Below, one piece after another: positions 1-64,000 of a stretch of 64,000 nt of DNA. A model generated the notes under the pieces. That model did no database searches. It was not told the origin of the DNA and was given only the letters and a program-made list of their open reading frames with translations. The stretch covers positions 1 to 64,000 of the forward strand of contig NZ_JAKMCS010000002.1 in assembly GCF_022662195.1 (NCBI RefSeq), read 5' to 3'. This stretch comes from Aestuariivivens insulae (lineage in GTDB: Bacteria > Bacteroidota > Bacteroidia > Flavobacteriales > Flavobacteriaceae). Position numbers and translations under genes: made by a program. The stretch's first letter is position 1, and the number at the start of each line of letters is the position of its first letter.

Positions 1-61
1 TGGCCCTGCCGCCCTTCCCTGTACTATATATATAATGTCCCTTGGAACGCAAAACCAATCC

Positions 62-170
62 GTTACTGCGCCCCCACCCCGGCGCTGACCCCGCGTGAGG
101 GATTGAACGGCATGCCTGAGCTCGCCAAGACACTTGGCAGCGAGTAGTGAAAGCCCGGCCCTATTAGGGC
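62..170 (+). other. Candidate structured RNA or intergenic element, copy 1
   Basis: A GC-rich block unlike the AT-rich surroundings. It holds ACCCCGC at 88-94, a first half-site GGGATTGAACGGCATGCC at 99-116, a hairpin with the perfect stem GCCAAG/CTTGGC at 124-129 and 133-138 (outer CTC/GAG pairs), and a second half-site ending in AAAGCCCGGCC at 151-161. A further small stem follows (GGCCT-type, 158-162 with 166-170). The same order of parts recurs at 34208-34280 with a different hairpin, so the half-sites rather than the stem are conserved. I recall similar half-site pairs in many Flavobacterium intergenic regions, but cannot name an Rfam family. The strand is set by analogy with copy 2. Function is unknown; it could be a small RNA, a 3' processing element or a mobile palindrome. 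Confidence 0.4.
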
Positions 171-184
171 ACGCCAACTTAATC

Positions 185-2170
185 TTATAAAAAGAAATTC
201 CAAACTACACCAAAGCGTACTATAAAGTCTCTGTAGGGGTAATTTGGTGCTGCATAATAATTGTATCCCGTAACTGGTGCATTAAAATGCTCGGCCTTTA
301 AATAAATTCTTGTTTGACGGATTTTGGCATTTAGAAAAAAATCGAGTCTTGGGAAGCCTCCATATTCTTTATCGTCTTGTACATAAAATTCTGCCAACAA
401 TGGGCTATAGGCATTCATATGATATTTGGTAAAGTAATTTAATGTTAGCCCTGTTTGTAAATACATGGCCTTTTTAAATACGTTACTGGAGAAATATAAT
501 GTATTACGTGTAATTAATGCCGGAACATTTAATGTACTGTTATCATCCTGTGCGTTTTGGTACATTACCGTATTGTTAAGTGCAAACTTCCCTACTTTTA
601 TTTCGTTTTCCAGTTTAAGCCTAAGGTAGGTTATAGTACTATTATTTTGAAATGGTTTTACTTGGCCAACCGATCCGTCTGTCTCTACTGCTTTTTTAAA
701 ATACACATAGTCGTTTATGGTATTAAAATCAACAGTAACATTTGCTAGCTGTTTATACTTTAACTGAAATGCCAATTGTTGGCTTTCGATATTATTAAAA
801 TGGTTTTGCCAGTTATATTCATTATACCGACTTTGATATAACAATGCATTATAATTTGGTGCCTTAGAGTTATGGTTAATAGAGGCTTTTGCAAAAATAT
901 CGTCACTTAATTTAAACGTTGCATGTGCTTTTAAAAAATTACCATCAAAGTCGCCCGAAACATTTAAGCCCATTTCTCCTTGCAATTCAAACTTTTTAAA
1001 TTGCTTGCGATACATTCCTCCTGCCGAAAGTATATCTCCCTTCAATCTATTGGTAATGTTGATATTGTTTATTTCATCTCGAAATAGGGAGTTATAGCCA
1101 TAGTTATAATTATTATGGCTTAGGTTAAATTGTAAATCCCCTAATATATCGTTGCTAAAGTCTAAGTGCAATTGATTATAGAAATTTTCTAAGGTCACTT
1201 TATCCTTTAGGCCTGAGCTGGACGAGGCCACTCCAAAAATACCTGTTGCTGCCGATGATTGGTTATACTCATAGAACTTATCTTTAAACGACATGATATG
1301 ACCAATGCTAAGCTTGTTCTTAGATAAAGAATCTTTTTTACGTATTATATTATAGACATGGTCTACATGGAACCGTTTTCCTTTTAAAACGCTTTCGGCA
1401 TTTTCAAAATTTACTTCTAAAAGCGAACGGTCTATAAATTCTGGCACGCCTTTCTCAAAGTTATCGATCATATCATCTTGTAAACCTCCATTCTCTTGGT
1501 TGAGCAAGTCTTGTGTGACAATATGCGCCCTAAATTGATATTGTTTGTTTTTAGTTGAATAATTTGTGGTAAACCTAAAATTACCCGTACTGGTTAACTG
1601 ATGTTGGTAATGCCCCAAGGACCTCAATCCTTTATAGGCTACAGAAAAGTTAAACTGTGGTGATGTATTTACTGTAAAGAACGAATCGGCTAACTGCCCC
1701 TGCTCAAAGGCCGTTTTAAAAAACAACTCTGTTAGTGGTGTGGGCACTCTATAATAATTAATGTCCTCTACCTCCATATAATTAAAATGCCTGGCACGAG
1801 CTCCAAAACGGGGCATTAAATCTATACTTTGAAAGTTTTGTGTAAGGCTATTATAGGTTTGTCCTAAATTTGCAAAAGGCATTAGCCCAAAATTGTCCCT
1901 TCTAAGGTAGTTAAACTTATATTCTTTTTGAATGGTTAAGGTCGTATCGACATAAGTTGTATCATTTAAATGTGAAATGATCAGGTAGTCTTCAATCTTA
2001 GCATCATTATTTTTAATGTTCTTTATACCTGTACTTTTTCGTTGTGCTGCACTAAGGGTATCGTTTCTATTAAAGTTATCTGGACCAACTTCTGGCCTTA
2101 ATCGCCTGTCTTGAGCATTAACGGTATTGAGCAAACACGACAAAATGCCAATTAAAATTATTCTTCTCAT
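185..2170 (-). CDS. Putative porin (Porin_10-type outer-membrane beta-barrel)
   Basis: 661 residues with a Sec signal peptide (residues 1-19, cut near NAQ). After it comes a polar N-terminal stretch and a long succession of short alternating hydrophobic/aromatic segments typical of beta-strands. It ends in WNFFL, the aromatic C-terminus expected of a protein handed to the BAM machinery. The overall sequence matches the putative porin family found in Flavobacteria, often near rnhB as here. It should form a diffusion channel in the outer membrane; the substrate is unknown. It is transcribed away from rnhB across a 730-bp spacer, and its 3' end lies beside the structured element at 62-170. The family call is by recognition of the sequence pattern, the channel role is inferred from the family. 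Confidence 0.75.
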   Translation of the reverse strand: MRRIILIGILSCLLNTVNAQDRRLRPEVGPDNFNRNDTLSAAQRKSTGIKNIKNNDAKIEDYLIISHLNDTTYVDTTLTIQKEYKFNYLRRDNFGLMPFANLGQTYNSLTQNFQSIDLMPRFGARARHFNYMEVEDINYYRVPTPLTELFFKTAFEQGQLADSFFTVNTSPQFNFSVAYKGLRSLGHYQHQLTSTGNFRFTTNYSTKNKQYQFRAHIVTQDLLNQENGGLQDDMIDNFEKGVPEFIDRSLLEVNFENAESVLKGKRFHVDHVYNIIRKKDSLSKNKLSIGHIMSFKDKFYEYNQSSAATGIFGVASSSSGLKDKVTLENFYNQLHLDFSNDILGDLQFNLSHNNYNYGYNSLFRDEINNINITNRLKGDILSAGGMYRKQFKKFELQGEMGLNVSGDFDGNFLKAHATFKLSDDIFAKASINHNSKAPNYNALLYQSRYNEYNWQNHFNNIESQQLAFQLKYKQLANVTVDFNTINDYVYFKKAVETDGSVGQVKPFQNNSTITYLRLKLENEIKVGKFALNNTVMYQNAQDDNSTLNVPALITRNTLYFSSNVFKKAMYLQTGLTLNYFTKYHMNAYSPLLAEFYVQDDKEYGGFPRLDFFLNAKIRQTRIYLKAEHFNAPVTGYNYYAAPNYPYRDFIVRFGVVWNFFL

Positions 2171-2490
2171 TCTGTAATTGGTGTTTGCATTCGAGAATTA
2201 ATGTCTGTATTGAACATATCTATGTTTTGGAGCTTTTTTTGAAAACACCTATTAAAGGTATAATCTTATAATTTTTCGCAACAAATGTAATTATTTGAAC
2301 GATAAATGACATGAATTATTTTTATAGAACTTGTCTTGACTTTTTTTATTTCCTTAAAAATGGATCAAATTCGTTCATATTCCGTTACTCTTTTTTATTC
2401 GTAGCGATACTAGGGCTTTCAAAAAACGTCTTACCTGAATAAATTCCGACTCATTTTTGGTTAAAAACAAAAAAGGCAAGGTTATTTCAC

Positions 2491-2524
2491 AAAGAAAGCC
2501 GATAAGTTTTTATCGGCTTTCTTT
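2491..2524. terminator. Perfect intrinsic terminator in a divergent spacer
   Basis: A 15-bp perfect stem pairs 2491-2505 with 2510-2524 around a 4-nt loop. The stem core is GAAAGCCGATAA, and it is flanked by A-run and T-run on the two sides, so it could work in both directions. No gene on either strand ends next to it. Confidence 0.7.
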
Positions 2525-2874
2525 TATTTATCACCTCCTAAAAGATGACAATTCGAATATTTAATTTGAGTTAGTCAGTTACAAACATCTAAATATTATC
2601 TTAAATATCCAAAAAAAAATCAAAAAAAATACTACAAATGAAAAGTTAACTATTATGTATTTGATAAAATAAAGTGTCTTTTTTGAATAAATTCAAACAA
2701 AAATAGACTTGTGTTAAATAATTAATAATCTAAGTATGAATATTTTATATGTGCGCATAATACTTATGTTCATAAATAAAATATGGATTTTTATGTTTTA
2801 AAAATTTATTTAATTACTTCCCAATCAAGTAGACCACTTGCTTTTATCATTATTTTTGAATGAAAAAATTCACG

Positions 2875-2882
2875 TATTTTTG
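2875..2882 (+). promoter_or_regulatory. Bacteroidota -7 promoter element of rnhB
   Basis: TATTTTTG fits the TAnnTTTG consensus, 17 nt before the rnhB start. It sits in the context AAAAAATTCACGTA, which recurs before the DUF5522 gene near 57320 and, with one change, before the lipoprotein gene at 3544. A second TATTTTTG lies at 2850-2857. Confidence 0.6.
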
Positions 2883-2899
2883 ATAGCTAATTAAATAAT

Positions 2900-3499
2900 A
2901 TGCTATTACCAAACTATTCTGGCAACGCCTTAGAGTGTGGTACGGATGAAGCCGGCAGGGGCTGTTTGGCAGGTCCCGTTACTGCCGCTGCCGTGATATT
3001 GCCCAAGCACTTCAACAACAACATTTTAAACGACTCCAAACAGCTCTCGGAAACCAAACGGTTTCTTTTAAAGCCCATTATTGAACAAGAGGCCTTAAGT
3101 TTTGGGGTTAGCCACATTTTTGAAGAAGAAATTGATAGTATCAATATTTTAAATGCGTCTATTCTTGGTATGCACAAGGCCATAGAGCAATTACAGCCCA
3201 TTCCAGAATTCATCATCGTTGACGGCAACAAGTTTAAACCTTACCTCAATATTAGCCATGAGACCGTTGTTAAGGGAGATGCCAAATTTTTAAGTATTGC
3301 GGCCGCTTCGGTTTTGGCCAAAACCTATAGGGACCTATATATGGATACCATTCATGAAGAGTTTCCCATGTACAATTGGAAGAAAAACAAAGGTTACCCT
3401 ACCAAGGAACACCGCGAAGCCATAAAAAAGTATGGCATTACCAAATACCACCGGAAATCCTTTAGGTTACTGCCCGAACAATTAAAGTTAGAATTTTAA
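2900..3499 (+). CDS. rnhB: Ribonuclease HII
   Basis: 199 residues, full length for bacterial RNase HII. The enzyme cuts the RNA strand of RNA-DNA hybrids and starts ribonucleotide excision repair in the cytoplasm. The signature GTDEAGRG gives the catalytic D16 and E17, and D108 in the IIVDGNK motif is the third acidic ligand. The run [16 protein letters not shown] supplies the conserved later Asp. The start is the first ATG after the TAnnTTTG promoter at 2875. It is followed after 44 bp by a lipoprotein gene with its own promoter-like element, so the two may be only loosely coupled. All key residues are present. Confidence 0.96.
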
Positions 3500-3517
3500 A
3501 TCCGTTAAAAATTCATG

Positions 3518-3525
3518 TACTTTTG
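3518..3525 (+). promoter_or_regulatory. -7 promoter element of the 3544 lipoprotein gene
   Basis: TACTTTTG (TAnnTTTG) 18 nt before the ATG, in the context AAAAATTCATG that resembles the rnhB and DUF5522 promoters. It lies in the short gap after the rnhB stop. Confidence 0.5.
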
Positions 3526-3543
3526 TAGAAATCAATTTTATTT

Positions 3544-5976
3544 ATGAGATTTTTTTGTTTTGCCCTTATCACAACTATTATTTTAAGCTGTTCCAACACC
3601 AAAACAAACCGCACAAAACTCATCCATTATATTCCAGAAAGCGCTTCGGTAATTATTGGAGCCAATGCCTTTGAAAGCTTAAAGAGCAGTATTTCCAATA
3701 ACGATTTTTTAAACCATTTTTCTAAAGCAACGGCTTACAATACTTTAGCTTCTAAGCTTCAATTTTGTGAGTTGCTAAAACCTAACGGCAAACTCCTTTT
3801 GGGACTGGGCAAAGACCAGCAAGACAGTTTAGAGTTCTCTATGGTAACCAAATACCATAAAAACTTATTTGTTAGGGACTCCCTTCAAGACTACATTGAA
3901 GAATCTTTAAATTATAAGGGAAAAGCCATTATTAAATCAACATTGCACAGGCAAGTTCTTTACAGCACTGTTGTTGACAGTGTATTTATAGCGTCGACTT
4001 CTAAAACCGTTATTGAAAGTGCACACCAAAAAGCAGCCCCAAACAATACATTAGAAAAAATCTATCGCACAACAAATGCCGACAAAACCCTGTCCATCAT
4101 ACTAAAATCAAGCAATCCGTTTGTTAAATCATTGTTTGTTAACGATTCCCTGCCTTATCATAAGTTTACTAATTATCTGGCCTTGGATGCCGATATCAAT
4201 CAAAATAAAATTGTGTTTAGCGGTATTGCCAAAGCCACCGATTCCATCAAAAGTTTAATCAACAGTTTTAAGCACAACATTCCGCAGGAAAATCAAATTC
4301 AAAATATTACGCCTTCTAATAGTGATGGCTATATGAGCTTTACCTTTAACGATTTTAAAACGTTTAAGGATAACCTGGCACAATTCAACACAAAAGATTC
4401 TATTGCCAATCCAAGCCTTTTATTTGACAATATTATTGAAGTTGGTGTTATTTATGAAGGCCAAAACCAAGCTGTAGTTTTAAACTCCCTTGATGTTATA
4501 GCTACAAACGATGCGCTTCTGGGCGAACAAACCAAAGAAGATACTTACAGGCAGGTTGACATTTTTAATTTTAGTAAACCTAATTTGTTTTCCAATACGT
4601 TTCAACCTTTAATTACCCACAGTAACTTTAGCAACTATTGTGTATTGGATTCTTATTTCGTGTTTTCAGATAATCTGGACATGCTCCAAAACATCATTGC
4701 CAACTACCAAAACAAAACGACTATTAGTGAGTATGCCGCTTTTAAGGATGCCCAAGAACATTTAAGCAGTGCTTCTACTTTAATTATGGTTGCCAACGGT
4801 GCCACCCTTAAGAATATGGTTTCCAAAAACATTGCAGAAACCTTAAACTTTAGTTTGAACGATTATAAAATAGCGGCCCTTCAATTTGTTTACGACTCCA
4901 ATTTTGCACATGTTAATGGTATTATTGGTAAAAGTAAGGCCAAGGCTATAGAGCAATCTGTTACCGAAGAATTTAGCATTAAACTGGATAACGATTTGCT
5001 TAACAGTCCCCAATTTGTAACCAACCATATAACCAGAGCCAAGGAAATTGTAGTACAGGATGTTAAAAACAACTTATATTTAATTTCCAACCAAGGCAAG
5101 ATCCTTTGGAAAAAGCAACTACATGGCCCCGTATTAGGTGCTATTGAGCAGATAGACATATACAAAAATGGCCGATTACAATTAGTTTTTGCTACCCCCC
5201 ATAGACTTTATGTGATCGATAGAAATGGTAAAGATGTCGCTCCTTTCCCCGGTAAATTTAATGATGAGATTACCCAACCACTTTCGATATTTGACTACGA
5301 CAGAAATAAAAACTATCGTTTGCTGGTCACCCAAGGCAAGAACCTTTTAATGTACGACAAACAGGCAAAACCTGTTTCTGGGTTTACCTTTAAGAACACC
5401 AATGATGCTGTGATTTACCAACCACAACATTTTAGAATTGGCAGTAAAGATTACCTAACCGTTAAAACCAAAAGCAAACTCTATATTTTAGATCGCACCG
5501 GTAGAAATAGAGTGACGCCAAAAACAACTACCTCCTACTCTACCGAAGCCTTGTATTTGTACAAAGGTAAATTCACCACCACATCTGCAGATGGCAAACT
5601 TATAACCATAGATACCAGGGGCAATACGGCTATTCAAGATTTAAATCTTTTGGTAAACCACCATATTTTTGCCTCTTCAAAAACCTTGGTTACGCAAAGC
5701 GACAATAATCTTACCATTAGGTCTAAAACCAAAGAACTGGATTATGGCAATTATTTACCACCAAAACTATTCTACATTAATGATAAAATTTATGTCACCC
5801 TAACCGATTTACAGACCCAAAAAGTTTATCTTTTCGATAGTCAAACAGAAACACTGCCCAATTTTCCAGTTTACGGTAATTCTTTAATAGATTTAGATAA
5901 TATTGATAGGGACAGAAACCTGGAGTTTGTAACCAAAGGCGATAATAATAACGTTATTTTATATCAAATAAATTAA
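3544..5976 (+). CDS. Large lipoprotein with C-terminal propeller-like repeats, unknown function
   Basis: 810 residues. The N-terminus is a lipoprotein signal (hydrophobic core, then ILSC with Cys16), so the protein should be lipid-anchored at the cell envelope. Residues about 25-470 form an alpha/beta region I do not recognise; it is rich in NDF, NSL and FSN motifs. From about residue 490 onward there are repeats of the kind I-x-D-x-x-G-K (NQGKILWKKQL, DRNGKDVAPFPG, DRTGRNRVTP, DTRGNTAIQD), which suggests a PQQ- or WD-like beta-propeller. No catalytic motif is visible. It follows rnhB on the same strand and is often its neighbour in Flavobacteria, as far as I recall. A scaffold or envelope-maintenance role is only a guess. 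Confidence 0.7.
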   Translation: MRFFCFALITTIILSCSNTKTNRTKLIHYIPESASVIIGANAFESLKSSISNNDFLNHFSKATAYNTLASKLQFCELLKPNGKLLLGLGKDQQDSLEFSMVTKYHKNLFVRDSLQDYIEESLNYKGKAIIKSTLHRQVLYSTVVDSVFIASTSKTVIESAHQKAAPNNTLEKIYRTTNADKTLSIILKSSNPFVKSLFVNDSLPYHKFTNYLALDADINQNKIVFSGIAKATDSIKSLINSFKHNIPQENQIQNITPSNSDGYMSFTFNDFKTFKDNLAQFNTKDSIANPSLLFDNIIEVGVIYEGQNQAVVLNSLDVIATNDALLGEQTKEDTYRQVDIFNFSKPNLFSNTFQPLITHSNFSNYCVLDSYFVFSDNLDMLQNIIANYQNKTTISEYAAFKDAQEHLSSASTLIMVANGATLKNMVSKNIAETLNFSLNDYKIAALQFVYDSNFAHVNGIIGKSKAKAIEQSVTEEFSIKLDNDLLNSPQFVTNHITRAKEIVVQDVKNNLYLISNQGKILWKKQLHGPVLGAIEQIDIYKNGRLQLVFATPHRLYVIDRNGKDVAPFPGKFNDEITQPLSIFDYDRNKNYRLLVTQGKNLLMYDKQAKPVSGFTFKNTNDAVIYQPQHFRIGSKDYLTVKTKSKLYILDRTGRNRVTPKTTTSYSTEALYLYKGKFTTTSADGKLITIDTRGNTAIQDLNLLVNHHIFASSKTLVTQSDNNLTIRSKTKELDYGNYLPPKLFYINDKIYVTLTDLQTQKVYLFDSQTETLPNFPVYGNSLIDLDNIDRDRNLEFVTKGDNNNVILYQIN

Positions 5977-6148
5977 GCTTCGTAAAAATATAACGACTTC
6001 ACTTTTGCATATCACAAAGTAATTCATATATTTAAACCAGCTATTAATCAATCAATTACAACACCTTTCAAGACCATCTGGCTAGCCCATTAAAATTTTG
6101 TGTATATAGACTGCACATAACGAAAATACCAAGTCCTCAAATCTAGGG

Positions 6149-6181
6149 GCGTCAAAGCATTTGTTTTGGCGCTCTTTTTTT
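6149..6181 (+). terminator. Intrinsic terminator after the 3544 lipoprotein gene
   Basis: An 8-bp stem (6149-6156 with 6165-6172, including one G-U pair) is followed by CTTTTTTT. It lies in the gap between the lipoprotein gene and the nucleoid-associated protein gene. Confidence 0.65.
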
Positions 6182-6232
6182 AGTGCAATTTGTAATTATT
6201 TAATAGTATTGCATTCTTAAAAAAACCAATCT

Positions 6233-7282
6233 ATGATTTCCAGAAAAAATGCTTCCATTTCAAAATTCATTATACATAAAGTCGGTAATAAATTTAACGA
6301 CACTAAAAATGCCTTTTCTGAAAAGCTAGTCGATTTCGATGAAGCCAGTTACGATCTCATGCTACCGTTTTTGCTTAGGCCTTTTGGCAGCGTTGTACAG
6401 AGCTACCGATTTAACCACCACGCCAACATTGCACTTAACGAAATTAACACCTACGCCTCCCAAATATTTGATGATGAAGCTGCCTTTATAGAGGTTTCCA
6501 AACATATTGTTACGCACCTTTACGAGCAATCTACTTCGGCCCAAATAAAAACTGGCGATGTATTGGTTGTATTGTTTGAAGGTATTGAATTTGGTGAGAT
6601 GACCACCAATGCCCTGGGTATTTTTAAGATTGAAAATAAGGTTAAATTCTTCCAGACCTATTTAGAAAATAACAGCTACGATGTGTTGGTACAAAAAGGA
6701 ATCAGCTCTAAAAAAGTAGATAAGGGCTGTCTTATTTTAAACCAGAGCGATACTGAAGGCCCTATTGTATTAAGCGTAGACCATAATAATTACGATACCC
6801 AATACTGGCTTAACCAGTTCTTGAACATTAAATACGCCGACGACGCCAACAACCACACCCAACAGTACATCTCATTATGCAAAGAATTCTCTAATGAGAT
6901 TATTAAAACCAGTTACGGCGCCCAGGAACAGAATAGCTTTTTAGCCAAAACCATAGATTTCTTTAAGGAAAATGAAGTGGTAAACATAGAGCGTTTTAAA
7001 GATGAATTGTTTGAAGAGGACAAGCACAAAAGACAGTTCGATGACTATAAAAAAGAGTTTGAAGGCGAGCAAAATTTACTTATCAGGAATCAGTTTGATG
7101 TCGCAGAATCTGTAGTGAACAAAGAAAAGAGAAAGATTAAAACCGATATTAAATTAGACACCCATATACAGATTAAACTCGATATCGATGCCCCCGATGC
7201 TTCTACCGAATACTTGGAACGCGGCTACGACGATGAGAAAAAAATGCATTACTACAAGGTGTTCTTTAATGCCGAAGCCTAG
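6233..7282 (+). CDS. Nucleoid-associated protein (YejK/NdpA family)
   Basis: 349 residues, close to the usual length of the family (PF04245). The diagnostic core is around residues 110-140, where DVLVVLFEGIEFG precedes LGIFKIENK; the C-terminal part carries YDDEKKMHYYKVFFN. E. coli YejK binds the nucleoid, but its biochemical role is not settled, so the function here is taken only from the family. There is no signal peptide, which fits a cytoplasmic protein. The gene stands alone between a terminator at 6149 and an accessory-looking block. Its codon usage is like the core genes around it and unlike the AT-richer genes downstream. Confidence 0.82.
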   Translation: MISRKNASISKFIIHKVGNKFNDTKNAFSEKLVDFDEASYDLMLPFLLRPFGSVVQSYRFNHHANIALNEINTYASQIFDDEAAFIEVSKHIVTHLYEQSTSAQIKTGDVLVVLFEGIEFGEMTTNALGIFKIENKVKFFQTYLENNSYDVLVQKGISSKKVDKGCLILNQSDTEGPIVLSVDHNNYDTQYWLNQFLNIKYADDANNHTQQYISLCKEFSNEIIKTSYGAQEQNSFLAKTIDFFKENEVVNIERFKDELFEEDKHKRQFDDYKKEFEGEQNLLIRNQFDVAESVVNKEKRKIKTDIKLDTHIQIKLDIDAPDASTEYLERGYDDEKKMHYYKVFFNAEA

Positions 7283-7412
7283 ATAATACTATAGGATTTT
7301 TTAAAGCTATTGTTTTCTGTAAGAATATTACTTATGTTTACAGTTGTATATGGGAATAAATGCGATTGTTTTTATTTCTTGGTTAGGCACACATTAAACA
7401 AACAGCAAAAGA

Positions 7413-7997
7413 ATGAAAAACATTTACAGATTTTTTACAATTGGATTTTTAAGTTTATTATTTATCTCAACAGTAAAAGCTCAATCTGAACCAACTGAAT
7501 ATTTATCAGTAGGGAGAAAAATTAAATTTAATGGTGAAGAGTATGAACTGAAATGGAGTTCTCATCCTTCAAATGAGTATTATAAGCAAGAGTATTTAAG
7601 GGAAAATGACAAGTTACCGAAATATGAAAAAATGCTAATGGTAGAAGCTGTAAAAGGAGATATTCCAGCAGTAAATGTGGCAACTGGAAAAATTAATGAG
7701 TTAGAAAATTGGAAAAAAAGGAATCCAATTGTGAGTTACGAGAAATTTGAGAATGGAAAAGAAATAATTCTTGAATTTATTTTAAGTAATGGAAGCATTT
7801 ATGAATGGAATATTTATAGATACATAAATGAGGAAAATGAATCAGGAAATTATTTAGTTCTATATTCTTACTCATACCGAAATTATGTATCAAATGAAAA
7901 AGAAAAGAATGAATTTTTGAATACAATTAAGACAACTAAAAAAGACCTTGTAAAAAAAGTTGGAGAGATTGAATTACCTAAAGTCGAAACAAAATAA
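7413..7997 (+). CDS. Hypothetical secreted protein
   Basis: 194 residues with a clear Sec signal peptide (residues 1-23, cut near VKAQ). The mature part is charged and mixed alpha/beta, with several Trp-containing stretches (LKWSSHP, ENWKKRNP, YEWNIYRY). I do not recognise the family. Codons are strongly AT-biased compared with the preceding gene. It is the first member of a same-strand run (7413-10348) of small genes separated by palindromic junction sequences; the junction just after its stop begins AACGTTTGCTTACAA. This supports a recently acquired cassette-like gene. It is likely periplasmic or surface-associated. Confidence 0.65.
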   Translation: MKNIYRFFTIGFLSLLFISTVKAQSEPTEYLSVGRKIKFNGEEYELKWSSHPSNEYYKQEYLRENDKLPKYEKMLMVEAVKGDIPAVNVATGKINELENWKKRNPIVSYEKFENGKEIILEFILSNGSIYEWNIYRYINEENESGNYLVLYSYSYRNYVSNEKEKNEFLNTIKTTKKDLVKKVGEIELPKVETK

Positions 7998-8169
7998 CGT
8001 TTGCTTACAAAGATGTATAACCGCAATTTCGGCGGATTCGACTACGTCTGGATGCACTCCGAATTGCGAACGTCAGTTTTAATCAAAAAACAGCAACTTT
8101 AAAACCCATAACTTACGATCAATTATAAGATACCGTTGTACACAAGGCTGAAATAATACACTACAAAAA
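7992..8169. repeat. Cassette-like palindromic junction
   Basis: A 178-bp non-coding stretch starting with AACGTTTGCTTACAA and ending with CCGTTGTACACAAGG. In the middle, CGCAATTTCGG (from about 8029) and CCGAATTGCG (to about 8070) form an imperfect inverted repeat with one bulged base, separated by a GC-richer loop. Related TACAAC/GTG motifs occur at the ends of the next genes (near 8990 and 9352). It recalls the spacers of Bacteroidota gene-cassette-like arrays, but no canonical attC consensus is complete. Confidence 0.45.
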
Positions 8170-9003
8170 ATGAGTGATGGAATAATAAATTGGAATGTTG
8201 ACCCTGAAATAATTTGGATAACAGACTCTTTTCCCTTAAAATATTATGGCTTGTTATTTATGATAGGTATTCTTATAGCTTTTCAAGTTGAAAAAAGAAT
8301 TTATATAAAAGAACATATCCCCATTGAGAGATTGGACAAACTATTAATCTATGTTATTCTTGGAGTAGTTTTAGGGGCTAGACTTGGACATTGTTTCTTC
8401 TACGAACCTGCCTATTATTTCCAAAATCCAATCGAAATTTTATTACCCATTAAAAAAGTGGGGGAATCTTATAAGTTTATCGGATTTCAAGGATTGGCAA
8501 GTCATGGAGGAACACTTGGAGTTCTAATTGCACTTGGACTTTATTGCAAAAAGTATAAAACAAATTTTTTATGGCTTTTGGACAGAATTGCTATCGTTGG
8601 ACCAATAGTCGCAGCTTTTATAAGGTTCGGTAATTTTATGAACTCTGAAATATATGGAAAAGCGACCAATGGAAATTGGGGCGTGATTTTTCAAAAAGAT
8701 GATTTAATACCAAGACACCCTACCCAACTTTACGAAGGGTTTTCATATCTTCTAATATTTGGCATATTAATGTATGTCTATAGAAAGAAACGTGAAAAAA
8801 CACCTAACGGACTGATTTTCGGCGGGTGTTTGGTTCTTGTATTTATAGCTAGATTTTTAATCGAGTTTTTTAAAGAAAATCAAGTGGGATTTGAAAACAG
8901 TATGACCATTAATATGGGACAGGTATTGAGCATTCCATTTATAATTATCGGACTGCTTTTAATATTTGTTCGAAAAAAGTCCAGTGTACAACACGGTGGA
9001 TAA
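8170..9003 (+). CDS. lgt: Prolipoprotein diacylglyceryl transferase
   Basis: 277 residues, about the normal size. Lgt moves a diacylglyceryl group from phosphatidylglycerol to the lipobox Cys of prolipoproteins in the inner membrane. Seen here: several transmembrane segments, GARLGHCFFYEP (about 59-71), GLASHGG, and the Lgt signature AFIRFGNFMNSEIYG (about 151-165) with the essential Arg and Asn, then PRHPTQLYEG with the conserved His-Pro and Tyr-Glu. All key motifs are intact. The last residues (VQHGG) are encoded inside the junction motif TACAACACGGTGGA, so the end seems set by a cassette boundary. Its position in an accessory run suggests it may be a second, non-housekeeping copy; whether the genome has another lgt cannot be seen here. 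Confidence 0.93.
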   Translation: MSDGIINWNVDPEIIWITDSFPLKYYGLLFMIGILIAFQVEKRIYIKEHIPIERLDKLLIYVILGVVLGARLGHCFFYEPAYYFQNPIEILLPIKKVGESYKFIGFQGLASHGGTLGVLIALGLYCKKYKTNFLWLLDRIAIVGPIVAAFIRFGNFMNSEIYGKATNGNWGVIFQKDDLIPRHPTQLYEGFSYLLIFGILMYVYRKKREKTPNGLIFGGCLVLVFIARFLIEFFKENQVGFENSMTINMGQVLSIPFIIIGLLLIFVRKKSSVQHGG

Positions 9004-9025
9004 AACATTAACCAAAGGCCTTAAT

Positions 9026-9340
9026 ATGGATCATCCAAAATATTATACCAATAAATCCTTCAAAAACAGTTTAGTTACCTGTGGTTTAATTTTAATGGCG
9101 ATAATCGCTGTCCTATTGGCCAGAGGTACTGAGTATGCAAGTTCTGGGTTATTTGTTGGCCTACCTGTTTTAATCGCATCAATATTTGGAGTATTTGGTA
9201 CAATACAATTGATTAAAGGTCGAAAGGAGAAAAAATCCTTAAAATTCTTTGTTGCTCTAATAATAAATGGACTAATTGTAACTTTCTTTTTAGCTGCAAT
9301 TATTTCAAATGTAATTGACATAGCTAATGCTATTTTTTAA
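9026..9340 (+). CDS. Small membrane protein, unknown
   Basis: 104 residues from the ATG at 9026. A longer reading from 8966 would overlap the lgt end and add 20 unsupported residues, so it was not used. There are three hydrophobic segments (about residues 16-34, 43-60 and 72-96) separated by short charged loops (RKEKKS). I do not recognise a family. It follows lgt after 22 bp and could be co-transcribed with it. A junction-like sequence TTTTACAACACTGTG follows its stop. The codon bias is the same AT-rich type as the neighbours. A role in the membrane is all that can be said. Confidence 0.55.
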   Translation: MDHPKYYTNKSFKNSLVTCGLILMAIIAVLLARGTEYASSGLFVGLPVLIASIFGVFGTIQLIKGRKEKKSLKFFVALIINGLIVTFFLAAIISNVIDIANAIF

Positions 9341-9440
9341 AAAAGATTTTACAACACTGTGTTTGTATGTTCATTACTTCTGATTTTCTTCGGAAAACTC
9401 TCGTATTTAAACCCGCTAATATTCTTATACGATAACGTTA

Positions 9441-10064
9441 ATGAGAGATAACTACAAAATAGAATTATATAGATTTATTAATGGAGAATATCCATTAAAG
9501 GATTTTGAAAAAATGATTTATTCGCATGATGACTTGGATAGTCAGATTGGAAGTGAAAACTATTTGAGATTAATCGGATTCGACTTTAAGGATAACAACT
9601 CTCATAATAGTTTGATTGAGTTTCTTTTTGATTCCATTGTAACTATAGCAGACTTTCTTACTTGGAAAATTCGAGAACTGTTAATAGACTTTATTGAGAA
9701 TCCTGATCATATAAAGAACCTGTTAGACGAATTTTACTGCTTGACTTGCGATGCATACAATAGTCAAGGAGAAATTGTGAAAGGATTTAAATTCTTGCAA
9801 AATTTAGGTATGAATAACTTTTATTGGATGGACCAAGGTTATTTGAAAACTAATTATGGTAAAAAGTGGCAAATAGAATATAAAAAGCACCAAGATGAGT
9901 TTGAATATTATCACGAACAATTAAAACCTATTGCAGCAAAGGTTTTGGAATCAATAGATAGTGGTAAGGTTAAAATAAATGGACAAGGTGATTACGAGAT
10001 AACTGATTTACTTAAGACTGAATTAGAGTCTGATCAAATATTTGAACTAGAACACAAAAAGTAA
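9441..10064 (+). CDS. Hypothetical protein, immunity-protein-like
   Basis: 207 residues, acidic, no signal peptide or membrane segment. The N-terminus (FINGEYPLKDFEKMIY, then DDLDSQIG and YLRLIGFDF) follows a pattern I associate with small immunity proteins of polymorphic toxin loci: a short helix-rich start of the form FLNGExxLxxFExWxY with an acidic second half. This is an inference from pattern, not from a search. It lies inside the cassette-like run, right after a junction ending in ACGATAACGTT. No toxin gene is adjacent, so if it is an immunity protein it is an orphan. The alternative is an uncharacterised housekeeping protein. Confidence 0.5.
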   Translation: MRDNYKIELYRFINGEYPLKDFEKMIYSHDDLDSQIGSENYLRLIGFDFKDNNSHNSLIEFLFDSIVTIADFLTWKIRELLIDFIENPDHIKNLLDEFYCLTCDAYNSQGEIVKGFKFLQNLGMNNFYWMDQGYLKTNYGKKWQIEYKKHQDEFEYYHEQLKPIAAKVLESIDSGKVKINGQGDYEITDLLKTELESDQIFELEHKK

Positions 10065-10081
10065 AGCTGCTAACAAATAAT

Positions 10082-10348
10082 ATGGTTAAAGACTATATTG
10101 AACACCACATAGAAGAATTTAGTGATGAAGAACTAAAATCTATCGGAATTGAAACAAACGACAGTCCCGAAGAAAAAAAACAAAAATTTCTGAATAAAAT
10201 CCATTTAAAGCGAATAGGGTTTTATCCAGAAGAATGGGATAGTTTAGCTATTTTCGATTATACAATTAGTGAAGATTTAACACAATATCTTATTATTTTT
10301 CAATTTGACAGTAATGGTAAATTTGTTGACATTTATACTGAAAGTTAA
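10082..10348 (+). CDS. Small acidic protein, DUF2004-like
   Basis: 88 residues, acidic, cytoplasmic. The C-terminal part (IFDYTISEDLTQYLIIFQFD, then GKFVDIYTES) resembles the DUF2004 fold, where a FDYT-x4-T-x-YL pattern is followed by a short strand and an ES end. It starts 17 bp after the previous stop and is probably read with it. DUF2004 proteins are often found near immunity-type genes, which fits the character of this block, but no function is known. It is the last gene of the accessory run; a terminator hairpin follows at 10395. Confidence 0.5.
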   Translation: MVKDYIEHHIEEFSDEELKSIGIETNDSPEEKKQKFLNKIHLKRIGFYPEEWDSLAIFDYTISEDLTQYLIIFQFDSNGKFVDIYTES

Positions 10349-10394
10349 AATACTTTACCTAGCACTAGCCCTCTAAACTTAATAAAAAGACAAA

Positions 10395-10421
10395 AAAAAT
10401 GCCCATTCCAAGGGCATTTTT
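10395..10421 (+). terminator. Terminator closing the accessory gene run
   Basis: A 10-bp perfect stem (10395-10404 AAAAATGCCC with 10412-10421) and a 7-nt loop. It ends in a T-run on the + strand and an equivalent run on the other strand. Confidence 0.7.
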
Positions 10422-10446
10422 CACCCACTAAAAAAGCTCAATAAAG

Positions 10447-10509
10447 TAGGGTTAGTACTAAAAACATACTAACCCTAATAAATCGCCTCAATAAAAATAA
10501 TTTTATTGA
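10447..10509. repeat. Inverted repeats in the spacer before PPK2
   Basis: A perfect 11-bp inverted repeat TAGGGTTAGTA (10447-10457) pairs with 10467-10477. It is followed by an AT-only hairpin, CAATAAAA pairing with TTTTATTG, around 10489-10508. The remaining spacer up to 10712 is AT-rich and shows nothing else that I can name. The first hairpin lacks a T-run, so it may be an operator or RNA stem rather than a terminator. Confidence 0.5.
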
Positions 10510-10712
10510 TTATAGCTTAGTCTCTCAAAAATATTTTTAAGTCGCAATTTACTACATAAATATAGGCAATTTCTTTATAACAAAAAAGTTTTTTATTATA
10601 TTTTTTAAGAAAAGCTACACTTAAATAATTATAGGGCTATAACCCGCTAAATTCTATTTTACAATAAAATTTAGGCATTTACCCTATTTGTTTTTTTATT
10701 AACTTGGTAGAC

Positions 10713-11513
10713 ATGAAGCCATTAAACAACAATAGTCCCAAAACCAAACCTTTCGATTACGATAAAGAACTAGCTAAACTACATATAGAATTGGTACACC
10801 TACAGGAATGGGTAAAGCAACAAGGGCTAAAAGTGGTTATTCTTTTTGAAGGCCGCGATGCCTCGGGAAAAGGCGGCACTATTAAACGCTTTACCGAACC
10901 CTTAAATCCGCGTGTCTGTAAAGTGGTGGCCCTTGGCATCCCCACAGAAAAAGAAAGAACACAATGGTATTTTCAACGTTATGTAGAGCACTTACCCCAT
11001 GCGGGCCAAATTGTACTGTTCGACCGGAGTTGGTACAATAGGGCCGGTGTTGAAAAGGTCATGGGTTTCTGCACCGATGAAGAGTACCGAGAATTTTTAC
11101 GCTCCTGTCCAGAGTTTGAGCGCATGTTGGTACGGTCGGGCATTATTCTTTTAAAATATTGGTTTTCGGTAAGCGATGAAGAACAGGAAAAACGTTTTAA
11201 AAACCGTATTAAAAATCCTTTAAAGCGTTGGAAATTTAGTCTTATGGATTTGGAGTCGCGCTCTAAATGGTTAGAATATTCTAAAGCCAAGGATGCCATG
11301 TTTGCTCATACTGATACCAAGCAAGTGCCGTGGTACGTGGTTAATTCAGACAATAAGAAAAAGGCGCGCTTAAACTGTATAAGCCATGTTCTAGACCAAA
11401 TACCTTATAAAAAAACGAAAATAGAGCCCATAGAACTACCCGATTTACCCGACAACAAAGCTTATGTACGCCCACCTATAGACTATCAAACCTTTATTCC
11501 GGAGAAGTATTAA
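10713..11513 (+). CDS. ppk2: Polyphosphate kinase 2 (PPK2 family)
   Basis: 266 residues from the ATG at 10713; the upstream in-frame codon at 10704 is TTG and was rejected. PPK2 enzymes use polyphosphate to phosphorylate nucleotides (or the reverse). Walker A is GRDASGKGG at 47-55, and the Walker B/lid region follows in FDRSWYNRAGVE near residues 109-120, then the Arg-rich lid with RFKNRIKNPLKRWK. The size and the QWYFQRYVEHLP segment fit single-domain class I PPK2. Which nucleotide it prefers cannot be told from sequence alone. It stands alone after a spacer with two hairpins and ends just before a convergent gene. Confidence 0.92.
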   Translation: MKPLNNNSPKTKPFDYDKELAKLHIELVHLQEWVKQQGLKVVILFEGRDASGKGGTIKRFTEPLNPRVCKVVALGIPTEKERTQWYFQRYVEHLPHAGQIVLFDRSWYNRAGVEKVMGFCTDEEYREFLRSCPEFERMLVRSGIILLKYWFSVSDEEQEKRFKNRIKNPLKRWKFSLMDLESRSKWLEYSKAKDAMFAHTDTKQVPWYVVNSDNKKKARLNCISHVLDQIPYKKTKIEPIELPDLPDNKAYVRPPIDYQTFIPEKY

Positions 11514-11516
11514 ATG

Positions 11517-12233
11517 TTAAAAAAACTCCTGATACTGCATGACCCGAAAATCGAAGGTATTGAAATTTGGGTTTTTGGCTTTAAGCTGTTTGTATAACGG
11601 AATACTCCCTATGGCTCTATTGGCACTTCCCGAAGAAGAGGTTAAGGATACTGTTTTTATGGTACGCTGGTTATTTAGCAATGGGCCCTGCGATTGAGAC
11701 TTACTCTCCTTATGTGATGCCTCGCCTAAGCTGGGCATAACAAATTGATGAATTCTAGGAATGTCGTTAGAAACCAATTCCAACTTTATATGATGCTGCT
11801 TAATATGCTTTCTAAAAAAATATTCCGGACCATTTTTGCTATTGCCCCCCGTAAACAAAATGGTATTAATAGTTGGGCACTGCTTTAAATAACCTATTAC
11901 ATTTCGTAAAATAACCTGCTGCATCCCCAAATCGGAAGCATCTATTTTTTCACGCATACAACTTTCCACAATATCGCAAACCCCTATGTTATGCTTCATT
12001 AAAAACTGTTTGCGCTGGTCTATGGCCTCTTGGGAATTATCGTAACGCAAGTTTAAATGGTGTATTGCATCTATATAGAGCCATAAGGAATTGTAATAAC
12101 TGCCATAGCAAAAATTAACATCCTTTTCTAAAAGGTCTCCTGTAGAAAACCGCGGTGGCGGCAGTGTACCCACAATAAGTTTTTGGGTATCGTTATGAAT
12201 AAATGGTGGGTATGGATGTTGGTGTTTGAACAT
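11517..12233 (-). CDS. Uracil-DNA glycosylase-superfamily protein
   Basis: 238 residues. The N-terminal segment KLIVGTLPPPRF and then NFCYGSYYNSLW is the form of motif 1 seen in UDG-superfamily proteins of Bacteroidota, and TILFTGGNSKNGPEYFF holds a second conserved block. The expected motif-2 His-containing end (HPSP-type) is replaced by VMPSLGEASHKES, so activity on uracil is not assured. The family includes mismatch-specific and inactive members. It converges with PPK2, their stops being 3 bp apart. A repair role is inferred from the fold only. Confidence 0.6.
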   Translation of the reverse strand: MFKHQHPYPPFIHNDTQKLIVGTLPPPRFSTGDLLEKDVNFCYGSYYNSLWLYIDAIHHLNLRYDNSQEAIDQRKQFLMKHNIGVCDIVESCMREKIDASDLGMQQVILRNVIGYLKQCPTINTILFTGGNSKNGPEYFFRKHIKQHHIKLELVSNDIPRIHQFVMPSLGEASHKESKSQSQGPLLNNQRTIKTVSLTSSSGSANRAIGSIPLYKQLKAKNPNFNTFDFRVMQYQEFF

Positions 12234-12337
12234 TATAAATCGTCATTTCCTTAGAGATGCCAAAATCAGCTGTTTGGGCATGATTTGTTGAAAACTTAAA
12301 AATTTTGTATATTCAAAGCTAAGTTTAATAAAATGAG

Positions 12338-12357
12338 ATTCCCACTTTCGCGGGAAT
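12338..12357 (+). promoter_or_regulatory. 5' UTR hairpin just before bTHX
   Basis: ATTCCC (12338-12343) pairs with GGGAAT (12352-12357), 6 nt before the bTHX start. The sequence (GAGATTCCC-x8-GGGAAT) also resembles a small dispersed palindrome common in Bacteroidota. It could influence translation or be a passive repeat. Confidence 0.4.
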
Positions 12358-12363
12358 AAATTT

Positions 12364-12498
12364 ATGGGAAAAGGAGATAAAAAAACCAAACGCGGGAAAA
12401 TCCATCGAGGTACTTTTGGGGTTAGGCGTCCAAGAATAAAGAAAAAGCCATCGGTAGAAACAAAAATTAGTGTAGGCTCCAAAGCCGAAGCAAAATAA
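12364..12498 (+). CDS. 30S ribosomal protein bTHX
   Basis: 44 residues, very basic, starting MGKGDKKTKRGKIHRGTFGV and continuing RRPRIKKKPS. This is the THX family, a small peptide bound in the head of the 30S subunit in Thermus and present in Bacteroidota. The start MGKGDKKT and the -G-x-x-GVRRPR core are diagnostic. The start at 12364 is the only ATG that gives it. The gene is too short for usual length cut-offs; the opposite strand carries a longer but meaningless reading. It stands alone between the UDG-like gene and the TPR pseudogene. The C-terminal tail is longer than in Thermus. Confidence 0.9.
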   Translation: MGKGDKKTKRGKIHRGTFGVRRPRIKKKPSVETKISVGSKAEAK

Positions 12499-12500
12499 CT

Positions 12501-13222
12501 TTATAATTCCAATAATAGTTTTTCTGCTTCCAAAATGGTTGGTCTGTATTGGCGTTTATTAAATTTGGTCATATGTTGTGATTCTTTTTGAAGCTCATCC
12601 AAAATCTCTTTAGCATCATCTGTTTTATGCCTGCTCATTAAAAACTTTGCCAAAATCAATCGTTCTTCATAAAAGGAGTACCTAATATCTATTTGTCTTA
12701 AATTGTCTTCGGCCTTCTCGAAATCACCCAACTTCTCCAAGGCCAGACCATATATAAATTGGGTTCGTGACTTCTTAAATTCACTATGGTTTAAGATTCT
12801 GTTTCCATAATCAACAACTTTATCGTATGCTTCAACCAAAAAGTAAACCTCAACCAGTTTACTAACCACATAAAAATCGTTTTGGGTACTGTCGTTTAAA
12901 GCCTCTAGATAATGTGGAAGTGCATTATCATAATCTTTTATTTCCAGATAGGCCCAGCTAAATTAATTCTATTTTGATATGATTCCGAAAATTGTAATCG
13001 CTTTTCCAGATCGGTTATCTTTTTGGTGGGGTTTATGATATGGGTGATTTCGTTTGAAATTTTTTCGGCATCCTGCCTGTTATATACTTTAAGAATGATA
13101 TAAATAATACAACCAATAAGCGGAAAAAACAAGATTAGAAAAACCCAGTAATAATTGGTTCTGTGCTTATAAAAGTGATACAAGCAATAGGCTTGGAGTG
13201 CAATAATTAAATACCAATACAT
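12501..13222 (-). pseudogene. PLDc_N-TPR protein broken by a one-base deletion
   Basis: Reading from 13222, residues 1-60 give two membrane segments with a short linker, as in the phospholipase D N-terminal (PLDc_N) domain, then a charged helix ending FSESYQNRINLA. There the frame runs into a stop (12938). The next frame continues the same protein without a gap: AYLEIKDYDNALPHYLEALN and then VVSKLVEVYFLVEAYDKVVD to 12501, which are TPR units. The break lies near 12953-12957, where GCTGGGCC replaces an expected Trp-Ala reading GCTTGGGCC; a single T is missing. The intact protein would have about 240 residues. It is either a true recent frameshift or a sequencing error. Homologues are membrane-anchored TPR proteins of unknown function. 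Confidence 0.8.
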
Positions 13223-13384
13223 AAAATTACCTTCAAATTTTAAATATCTGAAGTTGTAAATCTAAAGAAAATTCTTAAAAGTTTGGAATTCTATTTTGTT
13301 CATTTCTTTTGTTGATGCATTTAACGTAATTGTATTGGCATTAAAATATCATTAAAAACAAACACAAAACCAATATCATCAACC

Positions 13385-13810
13385 TTACCAGCCTCCAACC
13401 TTTCCTTTTAAATATGTTTCAGGTGTCAATACTGCTAATGTGCTTCTTTTATAATCTTTTATATTTCTGGTTAAGATTACTTTTATCTCCCCATGCTCTA
13501 TTGCCGAATAATTTTGTAAAGCATCCTCAAAATCTTTGAATTTAGAATCTAAAGCATTTAAAACAGAAGTTTTCCCTACCTCTACGATATCAACTATGGA
13601 CAAAAGTTGCTTTAGCTTCTCAACAATTATTTCATGTTTTCCTATTTTTCTTAACAAATAATATACATTCGAAATTATTACTGGGGTAGTAAATCCAATT
13701 ATTTTTTGTGCTTCGCATAGGTTTAAAACTTGTGCCGCATATTCAGAAAAAGGTTCTCGATCAAAGAAAAAGTCTAAGATGACATCTGTATCTATCAATA
13801 TCTTATCCAT
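13385..13810 (-). CDS. PIN-domain toxin (VapC-like RNase)
   Basis: 141 residues, usual for a PIN domain (PIN_3-like). The N-terminal IDTDVILDFFFDREPF carries the first catalytic Asp (D7 or D9) and D13; later acidic residues lie in DFEDALQNYSA and near the end (TRNIKDY). PIN toxins cut RNA and stop growth when freed from their antitoxin. The gene starts immediately after the stop of the DUF6364 gene, the usual order antitoxin then toxin. A chromosomal type II toxin-antitoxin pair is well supported by the order; the RNA target is unknown. Confidence 0.85.
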   Translation of the reverse strand: MDKILIDTDVILDFFFDREPFSEYAAQVLNLCEAQKIIGFTTPVIISNVYYLLRKIGKHEIIVEKLKQLLSIVDIVEVGKTSVLNALDSKFKDFEDALQNYSAIEHGEIKVILTRNIKDYKRSTLAVLTPETYLKGKVGGW

Positions 13811-14062
13811 TTATAAATATTTTTCTCCCAATCTTTTTTCTAATTCTTCTTTATAGTCTATTTCTATAGATGTTTTAAAAGAACCTTTTAAAGATTTCAC
13901 AATGGGATTTAAGGTGTTTTTATGCTCTGTCGACTCTTCTTTTGTCAATAGCTTAAGATAGTTTTCAATAATATCAGATAAACTACGCCCTTTTTCTTTA
14001 GCATATTGTTTAGCCCTTTCAATTATTTCTTTCTCTATTGTTAATGTCAACTTTGTGTTCAT
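13811..14062 (-). CDS. DUF6364-family antitoxin
   Basis: 83 residues from the ATG at 14062. A longer reading from 14089 would start upstream of the promoter's likely transcript start and was not used. The sequence NTKLTLTIEKEIIERAKQYA followed by KGRSLSDIIENYL is typical of DUF6364, a ribbon-helix-helix-like DNA-binding family partnered with PIN toxins. The C-terminal part (KGSFKTSIEIDYKEELEKRL) is the toxin-binding region by analogy. A TACCTTTG element lies at 14079-14086 and a TGGAG sequence before the start could serve as ribosome site. It likely represses its own operon with the toxin. Confidence 0.82.
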   Translation of the reverse strand: MNTKLTLTIEKEIIERAKQYAKEKGRSLSDIIENYLKLLTKEESTEHKNTLNPIVKSLKGSFKTSIEIDYKEELEKRLGEKYL

Positions 14063-14078
14063 AATACTCCATTTTATA

Positions 14079-14086
14079 CAAAGGTA
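14079..14086 (-). promoter_or_regulatory. -7 promoter element of the toxin-antitoxin operon
   Basis: Reads TACCTTTG on the minus strand (TAnnTTTG), 16 nt before the antitoxin ATG at 14062. This position decides against the longer start at 14089. Confidence 0.6.
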
Positions 14087-14162
14087 CAAAAAAAGCCCAA
14101 AAACACGTGTTAATCAAAACAAACAAACACGTACAATATGTTCAAATTACAATTATAACTAG

Positions 14163-14921
14163 CTACCTAATAAAAACCAACTCAGTCTTGCTAGACATCG
14201 GTTCACTAAAATTATAACCTTCATAATTAAAACCTTTAACATCGTCTAAGGTATTGGCATTGGAGTCTATAATATAGCGTGCCATATAGCCACGGGCCAA
14301 TTTGGCATAGGTCATAATGGTTTTGTACTCCCCATTTTTAAAGTCTTTAAAATTGGCCGTAACCACAGGTACTTTTAAGACTTTTACATCAATGGCCTTA
14401 AAGTATTCGTTACTGGCCAGATTCAAAAATAGCTCACCATCTTCTAGCTCATTATTTAAGGCTTTGGTGATATCTTTTTTCCAAAATTCATAGAGGTTTT
14501 TGTTTTTACCAATGGGCAGTTTGGTTCCCATTTCCAAACGATAAGGCTGAATTAAATCGGTTGCTTTCAAAACACCATACAACCCAGATAATATGCGCAC
14601 TTTATCTTGCAACAACGCTACCTTATCTGTAGGAATTGTATAGGCATCTAACCCTCGGTATACATCACCACTAAAGGCATAAACAGCCGGTCTGGCATTA
14701 TCGGCGGTAAATGGTAGCTCCCAAGCTTGGTTGCGCTCATAATTTAATTGACCCAAAGCATCTGAAATATTCATTAATTTCGATAGGCTTTTTGCCGATT
14801 TTTTACGAAGGACTTTATTTAAACGCTCCGTCTGTTTTAAAAACTGAGGTTCTGTATGGATATTAGTTGGTAATTGACTTTCAAAGTCCAATGATTTTGC
14901 TGGTGACAATACAAGTTTCAT
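14163..14921 (-). CDS. yaaA: Peroxide stress protein YaaA
   Basis: 252 residues, full length for the family (PF03883). The N-terminus MKLVLSPAKSLDFE is diagnostic, as are AVYAFSGDVYRGLDA (about 78-92) and LSGLYGVLKATDLIQPYRLEMG. E. coli YaaA limits intracellular iron and damage during hydrogen peroxide stress and has a DNA-binding fold. The protein is cytoplasmic. It is preceded by a VOC-family gene on the same strand 35 bp upstream, so the two may be co-transcribed. No regulatory site was recognised. The function is taken from the family. Confidence 0.93.
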   Translation of the reverse strand: MKLVLSPAKSLDFESQLPTNIHTEPQFLKQTERLNKVLRKKSAKSLSKLMNISDALGQLNYERNQAWELPFTADNARPAVYAFSGDVYRGLDAYTIPTDKVALLQDKVRILSGLYGVLKATDLIQPYRLEMGTKLPIGKNKNLYEFWKKDITKALNNELEDGELFLNLASNEYFKAIDVKVLKVPVVTANFKDFKNGEYKTIMTYAKLARGYMARYIIDSNANTLDDVKGFNYEGYNFSEPMSSKTELVFIR

Positions 14922-14956
14922 ATGAATATTTTTTTCAGTAACTAAACTACAATATT

Positions 14957-15619
14957 TTATGTGTTAATACTTATTTTTTTTATTTCCCCATCCTTAAAAT
15001 AAAAGTTATAATCTCCCTTAATTATAAAATCGGAAGTATACGCTTCATCTTGGGTTGGGTACCATTTTTTCCTAGATTTGTTAATAACAATAAACAAACC
15101 TTCCTCATTTCCTAAAGCACAAAATCGAGACATATCGCCACTATAAATGGGGATGGGTTTCATTTTTGTTATCGCATTGTAAATGCTTTCTATATTATTT
15201 GTGGCTATAGCTATTTCGCTAATCGATAAAATGCTTTTTGAAGAAAACGAATCTTCGGTATTTACATTCAAATCTTTTCGCGCTATAAATTCTATGATAT
15301 TCTTATCGGCATCATAAAAATAAACAGCCTCTGCATTCCAACTTTCAAAATTAGCTATTAATTTATTTTCGCAGGTTAAGATTTCCACCTTCTTTTGAAG
15401 CCATTCCAATGCCTCATTAATTTTATTGGAAGGGATATTAAAAGCCATATGGGAAGCATTGAAACTTTCTTTATACTGAAAGGTCAAGATGCTATTCCCC
15501 ACATTAAAGTCTATTCTTTCTTCTGAGCTAAAAACAAGTTCAAAATCAAGAACATCCCTATAAAAATACTTTTGTTGCTGTAGGTTATTAGTAAACCATA
15601 TGATTTGCTTTATTAACAT
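14957..15619 (-). CDS. VOC (glyoxalase/bleomycin-resistance fold) protein
   Basis: 220 residues from the ATG at 15619; the upstream reading to 15664 begins with TTG and adds an unrelated hydrophobic stretch. The start MLIKQIIWFTNN followed by QQQKYFYRDVLDFELVFSS is the classic first beta-alpha-beta module of the VOC fold, and AVYFYDADKNIIEFIAR closes it with the conserved Glu metal ligand. A second half (SISEIAIATNNIESIYNAI) repeats the pattern, so there are two modules as in many VOC enzymes. The substrate is unknown. It lies directly upstream of yaaA. Confidence 0.78.
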   Translation of the reverse strand: MLIKQIIWFTNNLQQQKYFYRDVLDFELVFSSEERIDFNVGNSILTFQYKESFNASHMAFNIPSNKINEALEWLQKKVEILTCENKLIANFESWNAEAVYFYDADKNIIEFIARKDLNVNTEDSFSSKSILSISEIAIATNNIESIYNAITKMKPIPIYSGDMSRFCALGNEEGLFIVINKSRKKWYPTQDEAYTSDFIIKGDYNFYFKDGEIKKISINT

Positions 15620-15782
15620 ACCCAAAAATAAAATGAAATTGAGAGATATCGTCCAAGCTAACAATGAAATATTCTATATCTAAATAAAGTGTTCTTATTT
15701 GGTATTAGACATCAAGGCAGGTAGAGGAAGGTGTAATTAGTCTCACTGAACAGTTGTTGTGCCCAGAAAAACCTTCAACTAT

Positions 15783-16841
15783 TTATTCATCCAAATCCTG
15801 ATGCTTGACATAGCCACGCCACTTGTCTATACACTGTTGTATATCGTCTGGAATAGGTGTATCGAACCGCATGAACTCTCCTGTTTCTGGATGTTTAAAA
15901 CCCAAGGTCTTTGCATGGAGTGCCTGCCTTGGCAATACTTTAAAACAATTATCTACAAATTGTTTGTATTTGGTAAAGGTAGTTCCTTTTAAAATCTTTT
16001 CGCCACCATAACGCTCATCATTAAATAAGGTATGCCCAATGTGCTTCATATGAACCCGTATTTGGTGGGTACGCCCGGTTTCCAATTTACAGGCCACTAA
16101 AGTCACATAACCCAAGCGTTCCAAAACTTTGTAGTGTGTCACTGCTGTTTTCCCTTTATCGGCTTCATCACCAAGAAAAACGGTATTCTGCAATCGGTTT
16201 TTAGGATGCCTGCCTATATTACCTTCAATGGTGCCTTCTTCGGCTTCAACGTTACCCCATACCAACGCGACATACTCACGCTCACTGGTCTTTTCGGCAA
16301 ACTGCAACGAGAGGTCATTCATGGCCTTTTCGGTTTTGGCAATGACCAAAAGTCCACTGGTATCCTTATCTATTCGATGTACCAATCCTGGACGTTCGCT
16401 CGAATTATTGGGTAAATTATCAAACCTATAAATCAACGCGTTAATAAGCGTGCCCGAGTAATTCCCATGGCCAGGATGCACAACCATTCCTGCGGGTTTG
16501 TTAACCACTAAAAGGGTTTCGTCTTCATAAACCACATCTATAGGAATATCTTCCCCTACCAATAAATTTTCATGTGGCGGATGGGTAAACAATACCCGTA
16601 TAGTATCATTGGGCTTAACCTTATAATTGGACTTTACAGGTGTGCCATTTACTACAATACTACCATTTTTAGCTGCCGCCTGAATTTTATTTCGGGTTGC
16701 ATTTTCAACAAAATTCATTAAATACTTATCGATACGCAGGGGCGTTTGTCCCTTATCTACCGTAAAAGCATAGTGCTCGTACAAGTTATCGTCATCTGGA
16801 AGTTGCGGGGTGTAATCCTCCATACTAAGGTCTATTACCAT
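15783..16841 (-). CDS. rluD: 23S rRNA pseudouridine synthase, RluD-type
   Basis: 352 residues. RluA-family enzymes isomerise uridines in 23S rRNA. An N-terminal S4 domain (about residues 35-90) is followed by the catalytic domain; motif II is HRIDKDTSG at 155-163 with the nucleophile D158. LETGRTHQIRVHMKHIGH and RQALHAKTLGFKHP are also typical. The start could be 16841 (overlapping the PASTA stop by 17 bp) or the ATG at 16823, one base after it; the N-terminal residues are not conserved, so I keep the longer form. It is coupled to the PASTA gene upstream, a pairing common in Flavobacteria. The rRNA position is inferred from the RluD-like length. Confidence 0.92.
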   Translation of the reverse strand: MVIDLSMEDYTPQLPDDDNLYEHYAFTVDKGQTPLRIDKYLMNFVENATRNKIQAAAKNGSIVVNGTPVKSNYKVKPNDTIRVLFTHPPHENLLVGEDIPIDVVYEDETLLVVNKPAGMVVHPGHGNYSGTLINALIYRFDNLPNNSSERPGLVHRIDKDTSGLLVIAKTEKAMNDLSLQFAEKTSEREYVALVWGNVEAEEGTIEGNIGRHPKNRLQNTVFLGDEADKGKTAVTHYKVLERLGYVTLVACKLETGRTHQIRVHMKHIGHTLFNDERYGGEKILKGTTFTKYKQFVDNCFKVLPRQALHAKTLGFKHPETGEFMRFDTPIPDDIQQCIDKWRGYVKHQDLDE

Positions 16842-17379
16842 TACCGAGTACCAAATCGATTACCGATGTTTTGGGCAACTTATCACCTGGCTTTATTGGC
16901 TTTCCTTTGTGTTTTAATCCTAAAACAATATCCTTACCTATATTATCTTCGTAGGTCAATTTTCCTATTTTAAACTCTAGGGCTTCTAAAGTACTTTTGG
17001 CCAAGCGATAGGTTTTATCTTCTAAATTGGGTACTAAAACTTTACGATACCCAGAAGGATTCAAGGTTAAATAAATTTTCCTATTTTCCTTAACCTTAGC
17101 ACCAGGCACTGGGTCTTGTTCTATAACCGAAAACTTAGGATAATCTGGATTATAATTTGCCGAATCCTGAATTTGCATCACCAAGCGATTGTCTTTTAAT
17201 TCCATTTCGGCCATACTAATAGACTTTCCTGTTAGGTCTGGAACTGTTTCAAATTCTCCATGGTTTGTCGATGACTTAAGCCATTGAAGTATAAGAAAAA
17301 TTATCACTACAACAGCTACAAGAGCTAATGCAATTTGTTTTAGAAATGTTTTACTGAAAAGGAATTTTATGACACTCAT
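16825..17379 (-). CDS. PASTA-domain membrane protein
   Basis: 184 residues from the ATG at 17379; a longer reading to 17415 would begin upstream of the promoter element at 17399. One transmembrane segment (about residues 12-32) is followed outside by PASTA modules: FETVPDLTGKSISMAEMELK, then VIEQDPVPGAKVKENRKIYL, and VPNLEDKTYRLAKSTLEALE with a third GLKHKGKPIKPGDKLPK. PASTA modules bind muropeptides or penicillin-like ligands in kinases and PBPs; here there is no kinase domain. It shares its transcript with rluD. A sensor or wall-binding role is inferred. Confidence 0.85.
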   Translation of the reverse strand: MSVIKFLFSKTFLKQIALALVAVVVIIFLILQWLKSSTNHGEFETVPDLTGKSISMAEMELKDNRLVMQIQDSANYNPDYPKFSVIEQDPVPGAKVKENRKIYLTLNPSGYRKVLVPNLEDKTYRLAKSTLEALEFKIGKLTYEDNIGKDIVLGLKHKGKPIKPGDKLPKTSVIDLVLGNGNRP

Positions 17380-17398
17380 GTGCTGAATTTTGTGAGAG

Positions 17399-17406
17399 CA
17401 AAGATA
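17399..17406 (-). promoter_or_regulatory. -7 promoter element of the PASTA-rluD operon
   Basis: Reads TATCTTTG on the minus strand, followed by a C, 19 nt before the ATG at 17379. It fixes the start choice for the PASTA gene. Confidence 0.65.
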
Positions 17407-17511
17407 TAAAAACACAACTGTTTTTTCTTTTGTAATTTATATGATATTTTAGCTTAACTAACAATACATACGTTTTATTGTTGTTTTTAGATTGATCTTT
17501 AATTAATTTAT

Positions 17512-18489
17512 ATGAATAAAAACATCGCCATTATAATGGGCGGGTATTCCAGTGAATATCAAATTTCCCTAAAAAGCGGGAATGTCGTTTTTGAAACGCT
17601 AGCCCCTTCAAAATATAACGCTTACCGCATCCATATTTTTAAAGACAAATGGGTTTATGTTGATACAGACAACAATGAGCACCCCATTGATAAAAATGAT
17701 TTTTCCGTTACGATAGACCATAATAAAATTACTTTCGATTGTGTATTCAATGCCATTCACGGTTCTCCTGGCGAAGACGGTTATATGCAAGCCTATTTTC
17801 ATTTATTAAACATCCCACAAACCAGTTGCAATATGTACCAGGCCAGCGTTACATTTAATAAGCGTGACTGTTTGAGTATTTTAAAACCTTACGGTATAAA
17901 AACAGCCGAATCGTTCTATCTTAATTTGGGTGATACAGTTAACGAAGATGCCATTATTGATAAAGTAGGGTTACCCTGTTTTGTAAAAGCTAATAAGGCT
18001 GGCAGTAGTTTTGGAATAACTAAAGTGCTTCAAAAAGAAGACTTGCAACATGCCATTGCTGTTGCCTTTAAAGAAGACGATGAAATTATTATTGAATCGT
18101 TTTTAGATGGCACAGAAGTTTCGGTTGGCGTTATAAAGTACAAGGGCGAAACTAAAGTATTACCTATAACAGAAATTGTTTCAGAAAACGATTTTTTTGA
18201 TTACGAAGCTAAGTATTTAGGTAAATCCCAAGAAATCACCCCTGCCCGTCTAACCCAAACACAGGAAGACAAAGTGAACGCTGTTGCTAAAAAAGTTTAC
18301 GACATTTTAAAAATGACTGGATTTAGCCGTAGTGAATACATCTTTAAAGATGGTGAACCACATCTATTGGAAGTTAATACTGTTCCTGGACTCACTAAAG
18401 AAAGCATTTTACCCCAACAGGCAGCCGCTGCAGGCATTAGCCTTGAAATGCTCTTTAATAATGCGATTGAAGAAGCTTTAAAAAAATAG
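17512..18489 (+). CDS. ddl: D-alanine--D-alanine ligase
   Basis: 325 residues. Ddl joins two D-Ala for the peptidoglycan stem peptide, using ATP. The N-terminal IAIIMGGYSSEYQISLKSG is the family start, AIHGSPGEDGYMQAYFHLL contains the HG-x-x-GEDG motif, and the ATP-grasp core runs from LPCFVKANKAGSSFGITKV to the metal-binding LLEVNTVPGLTKES. The active-site Lys and Glu and the omega-loop (FFDYEAKY) are all present. The gene is divergent from the PASTA-rluD pair and close to coaD. Confidence 0.96.
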   Translation: MNKNIAIIMGGYSSEYQISLKSGNVVFETLAPSKYNAYRIHIFKDKWVYVDTDNNEHPIDKNDFSVTIDHNKITFDCVFNAIHGSPGEDGYMQAYFHLLNIPQTSCNMYQASVTFNKRDCLSILKPYGIKTAESFYLNLGDTVNEDAIIDKVGLPCFVKANKAGSSFGITKVLQKEDLQHAIAVAFKEDDEIIIESFLDGTEVSVGVIKYKGETKVLPITEIVSENDFFDYEAKYLGKSQEITPARLTQTQEDKVNAVAKKVYDILKMTGFSRSEYIFKDGEPHLLEVNTVPGLTKESILPQQAAAAGISLEMLFNNAIEEALKK

Positions 18490-18604
18490 TTGTAATTTTA
18501 AATTTATGAAATGCCCATTAACAATAAGTTGCAAACCCAACCGAAATCGAAGATTCACGAACTCCTATTTTCAAAATATAAACACGTGAGTATATGATAA
18601 TTTG

Positions 18605-18636
18605 GGCATCGCACCTGCCTGCCGGCAAGGTAGGTC
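18605..18636. repeat. Partial CCTGCCTGC palindrome
   Basis: ACCTGCCTGCCGGCAAGGTA is a decayed copy of the palindrome seen intact at 36408-36429. It lies in the spacer between ddl and coaD. Confidence 0.5.
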
Positions 18637-18664
18637 TGACCACTAAAACAATAAATATTAACAG

Positions 18665-19120
18665 ATGAAACGTGCACTATTTCCAGGATCTTTCGACCCC
18701 TTAACATTGGGGCATTACGATATTATAAAACGAGGCATCACTCTTTTTGATGAGATTATAGTAGCCATTGGGGTTAATGCCAGCAAAAATTACATGTTTT
18801 CACTCGAGGAGCGCCAAGCTTTTATTGAGAAAGCCTTTGCCGACGAACCCAGAATAAAAGTAATGACTTACAAAGGGCTAACCGTTGATTTTTGTAAAAG
18901 CATCGGGGTTGAATTTATTTTACGCGGCCTACGCAATCCGGCTGATTTTGAGTTTGAAAAAGCCATCGCCCATACCAATCGCGATTTGGCACCCATTGAA
19001 ACCGTATTTCTGTTAACCTCTGCGCAGACCTCCTATATCGCATCTTCCATTGTTCGGGATGTGATTAGAAATAATGGCGACTATACCAAATTGGTTCCTG
19101 AAAGTGTACGTGTAAAATAA
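18665..19120 (+). CDS. coaD: Phosphopantetheine adenylyltransferase
   Basis: 151 residues. CoaD adenylates 4'-phosphopantetheine in coenzyme A synthesis. The nucleotidyltransferase motif TLGH is at 14-17 within PGSFDPLTLGHYDI, and the later YIASSIVRDVIRNNGD is the second signature. RGLRNPADFEFEKAIAHTNR holds residues for pantetheine binding. Length and motifs are normal. It follows ddl on the same strand after 175 bp that contain a palindrome remnant, so independent transcription is possible. Confidence 0.96.
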   Translation: MKRALFPGSFDPLTLGHYDIIKRGITLFDEIIVAIGVNASKNYMFSLEERQAFIEKAFADEPRIKVMTYKGLTVDFCKSIGVEFILRGLRNPADFEFEKAIAHTNRDLAPIETVFLLTSAQTSYIASSIVRDVIRNNGDYTKLVPESVRVK

Positions 19121-19184
19121 CCCACAAAATGTAACGATTCTTGTCAATTCCCTACTAACAAGCAAATGGTTTATTCAAGACTTC

Positions 19185-19631
19185 ATGTTACACCATATAA
19201 CATATTTGCTTTTTAAACTGAAGCTTATCCAACCTTCAATACGTGCTATATCCTTTTGGACACATACCGAACAGGTTGATAAACTAGAATATGCCTTAAA
19301 ACATGGAAACTACAAAACACGCAAACTAGCTGCTAAAGCTTTGGAATATGTTGGAAATACTTCCTCTATACCTGTACTATTAGAAGCTATGAACGATAAA
19401 GTCCATAACGTTTCTATAGCTGCTTTGAATGCCCTTGAAAAAATAGGTTCTGAGGATAACCTAATTCAAATAGTTATAAAAAAACGATTCTACTGGATAA
19501 AACAAATTCGTGAACGTAAGGCAAAATTCGATGCTAATAAAAATAAGAAATACAAAATTTTCCGTTGGGAGCGTGCCAGTAAAAGATCGTTTGATCGTGT
19601 AAAGGAACAATTAAAAAAACCAATACGATAA
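19185..19631 (+). CDS. HEAT-repeat protein
   Basis: 148 residues. Two helical pairs of HEAT type are visible: YALKHGNYKTRKLAAKALEY (residues about 32-51) and VLLEAMNDKVHNVSIAALNA (about 61-80). The C-terminal third is very basic (KKRFYWIKQIRERKAKF, RWERASKRSF). There is no signal peptide, though the start has a hydrophobic segment LLHHITYLLFKLKLI-type that may be a helix. HEAT folds serve as binding scaffolds; the partner is unknown. It lies 64 bp after coaD and before a heptamer repeat. Confidence 0.75.
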   Translation: MLHHITYLLFKLKLIQPSIRAISFWTHTEQVDKLEYALKHGNYKTRKLAAKALEYVGNTSSIPVLLEAMNDKVHNVSIAALNALEKIGSEDNLIQIVIKKRFYWIKQIRERKAKFDANKNKKYKIFRWERASKRSFDRVKEQLKKPIR

Positions 19632-19666
19632 CTATGTAATCAGAAAATAGTTCGTCATGTGAAATT

Positions 19667-19742
19667 TTCCAACTTCCAACTTCCAACTTCCAACTTCCAA
19701 CTTCCAACTTCCAACTTCTAACTTCTAACTTCTAACTTCTAA
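19667..19742. repeat. Tandem heptanucleotide repeat TTCCAAC/TTCTAAC
   Basis: Seven perfect TTCCAAC units (19667-19715) are followed by three TTCTAAC units (19716-19736) and a partial one. The sharp switch from C to T in one position shows unit turnover in blocks. It sits between two convergent genes (HEAT protein and SulP). Decayed stretches of related heptamers (GAAGTTG-like) are seen near 25725-25775 and 57195-57245. Confidence 0.95.
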
Positions 19743-19747
19743 TAAAA

Positions 19748-21361
19748 CTACAACTTATACTCACCAAGACCCTTGGTAAAAGCCTCTGGGTTTTCGGCCA
19801 AATGGTATCGTGGATCGTCAATAGCTTCCACGATAACCTCCCTAAACTTAGGACTGGACTTATAAAGTAATTCCTTGCAGTCTTCACTTAAGTGTTTTAG
19901 CTTAATTTGCTTCCCGGCATCTTCATATTTGTTCACCAAATTGAAAATGGCTTCTATAGCCGAATGGTCACTCACCCGGGATTCAATAAAATCTACTTCA
20001 ACACTATTGGGATCGTTTTTTACATCGAACTTTTCATTAAACGCTATAATCGACCCAAAGAACAAAGGCCCCCAAATTTCATACACTTTAGTACCATCGT
20101 CCTTCATACGCTTACGGGCACGAATACGTTTGGCATTTTCCCAAGAGAACACCAAAGCACTTATAATCACCCCAGCAATAACCGCTATGGCCAAATCGAA
20201 AATAACGGTTAACGACGATACAGCTACCAAAACAATAACATCGCTTAGAGGGATTTTATTCAATATCCTAAAACTACTCCAGGCAAAAGTACCAATAACC
20301 ACCATAAACATAACCCCGACCAAAGCGGCGATAGGAATTTGCTCAATATATGCCGAAGCAAAGAGTATAAACATAAGCAATAACACTGCTGCTATAATAC
20401 CCGATAAGCGTGTTCTTCCTCCAGATTTTATATTAATTAACGATTGCCCTATCATAGCACAACCTCCCATACCTCCAAAGAAACCGGTAATGATATTGGC
20501 ACCACCTTGGGCCATACATTCCCTATTGGCATTCCCTCTGGTTTCGGTCAACTCGTCAACAAGGTTTAAAGTCATTAGCGATTCTATTAAACCAATAGCG
20601 GCAAGAATTAAAGCATAAGGGCCAATAAATGTTAGGGTTTCCATATTAAAAGGCACCTTATTAAAAATATCGAACTGAAATTGTGGCAACCCACCTTTTA
20701 AACCTTCACCACCACCATCTCTTATAAAACTACCTACGGTAGCCACATCTAATTGTCCAAAGATAACAATAGCAGATACTACTAAAATAGCGATTAACGC
20801 TTCGGGTAATTTCTTGGTTAGCTTTGGCAAACCAAACATAATCCCCATTGTGAGTGCCACTAGCGCCACCATGACCCAAAGTTGATTTCCTTGAAACCAA
20901 TCGCCATTAGCATCTTTAAACATCCCTAATTGGGATAAAAATATCACAATAGCCAATCCGTTAACAAAACCCATCATAACAGGATGTGGAATAAGCCTCA
21001 CAAACTTACCAAGCTTAAAAACCCCAGCAAGCATTTGTATGCCCCCCATTAAAATAACAGTAGCGAATAGATAATACAAGCCCAAGTCCTCTCCTTCAAC
21101 TCCCATAGCATTACCTTCTGCTACTAGGCTGACCATTACCACGGCCAATGCCCCTGTAGCTCCACTAATCATCCCTGGCCGACCACCAAAAATTGAAGTC
21201 ACCAAACCTATCATAAATGCCGCATATAACCCAACCAGAGGATCTACACCGGCAACAAAAGCGAATGCTACAGCTTCTGGAACCAGAGCCAGCGCTACTG
21301 TAATTCCACTTAAAATATCGTCTTTGGCATTAGCTGCGCGCTTTCTAATAAACTCAGTCAT
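19748..21361 (-). CDS. SulP-family anion transporter with STAS domain
   Basis: 537 residues, in the short class of SulP proteins. Ten or more membrane segments occupy residues 1-400; GITVALALVPEAVAFAF, GLYAAFMIGLVTSIFGGRPG and GATGALAVVMVSLV are typical of SulP motif regions. A C-terminal STAS domain (about 430-525) follows. SulP members move sulfate, bicarbonate or other anions, usually with Na+ or H+. The cargo cannot be fixed; resemblance to BicA-type bicarbonate carriers is possible. A TAAATTTG element at 21382-21389 precedes the start. It stands alone. Confidence 0.9.
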   Translation of the reverse strand: MTEFIRKRAANAKDDILSGITVALALVPEAVAFAFVAGVDPLVGLYAAFMIGLVTSIFGGRPGMISGATGALAVVMVSLVAEGNAMGVEGEDLGLYYLFATVILMGGIQMLAGVFKLGKFVRLIPHPVMMGFVNGLAIVIFLSQLGMFKDANGDWFQGNQLWVMVALVALTMGIMFGLPKLTKKLPEALIAILVVSAIVIFGQLDVATVGSFIRDGGGEGLKGGLPQFQFDIFNKVPFNMETLTFIGPYALILAAIGLIESLMTLNLVDELTETRGNANRECMAQGGANIITGFFGGMGGCAMIGQSLINIKSGGRTRLSGIIAAVLLLMFILFASAYIEQIPIAALVGVMFMVVIGTFAWSSFRILNKIPLSDVIVLVAVSSLTVIFDLAIAVIAGVIISALVFSWENAKRIRARKRMKDDGTKVYEIWGPLFFGSIIAFNEKFDVKNDPNSVEVDFIESRVSDHSAIEAIFNLVNKYEDAGKQIKLKHLSEDCKELLYKSSPKFREVIVEAIDDPRYHLAENPEAFTKGLGEYKL

Positions 21362-21381
21362 AACGGATTGTTAAAAAGCGA

Positions 21382-21389
21382 CAAATTTA
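21382..21389 (-). promoter_or_regulatory. -7 promoter element of the SulP gene
   Basis: Reads TAAATTTG on the minus strand, 20 nt before the ATG at 21361. Confidence 0.5.
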
Positions 21390-21460
21390 AGGCTAATATG
21401 TAGAAGCACAAACCATAAACTTGTTATTTGAAGGAAAGTAAACTAAAACGTTTGAAAATA

Positions 21461-21826
21461 TTATTGCGCACGCAACCATTTTAAGGCTTCGGCCCTATCA
21501 TTGAACAATTCTATATTCCACATATAGTTCCCATTTACATTAATTAATGTTTTAGTAGACAGTTCTGCTCCTGGTGTAGATACCAATACAGCCATAGCCT
21601 TGATCTCTTTTAAATTAGCTATACATTTTTGTGCCTGAAAGGTATAAGCATAAGAATACTTTTTATTGACCAATAAAGAAAAAGGGGGATTTAAGGTATT
21701 AAGTAAAAAATCATGGTATTCATCAACCATAACCTCATCAAAAAGTACACCTTCATCAACAATAACCTCCGCAAGGTTTTGATTTAAAATCTTAATTTCG
21801 CCAAAGGATAATCTAAAATTCTTCAT
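21461..21826 (-). CDS. Small STAS/SpoIIAA-like protein
   Basis: 121 residues, cytoplasmic. The alternation of strands and helices (GEIKILNQNLAEVIVDEGV, DEYHDFLLNTLNPPFSLLVN, AMAVLVSTPGAELSTKTL, FNDRAEALKWLR) and the final EALKWLR are typical of the small Bacteroidota SpoIIAA/STAS-like proteins, where the last motif (AxxWL) is a hallmark. The function is not known. It lies 99 bp upstream of the SulP gene on the same strand; the SulP gene has its own STAS domain, so a link is conceivable but unproven. Confidence 0.65.
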   Translation of the reverse strand: MKNFRLSFGEIKILNQNLAEVIVDEGVLFDEVMVDEYHDFLLNTLNPPFSLLVNKKYSYAYTFQAQKCIANLKEIKAMAVLVSTPGAELSTKTLINVNGNYMWNIELFNDRAEALKWLRAQ

Positions 21827-21992
21827 TTTATAATTTTACGAGAGACCTATAAAATTATAAAACAGCCTATTGCCGTTTTATCCTGATAGCAAATTACATT
21901 TCTCTAAAACTAAAACATTTTTTATAAATTTCATAGATATAATTTACAAATAAAAAACATATAGTCTTATTCTTACACACCAAATAAACCCT

Positions 21993-22000
21993 TATTTTAG
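21993..22000 (+). promoter_or_regulatory. Promoter-like element directly before the M14 peptidase gene
   Basis: TATTTTAG (7 of 8 to TAnnTTTG) with 4 nt between it and the ATG at 22005. This spacing would make the mRNA leaderless. Confidence 0.4.
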
Positions 22001-22004
22001 CAAT

Positions 22005-23756
22005 ATGAACCACTATAGATACCTTTTAAAAACATTTTTAATTTTAACTATTTCATTTAATGTTTTAAATGGACAACCGGATAATTTCGAAACACATTTC
22101 GAAAAATCCAAAGGGTTGGAAACAGCAACTTACAACCAAACCATTCAATTTTATAAAGATTTGGCTAATGCTTATACTGAAATTTCCATTGATAGTATTG
22201 GAGAGACCGATTCTGGAAAACCACTACACGTGGTAACCTTAAATGCAGATGAGGTTTTTAATTTTTCTGAAGTCCACAAAAACAACAAAAGGATTGTATT
22301 GATTAACAATGGCATCCACCCAGGAGAACCCGATGGCATTGATGCCACCATGATGCTTTTTAGGGATTTTGTTCATGGCAACATAGCAATGCCTAAAAAC
22401 ACGGTTATCGTTACCATCCCCATTTACAATGTAGGTGGCAGTTTAAATAGAAATACCACTTCACGAACCAACCAAGATGGCCCAAAGTCCTATGGATTTA
22501 GAGGGAATGCCAGAAATTACGATCTTAATAGGGATTTCATAAAATGTGACACCAAAAACGCGCAAACTTTCGCCAAAATTTTTCACTTAGCACACCCCGA
22601 TGTTTTTATAGACAACCACGTAAGCAATGGTGCCGATTACCAATATACACTCACCCACTTATTCACACAATACAACAAATTAGGTGGAGCCTTAGGGCAT
22701 TACATCCATACCGAAATGAGACCCAAATTAGAGAAAAAGCTTGCTAACAAACATTGGGACATCACCCCTTATGTAAATATTTTCAATGAAGTTCCGGAAA
22801 AAGGATTTTCTCAATTTTTAGATTACCCGCGTTATTCTACTGGCTATACCACACTCTTCAACACCCTTGGCATGATGGTAGAGACCCACATGCTAAAGCC
22901 CTATAAACAACGTGTTACAGGCACTTATGAACTCATGAAAAGCCTGATTGAAATCACCGAAGAAGATGGCGACAAAATTTCTGAACTAAGAAAAAATGCG
23001 CTTTCAAAATTTTCGGTTGGTGACAACTATCCCTTAGATTGGCGCATAGATACCAGCAAAACAAACACCTTGAATTTTAAAGGCTACGAAGCTGAAAAAA
23101 TAAAAAGTGAAGTCACCAACCAACAACGCCTTAAGTATCATCGTGAACGACCTTTTACTAAAGCCATTAAGTACCAAAATTATTTTAAATCTAAAATTGA
23201 AGTCTCTATTCCTTCGGCATATATTATTCCGCAAGGATGGCATACTATTATTGAACGTCTAAAACTCAATAATGTAGATATGATACCGCTACCTAAAGAT
23301 TCTATTATCAAAGTTGAGTCCTACAAAATCTTGGGGTTTGAAACTGGAGAAGCACCTTTTGAAGGACATTATCTGCATTATAACACTTCAGTAAAGGCAA
23401 CACTTACAGATAAAAACTTTAGAGCAGGCGACTTCATAATCCCTACCACACAACCGGCACTACGATATATTATAGAAACCCTAGAACCCATGGCTCCCGA
23501 TTCTTTCTTTAACTGGAATTTTTTTGATACAATTTTGCAACAAAAAGAGCACTTCTCTCCTTATGTTTGGGAAGATAAAGCTTTGGAACTATTAAATAAC
23601 AATGAAAAACTAAAACATGAATTTGAAACTAAAAAAGCAAAAGACAAGGCTTTTTCAGAAAATTGGTACGCACAACTCGATTGGTTACATAAACAAAGTG
23701 AGCATTACGAAAATGCCCATTTACAATATCCAGTTTACCGTATTTTAAATCACTAA
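22005..23756 (+). CDS. M14-family zinc carboxypeptidase, secreted
   Basis: 583 residues with a signal peptide (about 1-23, ending LNGQ). The M14 zinc ligands are H105 and E108 in NNGIHPGEPDG, with the third His in FIDNHVSNGADY. The Arg-rich substrate segment (RNYDLNRDFIKCD) and the catalytic Glu in MMVETHML complete the site. The C-terminal third (about 390-583) is an extra domain with mixed strands. It probably trims peptides in the periplasm or outside. Its end overlaps the convergent NUDIX gene by 4 bp. Confidence 0.9.
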   Translation: MNHYRYLLKTFLILTISFNVLNGQPDNFETHFEKSKGLETATYNQTIQFYKDLANAYTEISIDSIGETDSGKPLHVVTLNADEVFNFSEVHKNNKRIVLINNGIHPGEPDGIDATMMLFRDFVHGNIAMPKNTVIVTIPIYNVGGSLNRNTTSRTNQDGPKSYGFRGNARNYDLNRDFIKCDTKNAQTFAKIFHLAHPDVFIDNHVSNGADYQYTLTHLFTQYNKLGGALGHYIHTEMRPKLEKKLANKHWDITPYVNIFNEVPEKGFSQFLDYPRYSTGYTTLFNTLGMMVETHMLKPYKQRVTGTYELMKSLIEITEEDGDKISELRKNALSKFSVGDNYPLDWRIDTSKTNTLNFKGYEAEKIKSEVTNQQRLKYHRERPFTKAIKYQNYFKSKIEVSIPSAYIIPQGWHTIIERLKLNNVDMIPLPKDSIIKVESYKILGFETGEAPFEGHYLHYNTSVKATLTDKNFRAGDFIIPTTQPALRYIIETLEPMAPDSFFNWNFFDTILQQKEHFSPYVWEDKALELLNNNEKLKHEFETKKAKDKAFSENWYAQLDWLHKQSEHYENAHLQYPVYRILNH

Positions 23757-24334
23757 ACCAGTAACTTAATATTAGCATAAGAGTTTTTAAGGACTTCATT
23801 TATTCGTCCATTATTCAACCATTCAACTTTGGTAATCCCTTCATTTTGTTGCGCTATTAAATCACCATTAAAATTGGTTTTCATTTCAAACCAATAGGTT
23901 ATCTTTATTTTGTGCCTTCCGTTTCTCTTAAATATATGATAGGTCGTTTCCAATGGTTTTACAATCTCCAGTCCTCCTACTCCAGTTTCCTCACTCACCT
24001 CTCTTAACGCAGTCCTTTCAATAGTTTCGTTACCTTCAATTTTACCCTTTGGCAAATCCCACTTATCGTTCCTGTAGATAAACAACACCTCGCCATTATC
24101 GTTATAAACCTTCCCGCCACCAGCAATAACATTTGGTAATTTTTTTAAAAACTTTTTAAGTAGCTTTTCCTTTTTGCTATGGATAAGACGAACCTCCTTT
24201 AAATCTGTCTTACTAAGCTCTTTTATTACTTTCCCTATGTTAACCGTATCCAACAAATAATTTTTAAATCCGTTTTCCAATTCAACTTTATCTGTTAAAA
24301 CAATAGGTTTATCTCCAACAAAAACTTGATACAT
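23753..24334 (-). CDS. NUDIX hydrolase
   Basis: 193 residues. The Nudix box runs from G97 to about 119 (GKIEGNETIERTALREVSEE then TG), with the REVSEE core for Mg2+ binding. The preceding YRNDKWDLPKGK motif is common in diadenosine polyphosphate or dNTP-type Nudix enzymes. An N-terminal extension of about 65 residues (VFVGDKPIVLTDKVE...) is also seen in flavobacterial homologues. The substrate is a nucleoside diphosphate linked to another moiety; which one is unknown. It overlaps the convergent peptidase gene and is divergent from pyrE. Confidence 0.9.
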   Translation of the reverse strand: MYQVFVGDKPIVLTDKVELENGFKNYLLDTVNIGKVIKELSKTDLKEVRLIHSKKEKLLKKFLKKLPNVIAGGGKVYNDNGEVLFIYRNDKWDLPKGKIEGNETIERTALREVSEETGVGGLEIVKPLETTYHIFKRNGRHKIKITYWFEMKTNFNGDLIAQQNEGITKVEWLNNGRINEVLKNSYANIKLLV

Positions 24335-24451
24335 TGTAAATGTCTATCGGTTACATTTTGGTAAAAATATCATTTTTAACCACAATTTTAACAATGTTAA
24401 AAAAATATTTTAATTCAGATTCACAGAACGGTATTAAATTAAATTTATGTT

Positions 24452-24459
24452 TAATTTTG
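24452..24459 (+). promoter_or_regulatory. -7 promoter element of pyrE, leaderless spacing
   Basis: TAATTTTG with 5 nt between it and the ATG at 24465. The transcript should begin at or next to the start codon, which rules out the alternative start at 24447. Confidence 0.6.
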
Positions 24460-24464
24460 CATTT

Positions 24465-25109
24465 ATGATTTTTAACAGAAATACCGCTAGAAAAACCGCT
24501 GAAGTTTTATTGCAAGTAAATGCTATTAAACTTAGCCCTAAAGAGCCGTTTACCTGGGCCTCTGGATGGAAGTCTCCAATTTATTGCGACAACCGTATTG
24601 TTTTATCGTTTCCTCCCATTCGAAATTACATTAGGGAAGCTATGGCCAAGCAAATCGAAAAACAATATGGCAAACCCGATGCCATTGCCGGTGTAGCGAC
24701 GGGCGCCATAGGTATAGGTATGTTAGTTGCAGAGTATTTAGGCCTTCCTTTTATTTATGTAAGGCCAGATGCCAAAGGCCATGGCCGTAAAAACCAAATT
24801 GAAGGTTTTATTGAAAAAGGGCAAAATGTAGTTGTTGTTGAAGATTTAATAAGTACTGGAAAAAGCAGTTTAAATGCCGTAAATGCACTAAGGGATGCTG
24901 GAATAAATGTAAAAGGCATGATAGCCATTTTCACTTATGGTTTTGATGTGGCTGAGAAAAACTTTGAAAAAGCCAATGTTAAACTTCAAACTTTGGGCAA
25001 CTACGAAAGTTTATTGGAACAAGCTGTTTACACGAATTATATTACTGAAAAAGAACTGGAAACCCTATCGGAATGGAATTCCAACCCCGGTAAATGGGGT
25101 TCTAATTAA
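24465..25109 (+). CDS. pyrE: Orotate phosphoribosyltransferase
   Basis: 214 residues from the ATG at 24465; the ATG at 24447 lies upstream of the promoter element. PyrE makes orotidine 5'-phosphate from orotate and PRPP in pyrimidine synthesis. The PRPP-binding motif VVVVEDLISTGKS is at about 122-134, and the flexible loop with RPDAKGHGRKNQIEG supplies the catalytic Lys. GWKSPIYCDNR binds orotate. It is followed after 54 bp by an SRPBCC gene in the same direction. Confidence 0.96.
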   Translation: MIFNRNTARKTAEVLLQVNAIKLSPKEPFTWASGWKSPIYCDNRIVLSFPPIRNYIREAMAKQIEKQYGKPDAIAGVATGAIGIGMLVAEYLGLPFIYVRPDAKGHGRKNQIEGFIEKGQNVVVVEDLISTGKSSLNAVNALRDAGINVKGMIAIFTYGFDVAEKNFEKANVKLQTLGNYESLLEQAVYTNYITEKELETLSEWNSNPGKWGSN

Positions 25110-25163
25110 GCCTATTGGTTTACTATTAAACATAATAGCCAACAACCCAACAAACCATATAAC

Positions 25164-25559
25164 ATGAATTTAGAATCACCCAATATAACAATTAACAAAC
25201 CAGCTCAGGACGTTTTTAATTTTTTATCTGATGTAAAAAACTTCGAAGCTTTAATGCCTGAAAACATCAGTAAGTTTGAAATTCTGGAGTCAGACAAATT
25301 TTTATTCGCCTTAAAAGGAATGCCAGAGATTGTCTTAAAAAAGACAGAAGCAACGCCATCAAGCAAAATCGTTTTGGGAGCTGCTGGAGGTAAAATAGAT
25401 TTTTCATTGGTTGGGGAAATCAATGCTATCGATGATTCGAACAGTGAAGTACAGTTAAAATTTAGTGGTGATTTCAACCCCATGATGGCAATGATGATAA
25501 AAGGCCCGATCACTAAATTTATTGAAACTTTAGCGACCAATATTCCTAATGCAATATAA
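25164..25559 (+). CDS. SRPBCC (START/Bet v1-like) family protein
   Basis: 131 residues. The start NLESPNITINKPAQDVFNFL followed by DVKNFEALMPENI is the usual first strand and helix of the SRPBCC fold, a cupped pocket for hydrophobic ligands; the end (MIKGPITKFIETLATNI) is its long C-terminal helix. Ligand and role are unknown. It follows pyrE closely and is often its neighbour in Flavobacteria, so co-transcription is likely. No catalytic residues are expected. Confidence 0.8.
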   Translation: MNLESPNITINKPAQDVFNFLSDVKNFEALMPENISKFEILESDKFLFALKGMPEIVLKKTEATPSSKIVLGAAGGKIDFSLVGEINAIDDSNSEVQLKFSGDFNPMMAMMIKGPITKFIETLATNIPNAI

Positions 25560-25820
25560 TCTGGGGCTTTAAGAGCTCTTCGACAAACTCAGTGTAACTC
25601 CTCTACCACTAATTCAAGAGCGTCTTAGCCACTGGGCAATAGATATATTGCATAATTAAGATTGAAGGGCTTGATGAAGATTGATAGGTTGAAAAGGCAA
25701 ACCAAAAGCTCGATACTTGGGGTTTGAAGTTGAAAAATTAGAAGTGCACAACCAACCGACTAATGACTAACCTTTAATGGCCTAAAGCCCACAAAAGCAA
25801 TATTGTTCACCCTCAGTCGC
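25560..25820. repeat. Spacer with decayed heptamer-type repeats
   Basis: No gene is seen. The stretch TTTGAAGTTG-AAAAATTAGAAG near 25725-25750 and then GCACAACCAACCGA (from 25752) and GACTAAC recur in nearly the same order at 57207-57246. Both resemble worn-down copies of the heptamer repeat at 19667. Other parts show nothing. Confidence 0.5.
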
Positions 25821-26549
25821 CTAATACATCAAGGTAATTTCCTTTAGATCGTATTTTTTAACAATTTGGTCTTCCAAAATCACCATGAGCTTACCATATT
25901 TGGTAACACCTTCTATAAATCCGGAGAACAAATCGCCATTGGCATCTCTAAAAGTTGAAGGTTTATTTTTTCTAAACATATGCGATTCGTATTCGTTTTT
26001 AACCACATCGTATTTACCCTCCTGCAAGAGTTTAGAGTAAGCTTTAGTATGTTTTATTATGTAATGCAGCACTTCATCCACATCATAATGCACACCCGTA
26101 ATGCTTTTTAGCGATGAAGCCTGGGGAAGGTTTTTAAATTCCGTTTGGTTCACATTAACCCCAACGCCAATAATGGTAGAGTTCAACTTATCCTTTATGA
26201 CATTTTCTATTAATATCCCGCATATTTTCTTATTTGCTGACAAAATGTCGTTAGGCCATTTAATACTTAAATCTGGAATATTAAACCCCTGCAATGCCTT
26301 TAAAATAGCCAAGGAAATAGCCATGCTAATGTAAAAGGGAAATTCTACCACATGTACGCTCAAGTCCTTAAACAAGCTAAACATAAGGTTTTTCCCTTTG
26401 TCTGATTCCCAAGTCGTGCCCATTTGCCCACGTCCGTGGGTTTGATGTTGCGCAACAACAACGGTATAATCGGCCACAACTTCATTGTAGATCATTTCCC
26501 TTAAAAATGAATTTGTGGAATCGATGGCATTAAGTTTGATTATACGCAT
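25821..26549 (-). CDS. birA: Biotin--[acetyl-CoA-carboxylase] ligase
   Basis: 242 residues, the short monofunctional form without a DNA-binding domain. It activates biotin as biotinyl-AMP and attaches it to biotin carboxyl carrier protein. The biotin/AMP loop is HQTHGRGQMGTTWES (about residues 34-48), and LSIKWPNDILSANKKICGIL carries the KWPNDI motif and catalytic Lys. The C-terminal SH3-like part (FIEGVTKYGKLMVIL) is present. It is divergent from rsfS. Start and length are normal. Confidence 0.94.
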   Translation of the reverse strand: MRIIKLNAIDSTNSFLREMIYNEVVADYTVVVAQHQTHGRGQMGTTWESDKGKNLMFSLFKDLSVHVVEFPFYISMAISLAILKALQGFNIPDLSIKWPNDILSANKKICGILIENVIKDKLNSTIIGVGVNVNQTEFKNLPQASSLKSITGVHYDVDEVLHYIIKHTKAYSKLLQEGKYDVVKNEYESHMFRKNKPSTFRDANGDLFSGFIEGVTKYGKLMVILEDQIVKKYDLKEITLMY

Positions 26550-26617
26550 GTAAGAGATTGTTTATCTACTTTAAAATCTTAAGAATATTTTAAGGTATAA
26601 AGAACTAAAAAAAATAA

Positions 26618-26625
26618 TAACTTTG
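26618..26625 (+). promoter_or_regulatory. -7 promoter element of rsfS-ftsH
   Basis: TAACTTTG followed by CACAA, 19 nt before the rsfS ATG. Confidence 0.6.
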
Positions 26626-26644
26626 CACAAATTAAATAAAATTA

Positions 26645-27016
26645 ATGGCGAAAGAAAAAATAAGTACAGACCAATTAATATCGGTTGTAATTAGCGGGAT
26701 TGAAGATGTTAAGGGTAAAGAAATAAGTATTTTAGATTTAAGGGATATCGAAAACACGGTTTGTGATTATTTTATAATTTGCGAAGGTACTTCAAATACG
26801 CAAGTTTCCGCTATTGTAAATTCAATCCAAAAAAAGGTTAGCAAAGAACTAAAGGACAATCCTTGGCATACCGAAGGCTTAGATAATGCCGAATGGGTAC
26901 TAATAGATTATGTTAATGTTGTTGTACATGTTTTTCAAAAACATATAAGGGAATATTACGATATAGAAAGCCTTTGGGGAGATGCAAAAACAACAGTTAT
27001 AGAAACGAGTTACTAA
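26645..27016 (+). CDS. rsfS: Ribosomal silencing factor RsfS
   Basis: 123 residues, typical of the Iojap/YbeB family. RsfS binds uL14 on the 50S subunit and blocks subunit joining when nutrients are low. Typical segments are VCDYFIICEGTSNTQVSAI (about 38-56) and the end WHTEGLDNAEWVLIDYVNVV followed by HVFQKHIREYYDIESLWGDA. It is 6 bp upstream of ftsH and driven from the same promoter, which is the standard order in Bacteroidota. Confidence 0.95.
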   Translation: MAKEKISTDQLISVVISGIEDVKGKEISILDLRDIENTVCDYFIICEGTSNTQVSAIVNSIQKKVSKELKDNPWHTEGLDNAEWVLIDYVNVVVHVFQKHIREYYDIESLWGDAKTTVIETSY

Positions 27017-27022
27017 AAAAAC

Positions 27023-29005
27023 ATGGCAAACGACAATAAAAATATAAAAGAGAAAAAACCAAAGTTAAGTCCGTATTGGATTTATGGTATCATTATAGCA
27101 ATATTCTTAGGCTTTCAACTATTTAGCAGTGGCTACCAAGACGGCACTATTACAACCCCTGCCGATTTTTTTAAATACTTAGAAGATGGTGATGTAGAGC
27201 GTGTAGACATTATAAAAAATACGCGCGTCGCCAAGGTGTATTTAACCAAGGAAGCGCAAGAAAAAGAAGTTCACAAAAAATCGAAGCCGCAATCTTTTAT
27301 TCCTTCGGCTACCCGATTGCCTAACTATAAATTTGAGTTTGGTGACTTACAGAATTTTGAAAACGAACTTAACAAAATTACGGAAGACTTAACAACCAAG
27401 CCTACTGTAAAGTTTGATACAGAAACCAACGAATGGGGAAGTCTTTTAATGAACCTTCTGCCTTTTATTCTGTTAATTGCCGTATGGATATTTATTATGC
27501 GTCGTATGTCTGGAGGTGCTGGTGGCGGGGCTGGCGGACAGATTTTTAACATTGGAAAATCTAAAGCCAAGTTATTCGATCAAAATACAGAAGTTAAAAC
27601 AACGTTTAAAGACGTTGCCGGACTGGAAGGCGCTAAAGAAGAAGTACAGGAAATTGTAGACTTCCTAAAATATCCTGAAAAATACACCACATTAGGAGGT
27701 AAAATTCCTAAGGGCGCTTTATTGGTCGGCCCTCCGGGAACAGGAAAGACCTTATTGGCCAGAGCCGTTGCCGGTGAAGCTAAAGTACCTTTCTTTTCAC
27801 TTTCAGGTTCAGATTTTGTGGAAATGTTTGTAGGGGTTGGGGCCTCTCGTGTTCGCGACCTGTTTAAACAAGCTAAGGAAAAATCGCCATCTATCATTTT
27901 TATAGATGAGATTGATGCTATTGGACGTGCCAGAGGAAAAAATGCCATGTCTGGAAGTAACGACGAACGAGAGAATACCTTAAACCAGTTACTAACAGAA
28001 ATGGATGGTTTTGGTACTAATGCCAATGTTATTGTACTGGCTGCAACTAACAGAGCCGATATTTTGGATAAAGCCTTGATGCGTGCAGGACGTTTTGACC
28101 GACAAATTTTTGTTGATTTGCCAGACCTACGCGAACGCAAGGAAATATTTGAAGTACACTTAAGACCTCTAAAAAAATCGAAAGACTTAGATACCGATTT
28201 TCTGGCCAAACAAACGCCGGGATTCTCTGGTGCCGATATTGCCAACGTATGTAACGAGGCTGCCTTAATTGCGGCTAGAAATGGTAAAAAATCGGTAGAT
28301 AAACAAGACTTCTTGGATGCTGTTGATCGTATTATTGGCGGACTGGAAAAGAAAAACAAAATTATTACCCCTAGCGAGAAAAAAGCGGTTGCTTACCACG
28401 AAGCTGGTCATGCCACCGTTAGCTGGATGTTGGAACATGCGGCGCCTCTGGTTAAAGTAACCATAGTGCCACGTGGCCGCTCTCTAGGTGCCGCTTGGTA
28501 TTTACCAGAAGAACGCTTGATTGTAAGACCAGAGCAAATGCTTGACGAAATGTGTGCTGCCATGGGTGGCCGTGCAGCCGAAAAGGTGATTTTCGATAAA
28601 ATATCGACTGGAGCGCTTAGTGACTTAGAAAAAGTGACCAAGCAAGCCAGGGCCATGGTAACCATTTACGGTTTAAGCGATAAAATAGGAAACCTAACTT
28701 ATTACGATTCTTCAGGTCAAAACGAATATGGCTTCACAAAGCCCTATAGTGAACAAACCGCTGAACTAATAGACAAGGAGATTTCCAAAATCATCGAAGA
28801 ACAGTACCAACGCGCCATTAAAATTCTGGAAGAGAATAAGGATAAACTAACCCAATTGGCCGAAGTACTTCTAGAAAAAGAAGTTATTTTTAAAGACAAC
28901 CTGGAAAAAATATTTGGCAAACGGACTTTTGAAAAAGAAGAACATATTGGCGGTAAGGATGCTCAGGAAACAACAAAAGGAGAACAAGAAACCATAGAAA
29001 AATAG
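27023..29005 (+). CDS. ftsH: ATP-dependent zinc metalloprotease FtsH
   Basis: 660 residues. FtsH is a membrane-bound AAA+ protease that extracts and degrades membrane and short-lived proteins. Two membrane segments (about 17-35 and 139-159) flank a periplasmic domain. Walker A is GPPGTGKT at 236-243, Walker B is IIFIDE at 291-296, and the zinc site HEAGH is at 459-463. A Gly-rich linker (SGGAGGGAGG) precedes the AAA domain. The C-terminal tail is acidic. All catalytic residues are intact. It ends at a strong terminator. Confidence 0.98.
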   Translation: MANDNKNIKEKKPKLSPYWIYGIIIAIFLGFQLFSSGYQDGTITTPADFFKYLEDGDVERVDIIKNTRVAKVYLTKEAQEKEVHKKSKPQSFIPSATRLPNYKFEFGDLQNFENELNKITEDLTTKPTVKFDTETNEWGSLLMNLLPFILLIAVWIFIMRRMSGGAGGGAGGQIFNIGKSKAKLFDQNTEVKTTFKDVAGLEGAKEEVQEIVDFLKYPEKYTTLGGKIPKGALLVGPPGTGKTLLARAVAGEAKVPFFSLSGSDFVEMFVGVGASRVRDLFKQAKEKSPSIIFIDEIDAIGRARGKNAMSGSNDERENTLNQLLTEMDGFGTNANVIVLAATNRADILDKALMRAGRFDRQIFVDLPDLRERKEIFEVHLRPLKKSKDLDTDFLAKQTPGFSGADIANVCNEAALIAARNGKKSVDKQDFLDAVDRIIGGLEKKNKIITPSEKKAVAYHEAGHATVSWMLEHAAPLVKVTIVPRGRSLGAAWYLPEERLIVRPEQMLDEMCAAMGGRAAEKVIFDKISTGALSDLEKVTKQARAMVTIYGLSDKIGNLTYYDSSGQNEYGFTKPYSEQTAELIDKEISKIIEEQYQRAIKILEENKDKLTQLAEVLLEKEVIFKDNLEKIFGKRTFEKEEHIGGKDAQETTKGEQETIEK

Positions 29006-29037
29006 GTTGACATACATTATTTTGTAAAGCAAATAGT

Positions 29038-29078
29038 AAAAATCTTAAATTAACCTTACGGTTCGTTTAAGATTTTTT
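29038..29078 (+). terminator. Intrinsic terminator after ftsH
   Basis: A 12-bp perfect outer stem (29038-29049 with 29066-29077) encloses a small AACC/GGTT inner stem and ends in a T-run. Confidence 0.85.
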
Positions 29079-29085
29079 ATATTTG
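29078..29085 (+). promoter_or_regulatory. -7 promoter element of the LUD-cdsA-psd-ACBP operon
   Basis: TATATTTG starts at the last base of the ftsH terminator T-run, 39 nt before the LUD gene. Confidence 0.5.
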
Positions 29086-29124
29086 ATAAACCCCAGATGT
29101 AATTGAGTTAATAGCACTATCTGA

Positions 29125-29733
29125 ATGAGTCTTTTTAGAAAAATTTTTGGTTTTAAATCTGAGGACAAAGACGAAGAACTAAAATCGAACGAAAGAGGTA
29201 AATACATGCCGGAAATTAAGTTGCCTATAGACGAAAGGTTTACTATAAACTTTAAGGCTAATGGCGGCAAGTTCCTCTATTGTGAAAATTTAGATGAAAT
29301 CTTTCAAAATTTACAAAATATATTAGCTGAAAACCAATGGGAAGACAAAGGTGTTTTGCTTTTGGATGAGCAACTGGAAAGTAAATTTAAAGATTCCAAC
29401 CTAAAGGCCACCCGTAAAATTAGTGAAGCAACTTTTTTCTTGACCACTTGTGAAAATCTTATTGCTAACGACGGATCCTTACTCATTTCATCCAAACAAA
29501 TTTTTGAAAAAAAATTACCCGAGCTCCCTTTCAATTTTATTGTTTTTGCAACAACCAGTCAAATTGTTGAAAGTATTGGTGAGGGACTTCGCGTTATAAA
29601 ATCGAAAAGCAGGCAAAAAATACCTACTAACATTACAACCATTAAGCATTTTAAATCTGCCGACGAAAAAGATTTTTTAAGTTACGGCAGTAGTGCTAAA
29701 AATTTATACCTGTTACTTCTAGAAGATTTATAG
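29125..29733 (+). CDS. LUD-domain (LutC/YkgG-like) protein
   Basis: 202 residues. The region from about 60 to 200 has the LUD-domain pattern: DKGVLLLDEQL, TFFLTTCENLIANDGSLLIS (the family's A-x-TGT-like turn in modified form), and FIVFATTSQIVESIGEGL. LUD proteins of the LutC type belong to lactate utilisation complexes, but flavobacterial members stand alone beside cdsA, as here, with unknown role. No FeS motif is present. It begins the lipid operon; cdsA starts 1 bp after its stop. Confidence 0.82.
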   Translation: MSLFRKIFGFKSEDKDEELKSNERGKYMPEIKLPIDERFTINFKANGGKFLYCENLDEIFQNLQNILAENQWEDKGVLLLDEQLESKFKDSNLKATRKISEATFFLTTCENLIANDGSLLISSKQIFEKKLPELPFNFIVFATTSQIVESIGEGLRVIKSKSRQKIPTNITTIKHFKSADEKDFLSYGSSAKNLYLLLLEDL

Positions 29734-29734
29734 A

Positions 29735-30556
29735 ATGAAGGAATTTTTTATTCGGGGATTATCCGGTTTACTTTATGTAGCACTATTAATATCATGTTTG
29801 TATTCAGAACATGCCCTATTTATTCTCTTTTTTATTTTTGGCATTGTTTGTCTTATAGAGTTTAAAAAGCTTATTCAGCTTAAAAGCCCAATTCCATTTA
29901 TCATTTTTATTATACTCTATGGTATCTTTGGCTATTGGCAAGAAGTTATGCAGTCTAATGGCGGCCTTGATGAAGCGACCCAAATCTTAATGGTCATCAC
30001 TATTTTTGTTCAGCTCTTTTTAATCAAGGATTTATTTTCGGAAAAAGTCATCCCATTATTTCACTCCAAACGCTTTATTTTAACAACGTTTTATTTATCC
30101 AGCGGATTTGTGTTTTTGGTTTTAATTACCAATTACAACCCAAGCTATAACCCTGCTGTTTTATTGGGTTCGTTTATATTGGTATGGGTAAACGACTCAT
30201 TTGCTTACTTGGTAGGGAAAAACTTTGGTAAACAAAAGCTTTTTGAAAAAATATCGCCAAAGAAAACCGTTGAAGGCTTTTTAGGAGGCTTGTTTTTTTC
30301 GTGCATTGCAAGCTATTTTATTGCTACCTTTACAGAAACTTTAAACTTTACCAATTGGCTAATATTAGCTAATATTATTAGCGTGTTTGGCACCTTGGGA
30401 GACTTGATAGAATCGAAATTCAAACGACAGGCCCAAGTAAAGGACAGCGGTGTTATTATGCCCGGTCATGGTGGATTGTTGGACCGATTGGATAGTATTA
30501 TTTTCGCCGCTCCATTTATATATTTATTCTTAAGAATATTAAAGTATGTTTCATAA
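29735..30556 (+). CDS. cdsA: Phosphatidate cytidylyltransferase
   Basis: 273 residues with about eight membrane segments. CdsA makes CDP-diacylglycerol from phosphatidate and CTP at the inner membrane. The CDS signature near the C-terminus (KRQAQVKDSGVIMPGHGGLL then DRLDS, about 228-252) holds the Asp residues for Mg2+. An upstream NDSFAYLVGKNFGKQKLF is also conserved. Its end overlaps psd by 11 bp, showing translational coupling. Confidence 0.95.
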   Translation: MKEFFIRGLSGLLYVALLISCLYSEHALFILFFIFGIVCLIEFKKLIQLKSPIPFIIFIILYGIFGYWQEVMQSNGGLDEATQILMVITIFVQLFLIKDLFSEKVIPLFHSKRFILTTFYLSSGFVFLVLITNYNPSYNPAVLLGSFILVWVNDSFAYLVGKNFGKQKLFEKISPKKTVEGFLGGLFFSCIASYFIATFTETLNFTNWLILANIISVFGTLGDLIESKFKRQAQVKDSGVIMPGHGGLLDRLDSIIFAAPFIYLFLRILKYVS

Positions 30557-31202
30557 AGAAGGACATAAGATTATATTAGGCACTTTTATAACCGTTTTAG
30601 CAGGGGTGTTATTAACCGACCATTTTATTAGCACGCCGTGGCTACGAACAGGGGTCATGATTTTGCTGCTGCTATTTTTAGTAGCCATTCTCCAATTTTT
30701 TAGAAATCCTAAGCGAAATACCTTAGTAAACAATAACACCGTAATCGCACCCGTTGATGGTAAAGTGGTTGTAATTGAAGAGGTTTTTGAAAAAGAATAT
30801 TTTAAGGACAAACGACTACAAGTAAGTGTGTTTATGTCGCCTATTAATGTTCATGTTACCCGCTACCCAATAAGTGGCCATGTTATTTTTAGCAAATACC
30901 ATCCAGGCAAATATTTGGTTGCATGGCACCCCAAGGCCAGCGAAGAAAACGAACGCACCACTGTTGTTGTTGAAAATGAAACCTACGGTAAAGTGTTATA
31001 CCGTCAAATAGCAGGTGCTATGGCCAAACGCATTGTAAACTATGCCAAGCAAAATGACAAGGTAATACAAGGACAAGATTCTGGATTTATAAAGTTTGGA
31101 TCGCGGGTTGACGTATTTTTACCTTTAGATGCCAAAATTAAAGTTCAATTAAACCAAAAAGTAAAAGGTGGAGAAAGCATTATTGCAGAGTCCCATGAGT
31201 AA
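30546..31202 (+). CDS. psd: Phosphatidylserine decarboxylase family protein (short form)
   Basis: 218 residues. Psd converts phosphatidylserine into phosphatidylethanolamine; the proenzyme cleaves itself at a Gly-Ser bond to form a pyruvoyl group. Here the site is G185-S186 in KFGSRVD, and SVFMSPINVHVTRYPISG holds the catalytic His of the family. Two membrane helices lie at the N-terminus (about 8-24 and 33-52). The short length is like the soluble-type or archaetidylserine decarboxylases of Bacteroidota. It overlaps cdsA and the ACBP gene (8 bp). Confidence 0.93.
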   Translation: MFHKEGHKIILGTFITVLAGVLLTDHFISTPWLRTGVMILLLLFLVAILQFFRNPKRNTLVNNNTVIAPVDGKVVVIEEVFEKEYFKDKRLQVSVFMSPINVHVTRYPISGHVIFSKYHPGKYLVAWHPKASEENERTTVVVENETYGKVLYRQIAGAMAKRIVNYAKQNDKVIQGQDSGFIKFGSRVDVFLPLDAKIKVQLNQKVKGGESIIAESHE

Positions 31203-31461
31203 GACCGATTTAGATAAAGCATTTGAAGAAGCCGTACAGCGGGTTAATGAGCATACCAAGCCGTTTCCTGCCGATACGCTATTAAAACTCTATGCCTATT
31301 ACAAAAAGGCCACAAACGATTATGGCAAGCCCCGTAGCAAAAAGCCCATTATTAATGCTTTTAAGACCAATGCCCTGTTTCAAGTTCAAAACATAAGCCC
31401 TAAAAAAGCCAAAAAGAAATATATTGAATTGGTAAACAACTACTTTCTATACCGAAAATAA
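31195..31461 (+). CDS. Acyl-CoA-binding protein
   Basis: 88 residues from the ATG at 31195 (overlapping the psd stop by 8 bp); a reading from 31168 would run deeper into psd. The four-helix ACBP pattern is clear: LDKAFEEAVQRVNEHTKPFP, then ADTLLKLYAYYKKATNDYGK and a final helix KAKKKYIELVNNYF. The canonical KWDAW is changed to INAFKT. ACBPs buffer and carry long-chain acyl-CoA in the cytosol. Its place after cdsA and psd suggests service to phospholipid synthesis. Confidence 0.88.
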   Translation: MSKTDLDKAFEEAVQRVNEHTKPFPADTLLKLYAYYKKATNDYGKPRSKKPIINAFKTNALFQVQNISPKKAKKKYIELVNNYFLYRK

Positions 31462-31542
31462 TACTTAACAACATAAATCTTGGGCAAGGAATTTTCGCCA
31501 GTTAGCGTTCCAATAACAAGAAAATTTATAGATTTAAAGCAC

Positions 31543-31585
31543 TTCTCGATACATACCAACAGCAAACGTCGGTACACTCGAAGAC
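31543..31585 (+). repeat. Solitary decayed REP-like element (A' type)
   Basis: TTCTCGATACATACC and then CAGCAAACGTCGG, ACACTCGAAGAC. It is the same palindrome type as the element at 32509, with several substitutions that weaken its inner CCGAC/GTCGG stem. It lies between the ACBP gene and convergent lipB. Confidence 0.7.
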
Positions 31586-31701
31586 AGAAGAGACATACTT
31601 ATTCTTAAACAAGATTCACGTTAATAGGCATACAATTCTGAAACAAGTTCCAACTCACTCGAACTAACATCCTGAATGCATTAAAAACCTGAAAGTTCAC
31701 G

Positions 31702-32409
31702 TTATACTTGTTCCACAAATTCAGCTTCGAAAAGTGCGGTAAAATGCTTTAGTAGTTTTGCTTTAACCTCTGCAATATCTACAGTTTCTACACCCAATTC
31801 AACATTTAAGGACGTTACGGCTTTACCACGAATACCACACGGAATGATGTTATCGAAATAGCCCAAATTGGCATTCACGTTAAGCGCGAACCCATGCATG
31901 GTTACCCACCTGCTGGCACGTACGCCCATAGCACAAATCTTACGGGCAAAGGGTGTTCCCACATCCAACCAAACCCCTGTCTCCCCTTTGCTTCGTGTCG
32001 CTTCAATACCATATTCGGCTAAGGTTAAAATAATCATCTCCTCTAAAAACCGGAGGTACTTGTGAATATCGGTAAAGAAATTTTCCAGGTCTAAAATGGG
32101 GTAGCCCACAATTTGCCCAGGACCATGGTAAGTAATATCGCCACCGCGATTTATTTTATAAAACACAGCTCCCTTTTCAGTTAGCTGCTGTTCATTTAAA
32201 AGCAAATTGGACAAATCGCCACTTTTACCTAAAGTATACACATGCGGATGCTCTACAAACAAAAAGTAGTTATTGGTCTTTAAGTTGGTATTGGTTCGTC
32301 TATTGCTAATTTTTGTATCAACAATACCTTTAAACAATTCCTCTTGATAATCCCAGGTTTGTTTATAGTCTTTATACCCTAAATCCTGCAGTGTAATTTG
32401 CTTATTCAT
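31702..32409 (-). CDS. lipB: Octanoyl-[ACP]:protein N-octanoyltransferase
   Basis: 235 residues from the ATG at 32409; the promoter element at 32416 excludes the TTG at 32418. LipB moves octanoate from acyl carrier protein to lipoyl domains. RGGDITYHGPGQIVGYPIL (about 80-98) is the classic signature. The catalytic Lys lies in ARKICAMGVR and the Cys in IIPCGIRGKAVTSL. Length is normal. It borders the REP array, which begins about 100 bp upstream of its start. Confidence 0.95.
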   Translation of the reverse strand: MNKQITLQDLGYKDYKQTWDYQEELFKGIVDTKISNRRTNTNLKTNNYFLFVEHPHVYTLGKSGDLSNLLLNEQQLTEKGAVFYKINRGGDITYHGPGQIVGYPILDLENFFTDIHKYLRFLEEMIILTLAEYGIEATRSKGETGVWLDVGTPFARKICAMGVRASRWVTMHGFALNVNANLGYFDNIIPCGIRGKAVTSLNVELGVETVDIAEVKAKLLKHFTALFEAEFVEQV

Positions 32410-32415
32410 AGGCTG

Positions 32416-32423
32416 CAAAAGTA
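32416..32423 (-). promoter_or_regulatory. -7 promoter element of lipB, leaderless spacing
   Basis: Reads TACTTTTG on the minus strand with 6 nt before the ATG at 32409. Confidence 0.6.
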
Positions 32424-32508
32424 CATGAAATTTTTCATTTGATTTTTGTGAACTTTCACACAGATCTCCCTACCAAGAGGCATATAAAAATTTTAGTCTT
32501 TTATAATA

Positions 32509-33249
32509 GTTCTCGATACATCCCGACAGTAAACGTCGGTACACTCGACACTGACATCTGCAGACTTTATAAGTTAATAAATGCTTGTCACTTCGAGTGG
32601 TTTTACGGAACAGAGTGGAGTAAAATTGTACTTCGGTCCTGCTCAGCAGAACTATCGAGAAGCTTTTACAACTTCTAGTGGTTTTACGGAACAGAGCGGA
32701 GTAAAATTGTACTTCGGCTCTGCTAAGTAGAGCCATCGAGAAACTCCTTGCCGACAGGTTGATAAAAATTTCAGCCTTTAAATAGTTCTCGATACTAAAT
32801 ACGTCGTACCTCCGTATTTCACTCGAACTGACAACAACAGACTTTATAAGTTAATAAAAGCTTGTCACTTCGAGTGGTTTTACGGAACAATTGTACTTCG
32901 ACTCTGCTCAGCAGAACTATCGAGAAGTAAAGAGAAATCTCTATATTTAAAACATGAAAACCTACTATGTTTACATTCTCAAATGCTCAGACAACACCTA
33001 CTATACAGGAATTACTTCAAACCTAGAAAAGAGGCTTATTGAACACCAATCTGGGAAACATAAAGATAGCTATACCTATTCCAGAAGACCTTTACACCTT
33101 GTGTTTTATGCTGAATTTACGCAGCCTGAAATCGCTATTACAACAGAAAAGCAAATCAAAAAATGGTCCAGGGCTAAAAAAGAAGCTTTAATCAATAACG
33201 AATTTGATAAATTGCCCAATCTTGCCAAGAAAAAGTTTCGTTCCAAATA
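32509..33249 (+). repeat. REP-GIY duplication, unit 1
   Basis: Order: A' element (32509-32556), B (32586-32662), B (32664-32743), A (32785-32833), B (32863-32927, lacking 12 bp), GIY-YIG gene. A elements begin GTTCTCGATAC, carry an inner AAATACG/CGTATTT stem, and end ACTCGAACTGACA. B elements begin TGTCACTTCGAG and end ATCGAGAAG, so their ends are the reverse complement of A ends. Their cores differ: B has TTTTAC/GTAAAA and CTGCTCAGCAG stems. The first A here has the alternative core CCGAC/GTCGG. Confidence 0.9.
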
Positions 33250-33250
33250 G
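32954..33250 (+). CDS. GIY-YIG nuclease, copy 1 (REP-associated)
   Basis: 98 residues, single-domain GIY-YIG (URI type, UPF0213-like). KTYYVYILKCSDNTYYTGIT (from residue 2) has the Tyr pair of the GIY...YIG strands; NLEKRLIEHQ supplies the conserved Arg, and the catalytic Glu lies in ITTEKQIKKW. These nucleases nick or cut DNA and are also found in homing endonucleases and transposable elements. The protein is identical to copy 2. It is flanked on both sides by inverted palindromic elements; the last base of its TAG stop is the first base of the next A element. The 26-bp leader is shared with copy 2. No other gene is in the unit. Confidence 0.9.
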   Translation: MKTYYVYILKCSDNTYYTGITSNLEKRLIEHQSGKHKDSYTYSRRPLHLVFYAEFTQPEIAITTEKQIKKWSRAKKEALINNEFDKLPNLAKKKFRSK

Positions 33251-34001
33251 TTCTCGATACTAAATACGTCGTACCTCCGTATTTCACTCGAACTGACATC
33301 AACAGACATTATAAGTTTATAAAAGCTTGTCATTTCGAGTGGTTTTACGGAACAGAGTGGAGTAAAATTGTACTTCGACCCTGCTCAGCAGAACTATCGA
33401 GAAGCTTGTCACTTCGAGTGGTTTTACGGAACAGAGTGGAGTAAAATTGCACTTCGACCCTGCTAAGTAGAGCCATCGAGAAACTCCTTGCCGACAGGTT
33501 GATTAAAATTTCAGCCTTTAAATAGTTCTCGATACTAAATACGTCGTACCTCCGTATTTCACTCGAACTGACATCAGCAGACTTTATACGTTAATAAATG
33601 CTTGTCACTTCTAGGGGTTTTACGGAACAGAGTGGAGTAAAATTGTACTTCGGTCCTGCTCAGCAGAACTATCGAGAAGTAAAGAGAAATCTCTATATTT
33701 AAAACATGAAAACCTACTATGTTTACATTCTCAAATGCTCAGACAACACCTACTATACAGGAATTACTTCAAACCTAGAAAAGAGGCTTATTGAACACCA
33801 ATCTGGGAAACATAAAGATAGCTATACCTATTCCAGAAGACCTTTACACCTTGTGTTTTATGCTGAATTTACGCAGCCTGAAATCGCTATTACAACAGAA
33901 AAGCAAATCAAAAAATGGTCTAGGGCTAAAAAAGAAGCCCTAATCAATAACGAATTTGATAAATTGCCCAATCTTGCCAAGAAAAAGTTTCGTTCCAAAT
34001 A
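33250..34001 (+). repeat. REP-GIY duplication, unit 2
   Basis: Same order as unit 1, shifted by about 740-752 bp: A (33250-33298), B (33328-33404), B (33407-33483), A (33525-33573), B (33603-33679), GIY-YIG gene. The B before the gene keeps the 12 bp that unit 1 has lost. The segment with CTTGCCGACAGGTTGAT between B and A is also shared. High identity indicates recent duplication. Confidence 0.9.
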
Positions 34002-34002
34002 G
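33706..34002 (+). CDS. GIY-YIG nuclease, copy 2 (REP-associated)
   Basis: 98 residues, identical in protein sequence to the copy at 32954. Only a few silent changes are visible in the DNA (for example TGGTCC to TGGTCT and GCTTTA to GCCCTA in the last quarter), which points to recent duplication with selection or very short divergence time. The catalytic Tyr, Arg and Glu residues are intact, so both copies should be active. The stop codon again runs directly into an A element. Presence of two intact copies argues against decay. Confidence 0.9.
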   Translation: MKTYYVYILKCSDNTYYTGITSNLEKRLIEHQSGKHKDSYTYSRRPLHLVFYAEFTQPEIAITTEKQIKKWSRAKKEALINNEFDKLPNLAKKKFRSK

Positions 34003-34050
34003 TTCTCGATACTAAATACGTCGTACCTCCGCATTTCACTCGAACTGACA
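34002..34050 (+). repeat. Closing A-type REP element
   Basis: The fifth A-type element, GTTCTCGATACTAAATACG to CGAACTGACA, directly after GIY-YIG copy 2. One base differs in its inner stem (GCATTT for GTATTT). A stub CTGTCACTTATAC at about 34077 may be the start of a lost B element. Confidence 0.85.
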
Positions 34051-34207
34051 ACGACAGACTTTTAAAGTAAAAAAAACTGTCACTTATACTCTCTCTTTTA
34101 AAGTGGAGTGAATTCATTATGTGGAAACGGCATAAAGACGAGGTGGTAAAAAAACTGCTCCTTGGCAATTGATAATTATTTGGCAGCTTTATCTTCCAAC
34201 TTCCTGC

Positions 34208-34280
34208 ACCCCGCAAAAGTGATAGGAGCGACAGCTTTTTTAAAATCCAAAATTTTAAAAAACTATAGCGGATAGCACGG
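34208..34280 (+). other. Candidate structured RNA or intergenic element, copy 2
   Basis: Parts in the same order as at 62-170: ACCCCGC (34208-34214), half-site GATAGGAGCGACAGC (34221-34235), a perfect 11-bp hairpin (34236-34246 with 34252-34262; TTTTTTAAAAT/ATTTTAAAAAA), and half-site CTATAGCGGATAGCACGG (34263-34280). The stem is AT-only here and GC-rich in copy 1, while half-sites keep the pattern GAnnGnAnCGnCA ... TAGnGnAwAGC. It lies between the REP array and the YqaE gene. Function unknown. Confidence 0.45.
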
Positions 34281-34358
34281 TGGCTTGCCATTTGCCATAA
34301 AACCTTTGGCAAAAATGATGTATCGATTCCTCTTTTAAATGAAAAAAGCTTAAATAAA

Positions 34359-34517
34359 TTAACGGTTGGGGTTGTTAAGAATAACCAACGCCGCTATCAC
34401 CCCGGGCACCCAGCCACAAAGCCATAACAAGAACACTATAAATATAGAGCCACAACCTTTATCTATAACCGCTAAAGGGGGGCATATAATAGACAGTAAA
34501 ACTCTCCAGAAACTCAT
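34359..34517 (-). CDS. YqaE/Pmp3-family small membrane protein
   Basis: 52 residues: MSFWRVLLSIICPPLAVID, then KGCGSIFIVFLLWLCGWVPG and VIAALVILNNPNR. Two membrane helices joined by a short turn, with the CPPLAV and W-x-PG-x-IAA motifs diagnostic of the Pmp3/YqaE family (PF01679). Homologues help membrane potential or stress tolerance in yeast and plants; in bacteria they are often stress induced. The gene is below usual length limits. It is divergent from the LuxR-type regulator at 34658, with about 140 bp between. Confidence 0.9.
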   Translation of the reverse strand: MSFWRVLLSIICPPLAVIDKGCGSIFIVFLLWLCGWVPGVIAALVILNNPNR

Positions 34518-34645
34518 GAATTTTTTATTTTTTTGATTGATTGATACTCGTTTGACGCAAACCCTTAGTACTTGTTACAGTTTATCGAAATTTATTCTAA
34601 ACTACTAAATTTTTAGTCTTGGCTAATTCATTCAAAGAAAATAGT

Positions 34646-34653
34646 TAGTTTCG
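34646..34653 (+). promoter_or_regulatory. Promoter-like element directly before the LuxR-type gene
   Basis: TAGTTTCG (7 of 8 to TAnnTTTG) with 4 nt before the ATG at 34658, a leaderless spacing. Confidence 0.45.
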
Positions 34654-34657
34654 TAAT

Positions 34658-35716
34658 ATGAATGTACGTCAATATATTTTTGTGCTATTCCTTATATCGG
34701 GTTATGCCAATGCCCAATATAAATTTTCTGGGCAAATTGATAAAAATAAATGGCACGATAATGTGTACCTCTCCATTATAGACGATTACAGGCACCTGTC
34801 TGGGATTTATGAAGAACAGATTATTGATAAGGTTAAAGCAGATGCTAACGGCTACTTCGAATTTACCGGCAATATGCTAGAGGACAATTATCGCATCTAT
34901 AGAATACATGTCGATAACTGTACGGAAGACCTCCCTGACAACACCCATTTTAACGGCCATTGCGATGATAGTAAGGCCATACTGTTTATTGCAAAACGCA
35001 CCGACACCCTGCAGTTTCCGTTTTCTTTCGACCACCAAATGTTTTGCGATGTGAAATCGAAAAACGAAAAGGCCCTGTCCCTTATTAAAATAGACTCCCT
35101 TATCGATGAAATGAAATATGCCTATAGTGCGTTTAGGAGTGAAGCCAACAGGACACTGAACAACAAAAAATGGTTTAAAACATTACAGGATTTTGGCCAA
35201 AGCCTTAATGAACCCCTGGCGGAACTTTATATCTACACTTACCTTTCGGACAGAAGAAATAGCCTGCACCAGTATTATTTGGAAGATTTAAAGACCAACC
35301 CCTTTTACGAAGACTTACTTAAAAAATTGACAGCGGCCTACCCTAACGCTACTTATACCCAACAATACCGTAACGAATTGAATTCTGATGAGTTTATTCT
35401 CGACAGAGGGGTCGAAAACAAGGCTTTTAACTGGAATTACCTGCTATATGGCTTACTCTTTGTCTCCATAGTGGCTAATATACTTTTGCTTGTGTCCTTT
35501 AAAAAATTCAAGAAACGGATGTCTAACAACAGTAAAGAGCAATTGACACGGCAAGAGCAGAATATTCTAAATTTATTACTGGAAGACAAATCGAATAAAG
35601 AAATAGCCGATGCCCTTTTTGTAAGCCTAAGCACCGTAAAAACCCATGTAAACAACATTTACAGGAAGTTAAACGTACAAAACAGAAATGAAGCTAAGTC
35701 ATTGTTTAACAAATAA
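34658..35716 (+). CDS. Membrane-tethered LuxR-type transcription regulator
   Basis: 352 residues. A signal peptide (1-19, ending ANAQ) leads to a periplasmic domain (about 20-255) rich in aromatic residues with Cys pairs (DNCTEDL, HCDDSK, FCDVK). One membrane segment (about 262-282) follows and then a cytoplasmic LuxR/GerE HTH: LTRQEQNILNLLLEDKSNKE and then IADALFVSLSTVKTHVNNIY and RKLNVQNRNEA. The layout makes it a one-component sensor that binds DNA while anchored in the membrane. The ligand is unknown. It is divergent from yqaE and just upstream of a DUF1573 gene. Confidence 0.82.
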   Translation: MNVRQYIFVLFLISGYANAQYKFSGQIDKNKWHDNVYLSIIDDYRHLSGIYEEQIIDKVKADANGYFEFTGNMLEDNYRIYRIHVDNCTEDLPDNTHFNGHCDDSKAILFIAKRTDTLQFPFSFDHQMFCDVKSKNEKALSLIKIDSLIDEMKYAYSAFRSEANRTLNNKKWFKTLQDFGQSLNEPLAELYIYTYLSDRRNSLHQYYLEDLKTNPFYEDLLKKLTAAYPNATYTQQYRNELNSDEFILDRGVENKAFNWNYLLYGLLFVSIVANILLLVSFKKFKKRMSNNSKEQLTRQEQNILNLLLEDKSNKEIADALFVSLSTVKTHVNNIYRKLNVQNRNEAKSLFNK

Positions 35717-35827
35717 TTATCTCAATAAAAATTAGGTACTAGTACCTTTTTCAATCTCGCTTTATTAGTTTTTTCCAAAAGATATGCCCATGTTTGTTAC
35801 ATCAATAATTTTTAAATCTAAATAATC

Positions 35828-36265
35828 ATGACTTACACATTAAATCAAAAAACTACAAAGTTCTTATTTACGTTATTCCTTTTGGTCTCTGCTTTTAGTT
35901 TTGCACAAGAAGAAGCCAAAACTGAAAAAGCAGGTGTTTTTACTTTTGAAAGCGAAGAAATCGATTATGGGACCATAGCGCATAATGCCGACGGTTTACG
36001 CGTTTTTAAATTTACTAACACTGGCGATGCGCCTATAGTTATCTCTAAAGCAAAAGGCTCTTGTGGCTGTACGGTACCAACTTACAGTAAAAATGTAATT
36101 CTTCCTGGTGAGAAAGGTGAAATTGAGGTGAAATATGCTACCAATAGGGTTGGTAAATTCACTAAAACGGTTACCATAACTTCCAATGCTTCCGAGCCAA
36201 ACAAAATTCTTAGAATTAAAGGCGAGGTATTAAAGCCAGAGCCTGCTGAAGCTCCTAAAAGCTAA
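35828..36265 (+). CDS. DUF1573-domain secreted protein
   Basis: 145 residues. Signal peptide about 1-26 (ending SFAQ). DUF1573 is an Ig-like, ASPM/SPD-2/hydin-related fold; here FTFESEEIDYGTIAHNADGL and FKFTNTGDAPIVISKAKGSC, then GCTVPTYSKNVILPGEKGEI are typical, with the CGCTVP motif. Such proteins are abundant in Bacteroidota and their task is unknown, probably in the periplasm. It has a Pro/Glu-rich tail (KPEPAEAPKS). It follows the LuxR-type gene after 111 bp. Confidence 0.88.
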   Translation: MTYTLNQKTTKFLFTLFLLVSAFSFAQEEAKTEKAGVFTFESEEIDYGTIAHNADGLRVFKFTNTGDAPIVISKAKGSCGCTVPTYSKNVILPGEKGEIEVKYATNRVGKFTKTVTITSNASEPNKILRIKGEVLKPEPAEAPKS

Positions 36266-36338
36266 ATTTTTATTTCAGCGCTTTATAATTATGTATAAGC
36301 TTAAGCCGTTGTGCATTTTGGGGCAAACTAGTACTAAA

Positions 36339-36385
36339 TGTCAGTTCGAGTGTCCCGACGTTTACTGTCGGGACGTATCGAGAAC
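36339..36385 (-). repeat. Solitary REP-like element (A' type, inverted)
   Basis: TGTCAGTTCGAGTGTCCCGA to CGGGACGTATCGAGAAC: the reverse complement of the A' element at 32509, with a perfect inner CCCGAC/GTCGGG stem. It is far from any GIY-YIG gene, in the spacer before lysS. Confidence 0.85.
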
Positions 36386-36398
36386 AATTTCAACGATT

Positions 36399-36440
36399 AA
36401 AATTCTTACCTGCCTGCTGGCAGGCAGGTTGGCAGAATTT
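36399..36440. repeat. Perfect palindrome ACCTGCCTGC/GCAGGCAGGT
   Basis: A 10-bp perfect stem with a 2-nt loop (36408-36417 and 36420-36429), with outer AAAATTCT/AGAATTTT pairs. A decayed copy is near 18605. It is unrelated in core to the A/B elements. Confidence 0.8.
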
Positions 36441-36504
36441 TATCAAAATGCACAACAGGCACAAGCTTATTAAAAATGTTGTGTGCTATTGTGACTAAAT
36501 AATG

Positions 36505-36512
36505 TAATTTTG
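36505..36512 (+). promoter_or_regulatory. -7 promoter element of lysS
   Basis: TAATTTTG followed by CACC, 40 nt before the lysS ATG, placing the start of the transcript after the two palindromes. Confidence 0.55.
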
Positions 36513-36552
36513 CACCTGGCCATTAAAGGCTGGTTTAAAAAATCACAATAGC

Positions 36553-38244
36553 ATGCAATTATCAGAGCAAGAACTTGTAAGAAGAGAGAAATTAGCAAAT
36601 TTACTCGCGCTGGGCATTAACCCTTATCCAGCCGATTTATACCCCGTAAAAGACAGTTCAAAGTCGATAAAGACCAATTTTAAAGAAGGCGCTACCGTAG
36701 TTATTGCCGGACGCTTAATGTCCAGACGTATTCAAGGCAGTGCCAGTTTTGCAGAATTACAGGATGCCGAAGGACGTATTCAGTTATATTTTAACAGGGA
36801 CGAAATATGCTCTGGTGACGACAAAACCAAATACAATACCGTTTATAAAAAACTATTGGATATTGGCGATTTTATTGGTGTTGAAGGCGAACTGTTCACT
36901 ACAAAAGTTGGTGAAAAAACCATTATGGTTAAAGACTTCACCCTACTGAGCAAAGCTCTTAAACCCCTTCCATTACCTAAACAGGATGCCGAAGGCAACC
37001 TACACGATAAATTTGATGACCCCGAATTGCGTTACCGTCAGCGTTATGCCGATTTGGTGGTTAACCCCCACGTTAAGGACGTTTTTGTAAAGCGTACCAA
37101 ACTGTTCAATGCCATGCGTCAGTTTTTTAACGATGCTGGGTATTTTGAAGTAGAAACCCCTGTATTGCAACCTATTGCTGGTGGTGCAGCGGCACGTCCG
37201 TTTGTTACCCACCACAATGCCCTGGATATACCGCTCTATATGCGTATAGCCAACGAACTGTACTTAAAACGCCTAATTGTTGGTGGTTTTGATGGGGTTT
37301 ACGAATTCTCCAAAAACTTCCGTAACGAGGGTATGGACCGTACCCACAACCCAGAGTTTACGGCTATGGAAATTTACGTGGCCTATAAGGACTATAACTG
37401 GATGATGGATTTCTGTGAACGCTTATTGGAGCATTGCGCCATGGCCGTAAACGGCACCACCAAAGCTACTTTTGGGGAACACGATATCGATTTTAAAGCG
37501 CCTTACCCTAGGGTAACTATGGCCGACTCCATAAAAGCGTTTACTGGCTTTGATATTACCGGAAAGAGCGAGGCCGAAATAAGGCAAGCCGCCAAAGACA
37601 TGGGCATTGAAGTCGATGACACCATGGGCAAGGGCAAGCTTATTGACGAGATTTTTGGTGAAAAATGCGAGGGCAACTACATACAGCCTACCTTTATTAC
37701 CGATTACCCAAAAGAAATGAGTCCGTTGTGTAAGGAGCACCGCGACAACCCAGAGCTTACCGAGCGTTTTGAGCTCATGGTTTGCGGTAAGGAAATTGCA
37801 AATGCCTATTCTGAGCTTAACGACCCTATAGACCAACGCGAACGCTTTGAGCACCAATTGGAACTGGCCAAAAAAGGTGACGAAGAAGCTACGGCAACCA
37901 TAGATTACGACTTTTTACGTGCCTTGGAATACGGTATGCCCCCTACCTCGGGAATGGGTATAGGCATGGACCGCTTGATTATGTTCTTGACCAATAACCA
38001 ATCCATACAGGAAGTGTTGTTCTTCCCGCAAATGAGACCAGAAAAAAAACAGGTGGAATTGAGCGAAGATGAAAAAGCGGTGTTTAACCTCCTTAAAGCC
38101 AACTCTCCTATTGAATTAAATGGCCTTAAAGGACAGTCTGGACTGAGCAACAAGAAATGGGATAAGACCATTAAAGGATTGACCAGCAAGAAAGTAGCAC
38201 AAGTTTTAAAAAATGACGACGGCCTATTTGTAGAGGTTCTATAA
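36553..38244 (+). CDS. lysS: Lysyl-tRNA synthetase (class II)
   Basis: 563 residues. Charges tRNA-Lys. An OB-fold anticodon domain (about 45-150; TVVIAGRLMSRRIQGSASFA) is followed by the class II core: motif 1 near FFNDAGYFEVETPVLQPIAG, motif 2 in KNFRNEGMDRTHNPEFTAME, and motif 3 in PPTSGMGIGMDRLIMFL. A C-terminal tail of about 60 residues (ELNGLKGQSGLSNKKWDKTI) is an extra module known from flavobacterial LysS. It is complete. A terminator at 38300 follows. Confidence 0.97.
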   Translation: MQLSEQELVRREKLANLLALGINPYPADLYPVKDSSKSIKTNFKEGATVVIAGRLMSRRIQGSASFAELQDAEGRIQLYFNRDEICSGDDKTKYNTVYKKLLDIGDFIGVEGELFTTKVGEKTIMVKDFTLLSKALKPLPLPKQDAEGNLHDKFDDPELRYRQRYADLVVNPHVKDVFVKRTKLFNAMRQFFNDAGYFEVETPVLQPIAGGAAARPFVTHHNALDIPLYMRIANELYLKRLIVGGFDGVYEFSKNFRNEGMDRTHNPEFTAMEIYVAYKDYNWMMDFCERLLEHCAMAVNGTTKATFGEHDIDFKAPYPRVTMADSIKAFTGFDITGKSEAEIRQAAKDMGIEVDDTMGKGKLIDEIFGEKCEGNYIQPTFITDYPKEMSPLCKEHRDNPELTERFELMVCGKEIANAYSELNDPIDQRERFEHQLELAKKGDEEATATIDYDFLRALEYGMPPTSGMGIGMDRLIMFLTNNQSIQEVLFFPQMRPEKKQVELSEDEKAVFNLLKANSPIELNGLKGQSGLSNKKWDKTIKGLTSKKVAQVLKNDDGLFVEVL

Positions 38245-38575
38245 CATACTTTTTAAAATTGTCATTCTGAACTTGATTCAGAATCTCATATATAGTTTTA
38301 AAGGATTTACTTCACGGTGAATCCTTTTTTGTTTGCAGATGGTAGCAGATGATAGCGAATTTTTGGTCACGAAATGGTCACTTCAAAATTTATTTATTAA
38401 TATATACATAAACTTAACATATTATTGTTGTATTTACTTACTTGTTATGAGAATATAGCGACTGTGGCAACGATATACAACTTTGTTATGGGCAATTAAA
38501 ACACAGTGGCCTGGATTAGATTAGTCTAATAGAGACTTAAAAAAAGAAGTATACATAAATTTTAAAGAAAAAATC
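38245..38575. other. Spacer after lysS with hairpins
   Basis: No gene. A dispersed-type hairpin ATTCTGAA/TTCAGAAT lies at 38264-38284, and a terminator at 38300-38327. GGTCAC occurs twice close together near 38366-38382, and the phrase GGCAACGATATACAACTTTG (38466) recalls the junctions at 7992-9360. The block from here to 42.6 kb looks accessory. Confidence 0.5.
38300..38330 (+). terminator. Intrinsic terminator after lysS
   Basis: AAAGGATT (38300-38307) pairs with AATCCTTT (38320-38327), then a T-run to 38330. Confidence 0.7.
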
Positions 38576-39472
38576 ATGAAATCAACTAAAGAACTAATTA
38601 TCTTATTTGTAGTCGCTTTCGCTTTTTCTTGTTCAAATGAACATGTTAAAAATAGTGAAATTTCAGAATTTATTTTTGGAAAATCAAGATTATTGGAAAA
38701 TTATCAAGTACCAAAAGATGATATAGAATCCCTTCAAAAGCTTGGATTTGTTGGAAGTTCAGGAGTAGTTATGGAAAGAATAGACTATGTTAATCATTTG
38801 ACCTATATCTATTATTTAATGGAAAATGATATAGAAATAAGAAAGGATTCATTAAAATCAATGACAGAAGAACACTTAAAAATCCAAAAACAAAATAAGT
38901 CAAAACAGTTTAGAACAACTAATTTAGTCAATACTCCGCAGAGCATACACGTTATAGGAATAAATATATATCACAATAATTTGAGGCAAGGCTTGATTAA
39001 TGCAATTGAGAACTATAATAATCTTAATATTGATTTAACGTTTACTTTAGAATTTAGAACCGTTACAACAATTTTTCAAGCACTCGCAGCTCAAAATGAT
39101 AGCGATATAGCAGTCTTTCAGTCCAGTGGAGACCCAGGTGGCTCTTCTGGTTTTCCAAGTGGCGGAAGTCCTTACCCTACTGTAAATGTATCAGGAGCAA
39201 CAGCAAGTTTAGGCATCGATGTTTGTGAGCATGTTTATACACATGAAATTGGACACACTATAGGATTAAGACATACTGATTTTTTTGACAGAGCAATATC
39301 ATGCGGAACTGGCGGCAATGAAGGAGATGCTGGAGTTGGTGCCATACATATCCCGGGAACACCTGAAACAACAAATATTGACATGAATTCAGTTATGTTA
39401 TCTTGTTTTAATGCTTTCGAAACAGGAGAATTTAGTAACTTTGACATAGTAGCTTTAGAGTCGTTGTATTGA
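38576..39472 (+). CDS. M57-like zinc metalloprotease, lipoprotein
   Basis: 298 residues. Lipobox AFSC with Cys19, so it is anchored in the envelope. The metzincin zinc site HEIGHTIGLRH is at 223-233 and is followed by TD and, later, NSVMLSCF where the Met-turn lies. This matches the dual-action HEIGH family of Bacteroidota (peptidase M57). The N-terminal 110 residues form a pro-domain-like helical part. The AT-rich codons differ from lysS. It precedes a small lipoprotein gene after 12 bp and they likely form an operon. Confidence 0.88.
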   Translation: MKSTKELIILFVVAFAFSCSNEHVKNSEISEFIFGKSRLLENYQVPKDDIESLQKLGFVGSSGVVMERIDYVNHLTYIYYLMENDIEIRKDSLKSMTEEHLKIQKQNKSKQFRTTNLVNTPQSIHVIGINIYHNNLRQGLINAIENYNNLNIDLTFTLEFRTVTTIFQALAAQNDSDIAVFQSSGDPGGSSGFPSGGSPYPTVNVSGATASLGIDVCEHVYTHEIGHTIGLRHTDFFDRAISCGTGGNEGDAGVGAIHIPGTPETTNIDMNSVMLSCFNAFETGEFSNFDIVALESLY

Positions 39473-39484
39473 AAAAATAAAATT

Positions 39485-39850
39485 ATGAAAAAGATATATT
39501 TATTGCTATTGGCTTTGGGATTACTTGCTTCATCCGGATGTGATTCCAAAGATGAGATACAGAATCCTGAAATTGAATATTTAGATTTAGATGCTACAAT
39601 TGGTCAAAATCAAAATATAGAATTCTCTTTAGGTTCTTTTCCATCAGAAGGGAATATTGAAATAACCAAACAAGCTAAAAACTATGAAATAAGTAAAGTA
39701 ACTTTTGAAGAAAGTGGTTTGATATACAATTATAAGCCCGCCCAAAATTTTACTGGAACTGAGTACGTTGAAATAACTAAATCCTCTTCTATTGGTGATG
39801 ATAATTTAAATCAAAAAACAATTTTTAAAATTAATATTATCATAGAATAA
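39485..39850 (+). CDS. Small lipoprotein with an Ig/cadherin-like domain
   Basis: 121 residues. Lipobox ASSGC with Cys19. The mature part is all-beta in appearance; YNYKPAQNFTGTEYVEI is a typical turn of cadherin-like or Ig-like repeats, where F-x-G-x-D/E-x-F is replaced by FTGTEYVEI. It follows the metalloprotease by 12 bp and could be its partner or inhibitor, which is speculative. The function is unknown. Confidence 0.65.
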   Translation: MKKIYLLLLALGLLASSGCDSKDEIQNPEIEYLDLDATIGQNQNIEFSLGSFPSEGNIEITKQAKNYEISKVTFEESGLIYNYKPAQNFTGTEYVEITKSSSIGDDNLNQKTIFKINIIIE

Positions 39851-40108
39851 TAAAAGCCCTTAACAATTCTGGCCGTTACTCAACCCCTAATATATTAAAA
39901 TAAGGTTCTATTCAAAAACCCTAATAACTCTAGTAAATTACTCCAAGTTATTGTCAAAAGTCAACATTTTCCATTATATTTATCTGTAAGATAACATATA
40001 TGGCAGTTAACCTTCGTAAAAAGTATTCAAAGCACTCTGGGTATTGTAACCTTACCCAAATTAAGCCACAACCAAATTAAAAAAAGGCAAATCAAACATC
40101 TTTGGAAA

Positions 40109-40330
40109 TTATACTTCGCAAATTTCCGACAAAGGAACTTCCAAAGCTTGGCTAATTTTAAATAAGGTATGAATGGTAGCATTAGTTCTTCCTTGTTCAA
40201 TTCTTGAAATATTTGTTGTATCAATCCGAGCCTCTATTTTACCGACCAAATCTACCTGCGTTAGACCTTTTTCCTGTCTAATTCTTTTTATGTTCTGACC
40301 TACAATCTTTAAAACTTCCGATTTTTTCAT
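40109..40330 (-). CDS. XRE-family HTH regulator
   Basis: 73 residues from the ATG at 40330. The upstream starts at 40339 and 40348 would place coding over the operator repeat, so the shortest was preferred. VGQNIKRIRQEKGLTQVDLV followed by NISRIEQGRTNATIHTLFKI is the Cro/C1-type helix-turn-helix. It consists of nearly the HTH alone. It is divergent from a 70-aa gene, with direct operator-like repeats (40334-40351 and 40381-40398) between. Autoregulation and control of the divergent gene are inferred. Confidence 0.88.
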   Translation of the reverse strand: MKKSEVLKIVGQNIKRIRQEKGLTQVDLVGKIEARIDTTNISRIEQGRTNATIHTLFKISQALEVPLSEICEV

Positions 40331-40333
40331 ACT

Positions 40334-40398
40334 TGCCATATTTGACAAGTCAATAAAAGGTTTATATTTGTAGCTATTAATGCCATATATGACAAGTC
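40334..40398. promoter_or_regulatory. Divergent operator-promoter region with two operator repeats
   Basis: TGCCATATTTGACAAGTC (40334-40351) and TGCCATATATGACAAGTC (40381-40398) are direct repeats 47 bp apart. Each is itself a near-palindrome (TGcCATATATGaCA). Between them a -33 TTTG (40341-40344) and a -7 TATATTTG (40363-40370) form a rightward promoter with 18-bp spacing. One repeat covers the -33 site, the other lies just after the expected transcript start. Confidence 0.7.
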
Positions 40399-40400
40399 CG

Positions 40401-40613
40401 ATGAAAAAGCAAGATATAGATTTTTCAAAATTAGTGAGTGATACTTCTTTTTCTCCTGAGGAATTCGCAAAATGTCTGGATTTGGGCGTTGAGATGTTGT
40501 TTTACATCGAAGAGAACACTTTTGACCGAAAAGATATTCAGAATGTTGTTTTTGCTTTACGAAGAATTAGCGACTACTTGAGGAAATGTGAATGCCCAAA
40601 CTTAAGGCTATAA
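40401..40613 (+). CDS. Small partner protein of the XRE regulator, unknown
   Basis: 70 residues from the ATG at 40401, the first start that lies clear of the second operator repeat; starts at 40380 and 40389 exist. The protein is helical and acidic at its N-terminus (KQDIDFSKLVSDTSFSPEEF) with a C-terminal pair of Cys (KCECPN). I do not recognise the family. Divergent arrangement with an XRE regulator under shared operators suggests a small regulatory or toxin-antitoxin-like pair, but no toxin motif is seen. Confidence 0.55.
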   Translation: MKKQDIDFSKLVSDTSFSPEEFAKCLDLGVEMLFYIEENTFDRKDIQNVVFALRRISDYLRKCECPNLRL

Positions 40614-40739
40614 TATATGTTGCCCTACTACCTTCAATCACCGCTTTTAAAATTTTAATCTATATTTGATGGCCTGGCTACAACTAAGTACAAACCATAA
40701 ACCTCCCCATAGTCAAGACTGCAAACAACAATTAAAAAC

Positions 40740-41558
40740 ATGAAAAAAATCACATTCGTATTACTTACATTAACAACACTAATTTCCTGTAAAACCGAAA
40801 AGCCAACAGAAATAATTGTTATTGGCACCCAACACGAACCGGTACCTAATTTTAATTCGGAGACGCTTTTCAACATCTTGGAACAAGTAAAGCCCGATTT
40901 AATATTACATGAACGGGACTCTTCTGCTTTTGATTCAGAATTTAAATTTATAGACCCCCCTAGCGAAAATGAAGGCAAAGCTTCTTCAAAATACATTAAA
41001 AAATATCCAACTACCCAGTTAAGACCATACGAGTTTGAAGGCAGAAACCAATATAGAATTAATAAGGGAATGCGCCCAACCGATAGGCTAACCCTAAGAT
41101 TAGTTGACAGCTTGTATATGGCCAATGCCTTAACAACATTTGAAGCAGATATAGTTAAAACTTATAATGCCGCTTTAGAACCCTTAATAGATATTGCTGC
41201 AAAAAGTCCAGAAGCCTGGAACAATCCTACTGCAGATAGCTTGTGCGAGTACCGCCAGTTTTACCAATACCAAATGGTTCCAAAAATCACTAATACACGA
41301 GCGGAATTTGCCAATACCTTTTTAACAAAACCAAATGGCGAGAACATAAGTTACAGAGAAGGCTATCAACTTTGGGCCGATTTTTGGGATTTAAGAAACC
41401 AAACCATGGCAAAAAATATTATGACCATTGCCGAACAAAACAAAGGCAAAAGAATGGTTGTATTATGCGGTTTTATGCATAGGTATTATATCTTAAAGGA
41501 ACTGAAAAAACGAACTAAAGGCAAAGCCATTATCCTAAAGGAGTTTTATGACTACTAA
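40740..41558 (+). CDS. TraB/Tiki-superfamily-like lipoprotein
   Basis: 272 residues. Lipobox LISC with Cys17. The first strand EIIVIGTQHEPVPNF and the following ILEQVKPDLILHERDSS are the G-x-x-H...L-x-P-D-x-I-x-x-E pattern of the TraB/ChaN/GumN (Tiki) fold, and the end MAKNIMTIAEQNKGKRMVVL then CGFMHRYYIL is the matching closing part with a second His. In animals Tiki is a metal-dependent protease; bacterial members are mostly uncharacterised. The key Glu and His residues are present. It stands alone. Confidence 0.65.
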   Translation: MKKITFVLLTLTTLISCKTEKPTEIIVIGTQHEPVPNFNSETLFNILEQVKPDLILHERDSSAFDSEFKFIDPPSENEGKASSKYIKKYPTTQLRPYEFEGRNQYRINKGMRPTDRLTLRLVDSLYMANALTTFEADIVKTYNAALEPLIDIAAKSPEAWNNPTADSLCEYRQFYQYQMVPKITNTRAEFANTFLTKPNGENISYREGYQLWADFWDLRNQTMAKNIMTIAEQNKGKRMVVLCGFMHRYYILKELKKRTKGKAIILKEFYDY

Positions 41559-41666
41559 ACGATGTTGCCAACTGTACTAAAATGGTTTGGCACTAGCATA
41601 AAGTTTTCAATTACGCTTAAATTCACTCATTAATAAACTGTTATGAAACATATAGAACAAAAGACA

Positions 41667-42299
41667 ATGAAAAAATATTTGGGAATACTTCTTCTGACTT
41701 TCTTTATCGTTTCCTGTAAAGGACAATCCAATTCTGAAATTGAAAGAAAAGTTGGTAGACCTTGTCAAGACTGTGAAGCCTTATTGGATTATAAAATGCT
41801 TAATATAACACCAAAACCAACGGATACTCTTCCCGGATTCAATGAGAATAATCCAAAAATTAAAATAACAGGAACCGTTTTTAAAAAAGACGGAAAGACA
41901 CCTGCAGAAAACATTCTACTGTACGTTTATCACGTTGATAGAAATGGGATTTATCAACCCAGCCAAAAACCGATTAGTTGGGAAAAAAATCACGGACAAT
42001 ATCGAGGCTGGTTAAAAACTGATAAAAGTGGGACGTTTACTTTTTATACTTTCAGACCTACGCCTTATCCCGAGATACAAGAACCAGAACATATCCATAT
42101 TTATGTAAAAGAACCTAACACAATACCATATTATATTGATAGTTATCTTTTTGAAAGCGACCCGCTTCTCACAGAAGACAAAAAGCAATCTCAAAAAAAT
42201 CGAGGTGGTTCTGGAATTATAAAACTCAAAATGGAAGACGGGATTTTGACAGCGCACAGAGATTTAATTTTAGGATTGAATATTCCAGAATATGAATAA
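41667..42299 (+). CDS. Intradiol-dioxygenase-like lipoprotein
   Basis: 210 residues from the ATG at 41667, which gives a compact lipoprotein signal (VSC, Cys17); an ATG at 41643 would add 8 residues. The central domain has KITGTVFKKDGKTPAENILL and VYHVDRNGIY, then TFRPTPYPEIQEPEHIHIYV. These match the intradiol ring-cleavage dioxygenase fold with its Tyr and paired His iron ligands (PEHIHI). Many Bacteroidota copies are extracellular lipoproteins of unknown substrate. A deacetylase remnant lies right after its stop. Confidence 0.8.
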   Translation: MKKYLGILLLTFFIVSCKGQSNSEIERKVGRPCQDCEALLDYKMLNITPKPTDTLPGFNENNPKIKITGTVFKKDGKTPAENILLYVYHVDRNGIYQPSQKPISWEKNHGQYRGWLKTDKSGTFTFYTFRPTPYPEIQEPEHIHIYVKEPNTIPYYIDSYLFESDPLLTEDKKQSQKNRGGSGIIKLKMEDGILTAHRDLILGLNIPEYE

Positions 42300-42305
42300 G
42301 AATCA

Positions 42306-42497
42306 TTGCACAACATTAGCTCAAGCAATGAAATTTTAGAAAGCATTTACAAGTATCTATCCATAAACCATTTGAATGGTTTTCACCTACTAATCCATCC
42401 GGGCACCAGTCCAAAAAGAACCGATAAATTCTATTTAAAACTAGATGAACTCATTACCAAATTAAAGGAGGAAGGCTATCGGTTTTCGACGTTTTAA
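42306..42497 (+). pseudogene. C-terminal remnant of a polysaccharide deacetylase
   Basis: About 63 residues with no ATG start (TTG). The end GFHLLIHPGTSPKRTDKFYL and KLDELITKLKEEGYRF is what I know as the final strand and helix of flavobacterial NodB-type polysaccharide deacetylases. The catalytic N-terminal domain is missing. It begins 6 bp after the dioxygenase-like stop, so the rest was probably lost by deletion when that region was inserted. It is unlikely to be functional. Confidence 0.6.
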
Positions 42498-42551
42498 TTT
42501 TTGAAAGATAGAAATGCCACAAAGACAATATCTGTCAAGCCAATACAAATA

Positions 42552-42580
42552 AAAAGCCCGGTAAAACTACCGGGCTTTTC
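42552..42580. terminator. Strong terminator after the deacetylase remnant
   Basis: A 12-bp perfect stem AAAAGCCCGGTA (42552-42563) with 42568-42579 around a 4-nt loop, T-run on both strands. Confidence 0.85.
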
Positions 42581-42782
42581 AACTAACTAACCAACTAAAC
42601 TAAATTTATTTACTAACAACTAATTTATGTTATGAAAAAATTACTTGCTTATATTTAAATCTAAATATGGTACAAAGAGACGCAATTTATCCGAATCCTA
42701 AAAGTAATTTAGAAATGTTTAACAGCGCTTTTGGTAATTTTATGTTTTCTTTAAGAATTGAAGGTGGCGCTATTGTAATGCC

Positions 42783-43607
42783 TTATGGTAAAATATAATC
42801 TACCTTGGATTGATAATCCTCAAACGCCATTAAATTATTATGGTTTCCTCCTTTTATAAGAACAAAGTCGGTTTGTGGTTTTGGAGCCTCCTGAAACAAC
42901 TTTTTAGCAGACATCAAAGGCACAACTTCATCGTCTGTACCATGAAATATGGTAATAGGGCATTTAACTTTTGAAATGTATTGATAACTAGGAAATTTAT
43001 ACTTCAATAGTTTTTTTACAGGAAAAAATGGAAACCTATATGCTGCAACATCGCTCATGCTATAATAGGGCGTTTCCAAAATAAGTTGCCTAGGATTATA
43101 TTTCGATGCCAAAAATGCCGCCATAGCCGTTCCTAATGAGCGTCCGTAAACTGTAATATCCCGCTCATTATAATCTTGCTTCAAATAGGTATAGAATAAT
43201 TGGGCGTCGGTATAAAAAACAGCTTCACTAAGTTTTCCAGTACTCTTGCCATAGGTTCTGTAATCCATAATAAGCACATCATACCCCTTTTCTACAAAAG
43301 GCCCGGCCATTGTTCCCCATCTTGATAAATCGCCCGCATTACCGTGAAAGTATAAGATGACACCTTTAGGGGCTTTAACCTTAAAATGAACAGCATTTAA
43401 TATGGCCCCATCCTGGGCCGTTAAAAACAACTCTTCGAAATCATGGTTAAACCGATACTGATAGCCCTGGTCTAATGCCGTGGATAAGAACAGTAGCTTT
43501 TCTTGAAAAACATATAGCGTTGCTAAGGTCATAACATAAAGGCCTATAAAAATAAAAATTATCCTTTTAAGCTTCTGTTTTATTAGGTTTGGAGTTGTGT
43601 TTAACAT
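42783..43607 (-). CDS. Alpha/beta hydrolase, membrane-anchored (paralogue 1)
   Basis: 274 residues. One N-terminal membrane helix (about 14-34) then the hydrolase fold: VILYFHGNAGDLSRWG (oxyanion region), VYGRSLGTAMA with the nucleophile Ser, HGTDDEVVP with the Asp, and IKGGNHNNL with the His. This is the serine aminopeptidase S33-like/BEM46 type, and the substrate is unknown. Its first 41 bp overlap the end of its paralogue upstream, so the two are translationally coupled. Confidence 0.88.
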   Translation of the reverse strand: MLNTTPNLIKQKLKRIIFIFIGLYVMTLATLYVFQEKLLFLSTALDQGYQYRFNHDFEELFLTAQDGAILNAVHFKVKAPKGVILYFHGNAGDLSRWGTMAGPFVEKGYDVLIMDYRTYGKSTGKLSEAVFYTDAQLFYTYLKQDYNERDITVYGRSLGTAMAAFLASKYNPRQLILETPYYSMSDVAAYRFPFFPVKKLLKYKFPSYQYISKVKCPITIFHGTDDEVVPLMSAKKLFQEAPKPQTDFVLIKGGNHNNLMAFEDYQSKVDYILP

Positions 43608-44445
43608 GGATGCTGGTCGTTGACAAATCGATATCTTGTGGTGTTGTATTTAAAATATCATGTATCATTTTATGATAGGATTCAAAATTATTTAAGTTTT
43701 TATGTCCCCCACCAATAACGGTATGAAGCCTTGTTAGTTTTGAATTCACCTTAGATAATTTTATACTGGTCTTATAGGGAATAAGTTTATCGTTGGTGCC
43801 ATGTATTATGTGGATAGGGCATCTTACATACTTTAACCATTTGTAGGTAGGCAACGGATATTTTATTAAAACAGACAATGGCATAAACGGCGCATAACGT
43901 GCCGTAACCTTGGTTAAACTATAATATGGCGCATCTAAAATGAGCATTTTAGGATTGTTTAACGATGCTAGCTTTGCCGCAAATCCAGAGCCTAAAGACC
44001 TTCCGTAGAGAATAATCCTATCTTCTGAAATACGCTCCTTAATTTTATTATACACTTCCTGCAAATCCCTTTTAATGGCTTTACTTGAACGTTTTCCGGT
44101 ACTTTTCCCAAAACCTCTGTAGTCGACCATTAAAACACTAAAATTATGCCTTGTAAAGTCTACTGCAAATTTTCCCCAGCCCCTTATACTCTTTGAGTTT
44201 CCCTTAAGATATAATACAACGCCTCTGGGCGTTCCCTTGGGCTTAAACAATAACCCATTAATTACTGCTCCATCCCTGGTTTCAAGATTATACTCCTTGG
44301 TATCTTGATTATCGTAATAAAATTTAAAATCCTTGGGAAGCTTTTCAGGCTTAAACAACATATAGTCCTGCAAATAATATAATGCGATACTAATTGCAAT
44401 GTATACCACAAGCACAATAACAGTTATATGTAACCAATAAGGCAT
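43567..44445 (-). CDS. Alpha/beta hydrolase, membrane-anchored (paralogue 2)
   Basis: 292 residues from the ATG at 44445; the reading from 44475 starts with TTG. Same layout as the following gene: a membrane helix (about 5-25), VVLYLKGNSKSIRGWG, LYGRSLGSGFA (nucleophile Ser), HGTNDKLIP (Asp) and IGGGHKNL (His). In this copy the oxyanion motif has LKGNS instead of FHGNA, so the His-Gly pair is lost and activity may differ. The C-terminal tail (TTPQDIDLSTTSIHV) is unique and encodes the overlap. Confidence 0.86.
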   Translation of the reverse strand: MPYWLHITVIVLVVYIAISIALYYLQDYMLFKPEKLPKDFKFYYDNQDTKEYNLETRDGAVINGLLFKPKGTPRGVVLYLKGNSKSIRGWGKFAVDFTRHNFSVLMVDYRGFGKSTGKRSSKAIKRDLQEVYNKIKERISEDRIILYGRSLGSGFAAKLASLNNPKMLILDAPYYSLTKVTARYAPFMPLSVLIKYPLPTYKWLKYVRCPIHIIHGTNDKLIPYKTSIKLSKVNSKLTRLHTVIGGGHKNLNNFESYHKMIHDILNTTPQDIDLSTTSIHVKHNSKPNKTEA

Positions 44446-44498
44446 TAGTGAACTCGTTAAAACACTAAGATACAATTTTAAAAAACAACTAATTGTGG

Positions 44499-44957
44499 TT
44501 ATAGCTTCATTAAACTCACGCCACCAACCCTCATAGCTAAATCAAAAATATAATTACTCTTTAGATGAAAGTTAGCATCAGATACCGTTGCTTTTTCCCT
44601 GTCCTCTTCAGGCAAGACCAATAGCAAAATAAAATGATCTTTATCCATCTTAGTCTGCTCCTTAATTCTTGTACTCAACTTTCCTTTTATTTCAAATCCA
44701 TATTTAGCTTTAGCCATAGATACATTTATTAGTTCAGCATCACCTATAGTTCCATAAATTTCATAGTTATCCTTTATTTCAATATTAATAGGAATCCCCC
44801 CCATTTCTTTATTAAAGTCAATATTTAAAAATCTTCCTTCGCCAGACCAATTACCAATTAAATAAGGATTTGAAGAAATTACACTTTTATTATCCGTTTT
44901 GGGTTCTATACAAGACACAGACAATAGCATGACTAAAAAAAGGGTTAATACTTTCAT
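44499..44957 (-). CDS. Hypothetical lipoprotein
   Basis: 152 residues. Lipobox SVSC (Cys16). The mature domain has strands of a small beta-barrel type: YLIGNWSGEGRFLNID, then INIEIKDNYEIYGTIGDAEL and NVSMAKAKYGFEIKGKL. The pattern (G-x-W-x-G-x-G then a repeated strand pair) is like lipocalin-type lipoproteins but no motif is diagnostic. It lies between the ceramidase-like gene and the hydrolase pair on the same strand. Function unknown. Confidence 0.65.
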   Translation of the reverse strand: MKVLTLFLVMLLSVSCIEPKTDNKSVISSNPYLIGNWSGEGRFLNIDFNKEMGGIPINIEIKDNYEIYGTIGDAELINVSMAKAKYGFEIKGKLSTRIKEQTKMDKDHFILLLVLPEEDREKATVSDANFHLKSNYIFDLAMRVGGVSLMKL

Positions 44958-44973
44958 TATTATATTTTTAAGG

Positions 44974-45729
44974 TTAAATTGTATTTAAAGTTATTTTACG
45001 TCGTTTTATATAGGTATAAACCAATACAGCTAAACCAATTGCCGATAAAATATGCTTTAGAGAATGCCCGCTTATTACTGATAAAAAATCAAATAGTTTT
45101 TTATCGAAATACTCACATACTTTCGCGATTATATAAGCTATTAAAAGCACCCAATATCCAAAGCTCTTGGTAAAACTAGATTTAAAACTTATTAAAATTA
45201 TTGGCATTGCAAACATTGGATAAAACTGTATTAAAACATATGGTCTTAAATCGCTAAAACCCACCCAATAGCAAACAGACAGAATTCCAACAAGAATTAA
45301 AGGCATTAAAAGCACCTTCCCGAGCTTGGGCTTAATAAATTCACTAATTATAATTGTTACCAATGTCATGAAAACAATGGTCATTGGCAATCTATCCCAA
45401 ACCAAAGTTGTATTATTTGGGTGTAAATGGTAATAGCCTGACCCTATTGAAACAAGTAGGATTCCAATAAAAAGGACAAGATATTGGATTTTATTTCCCG
45501 AAATTTTATTCAAATTAACTAGCCCAAAAACACCAACTATAGTAAATGGTACGTTTGAAACAACATTCCAGAAATTAGCAATATTGAAGACCTTAAAAGA
45601 ATCACTAAAGTTATGATACAATTGATCCTGCTGAATTGGACCAACTAAACAAATGCCTATAACCGAAAAAATGGCTAGAGCAATTAGGATACCCACCCCT
45701 ATACGTTCTCTATTAATTTTGCTGTTCAT
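44974..45729 (-). CDS. Ceramidase-like (CREST superfamily) membrane protein
   Basis: 251 residues with about seven membrane helices. The start GPIQQDQLYHNFSDSFKVFN and NFWNVVSNVPFTIVG, the SGYYHLHPNNTTLVWDRLPM motif with its His and Asp, and SGHSLKHILSAIG near the end are the paired His/Asp/Ser sites of the CREST superfamily (alkaline ceramidase, PAQR, Per1). All putative zinc residues are present. It might hydrolyse a ceramide-like lipid; Bacteroidota do make sphingolipids. The lipid substrate is inferred only from the family. Confidence 0.8.
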   Translation of the reverse strand: MNSKINRERIGVGILIALAIFSVIGICLVGPIQQDQLYHNFSDSFKVFNIANFWNVVSNVPFTIVGVFGLVNLNKISGNKIQYLVLFIGILLVSIGSGYYHLHPNNTTLVWDRLPMTIVFMTLVTIIISEFIKPKLGKVLLMPLILVGILSVCYWVGFSDLRPYVLIQFYPMFAMPIILISFKSSFTKSFGYWVLLIAYIIAKVCEYFDKKLFDFLSVISGHSLKHILSAIGLAVLVYTYIKRRKITLNTI

Positions 45730-45796
45730 ATGATTACAGGTTTTTAAACCCCACAGTCTTAAAATAACTGCAGGGTTTCAGTTAGCTAACCAACCA

Positions 45797-46279
45797 TCAA
45801 AACAAAAAGATCATATAAATAATAATGCCCTCTGCGATCCCTGTAATAATACTCATACCCAAAATATCCTTAATCTTAGCTCTTAAAAAGAATACGATAC
45901 TTAGAATGGCCATAATAGCGGCTAACAAAATTTCCAATGCACCAATTTTAGACAGTAAAAATGTAACCAATGTAAAAGTTGCTGTTATGGCAACCGTTAT
46001 CAAACAAAACTTAATAACCTGAGACTTGCCATAATTACCTTCAATAAACCCTTTACGTAAATCCCTAAGTATAGAAAGCACGAAAAGCAATGGTACTACA
46101 GATAAAAATGGAGCAAACACTACTTTAATACCTTTAACTATAGACAAATGGTTATAAAAGAAAAATGCTATGGCTGTAAAAGCTAACAGTCCTGTTACAA
46201 TAATGGATTGAAACGTAAATAACAATTCTCGTTTTTTAGAATTACTACTGGATGTTGAATTGCTAATGAATTGATTCAT
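45797..46279 (-). CDS. Small membrane protein, unknown
   Basis: 160 residues with about five membrane helices and a Ser/Asn-rich N-terminus (NQFISNSTSSSNSKKREL). No motif I recognise. It is followed by the ceramidase-like gene and preceded by another small membrane protein gene, all on the minus strand with gaps of 34-67 bp, so a membrane-protein operon is likely. Function unknown. Confidence 0.6.
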   Translation of the reverse strand: MNQFISNSTSSSNSKKRELLFTFQSIIVTGLLAFTAIAFFFYNHLSIVKGIKVVFAPFLSVVPLLFVLSILRDLRKGFIEGNYGKSQVIKFCLITVAITATFTLVTFLLSKIGALEILLAAIMAILSIVFFLRAKIKDILGMSIITGIAEGIIIYMIFLF

Positions 46280-46312
46280 AATTTTAAATTTAGATGGTTG
46301 AACTTTGTTATT

Positions 46313-46780
46313 TTAATTAGAAATAAAAAACACATGTATGGCCAACGACAACAGTACACCACTTAAAATACCATTGGCCCTTAAATTGTTATATAAAATA
46401 TAGTTAAGCACGTAGCTGCTAACTGTGGTTGAATTGATTAAATGCGCAAAGATTAAGTTGTCCTCAAGTTTTTGGTTTGTTAGCCATTCAATAAAATGCA
46501 TAAGTATTAAACCTCCAATTACAGTAACTATCAATAAAATAGTAGCAGGTCGCTGGTTTTTCAACTTATATGCATCGGTATTTTTAGGGAGAAAGTGTTC
46601 AATTAAAATAAACCTAACAAAAAACAGCATAGGAATAGGAAACAAGATAGAGGCAATTATTTTAATAACATCCTTTAACGTTTTTATTTCATCGTATCCT
46701 AAAAAAACCAGATAAATAAAAATCAAAACCGAAATTCCTGTGGTAACAACAAATGCTGTATTTACTTGTTTGAGTTTCAT
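46313..46780 (-). CDS. Small membrane protein, unknown
   Basis: 155 residues with about four membrane helices (residues about 12-28, 40-62, 80-98 and 123-152) and a basic loop NTDAYKLKNQRPAT. No recognised family. It is the first gene of the minus-strand membrane run ending at 42783. The divergent neighbour is the alpha-solenoid gene at 46941. Confidence 0.6.
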   Translation of the reverse strand: MKLKQVNTAFVVTTGISVLIFIYLVFLGYDEIKTLKDVIKIIASILFPIPMLFFVRFILIEHFLPKNTDAYKLKNQRPATILLIVTVIGGLILMHFIEWLTNQKLEDNLIFAHLINSTTVSSYVLNYILYNNLRANGILSGVLLSLAIHVFFISN

Positions 46781-46940
46781 GTTAACCCGATGGTCAATTT
46801 TGTTTAATTACAAAGCAAAACTGCATATTTCACATAGTTATTGAAAAACAATTTATTATAAAAACTGACGATATATTTTAATATATTATCTTATAAATAA
46901 CTATATTTATTAAAGTATTATAATATTATATGACGATTAA

Positions 46941-48455
46941 ATGAACAACATAAGCACCATTGCATTAACGTTAACCCCCGAAGAGCAACAACAGTTTATT
47001 TCTTATTTAGCCAAAAAGAACAAAAGGAACGACACCAAAAATATCCAACTCTTTAAGAATTTATTGGACGGCTCATTATCACAAAACGACATCTGTTTTA
47101 AATTATATAAAACCCACAAGTCAAATGCTTTCCATGCACTTCGAAAAAGACTGTATCAATCACTAATCGATTTTATTGCTACAAAAGGCTTGGAGGAAGA
47201 AAACTCTACCGACATGCAAATTATAAAATACATATTAGCTGCACGAAAGTGCTTGCTGTACAAACAATACAGAATAGCTTATAAAATTCTGGATAAAGCG
47301 GAGTCCCTAGCCTCCCAACACCATTTATTTTCATTGCTCAATGAAATTTATCATACCAAAATTCAATACGCCCATGCTTTTCCTTCGGTCGCTTTAGAAG
47401 AAATTATAAATAAGTACTATCAAAACAAAAAAAATCATCATCTAGAAGACCAACTTAACATGGTTTATGCCAAAATAAGGGAAGCCCTAAACAACATTAT
47501 TTACAAGGGCAACATTATTGATTTACAATCCCTTTTAAATAATACGTTACAGGAGCACAATATATCCCTAAACGAATCCATGTCCTTCAAATCGCTTTAC
47601 CAACTTATGTCTATTGTTGGCCTATCGGCATTTGTCACCCACGACTATTTAAAAACGGAGCCCTTTTTAGTAAACAGTTACAAACTAATACTTAGCCATA
47701 AAAACAAAGAGAAGCAACTTTTTTACCATATTCAAATTTTATACCTAATAGCCAATACCTTATTTAGGAATAAAAAATTTAGCGCATCCATGACCTATCT
47801 TGAAACAATGCACAATCAAATGTTACTGCAAAAAAAGAAATACTACAACAATGCTAAGCTCAAATATAATTTACTTCTGGCCTTAAACTATAATTTCACC
47901 AATAAGCAACACCTCGCCATTGAACTCTTGGAAAGCCTTATTGAAAAAAAACACGCTGACATAGAATCCTTATTGGACATTTATTTAAGTCTGGTGATGT
48001 TTTATTTTCAGAAGAGTGATTTTAAAAAGGCACAGCATATTTTTTCAAAATTTAACCATTCAGACACTTGGTACACAGAGAAAGCTGGAAAAGAATGGGT
48101 AATAAAGAAAAACTTGATTGAAATCTTATTGTATATAGAGCTAGAACATATCGATCTAGTTGAATCTAGGTTATTAAGCTTTAAAAGAAACCATTTTAAA
48201 TACTTAAAAAGCATAAACCAATTACGGGCCATTACGTATGTGCAACTCGTGGAACACTATTTCAAACACCCCGAAAACATCACTTCAAAATCTTTTAAAA
48301 ATAAGGTTGAATCTTCCTTTGAATGGATAGGCCCGCAAAAAGAAGATATTTTCGTTATGAGTTTTTACGCCTGGTTAAAAAGCAAAATGGAAAAGCAAGA
48401 CCTCTATCACGTTACCCTTAAGCTAGTTAACGGCATGACAACAACAGATAATTAA
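46941..48455 (+). CDS. Large alpha-solenoid (TPR-like) protein, unknown
   Basis: 504 residues, no signal peptide. Nearly all-helical. The N-terminus (LTPEEQQQFISYLAKKNKRN, then IQLFKNLLDGSLSQNDICFK) looks like a short DNA- or peptide-binding module. The rest contains many helix pairs with TPR-like spacing (YKILDKAESLASQHHLFSLL, KFSASMTYLETMHNQMLLQK, HLAIELLESLIEKKHADIES, FKKAQHIFSKF). A cytoplasmic scaffold or regulator is likely. It is followed after 20 bp by an outer-membrane protein gene with its own promoter-like element. I recall similar pairs in Flavobacteria. Confidence 0.65.
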   Translation: MNNISTIALTLTPEEQQQFISYLAKKNKRNDTKNIQLFKNLLDGSLSQNDICFKLYKTHKSNAFHALRKRLYQSLIDFIATKGLEEENSTDMQIIKYILAARKCLLYKQYRIAYKILDKAESLASQHHLFSLLNEIYHTKIQYAHAFPSVALEEIINKYYQNKKNHHLEDQLNMVYAKIREALNNIIYKGNIIDLQSLLNNTLQEHNISLNESMSFKSLYQLMSIVGLSAFVTHDYLKTEPFLVNSYKLILSHKNKEKQLFYHIQILYLIANTLFRNKKFSASMTYLETMHNQMLLQKKKYYNNAKLKYNLLLALNYNFTNKQHLAIELLESLIEKKHADIESLLDIYLSLVMFYFQKSDFKKAQHIFSKFNHSDTWYTEKAGKEWVIKKNLIEILLYIELEHIDLVESRLLSFKRNHFKYLKSINQLRAITYVQLVEHYFKHPENITSKSFKNKVESSFEWIGPQKEDIFVMSFYAWLKSKMEKQDLYHVTLKLVNGMTTTDN

Positions 48456-48463
48456 ACTTTAAT

Positions 48464-48471
48464 TACTTTTG
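48464..48471 (+). promoter_or_regulatory. -7 promoter element, leaderless spacing, before the 48476 gene
   Basis: TACTTTTG with 4 nt to the ATG at 48476. Confidence 0.55.
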
Positions 48472-48475
48472 TTGA

Positions 48476-49693
48476 ATGCTAAAAAAATCCATTTGGTATT
48501 TTATCTGTTGTTGCCATACCATATTATTGGCACAAACCGACAGTCTATCCATTAAAAACGGTATCGACAAACCCAATATTTTAGCCACGCATCATTTTGG
48601 GATTTTTAGCTCAAGGATTGAACAAAACTTCAAAATCTCACCTCCAAATACATCTACGTTTTCCTTTAACTATTCCAGTGGAAACAACTTCCACCCTTTT
48701 GTTGAAGCCTATTTCCCCAAAAATCCAGAAGTTAGAAAGCAACTGAGCCAAGTGATTTGGTACAACAGGTCGTTTAATTTTGTTGATCAAGAAACCACCC
48801 CGGCCGATTATATGAACATTGTTATTGATGCAGTCATTAAAGAGTTTAGGGTTAACTATAACTTGCCAATAAACAAACATCACGAATTAGGAATTTCCCT
48901 TAGATCCTATTTAATTACCAAAGGCAAATATCCATTTTCGTTTTTTACCAACGATGAATTTATTGAATGGTTCCACAGTAACATTTGGGGAGGTAAAGAT
49001 CCGTACGGCAGAAGGTATTATGGCTTAAACCAAATAAACTTTGAATATACCGATAGAAACGGCAACACCTTAAAGTTAAATCAGAACGATTTCTTTATAA
49101 GCGGACTGGAACTAAGCCACTACTACTATCCTTCCCTTTTAAGATCTCCTACCAAGCAATTGTATTTTAATTTGGGAAGCCACTTAGGCATTAATACCTC
49201 CCAATATAATCCGTCTTTAGATATCGGTATTTCAGTAAGCGGTATAAAAAAGATAAGGTTTAAAAACAGCAACGAGTTTAATATTGGCATTGGCACCAGT
49301 GTTTTACGAAAAAATCTAATAAACTTTAAGGACGAACCTATAGAATTGGGCAACAACCCCTTTTTGGCCACTATAGAGAGCGATTTAGAATTCACTACAT
49401 ATACCAAAAAAAAGAATTACCATGCCTTTAGTGTGAATTACCATATCCAATCACGCTACAACAAATTGAAAGAAACCGATTATTATAAATTGCTGGGCAA
49501 ATGGCAAGAAATAAATGGCGGTTGGCAACATGGCGTAGAAAAACTATATAGGGCCTTATCGGACTGGACCTTTATCTACACTTATGGCAGGCCCAAATTA
49601 AAGCTATCCCTTTATTTTAAGGAAGACCTTCTAGTTAATAATGCCCCCGACTTCCAAACAGGTATTGGGCTACAAGTACCTATTTCAAAATAA
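48476..49693 (+). CDS. Outer-membrane beta-barrel-like protein, unknown
   Basis: 405 residues. A signal peptide (about 1-20, ending LLAQ) and then repeated strand patterns with aromatic residues at even spacing (TFSFNYSSGNNFHPFVEAYF, LKLNQNDFFISGLELSHYYY, NYHAFSVNYHIQSRYNKL). The last residues GIGLQVPISK do not end in the classic aromatic residue. It resembles DUF3187-like outer-membrane proteins. Ligand and role are unknown. A promoter element sits directly before the start. It forms a pair with the solenoid gene. Confidence 0.68.
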   Translation: MLKKSIWYFICCCHTILLAQTDSLSIKNGIDKPNILATHHFGIFSSRIEQNFKISPPNTSTFSFNYSSGNNFHPFVEAYFPKNPEVRKQLSQVIWYNRSFNFVDQETTPADYMNIVIDAVIKEFRVNYNLPINKHHELGISLRSYLITKGKYPFSFFTNDEFIEWFHSNIWGGKDPYGRRYYGLNQINFEYTDRNGNTLKLNQNDFFISGLELSHYYYPSLLRSPTKQLYFNLGSHLGINTSQYNPSLDIGISVSGIKKIRFKNSNEFNIGIGTSVLRKNLINFKDEPIELGNNPFLATIESDLEFTTYTKKKNYHAFSVNYHIQSRYNKLKETDYYKLLGKWQEINGGWQHGVEKLYRALSDWTFIYTYGRPKLKLSLYFKEDLLVNNAPDFQTGIGLQVPISK

Positions 49694-49794
49694 CCTTATT
49701 ACCCCAAGGCTTTGACCTTCTTAGTTAAAAAAGCGTTAAAAAAAGGGATGCATTAAACCATTAGCGCTCATAAAAGTCTTAGAAATGAACAACT

Positions 49795-49953
49795 TAAAAT
49801 TTAAACGTATGAAACGAACATTAATAAATTTTGAGCATTTTTTCACCAAAAGGAATGTTTAAAATTTTTAATGTGAGAGCGTAGCGGTTGCATACGTTCT
49901 CAATTTTATAATTAACTCATTATTAATAATTACTAAAATTTAAACGTATGAAA
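49795..49953 (+). repeat. Duplicated start region with short reading frame and hairpin
   Basis: The 20-mer TAAAATTTAAACGTATGAAA occurs at 49795-49814 and again at 49934-49953, where it includes the start of the Spy-like gene. At the first copy the ATG (49809) opens a 17-residue frame that stops at 49862. Between them lies a hairpin (GAGAGCGTA at 49875-49883 with TACGTTCTC at 49893-49901). It looks like a copied 5' region and may act as a leader. Confidence 0.75.
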
Positions 49954-50415
49954 AAGCTTTTATTAATCGCTTTGGCCATAGTATCCCTTCAGGCTGTAGC
50001 ACAAGAACCCAAAAAAGAAGGCCCAAGATACAGAGACAACATGGCGAATATGCCTGCTGAAGATATGGCAGAATTACAAACCAAGAAAATGACTTTACAC
50101 CTTGATTTGAATGAAAAGCAACAAAAGGAAATCTACGCCATAAACTTAGAAAACGCCAAAGCTAGAAAAGAACACATGAAAGCCAGAAAGGCTAAAAGAG
50201 AAGCTGGTGAAAAACCATCTCAAGAAGAGCGTACAAAAATGATGAAGGCTATGCTGGACCATAAAATTGCCATGATGCAAAAAATGAAAATCATTTTAAA
50301 CGAAGAGCAATTTGCCAAATGGGAAAAAGCGCAAGCTAAAATGGATCACAAAAGAAAAGAAGGCATGAAACATAAAGCCCATAAAAAAGGCGATAAAATG
50401 AAAAAGGAACAATAA
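49948..50415 (+). CDS. Spy-like periplasmic protein (LTXXQ/DUF4890 type)
   Basis: 155 residues. Signal peptide 1-18 (ending AVAQ). The mature protein is highly charged and helical; the start of the helix MADLQ-like motif here reads DMAELQTKKMTLHLDLNEKQ, and the second reads MMQKMKIILNEEQFAKWEKA, the pair known from the CpxP/Spy fold (LTxxQ variants). The C-terminus is very basic (KRKEGMKHKAHKKGDKMKKE). Spy holds unfolded proteins in the periplasm. The function here is inferred from the fold. Confidence 0.78.
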   Translation: MKKLLLIALAIVSLQAVAQEPKKEGPRYRDNMANMPAEDMAELQTKKMTLHLDLNEKQQKEIYAINLENAKARKEHMKARKAKREAGEKPSQEERTKMMKAMLDHKIAMMQKMKIILNEEQFAKWEKAQAKMDHKRKEGMKHKAHKKGDKMKKEQ

Positions 50416-50455
50416 TTTTAGTTTAGTTTGATTGGTTAATGTTTGTGGTTTTTTT

Positions 50456-50490
50456 AAAAGCATCCCAACACTTGGGGTGCTTTTATTTTA
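50456..50490 (+). terminator. Intrinsic terminator after the Spy-like gene
   Basis: An 11-bp stem (50456-50466 with 50474-50484, including a G-U pair) with a T-rich tail. Confidence 0.75.
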
Positions 50491-50524
50491 CAGCTATCCT
50501 AGCTTTACTATTTACCCTTGTATT

Positions 50525-53500
50525 CTATAACTTTAAAAACGAAAGTTCTTCATTTACTACTAACAAAACTAAATATTTCTCTCCGTTAACTGTAATTTTT
50601 TCGACAGCCTTTACTTCTTTGTTTGAAATAGAGCTATTTAAACTTTCAAAACACACAGATTCATTCTCCACAAATTTTAAAATATATCCCTTTGAAGCAT
50701 CATACCTAATAGTTTCTACCTCTGCCTCATACAACGTTCCAACGCCTAAAACCTCTAACACACCATCTTTATCCACATCTAAAAGCTCAAAATCTAAAGT
50801 AGGGCCAAACTGGGCAGTTACTGGCAGTTTATGAAACTTCAACTCTCCCGCCCCTAAATTCTCCACATAATAAGAACTAAATGTTTCGGCCTTTAAATGC
50901 AACGCATTTTCAATATTTTCCAACCCATATATTTCAACCATATTGGAATTCGCAAAAGCCTTGTAAGTTTTAATTTTTTCCTTTAAAAACGGTGTTTGTT
51001 CCGTAGAACATTCTTTTCCTCTAATGGGAAACAAACCGCCATTATAAGATTTACCCAGAGCAAAATCATAGCTTAGATTATCGTCAAAATAATTACTATA
51101 AATATGAAGGGGCTGCTCTGGTGTAGGATGAAATTTGTTGTTTTCTCCTAAATTCCCTAATAAATAATCGTCATCGCCATCACCGTCTAAGTCAATCTTT
51201 TTAATTGTTTGATACCAACCAGACCTTTTTTCAGACGCTACATTACTTCTTATAAACACCCCATTATCATTATTGAATATTGTTAAGGGCATCCATTCTC
51301 CAACAACAATCAGGTCATTATCACCATCTGTATCGTAATCAGAAAACACAGCACCATTAACTAAACCTAAGCGCCTAATTTCCTCGACACGACTCTCTGT
51401 AACATTTACAAATGTCCCTTTTCGGTTTTCTAAAACAAACGATTCTGGAGCCTTAGGATATTTCCCCGGAACAACCCTGCCACCAACAAAAATATCTATA
51501 TCCCCATCGCCATCAAAATCGTCTACAGCTATAGCCTTAGTAACACTTAACATTTCCGGAAGTTGCCCTTTAGAGAACCCTCCCTTCCCATCATTAATGT
51601 ACAAACGATCTTGTTGTAAAGGATCCTTCTCGGGGAGGCCATAATTTCCTGATGCAACATACAAGTCTAAATCATTATCATTATCGCAATCAAAAAATAT
51701 TGCATTATTATCATTATAGTCTTTATCTTTTTCGAACAATGGCTGCTTTTTTTGTTCAAACTTTCCTGATTGCTTTTGTATGTACAATTGCCCAGGCTCA
51801 CCCATTGTATTCCCTATAAAGATATCATCTAACCCATCATTATTCACATCACCAACAGCCAATGCATTATCTAAGGTAGATTGTTTTTGAGGCAGTAAAA
51901 CTTGAAGATCATAATCGTTAAAATCTACAGCCTTGTGCTTATAATTAACATTCAATTGCGACCCCTTAATTTCACTAAACAAAGGATTTACCTTTATGGG
52001 ATTTGAGTCTTGTGATTTAGCATTTTTATAGGACAACTTAACATGCTCATTAACTTTAATATTAGTTAAAATTTCTATCTTTCCGTCGTTCCAAATCACT
52101 TTAAGGCTGTCTAATTTATTATGGCTCCCCATTCCAAAAAACAAATCGTAAGTCACAGATGACTGATAGCCCCTACCCGGGCTTACCTCCCTTACCTGTT
52201 GCATACTATCTGCATAAACAAAAACCTTAGCCCCAATACCTTTAATGTTTTTTTCTGAACCTTTTAGACTTACCTTCAGGAAATTTAACGAACTGTTGTT
52301 CCTATAAATCGAAGCCATATCCGACTGATTATTAACAACCAAGTCCAGATCACCATCATTATCAAGATCGGCATAAGCTGCGCCATTAGAATTTACTTTT
52401 TCGTTTAAACCGAAATCTTCGGTTACATCACTAAATAGTAAGTTTCCTTTGTTAAGAAAAAAGTGGTTCGATAATTTGGTAGAAGGTATAATTTTTAGAG
52501 CCTCTTTAAGATTTTGTTCTTCATCAAATTGAGATAACTTTTTTTTCATTTGATGCCTAAAGTCTTGATTGGCAATATCGCGCTGTATGCCATTAGTTAC
52601 AAAAATATCATTCAACCCATCGTTATTGAAATCTGCTAATAGAGGAGCCCAACTCCAATCTGTTTTTGCTATACCTGCAAGCTGACCAATTTCACTAAAG
52701 GTACCATCACCCTTATTCAATTGTAACACATTGCTCATATATTGATAGTGATACCCTTTTCTAACCATACGATTAAACTTCTCGGTACTCATACTCGCCA
52801 TATTTTCCTTTCCCCGCTTTCGATCGGATGCTAACATATCTAAAACAATAAGATCGGGATATAAATCATTATTAATGTCGGCAAAATCCGAACCCATGCT
52901 ATTATTTGAGATATGTTTGAATTGGTTTAGAATAGCATCTGTAAAGCCCCCATTCTGATTGTTTAGATATAAAAAATCAGGCTCCAAAAAGTCATTGGCC
53001 ACATAAATATCCGGCCAACTATCATTATTAAAATCCCCAAAAACAGCACTTAATCCCCAAGCAACCTTCGTAATTCCTACCTCTTTTGATACATCTACAT
53101 ACGTGCCTTCTTCATTTTTAAAAAATTTGTCTACATTATCCTTTGTTAATCTAATTTGGTATTGAGGGGGCAGTAAAGCATCCTTATTGTTATCTTGACT
53201 GTGATTTAGCAAAAACATGTCTAAATCCCCATCTTTATCGTAATCAAAAAAATAGGCATGAGTTGAAAGCCCATAATCTTGCAAACCGTATTTAAGCGCT
53301 TCTTCTTTAAACGTATTATTCTTTTGGTTCACAAAAAGTTTATTCTGCCTTGCTGCCCGATTCTTCAACGATGCAGATTTACAAACATAAATATCCAGCC
53401 AACCATCGCTATTAATATCAACCATAGTCACGCCTGTAGTCCAACCATCATCATCTAATACATTTGCTTTTTTAGTAATATCCTCAAAGACAAAACCTCC

Positions 53501-53791
53501 TTGGTTGAGATATAATTTATTTGCCCCTTGATTTGAGGTAAAATAAATATCTTCCAACCCATCATTATTTATATCTCCTATTGCTACGCCACCTCCATTG
53601 TATATGTAACTGTAGTTTAAAAAATTAAAATCGGGCGTTTCTTGAACAACATTTTTAAAATAGACATTAGAATGACTGGAAGGTATTTTAGTAAACATTA
53701 TCGTTTTATCACCTTCGTAAAATGATTTCGGTCTATCACACGCAAAACATGTAAAAAGAAATAACACAAAAACACAAGCTCTAATGCCCAT
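50525..53791 (-). CDS. VCBS/FG-GAP-repeat lipoprotein with ASPIC/UnbV domain
   Basis: 1088 residues from the ATG at 53791; the reading from 53815 begins with TTG. A lipoprotein signal ends FACDRP. Seen inside are repeated FG-GAP/VCBS calcium motifs of the type GDINNDGLEDIYF, VDINSDGWLDIYV, FDYDKDGDLDMFLL and GDFNNDSWPDIYV over nearly the whole length, forming beta-propellers, with an ASPIC/UnbV module (about 510-600). Such lipoproteins accompany SusC/D systems in Bacteroidota and may bind polysaccharide or surface partners. No SusCD is near. It stands alone. Confidence 0.88.
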   Translation of the reverse strand: MGIRACVFVLFLFTCFACDRPKSFYEGDKTIMFTKIPSSHSNVYFKNVVQETPDFNFLNYSYIYNGGGVAIGDINNDGLEDIYFTSNQGANKLYLNQGGFVFEDITKKANVLDDDGWTTGVTMVDINSDGWLDIYVCKSASLKNRAARQNKLFVNQKNNTFKEEALKYGLQDYGLSTHAYFFDYDKDGDLDMFLLNHSQDNNKDALLPPQYQIRLTKDNVDKFFKNEEGTYVDVSKEVGITKVAWGLSAVFGDFNNDSWPDIYVANDFLEPDFLYLNNQNGGFTDAILNQFKHISNNSMGSDFADINNDLYPDLIVLDMLASDRKRGKENMASMSTEKFNRMVRKGYHYQYMSNVLQLNKGDGTFSEIGQLAGIAKTDWSWAPLLADFNNDGLNDIFVTNGIQRDIANQDFRHQMKKKLSQFDEEQNLKEALKIIPSTKLSNHFFLNKGNLLFSDVTEDFGLNEKVNSNGAAYADLDNDGDLDLVVNNQSDMASIYRNNSSLNFLKVSLKGSEKNIKGIGAKVFVYADSMQQVREVSPGRGYQSSVTYDLFFGMGSHNKLDSLKVIWNDGKIEILTNIKVNEHVKLSYKNAKSQDSNPIKVNPLFSEIKGSQLNVNYKHKAVDFNDYDLQVLLPQKQSTLDNALAVGDVNNDGLDDIFIGNTMGEPGQLYIQKQSGKFEQKKQPLFEKDKDYNDNNAIFFDCDNDNDLDLYVASGNYGLPEKDPLQQDRLYINDGKGGFSKGQLPEMLSVTKAIAVDDFDGDGDIDIFVGGRVVPGKYPKAPESFVLENRKGTFVNVTESRVEEIRRLGLVNGAVFSDYDTDGDNDLIVVGEWMPLTIFNNDNGVFIRSNVASEKRSGWYQTIKKIDLDGDGDDDYLLGNLGENNKFHPTPEQPLHIYSNYFDDNLSYDFALGKSYNGGLFPIRGKECSTEQTPFLKEKIKTYKAFANSNMVEIYGLENIENALHLKAETFSSYYVENLGAGELKFHKLPVTAQFGPTLDFELLDVDKDGVLEVLGVGTLYEAEVETIRYDASKGYILKFVENESVCFESLNSSISNKEVKAVEKITVNGEKYLVLLVVNEELSFLKL

Positions 53792-54023
53792 AAAAATATT
53801 TTTTATTAAGTTCAAGATAATAAAAATGCTACTAATTAGGTATTATAACCATTCTATATTTAATTTATAGACATACGCCCTACAAAACATCCATGATACA
53901 ATGTTTATTAGCCATATAAATTAAACAACTCCTTTGAGAGCTATACAAAACAAGAAAAAAATTTACACTATAGCCCCTCTAACCTCTTCTATAAAGTATT
54001 GAATTTTGCACCTGAACATTATA

Positions 54024-54070
54024 AAAATAAGCCTCCTCCAACAGGGTCTCTGTTGGAGGAGGCTTATTTT
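54024..54070 (-). terminator. Terminator of hemL
   Basis: A 21-bp perfect stem (54024-54044 with 54050-54070) with a 5-nt loop; core GCCTCCTCCAACAG. The end sits 26 bp beyond the hemL stop. Confidence 0.9.
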
Positions 54071-54096
54071 AAGCACTAGTAAAAATGCTGCTCTAC

Positions 54097-55383
54097 CTAC
54101 AAACTTTTCACTACACTTTCTACAGATTTAATGGTTAAATCTAAGTCTTCGTAAGTTAGGGCATCGGTAATAAACCAAGTTTCAAAGGCACTAGGCGCAA
54201 TATAAACGCCCTCGTTTAACATCCCATGGAAGAAGGCTTTAAATGTATCGTTATTACCTTTAGATGCGGTTTCAAAATCGATAACTTCAGCATTATCAAA
54301 ATGCACAGATATCATCGAGCCCACCCTATTTATGGTATGTGTTATATTATTGGTTTGCAAAACATGGGCTATACCATCATGTAAGTAAGCCGTTTTTTCT
54401 TCCAAACGGTTAAACACCGCTTCATTATTATTCAGCTCTGTTAACATAGCCAACCCTGCTGCCATAGCTAATGGGTTACCACTAAGGGTACCTGCTTGAT
54501 ATACAGGCCCCACTGGTGCCAAATAATCCATTATTTCATTTCTGGCGGCAAAAGCTCCAACGGGCAAACCACCTCCTATTACTTTTCCAAAACAAACAAT
54601 ATCTGCCCTTATGCCAAAGCGTTCTTGAGCCCCGCCTTTGGCCAATCGGAATCCCGTCATGACCTCATCGAATATCAACAGCATATCATTGGCATCGCAC
54701 AAATCTCTTAAAGCTTGTAAAAACCCTTCCTTGGGTGGTACACACCCCATGTTTCCGGCGACAGGTTCAATAATGATACAAGAAATTTCATTCTTATTGG
54801 CTTCAATTAACGCCGCTACATTATCAATATCGTTATACTTAGCCAAAAGGGTATCTTTAGCTGTTCCCTGTGTAACCCCAGGGCTATTGGGTACACCAAA
54901 CGTACTGGCTCCACTACCCGCTTGAATTAAGAACGAATCGCTATGCCCATGGTAACAGCCAGCAAATTTTATAATCTTTTCTTTTCCAGTAAATCCCCTT
55001 GCCAATCTAACGGCACTCATACAAGCTTCCGTACCAGAGTTTACAAATCTTATTTTGTCTATATGTGGCACCATAGACACCGCCAGTTCTGCTATTTGGG
55101 TTTCAATCTCGGTTGGCGCTCCAAACGAGGTTCCTTTTTTCGCTTTTTCGACTACGGCATCAACAACGGGTTGGTAAGCGTGCCCCAATATCATAGGCCC
55201 CCAAGAGTTGATATAATCTACAAACCTGTTACCATCTTCATCATATAAATAAGCGCCTTTGGCTTCTTTAATAAAGATTGGCGTTCCCCCCACACCTTTA
55301 AACGCTCTAACAGGCGAGTTGACTCCTCCCGGAATTACTTTTTCAGCTTGTGCAAACAAGGCACTACTTCTTTTATAAATCAT
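54097..55383 (-). CDS. hemL: Glutamate-1-semialdehyde 2,1-aminomutase
   Basis: 428 residues. HemL makes 5-aminolevulinate from glutamate-1-semialdehyde, using PLP, in the C5 haem route. The N-terminus ([20 protein letters not shown]) is standard, [10 protein letters not shown] and [11 protein letters not shown] hold PLP contacts, and the Schiff-base Lys lies in [15 protein letters not shown]. Length and motifs are normal. It is preceded by a glucosaminidase gene on the same strand by 10 bp, which suggests a shared transcript. Confidence 0.97.
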
Positions 55384-55393
55384 TGTTTATGTT

Positions 55394-56194
55394 TTATTGT
55401 ACGAGTAACGTTTGTCCAATACTTATAATATTGTCTTCTAAGCCATTCATTCTCCGAATGGCTTCAACCGTAGTATTGTACTTTTTTGAAATGGAATATA
55501 AGGTATCGCCCTTAACAACGGTATGCGACATTTTTGTTGGCGTTGATCGCTCATCATTGGCAACCACCTCTTCTCCTAGAATGCCCTTATCGTATTCATA
55601 GAGTTTATATCGTTCTATTAAACTGATGAGCTTTTGGGGGTATTTTTTATCGGTGGCATAGCCTGCAGCCCTTAACCCTTTGGCCCAGCCTCTATAATCA
55701 TGCTTTTTTAAATCGAATAGCGCCGAATAGCGCTTACGCTGGGTCAAAAACAAGGAATGATCCCTAAAGGAATACTTGGCATCCTTGTATTTCCTAAAAC
55801 ATTCCTGTCGCCTATCATCATCGTGATAAATCTTTTTACCCGTCCAATCATGGCATTTAATACCAAAATGGTTGTTTGCTTCAACAGAAAGCCGTCCCTT
55901 ACCAGAACCTGATTCTAATATACCCTGTGCCAATGTAATACTAGCTGGTATACCATAGAGTTCCATTTCTGTCTTGGCGATGTCCTTATAAGTATCAATA
56001 TACTGCTCTGTAGCACTGGCATAAGTTTTAGTCGCTATGGGAGCTTCGGTCGCTTCTGTAGTTTCTTTAACGTCTGGTGGCGACGTGGTTCGGGTTTTGC
56101 GTTCTATGGTTGGCTTTTTGGCTACTGCTCTTTTTTTGGAGCCACAGCTAAACACCAATAGACATATAAAACATAGGGCTATAATACGCTGCAT
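55394..56194 (-). CDS. Glucosaminidase-LysM lipoprotein
   Basis: 266 residues. Lipobox VFSC (Cys17). The glucosaminidase domain (about residues 65-210) has SATEQYIDTYKDIAKTEMEL and GIPASITLAQGILESGSGKG with the catalytic Glu, then LSVEANNHFGIKCHDWTG. A LysM domain (about 219-265; HTVVKGDTLYSISKKYNTTV) binds glycan. It should cut N-acetylglucosaminyl bonds in peptidoglycan. It abuts an ACC-deaminase-like gene (stop next to its start). Envelope-anchored. Confidence 0.93.
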   Translation of the reverse strand: MQRIIALCFICLLVFSCGSKKRAVAKKPTIERKTRTTSPPDVKETTEATEAPIATKTYASATEQYIDTYKDIAKTEMELYGIPASITLAQGILESGSGKGRLSVEANNHFGIKCHDWTGKKIYHDDDRRQECFRKYKDAKYSFRDHSLFLTQRKRYSALFDLKKHDYRGWAKGLRAAGYATDKKYPQKLISLIERYKLYEYDKGILGEEVVANDERSTPTKMSHTVVKGDTLYSISKKYNTTVEAIRRMNGLEDNIISIGQTLLVQ

Positions 56195-57106
56195 TTAAAT
56201 TTCTATTTGTGGTAATTTCTTTTTCTTTAAAAACTCGTTCATCCCAAATATACCTTGTAACCCTCCTGTATGGATGGCCAAAATTTTTGACCCCTTCGGA
56301 AAGTAACCCTGGTTTATTAAATCCATAACGCCAAACAACATCTTACCAGTATATACCGGATCCAAAGGAATGCTGTAATCGTTTTTGAAAGTATTAATAA
56401 ACTTTACCAGTTCGGCATTCACCTTGGCATACCCTCCAAAATGATAATCGGTTATTAATTCCCAATTCGATTGTCTTGCAAATTTACTAATATCTTTATG
56501 TAAAAAAGAACCTTTTAGGGCAGGAAAACCCAAAACTTGTTGACTGGGTTTTGAACAATTGATAAGCCCCGAGATAGTTCCACCTGTACCTACAGCAACA
56601 CATATATAGTTAAAATGAGCATCTTCTTCATTTAAAATCTCCTCGCATCCCTTTACCGCCAAAGTATTGGTGCCGCCTTCTGGTATAAGGTAAAATGTCC
56701 CAAATTCAGCTTCTAATTTATTTAAAAAAGACGTTGCCGTTTTGGTTATGTAAACCTCACGCGATACAAATTTAAACTGCATACCACATTGTTTGGCAAA
56801 GCTTAAAGTTGGGTTATTTTTTATGACATCCCGTAACTCCTCCCCTCTTATAACCCCAATGGTTTCAAACCCTAAAAGCTGCCCTGCCGAAGCCACTGCT
56901 GCAATATGATTGGAATAGGCTCCACCAAAAGTCAGCAATGTTTTAAACCCTAATGCTTTGGCCTGCTCAAGGTTGTATTTGAGTTTTCGATATTTATTCC
57001 CCGAAACAAAAGCATGAATTCTATCTTCCCGTTTAACACATAATTCAACTTCTTTATTCGGTATGTTGACAACCTGATTAACGCTATGTCCTAAGTCGAA
57101 TTCCAT
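56195..57106 (-). CDS. PLP-dependent ACC deaminase/D-cysteine desulfhydrase family protein
   Basis: 303 residues of fold type II. The PLP Lys lies in FVSGNKYRKLKYNLEQAK, and GTGGTISGLINCS holds the phosphate-binding Gly-rich loop; TFGGAYSNHIAAVASAGQLL is conserved. The family includes 1-aminocyclopropane-1-carboxylate deaminase and D-cysteine desulfhydrase, which cannot be told apart here. A TATCTTCG element directly precedes the start with leaderless spacing. It begins a run with the glucosaminidase and hemL. Confidence 0.88.
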   Translation of the reverse strand: MEFDLGHSVNQVVNIPNKEVELCVKREDRIHAFVSGNKYRKLKYNLEQAKALGFKTLLTFGGAYSNHIAAVASAGQLLGFETIGVIRGEELRDVIKNNPTLSFAKQCGMQFKFVSREVYITKTATSFLNKLEAEFGTFYLIPEGGTNTLAVKGCEEILNEEDAHFNYICVAVGTGGTISGLINCSKPSQQVLGFPALKGSFLHKDISKFARQSNWELITDYHFGGYAKVNAELVKFINTFKNDYSIPLDPVYTGKMLFGVMDLINQGYFPKGSKILAIHTGGLQGIFGMNEFLKKKKLPQIEI

Positions 57107-57111
57107 ATTTG

Positions 57112-57119
57112 CGAAGATA
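57112..57119 (-). promoter_or_regulatory. Promoter-like element of the PLP-enzyme gene, leaderless spacing
   Basis: Reads TATCTTCG on the minus strand, 5 nt before the ATG at 57106. Confidence 0.55.
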
Positions 57120-57189
57120 CTTTATTTATGTTTTAGGATGTATAAATATTGATGGGATTGGTTAGACGAAAAAGCCAATCGAAGGTTTG

Positions 57190-57246
57190 AAGCTGGGGCT
57201 TGAAGTTTGGGATTAGAAATGCACAACCAACCGAATAACGACTAAC
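57190..57246. repeat. Decayed heptamer-type repeat, second copy
   Basis: TTTGAAGCTGGGGCTTGAAG, then ATTAGAAATGCACAACCAAC and GACTAAC; nearly the same order as at 25720-25775. No gene is present. Confidence 0.55.
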
Positions 57247-57330
57247 GTCCAACAACAAAACCCTCCTTCAAAAATGATATTTGTGTTATCCCCATAAAAA
57301 GTTCACACAAAGCAAATGAAAAAATTCACG

Positions 57331-57338
57331 TACTTTTG
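57331..57338 (+). promoter_or_regulatory. -7 promoter element of the DUF5522 gene, leaderless spacing
   Basis: TACTTTTG with 5 nt to the ATG at 57344, in the context AAAAAATTCACG shared with rnhB. Confidence 0.65.
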
Positions 57339-57343
57339 CTTTA

Positions 57344-57535
57344 ATGAAGAAGATAATCCCCATTGAGGAAGGTGATTTTTATTGGACACCCGAAGGCTAT
57401 AGATGCTTTACCGAACAATACCATTTAAAACGTGGCTATTGCTGCGAAAGTGGCTGTAGACATTGTCCGTATGGATATCATCCTTCAACCGACCTCAGAA
57501 CAGGAAAAAACAAGGGTTTGACAAAAAAACGATAG
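57344..57535 (+). CDS. DUF5522 protein
   Basis: 63 residues. The Cys-rich part YCCESGCRHCPYGYH with several Cys could bind zinc or iron-sulfur; DFYWTPEGYRCFTEQYHLKR precedes it. These are the hallmarks of DUF5522 in Bacteroidota. The task is unknown. A promoter element directly before the start suggests a leaderless mRNA. It stands alone. Confidence 0.9.
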   Translation: MKKIIPIEEGDFYWTPEGYRCFTEQYHLKRGYCCESGCRHCPYGYHPSTDLRTGKNKGLTKKR

Positions 57536-57685
57536 TTGTTTCAAGTCACTCACGTACAAACACTTGGTACGATTATTGATGCTATTTATTAAAAAGTTGT
57601 TATAAAATTATTTTTTTGATAGTTATTAGATAAACCTCTAATCACTAATTTTTTGCAACCTTAAATAACCGTAAAAAATTGCATT

Positions 57686-58249
57686 ATGAATAAACTATTA
57701 AAAACACTACCAATGTTAGCACTATTAGTCGTGCTATCTTCATGTAGCTCTGTACGAGTTGCTACCGATTATGATAAAAATGCAAACTTTAACGAATACA
57801 AAACATTTGCATTCTTTAAAACGGGCATTGACAAAGCAGAAATTAGCGATTTGGACAAACGCCGAATTTTAAGAGCTATTGAAGCTGAACTATTGGCCAA
57901 AGGGTTTACGAAATCTGAAAAACCAGATCTTTTAATTAGCCTATTTACAAAATCACAACAACGCGTAGACGTTTACAACAACGCCTGGGGCTACGGTGCC
58001 TGGGGTTGGGGCGGATGGGGCCCTTGGGGAGGCTACGGTCCTGGCTGGGGCTGGGGTTACCAACCTTCTGTTTCAACATCTACCCAAGGTACTTTGTACA
58101 TAGATCTTATTGATGCCAAGAAAAAAGAACTGGTATGGCAAGGTATGGGCACTGGTTATTTAAGCAGGAATGTAGATAAAAAAGAAGAACGCATTAAGGA
58201 GTTTGTCGCCGAGATTATGGCAAAGTACCCTCCTGGATCACAACAATGA
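57686..58249 (+). CDS. DUF4136-domain lipoprotein
   Basis: 187 residues. Lipobox LSSC (Cys20). The start VRVATDYDKNANFNEYKTFA and FF and the later LLISLFTKSQQRVDVYNN are the DUF4136 pattern, and LYIDLIDAKKKELVWQGMGT its end. A central Gly/Trp-rich insert (about residues 100-130; WGWGGWGPWGGYGPGWGWG) may be a flexible surface loop. The role is unknown. A terminator follows. Confidence 0.85.
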   Translation: MNKLLKTLPMLALLVVLSSCSSVRVATDYDKNANFNEYKTFAFFKTGIDKAEISDLDKRRILRAIEAELLAKGFTKSEKPDLLISLFTKSQQRVDVYNNAWGYGAWGWGGWGPWGGYGPGWGWGYQPSVSTSTQGTLYIDLIDAKKKELVWQGMGTGYLSRNVDKKEERIKEFVAEIMAKYPPGSQQ

Positions 58250-58262
58250 TACAAACAAAACC

Positions 58263-58307
58263 AAAAACGGCCTGGTTACTGAGGTTCTCGAAGTGCAGGT
58301 CGTTTTT
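58263..58307 (+). terminator. Intrinsic terminator after the DUF4136 gene
   Basis: A 12-bp stem (58263-58274 with 58296-58307, one G-U pair) ending in a T-run; loop 21 nt. Confidence 0.65.
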
Positions 58308-58472
58308 TCATGTCTTATCCTTAGCCTTCAACCCCTCTTTTTATTTAATTAAATTCAATTACAATATTAAAAACCCTAATTCAATTAAAGAATATTCAAA
58401 ATATTGAATTTTTAATGAATTATTCGTATTTTTATAACACGATGTAAACTATTGAATTTTTAAATAAAACCC

Positions 58473-60233
58473 ATGCCCGACACTTTCGAATCCAACGACA
58501 TATTAAACAAACTGCCCAAACATTTAAAACAGTTTATAAAACCGCAAAATTATGAGGACTATTCGGCCATAGACCAAGCTGTATGGCGTTACGTGATGCG
58601 CAAAAATGTAGACTTTTTAACAACGGTCGCCCATGGGTCGTACCTGGACGGATTGAAACAAACGGGCATCTCTATAGACCAGATTCCCAACATGTACGGT
58701 ATGAACCGTATTTTAAAGGAAATTGGTTGGGCTGCTGTGGCTGTAGATGGCTTTATCCCGCCAAATGCCTTTATGGAATTTCAAGCTTATAACGTGTTGG
58801 TTATAGCGAGCGATATTAGGCAACTGGAACATATTGAATACACGCCTGCCCCAGATATTATTCATGAAGGTGCAGGGCACGCCCCTATAATTGCCAACCC
58901 AGAATACGCTGAGTATTTAAGGCGCTTTGGTGAAATTGGCTGTAAAGCCATTTCTTCGGCTAAAGACTATGAGCTATACGAAGCTGTTAGGCATTTATCC
59001 ATTATAAAGGAAGCTCCTAATTCCACTGAAGAAGACATTATCTTAGCAGAACAAAAAGTAGAAGAACTTCAACAAAACATGGGGGATCCCAGTGAAATGG
59101 CCCTTATTAGAAACTTACACTGGTGGACGGTCGAATATGGATTGATTGGCACTATTGAAAATCCAAAAATTTACGGTGCCGGATTATTATCATCCATTGG
59201 CGAAAGTGCTTGGTGCATGACCGATGCTGTTAAAAAACTACCCTATTCCATTGAAGCCACTTATAAAGATTTCGATATTACCAAACCACAACCACAACTT
59301 TATGTAACACCCGACTTTGCCCATTTAAGTCTGGTATTGGAAGAATTTGCCAACACCATGGCTTTACGAAATGGTGGGCTATCTGGCATTGAAAAGCTAA
59401 TCCATTCTAAAGCCTTGGGCACTATAGAATTGAGTACAGGCCTTCAGGTTTCTGGTGTATTCTCCAGTGTTATTGAACATAACGGCAAACCTATCTACAT
59501 TCAAACCCATAATGAAACTGCTTTAGCCTATAGAGAAAAAGAGTTGGTTGGCCATGGCACCAAAACACATAAAAAAGGGTTTGGATCGCCTATTGGAAAA
59601 CTAAAAGGCATTAATTTGGCAATTGAAGATATGAGTCCGCGTGATTTGGCCGCCTATAATATATATGAAGAAAGAACGGTTACGCTGGAATTTGAAGGTG
59701 GGATAAAAGTATCTGGTGAAATTATTACAGGCAAACGCAATCTGCAAGGCAAGATTATTTTGGTTAGTTTTAAAAACTGCACCGTCACCCATGGTGATAC
59801 CGTTTTATTCAAGCCCAAATGGGGTATTTACGATATGGCTATAGGCAAAGAGATTGTATCGGCATTTTCTGGACCAGCAGATTTAAATAGTTTTGATTTG
59901 ATTACCCATGTGCCATCCACTCAAACCGTACACGTCAAAAAATCGGAAAAGCGATTGGAGTTGGAAAGCCTCTACCAACAGGTTAGGGATTATCGGGAAG
60001 GCAAAAACAGAACCATCTCCAGGACCAAAGTTTTAGAGCAACTTATTGAAAAGCACCCAACCGATTGGCTGTTGCCGGTTGAACTTTATGAATTGGCTTT
60101 TAAAGGTCATGAACAAACCCTATGCAATAGCATTCTGGAACATCTGGAAACTATTAAACAACACAAGCCCGAAGTTGGCAAGTTAATTGATGATGGATTG
60201 GAAATTATTAATAAAACAATAGTTACACAGTAA
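58473..60233 (+). CDS. Biopterin-dependent aromatic amino acid hydroxylase
   Basis: 586 residues. The iron ligands H131 and H136 lie in IIHEGAGHAP and E221 in WWTVEYGLIG, matching the phenylalanine-4-hydroxylase fold. The catalytic domain (about 25-300) hydroxylates an aromatic amino acid, most likely Phe, using tetrahydropterin. An unusually long C-terminal part (about 300-586) contains strand pairs (GTIELSTGLQVSGVFSSVIE, TLEFEGGIKVSGEIITGKRN) and then a helical end. The plain bacterial enzyme is much shorter. The role of the extension is unknown. Confidence 0.9.
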   Translation: MPDTFESNDILNKLPKHLKQFIKPQNYEDYSAIDQAVWRYVMRKNVDFLTTVAHGSYLDGLKQTGISIDQIPNMYGMNRILKEIGWAAVAVDGFIPPNAFMEFQAYNVLVIASDIRQLEHIEYTPAPDIIHEGAGHAPIIANPEYAEYLRRFGEIGCKAISSAKDYELYEAVRHLSIIKEAPNSTEEDIILAEQKVEELQQNMGDPSEMALIRNLHWWTVEYGLIGTIENPKIYGAGLLSSIGESAWCMTDAVKKLPYSIEATYKDFDITKPQPQLYVTPDFAHLSLVLEEFANTMALRNGGLSGIEKLIHSKALGTIELSTGLQVSGVFSSVIEHNGKPIYIQTHNETALAYREKELVGHGTKTHKKGFGSPIGKLKGINLAIEDMSPRDLAAYNIYEERTVTLEFEGGIKVSGEIITGKRNLQGKIILVSFKNCTVTHGDTVLFKPKWGIYDMAIGKEIVSAFSGPADLNSFDLITHVPSTQTVHVKKSEKRLELESLYQQVRDYREGKNRTISRTKVLEQLIEKHPTDWLLPVELYELAFKGHEQTLCNSILEHLETIKQHKPEVGKLIDDGLEIINKTIVTQ

Positions 60234-60246
60234 CAGACATAGGTTA

Positions 60247-60852
60247 TTAATGTTCTGTTTTGATTTTAAAACTTAGTTTTTTATCCATAAGACTAAGGAT
60301 TAAATTTTCTCCATGCAAAAAATGAAAATAAAACGAATCTAATACTTCTTCATCTTCTAAAATTTTCACTTCCTTTTTAGAAAAGCGACACATTGAACTT
60401 GGAATACATTTAATTGTTTTTTTTGAATTTTGTCTGTTAAAAAATACAGACTCAACGCAAAATTTCAAACTCAAATCTTCGTTTATACTACTAGACATAA
60501 ATTCAACGGCACCTACTTTAGCTCCATTTGTTGGCAAAAACTCGTATTGACTACATGGGTTAATTCTAATAATGTATGTTTCATTTCTCCTAAACTTGGC
60601 ATATGCTGAATCATTATCTCTAAACTTACCATCCATTGAAAAACGAATAACATCAAACCCCTCTTTTACCTTAGGCACTCTGTATTTTAATGTATCTGGA
60701 CGAATTAAAACACCATTGATTTCAAAAGAAAACATAGTATTTTTAAATCCATCCTCTAAAAACTTTAAACCCTGAAATTGAATAGTAACAAAACTATCTT
60801 GGCAATAAGTAAATGTGGTAAAAAAAAAGAACAAAAATATTATTTGTTTCAT
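60247..60852 (-). CDS. Hypothetical secreted protein
   Basis: 201 residues. Signal peptide about 1-17 (ending TYCQ). The mature part has strand-like patterns (FVTIQFQGLKFLEDGFKNTM, FEINGVLIRPDTLKYRVPKV, TYIIRINPCSQYEFLPTNGA) and several Cys. No family recognised. It converges with the hydroxylase gene and is preceded by the enoyl-CoA hydratase-family gene on the same strand (10 bp gap). Confidence 0.6.
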   Translation of the reverse strand: MKQIIFLFFFFTTFTYCQDSFVTIQFQGLKFLEDGFKNTMFSFEINGVLIRPDTLKYRVPKVKEGFDVIRFSMDGKFRDNDSAYAKFRRNETYIIRINPCSQYEFLPTNGAKVGAVEFMSSSINEDLSLKFCVESVFFNRQNSKKTIKCIPSSMCRFSKKEVKILEDEEVLDSFYFHFLHGENLILSLMDKKLSFKIKTEH

Positions 60853-60862
60853 CCTTTAAAAA

Positions 60863-61612
60863 TCATTTAAACCGTTCTAAAGTTTCCTTAGTAAAATCAC
60901 TCAACACCAATTTTCCGCTAATTTTAGCTCTTTCTAAAAGCAGCTCGTTCCAGTGCTCTGTACCTCCCCAAAACACTTGTTTCATTTGTTGTAACGCTTC
61001 TGGGTTATAAGCGCTTAACTTTTGGACCAATACATCTACTGCTTCATCCAATGCCTCTACTGTTTCATAAACTTCAGCATACAACCCTTTACTTTTTGCA
61101 AATTCGGCCGAATAAAATACTTCGGCATTAATGGCCATTTGCGACATGGCCGTCTTCCCCATTTTTCTTGTAACTGCTGGTTCTATAACAAAAGGCCCTA
61201 TACCAATACTCAATTCGCTTAACTTAATGGCGGCATATTGGGTCGCCAGACAATAATCGGTTGCCGCTGCCAATCCTACGCCACCACCTACGGCTTTGCC
61301 CTGGACCCGGCCAATAATCAATTTAGGACATTGCCGCATCGCATTAATAACCTGTGCAAATCCAGAAAAAAATTGTGTTCCTGCTGCTTCATCTTCAATA
61401 GCAACGAGTTCCTTAAAGCTTGCCCCTGCGCAAAAGGTTCGGTCACCTCCGCTTTTTAAAACAATTACCTTTACAGCATCATTAGTTCCTGCTTCAATAA
61501 TGGTCTGTTCTAATTTTTTAAGGTTTTCACTTGGCATCGCATTATGCTCTGGATGAAAAAACTCAATATACCCTACTCCATTCTTTATGGTTAACGATAC
61601 GTATGGTTGCAT
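60863..61612 (-). CDS. Enoyl-CoA hydratase/isomerase family protein
   Basis: 249 residues. The crotonase fold is shown by VIVLKSGGDRTFCAGASFKE (oxyanion region 1), IGRVQGKAVGGGVGLAAATD (oxyanion region 2) and KLSELSIGIGPFVIEPAVTR. The catalytic Glu pair of hydratases is not obvious, so it might be an isomerase or hydrolase. The substrate is a CoA ester. It stands upstream of the secreted protein gene. Confidence 0.9.
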   Translation of the reverse strand: MQPYVSLTIKNGVGYIEFFHPEHNAMPSENLKKLEQTIIEAGTNDAVKVIVLKSGGDRTFCAGASFKELVAIEDEAAGTQFFSGFAQVINAMRQCPKLIIGRVQGKAVGGGVGLAAATDYCLATQYAAIKLSELSIGIGPFVIEPAVTRKMGKTAMSQMAINAEVFYSAEFAKSKGLYAEVYETVEALDEAVDVLVQKLSAYNPEALQQMKQVFWGGTEHWNELLLERAKISGKLVLSDFTKETLERFK

Positions 61613-61717
61613 TTTACTTATAAATTATTGGGTTGAATATACATAATTTTATCAGTAACTCTTGTTACATTGGGTTTTTAAAATTAAACCGTAATTTGCA
61701 CAAATTAAAATAAAACT

Positions 61718-62023
61718 ATGGGGTTATTAAATTTACTGTTTGGCAATAAAGACCATTTAATAAAAGATTTTATAGATAGAGGCGCTGTTATTATTGACGT
61801 GCGTACACCTGCAGAATATAAACAAGGTGCCATAAAAGGCTCGAAAAATATACCTTTGCAAGGTATCAATACTAAAATTGAGGACTTAAAAAAACTCAAG
61901 AAACCCATTATTACCTGTTGTGCCAGCGGCATGCGCTCTGGTAGTGCGGCATCCATCTTAAAAAAACATGGCATTGAGGTTATAAACGGTGGCGGTTGGG
62001 CGAGCTTAAAAAGCAAACTCTAA
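61718..62023 (+). CDS. Rhodanese-like domain protein
   Basis: 101 residues, single domain. The active loop is C68-A-S-G-M-R73 with the catalytic Cys68; VIIDVRTPAEYKQGAIKGSK is the typical CH2A/B motif. Such small rhodaneses carry persulfide sulfur between proteins. The protein is cytoplasmic. It is divergent from the enoyl-CoA hydratase gene. The start gives the usual family length. Confidence 0.93.
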   Translation: MGLLNLLFGNKDHLIKDFIDRGAVIIDVRTPAEYKQGAIKGSKNIPLQGINTKIEDLKKLKKPIITCCASGMRSGSAASILKKHGIEVINGGGWASLKSKL

Positions 62024-62127
62024 TTGCCTATGTTAATAAAAACAAGAAAACATTAGTTTCCTTCGACGTAAGAAGTCTAACTAATGTCATTTCTCTCGAT
62101 TAATAGCATTACAAATGTAGGTTGTAT

Positions 62128-62160
62128 TAGCTTAACCTGTGTTAACGATAGGTTAAGCTA
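62128..62160. repeat. Inverted repeat TAGCTTAACC
   Basis: A perfect 10-bp stem (62128-62137 with 62151-62160) with a 13-nt loop that contains a small GTTAAC palindrome. No T-run follows, so it may be an operator or mRNA stem. Confidence 0.6.
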
Positions 62161-62334
62161 TCTTTATATTAATTTGTTTTAGCCATTCTTGAGTTTCACC
62201 AATCCATTATATTTCTGTTTTACAAATATTTAAGTCTGTTTTTAAGGTTAGAACACTGACTAAATTTTCTTAATATATTAAAAATAATTAAATGCCATAT
62301 TAGCACTTCTTAAAAGTTAAGAAAAAAGAGCAGA

Positions 62335-62383
62335 ATAAAAAAACACCAACTACAATTCACTGTTAATGATTATAATTGGTGTT
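62335..62383 (-). terminator. Terminator for the GSCFA gene
   Basis: On the minus strand AACACCAA (62383-62376) pairs with TTGGTGTT (62349-62342), and a T-run (TTTTTTTATT) follows. Confidence 0.65.
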
Positions 62384-62567
62384 CCTTATTTGAACTGATT
62401 AATAGCAACTTAAATTTACAATTAAATGTCTATGATAAAACTTTTTTTCGATAAAATGACATTTATAAAAGATTAAGCGCAACAACAAGGTTATTGAAAC
62501 CAATCCAACAATTCTCTAGCACAAGATTATCTGTTTTGATCGTTTAAATTTATATTAACATCCTGAT

Positions 62568-63533
62568 TTAAAAAGAAATATGCGTAAATTTTTGCTGTAG
62601 CTCCTTTTTCTGAACCTCTAACTGTTGAAGGAATTGTTGATGCGCTTCAGAATTTGGGTTAAATGGTTTATGCTGAAGGCCTTTTTGAATTCCATCAACC
62701 TGTTTCATGATTTTTGAAGCCTCGCCTGACATCCAAACACTTTGGAACTTTTCCCAGATATAGTTCACCGCTATAGTATTGGGATGAACCATATCTTCAG
62801 CATAAAAACGGTAATCTCGAAGTTCGTCCATCATAATTTCATAAGATGGAAAGTAGTGTAAATTACGGTCAACGGATACTGATTGTAAATTTAGAAATTG
62901 ATGAATCGCAGCAATTAAATGCGCCTTACTTTGGGTATTCTCAATAAAACCATCCTTTAAATGCCTCACTGGAGATACTGTAAAAATAACAGTCACCTTA
63001 GGGTTTATTGCCTTTATTAAATCGGTTATATAATGCAAAGCGTTTTTGATGGTTTCAATAGACAGCAATTCTTTTTGAAACTCTTTTTGGGACACCTTAT
63101 GGCAATTGGCCACTAATGTATTGGTTTTGGTAAAACGGTATACCCAAGCTGTTCCTAAAGTAATAATGATATGGCTTGCTCTGTTAAGTTCTTGCGCCGC
63201 TACTTTTACCTGATTATTTAAATTGTTTAATAATGCTTCTTTTGAAGGATTGCTTAATTTGGAATGCACTTCAAAACAGTGCCATTGTTCGTTATGGAAA
63301 AAGACATCTTCTTCTAAATATTGTTTTTGGCCTATAGCATTTACAACAATCCTTTCTATGGCTTTAGGGTGAAAAACTATCCCAAAAGGATTTTGAACGG
63401 TTTGAAACTTATAATATGATAGTTTTTCTCCAATATGCTCTACAAAGCAAGACCCCAACAACAATACGTTAGACCCATAACTAATAAGATTACCGGTTGG
63501 TTTAGTTAATGGTATTTGTGTTTGAAGGTACAT
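62568..63533 (-). CDS. GSCFA-domain protein
   Basis: 321 residues from the ATG at 63533; the reading from 63539 starts with GTG. The GSCFA motif LLLGSCFVEHIGEKL (about residues 24-38) is present, and later NPFGIVFHP and HIIITLGTAWVYR match the family's SGNH-like fold. GSCFA proteins of Bacteroidota are presumed carbohydrate- or lipid-ester hydrolases. VHPNTIAVNYIWEKF near residue 240 may give the His. It is followed by an inverted repeat terminator. Confidence 0.88.
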   Translation of the reverse strand: MYLQTQIPLTKPTGNLISYGSNVLLLGSCFVEHIGEKLSYYKFQTVQNPFGIVFHPKAIERIVVNAIGQKQYLEEDVFFHNEQWHCFEVHSKLSNPSKEALLNNLNNQVKVAAQELNRASHIIITLGTAWVYRFTKTNTLVANCHKVSQKEFQKELLSIETIKNALHYITDLIKAINPKVTVIFTVSPVRHLKDGFIENTQSKAHLIAAIHQFLNLQSVSVDRNLHYFPSYEIMMDELRDYRFYAEDMVHPNTIAVNYIWEKFQSVWMSGEASKIMKQVDGIQKGLQHKPFNPNSEAHQQFLQQLEVQKKELQQKFTHISF

Positions 63534-63577
63534 ATGCACGCTAAGACGCTAAGGTCGCCAAGTTTTTAATTAAAAAG

Positions 63578-63976
63578 CTACAAGCCGTTTACTATCCTAG
63601 TGATTCCCGATTTAATAAGTGGGCTATTAAAATTAACTAGCAAACCCAACTTTAAATTAGTTAACTTCAAATATGTTAATAATTGTTTAGGATGAACTGG
63701 ATGAATCTCCATTACAGACTTTATCTCTACTATCACTTTGTTTTCCACTATTAAATCGGTTCTATATCCCAAGTCTAATTTCCGCCCCTTCCAAACAACA
63801 GGCAATTGTTTCTGTCTTTCAACTTTTAAGCCTATTTCTGTTAACTCTGAATATAATATTTCTTCGTAAATCGACTCTAAAAGTCCAGGCCCTAAATTAA
63901 CATGTATATGGTAACAACAATCAACTATTATTGACGCTAAGTCATCTTCATAATATTCATCGTTATTGTTTTTCAT
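63578..63976 (-). CDS. GxxExxY protein
   Basis: 132 residues. GPGLLESIYEEILYSEL (about residues 34-50) has the G-x-x-E-x-x-Y motif of this family, and LGYRTDLIVENKVIVEIKSV has the D/E-x-K nuclease-like core. The family is widespread in Bacteroidota, often in several copies per genome and in mobile contexts; its function is unproven, perhaps a PD-(D/E)XK nuclease. A short phrase CGCTAAGACGCTAAGGTCGC follows its stop, as seen near other family members. Start is the first ATG. Confidence 0.9.
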   Translation of the reverse strand: MKNNNDEYYEDDLASIIVDCCYHIHVNLGPGLLESIYEEILYSELTEIGLKVERQKQLPVVWKGRKLDLGYRTDLIVENKVIVEIKSVMEIHPVHPKQLLTYLKLTNLKLGLLVNFNSPLIKSGITRIVNGL

Positions 63977-64000
63977 ACATTACTAACCTTTATGTAGCTA

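Follow-up and report, generated by a model that had tools for sequence, protein, structure and literature searches.

Small GIY-YIG nucleases as candidate partners of CGTC/TGTC-tagged REP elements

We propose that GIY-YIG nucleases partner CGTC/TGTC-tagged REPs as RAYTs partner GTAG REPs. In Flavobacteriaceae, genes for these small proteins adjoin the REPs in preferred orientations, gene and REPs correlate in presence and absence across genomes, insertions are polymorphic, the REP stems covary, and protein clades and REP types pair in part. The reading that we favor, with a probability of roughly 0.64, is that the GIY-YIG protein is a dedicated nuclease of the CGTC/TGTC-tagged REPs flanking its own gene. 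Small GIY-YIG nucleases recur between copies of their own kind of repeat in several bacterial groups, and this makes them strong candidates for the enzyme, so far missing, behind the spread or maintenance of a large class of bacterial repeats.

Two nuclease genes in an array of inverted elements

The window, a 64,000-nucleotide stretch of Aestuariivivens insulae DNA, is the start of a 403-kb contig in a genome of 4.23 Mb. Much of what the first-pass annotation described there holds: two copies of a 98-residue GIY-YIG gene encode identical proteins (3 of 297 nucleotide positions differ), the tandem repeat reported at about 740–752 bp consists of direct repeats at a spacing of 752 bp that carry both copies, and palindromes touch the gene, the G of the first TAG (33250) opening the next element and the preceding element stopping 26 bp before the ATG (Table 1). 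PF01541 (GIY-YIG, E = 3.3e-17) is the sole Pfam match of the protein, the HUH/Y1 domain (PF01797) being absent. Residues Y7, Y17, G19, R27, and E65 are invariant across 22 aligned GIY-YIG proteins, so the enzyme appears to be active; the two tyrosines, the arginine, and the glutamate are presumably the catalytic set of the GIY-YIG superfamily. An ORF read as lipB (31702–32418) precedes the array, and a stretch conserved in congeners follows it.

Table 1. Genes, elements, and unmatched segment at the GIY-YIG locus of the window
Feature	Positions	Strand	Basis
Solitary same-family element, far side of lipB	31543–31582	+	exact-tip pattern
Segment without match in three congeneric genomes	32441–34358	.	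blastn blocks stop at 32440, resume at 34353 or 34359
A1 element, right arm degenerate	32509–32554	+	sequence reading; left tip matched
B1 element, TGTCA foot, TTCGAGTG...ATCGAGAA	32586–32662	-	sequence reading, tips
B2 element, left tip degenerate, ends approximate	32667–32743	-	sequence reading, tips
A2 element, tips exact	32785–32833	+	sequence reading, exact-tip pattern
B3 element, end 26 bp upstream of first gene	32863–32927	-	sequence reading, tips
GIY-YIG nuclease gene copy 1 (98 aa)	32954–33250	+	ORF translation, Pfam
A3 element, first base = last base of TAG stop	33250–33298	+	sequence reading, exact-tip pattern
B4 element	33328–33404	-	sequence reading, tips
B5 element	33407–33483	-	sequence reading, tips
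A4 element, tips exact	33525–33573	+	sequence reading, exact-tip pattern
B6 element, left tip degenerate	33603–33679	-	sequence reading, tips
GIY-YIG nuclease gene copy 2 (protein identical to copy 1)	33706–34002	+	ORF translation, DNA comparison
A5 element, first base common to second stop codon	34002–34050	+	sequence reading, exact-tip pattern
Solitary same-family element	36345–36384	-	exact-tip pattern

Eleven palindromic elements surround the two genes, read in the order A-B-B-A-B-gene-A-B-B-A-B-gene-A (A1, B2, and B6 are degenerate). A and B were initially described as two palindrome types in alternating orientation. They do lie in opposite orientations and differ in their inner stem-loops, but they have the tips TTCTCGATA...CACTCGAA and a TGTCA foot in common; we therefore reject the view that they are unrelated and treat them as one family, whose order is not strictly alternating. 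From the foot, the plan of an element is [C/T]GTCA, arm NTTCGAGTG, variable stem-loop, arm GTATCGAGAAN. The genome contains 57 matches to the exact-tip pattern vs. 0 to a reversed-pattern control, and the array elements are more than a product of chance. An Rfam scan of 31400–34700 at E ≤ 1 matched no intron family, nor any Rfam family to the array elements.

Covariation indicates that the outer stem of the window-type element is real. Among 448 exact-tip elements drawn from the loci of 79 relatives (see below), 415 have outermost bases that form a Watson–Crick pair, in most cases C-G or G-C, where shuffling gives a mean of 210. At the second pair, 440 are complementary (393 on average after shuffling), and CA/TG (9), GA/TC (4), and GG/CC (2) appear as rare types. 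The stem claim is carried by covariation because single elements show no clear advantage over shuffled sequence in folding free energy (z -1.4 to +0.3 for the window type), folding energy being strong for the CGTC-1 type only (z -5.6); we accordingly set energy folding aside as proof of structure for the window type. The unpaired foot reads TGAC on the read strand (= GTCA) in 416/448 elements, and most window-type elements listed at the 79 loci terminate in TGACA or TGACG. Window-type elements thus have the unpaired CGTC/TGTC tag beside a hairpin by which the CGTC REP superfamily is recognized. They fall outside CGTC REP families 1–4 (8–9 bp stem starting with A-T, loop of 4–5, CCA-like tail), as they start with C-G or G-C followed by T-A and have a long inner stem-loop; in the same genome, the GTCATTCCTGC-loop-GCAGGAATCCA elements beside the paralogues L007 and L008 do fit that description. 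The window's elements, which have a bulged outer stem and a long inner stem-loop and lack a CCA tail, are best regarded as a further variant of CGTC REPs.

Elements tend to pair head to head or tail to tail. Across the 79 loci, 188 of 217 neighbors within 80 bp are inverted, with feet facing inward in 105 and outward in 83, and the two members are of opposite outer type in 90/105 feet-inward pairs, 70/83 feet-outward pairs, and 45/50 inverted pairs that flank a gene. A heterodimer preference of CGTC REPs "has no obvious explanation" in the available text of an earlier survey (Di Nocera et al. 2013, PMC3733652). We read the opposite outer types as preventing one hairpin of a dimer from pairing with the other, or as labels that tell left ends from right ones.

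Gene and elements across Flavobacteriaceae

Relatives of the window protein were gathered by protein similarity alone (the best 80 of 393, giving 79 loci, 68–87% identical), and elements at their loci were called allowing no more than 2 mismatches across the two tips. The proposed link between gene and elements is borne out: a window-type element lies within 200 bp of the gene in 79/79 loci (77 have one upstream, 78 have one downstream, and 76 have both), vs. a background beyond 1 kb of 87 elements in 443,743 bp, or 0.039 per 200 bp. Shared ancestry of the clade means that the 79 loci are not independent; inner stem-loops vary between loci, which argues that adjacency has been maintained despite sequence turnover. 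Flanking elements are in opposite orientation in 66 of the 76 both-side loci, and overall the feet point outward in 52 loci and inward in 14, both elements run the same way in 10, and 3 loci have an element on one side only. In 46/78 loci the downstream element begins within 5 bp of the stop, its orientation there being invariably the same, and in 16/78 it directly follows the stop codon.

Such abutment is terminator-like, as would suit a host housekeeping role in which the nuclease clears REP hairpins or cruciforms, or in which the REPs only terminate or regulate the nuclease mRNA. Also in keeping with such a role, PMC7017083, in its available text, treats Slx1 as a structure-selective nuclease and counts YhbQ in the Slx1 family. 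We consider this explanation improbable: the upstream copies are oppositely oriented with feet outside in 52/79 loci, and the patchy presence, insertion polymorphism, and broken copies described below are ill-suited to a housekeeping gene.

The association extends to whole genomes. Among 249 Flavobacteriaceae genomes, scored as gene-positive at E ≤ 1e-30 and for elements by the exact-tip pattern, elements are present in 50/51 gene-positive vs. 62/198 gene-negative genomes (P = 7e-20, Fisher's exact test), with median counts of 8 and 0, respectively; the reversed control pattern gave a single match in each of 5/249 genomes. An accidental link as the first-pass annotation framed it, with elements equally common in genomes that lack the gene or with the gene usually standing apart from elements, is contradicted by these counts and by the 79 loci. 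The gene-positive exception, G124, has no exact-tip element. Re-searching 22 of the 31 gene-negative genomes that carry four or more elements revealed a more distant or broken GIY-YIG match (E ≤ 1e-6) in 20; the other two, G070 (26 elements) and G093 (7 elements), gave no GIY-YIG match at this threshold, which means that elements can be retained, or can move, where the gene is missing.

A second pairing behaves likewise. CGTC-1-type elements occur in 18/31 genomes with an L007-type protein at E ≤ 1e-30 vs. 26/218 without (P = 4e-8), and in 16/20 vs. 28/229 at E ≤ 1e-40, a cut-off set after the list had been seen; they lie within 21 bp of the L007-type gene in 7 of the 8 checkable genomes listed and at 85 bp in one. 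Cross-associations are also evident, with CGTC-1 elements in 22/51 genomes with the window-type gene vs. 22/198 without it, and window-type elements in 23/31 genomes with the L007-type gene vs. 89/218 without it. In joint models, the log-odds for window-type elements are 4.64 for their own gene and 1.26 for the L007-type gene, and those for CGTC-1 elements are 2.23 for their own gene and 1.72 for the window-type gene. Specificity is therefore only partial: the own gene is a far better predictor for window-type elements and a slightly better one for CGTC-1 elements.

These genomes also bear on whether a third enzyme, a RAYT or IS200-like Y1 transposase, moves the REPs while the GIY-YIG gene hitchhikes. 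Y1_Tnp genes (E ≤ 1e-8) are present in 59/249 genomes and associate weakly with elements (35/59 with Y1 vs. 77/190 without, P = 0.016), and a Bacteroidetes TnpA-Y1 subclass is described, in the available text of PMC6006769, as flanked by atypical secondary structures copied elsewhere in the genome. Yet among the 190 Y1-free genomes the GIY-YIG gene still predicts elements (34/35 positive vs. 43/155 negative, P = 5e-15), exact element tips are absent from the 2.8 and 3.3 kb examined at the two Y1 loci of A. insulae, and Di Nocera et al. (2013, PMC3733652), in the available text, found no case of CGTC sequences flanking a tyrosine transposase gene. We reject a RAYT as the main mover on the Y1 results, and a third enzyme of any such kind is very improbable.

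Other GIY-YIG clades and other bacteria

GIY-YIG genes of other clades are also flanked by repeats, CGTC REPs among them. In the A. insulae genome, GTC-footed repeats are visible by eye beside the paralogues L003, L005, L006, L007/L008, and L017, with a stem that differs per type; an automatic label rule called REP at L007 and L008 and, against the reading by eye, "none" at L003, L005, and L006. Comparable GIY-YIG/GTC-repeat pairs are visible in other Flavobacteriaceae genomes.

From other Bacteroidota families we took 60 loci from the top of an HMM-score list, one or few per genome. In 19 of them the GIY-YIG gene lies just 3′ of a tRNA gene; these were removed before the tests, leaving 41. 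Inverted repeats between upstream and downstream flanks exceed the control 95th percentile in 21/41 (P = 1.6e-10). The most enriched 6-mer is TGTCAT (18/41 vs. 26/203, P = 1.7e-5 in 345 tested); the top 5-mers are GTCAT (30/41 vs. 83/203) and TGTCA (25/41 vs. 61/203), whose enrichment (P ~1e-4) does not clearly survive correction for 444 tests, and the top 7-mer is another motif, TGTAAGG. The REP label applies to 27/40 of these loci vs. 12/163 control genes under a rule made after seeing the loci. Counts of tagged hairpins outside the family differ modestly, with 9/41 vs. 11/133 at stem 7 (P = 0.024) and 9/41 vs. 6/169 at a tag-and-hairpin score of 8, and show no difference at a score of 9 (1/41 vs. 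2/169).

We also inspected 12 of 34 plasmid-collection records, picked for diversity, and found GTC-tagged REPs at the GIY-YIG gene in 10: Sinorhizobium meliloti, Azospirillum lipoferum 4B, N. gonorrhoeae, N. aromaticivorans, Sphingobium, Aeromonas caviae, Planktothrix, Spirosoma, Neorhizobium, and Rhizobium sp. CIAT894. The R. tumorigenes and Photobacterium records were labeled none for such a REP, and E. coli K-12 yhbQ has no adjoining GTC-tagged REP by eye or by rule. The layout first noted in the window, RAYT-like with a nuclease of a different fold, thus combines flanking inverted elements with a PF01541 protein and is seen also beyond Flavobacteriaceae. A broader reading, toward which we lean somewhat, is that small GIY-YIG proteins act as dedicated mobilizing enzymes for the CGTC/TGTC REP superfamily as a whole, across Bacteroidota, Pseudomonadota, and, on the strength of a single record, Cyanobacteriota.

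REP type follows GIY-YIG protein clade in part. We built a tree of 132 proteins (99 columns; 61/129 inner branches open) from 27 of the 79 relatives, 12 of 19 own-genome matches, 22 of 30 loci from the re-searched element-rich genomes, the 12 plasmid-collection records, E. coli yhbQ, and 58 of the 60 other-Bacteroidota loci; two rows shorter than 60 aa were dropped and ORFs longer than 160 aa were trimmed to 110 aa. Context labels require 29 changes on this tree vs. 67.4 when shuffled (0/200 shuffles as low), a clustering to which near relatives and taxonomy contribute, and the label "none" by itself is not clearly clustered (25 changes vs. 28.1). All 20 tRNA-linked rows fall within one 27-row group, and the window's clade forms one 29-row group with window-type elements in 28.

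Gain, loss, proposed mechanism, and known systems

The locus is polymorphic. In three congeneric genomes the segment holding the array has no match (right border 34352–34358) while lipB and its neighbors are kept, and ~31464–31701, which holds the solitary element at 31543, is likewise without match. In A. lipoferum, a GIY-YIG gene and two REP dimers lie between sufB and sufC and are absent from four other Azospirillum species compared; a GIY-YIG match within the sufB–sufC span of Shinella sp. PSBB067 suggests that the suf site was perhaps occupied on two occasions, or emptied in some lineages. The S. meliloti gene lies between lpxB and gltA and is missing in Sinorhizobium sp. C101, where REP-like sequence remains, so insertion and REP–REP deletion look alike at that site. 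As for the empty sites that the first-pass annotation proposed to look for, the insertion is absent in three congeners, but neither an exact empty site nor a target-site duplication was found in the congeners, Azospirillum, or C101, the duplication being obscured because congeneric flanks are too diverged and Azospirillum intergenic borders have diverged.

Some of these observations would also fit a selfish nuclease for which the REPs are only a home, the enzyme cutting and homing there, or its gene being amplified by recombination between flanking REPs, without dispersing them. Tandem gene-plus-REP units occur in the window, on contig C11 (a ~205 bp unit three times, with elements and truncated gene tails only), and in S. 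meliloti (one GIY-YIG gene plus a truncated second copy), and since several listed copies are local tandems the gene itself may rarely move. The C101 site has lost or never had the gene and kept REP-like sequence, the sister clade that adjoins tRNA genes in 19/60 loci resembles site-specific homing elements, and SegB, a GIY-YIG protein of phage T6, drives tandem segmental amplification according to the available text of PMC13096335. This explanation is nevertheless unlikely, though less so than the others weighed here, as REP abundance tracks gene presence genome-wide, beyond the gene site, and REP type tracks protein clade in part.

Under our preferred reading, a dedicated nuclease of the flanking REPs, we infer that the protein binds, cleaves, and mobilizes them. 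The enzyme would recognize the structure formed by hairpin plus foot in single-stranded or extruded DNA, and would nick at or near the [C/T]GTC(A) foot. Behind this proposal lie the invariant catalytic-type residues, the structure selectivity ascribed to Slx1 (PMC7017083), and SegB, which shows that tandem amplification through recombination can follow from a GIY-YIG cut (PMC13096335). GIY-YIG enzymes cut hydrolytically and are not known to rejoin the ends, so new REP copies would have to come from the host: repair and recombination using REP copies could yield dispersed REPs, REP dimers, and local tandem amplification. Separate REP types would be served by separate GIY-YIG clades.

None of the literature matches listed links GIY-YIG genes with REPs, as judged by title and start of abstract in a collection with preprints and most subscription papers outside it, so the partnership is probably unreported so far. 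If true, REPs would have teamed up with a nuclease a second time, independently of the GTAG REP and RAYT pair, unrelated nuclease folds having been recruited twice to one lifestyle, and a gap stated in 2013 would be filled. A cognate nuclease adjoining CGTC REPs in distant bacteria makes REP origin and mobility testable in common laboratory strains, and many "GIY-YIG nuclease family protein" annotations gain a concrete hypothesis.

That gap was set out in the 2013 survey, which, in its available text, named CGTC REPs in five phyla, contrasted GTAG REPs and their RAYTs with CGTC REPs that "apparently lack a dedicated transposase," and suggested that an enzyme not found had possibly been lost (Di Nocera et al. 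2013, PMC3733652). The repeats described there resemble ours in the CGTC/TGTC foot, hairpin, dimers, and heterodimers, and the organisms in common are Neisseria (dRS3), S. meliloti, A. lipoferum, and N. aromaticivorans. They differ in that the published account, as available, associates no transposase with them and finds dimers mainly feet outward (HH), a different proportion from the 105 inward and 83 outward pairs here (PMC3733652).

On the protein side, the closest known group is UPF0213/COG2827, small GIY-YIG proteins such as E. coli YhbQ that likewise consist of a single GIY-YIG domain of ~100 aa. The two PDB matches of the window protein, 1zg2 (E = 2.3e-14) and 1ywl (E = 8.5e-10), are solved structures of this group, and we take the window protein to belong to COG2827. 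Caulobacter crescentus, one of the CGTC-positive species of the 2013 survey (PMC3733652), is reported to have three COG2827 genes (PMC1839093). E. coli K-12 yhbQ differs in standing apart from any GTC-tagged REP, and its RefSeq name is DNA damage response nuclease. SegB, a free-standing homing endonuclease, similarly ties GIY-YIG to recombination-driven tandem amplification; it differs in targeting tRNA-containing and other phage loci, and a flanking REP family is not mentioned in the available text (PMC13096335).

The nearest parallel is the RAYT/TnpA-REP system (REPtron, REPINs, BIMEs), in which a small nuclease gene likewise lies between inverted REPs, with dimers, dispersed copies, and ties between protein clade and REP type. 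The enzyme is HUH/Y1 there and GIY-YIG here, and the REP foot is GT[AG]G there and [C/T]GTC(A) here. A covalent intermediate is not expected for GIY-YIG enzymes, and the chemistry of the partnership proposed here must therefore differ from that of RAYTs.

GIY-YIG genes beside tRNA genes

A second clade of GIY-YIG genes lies directly 3′ of tRNA genes. Among 60 loci from other Bacteroidota families (L204-L263), which together hold 25 tRNAs, 19 have a tRNA gene within 250 bp, and loci of this arrangement also occur in the genome of the window, where one adjoining tRNA was found by ARAGORN (L011) and two more were recognized by eye (L015 and L016). In 7/19 tRNA-linked loci the final 25 nt of the tRNA are found again, with two mismatches at most, no more than 400 bp past the GIY-YIG gene; a partial copy of the tRNA end is visible by eye in others. 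Gene and repeated tRNA end together may constitute a minimal tRNA-targeting element.

An inverted repeat upstream of GIY-YIG genes

In eight loci a short inverted repeat, GTAAG...CTTAC, identified by eye, separates the start codon from the REP upstream of it (L232, L233, L234, L238, L241, L254, L258, and L261). Once the 19 tRNA-linked loci were set aside, the 7-mer TGTAAGG/CCTTACA was present in 11/41 GIY-YIG flanks versus 6/203 controls. Such a repeat could possibly serve autoregulation of the GIY-YIG gene.

Further copies, a nearby RNA match, and a fusion protein

Elsewhere in the genome of the window, contig C11 holds a decayed array of the window's GIY-YIG/element system, with three truncated GIY-YIG tails accompanied by elements in a repeat unit of about 205 bp. 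Within the window, the Rfam scan returned a Flavo-1 match, scoring 43.6 bits where the gathering threshold is 42 (E = 2.3e-7), that falls inside the segment absent from three congeners.

Features and their coordinates
Feature	Location	Strand	Remark
GIY-YIG fusion frame	L004 514-1782	(-)	domain in frame with second region of about 300 aa
Azospirillum lipoferum GIY-YIG copy	L163 1992-2285		inside suf operon, sufB-sufC interval
Further locus listed with the suf-operon copy	L274		
Flavo-1 RNA match (RF01705)	window 34219-34279		Rfam
Truncated GIY-YIG tails and elements	G000:C11:594479-595102		L010-L013

The suf-operon copy of Azospirillum lipoferum has a REP dimer on either side; in Shinella sp. 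PSBB067 the interval from sufB to sufC likewise contains a GIY-YIG match, and in Sphingomonas parapaucimobilis it is listed with a DUF559 gene. Besides the GIY-YIG fusion at L004, long frames are found at L132, L152, and L154. The second region of the fusion matched no Pfam family above cut-off, and by eye we take it to resemble a GHMP kinase.
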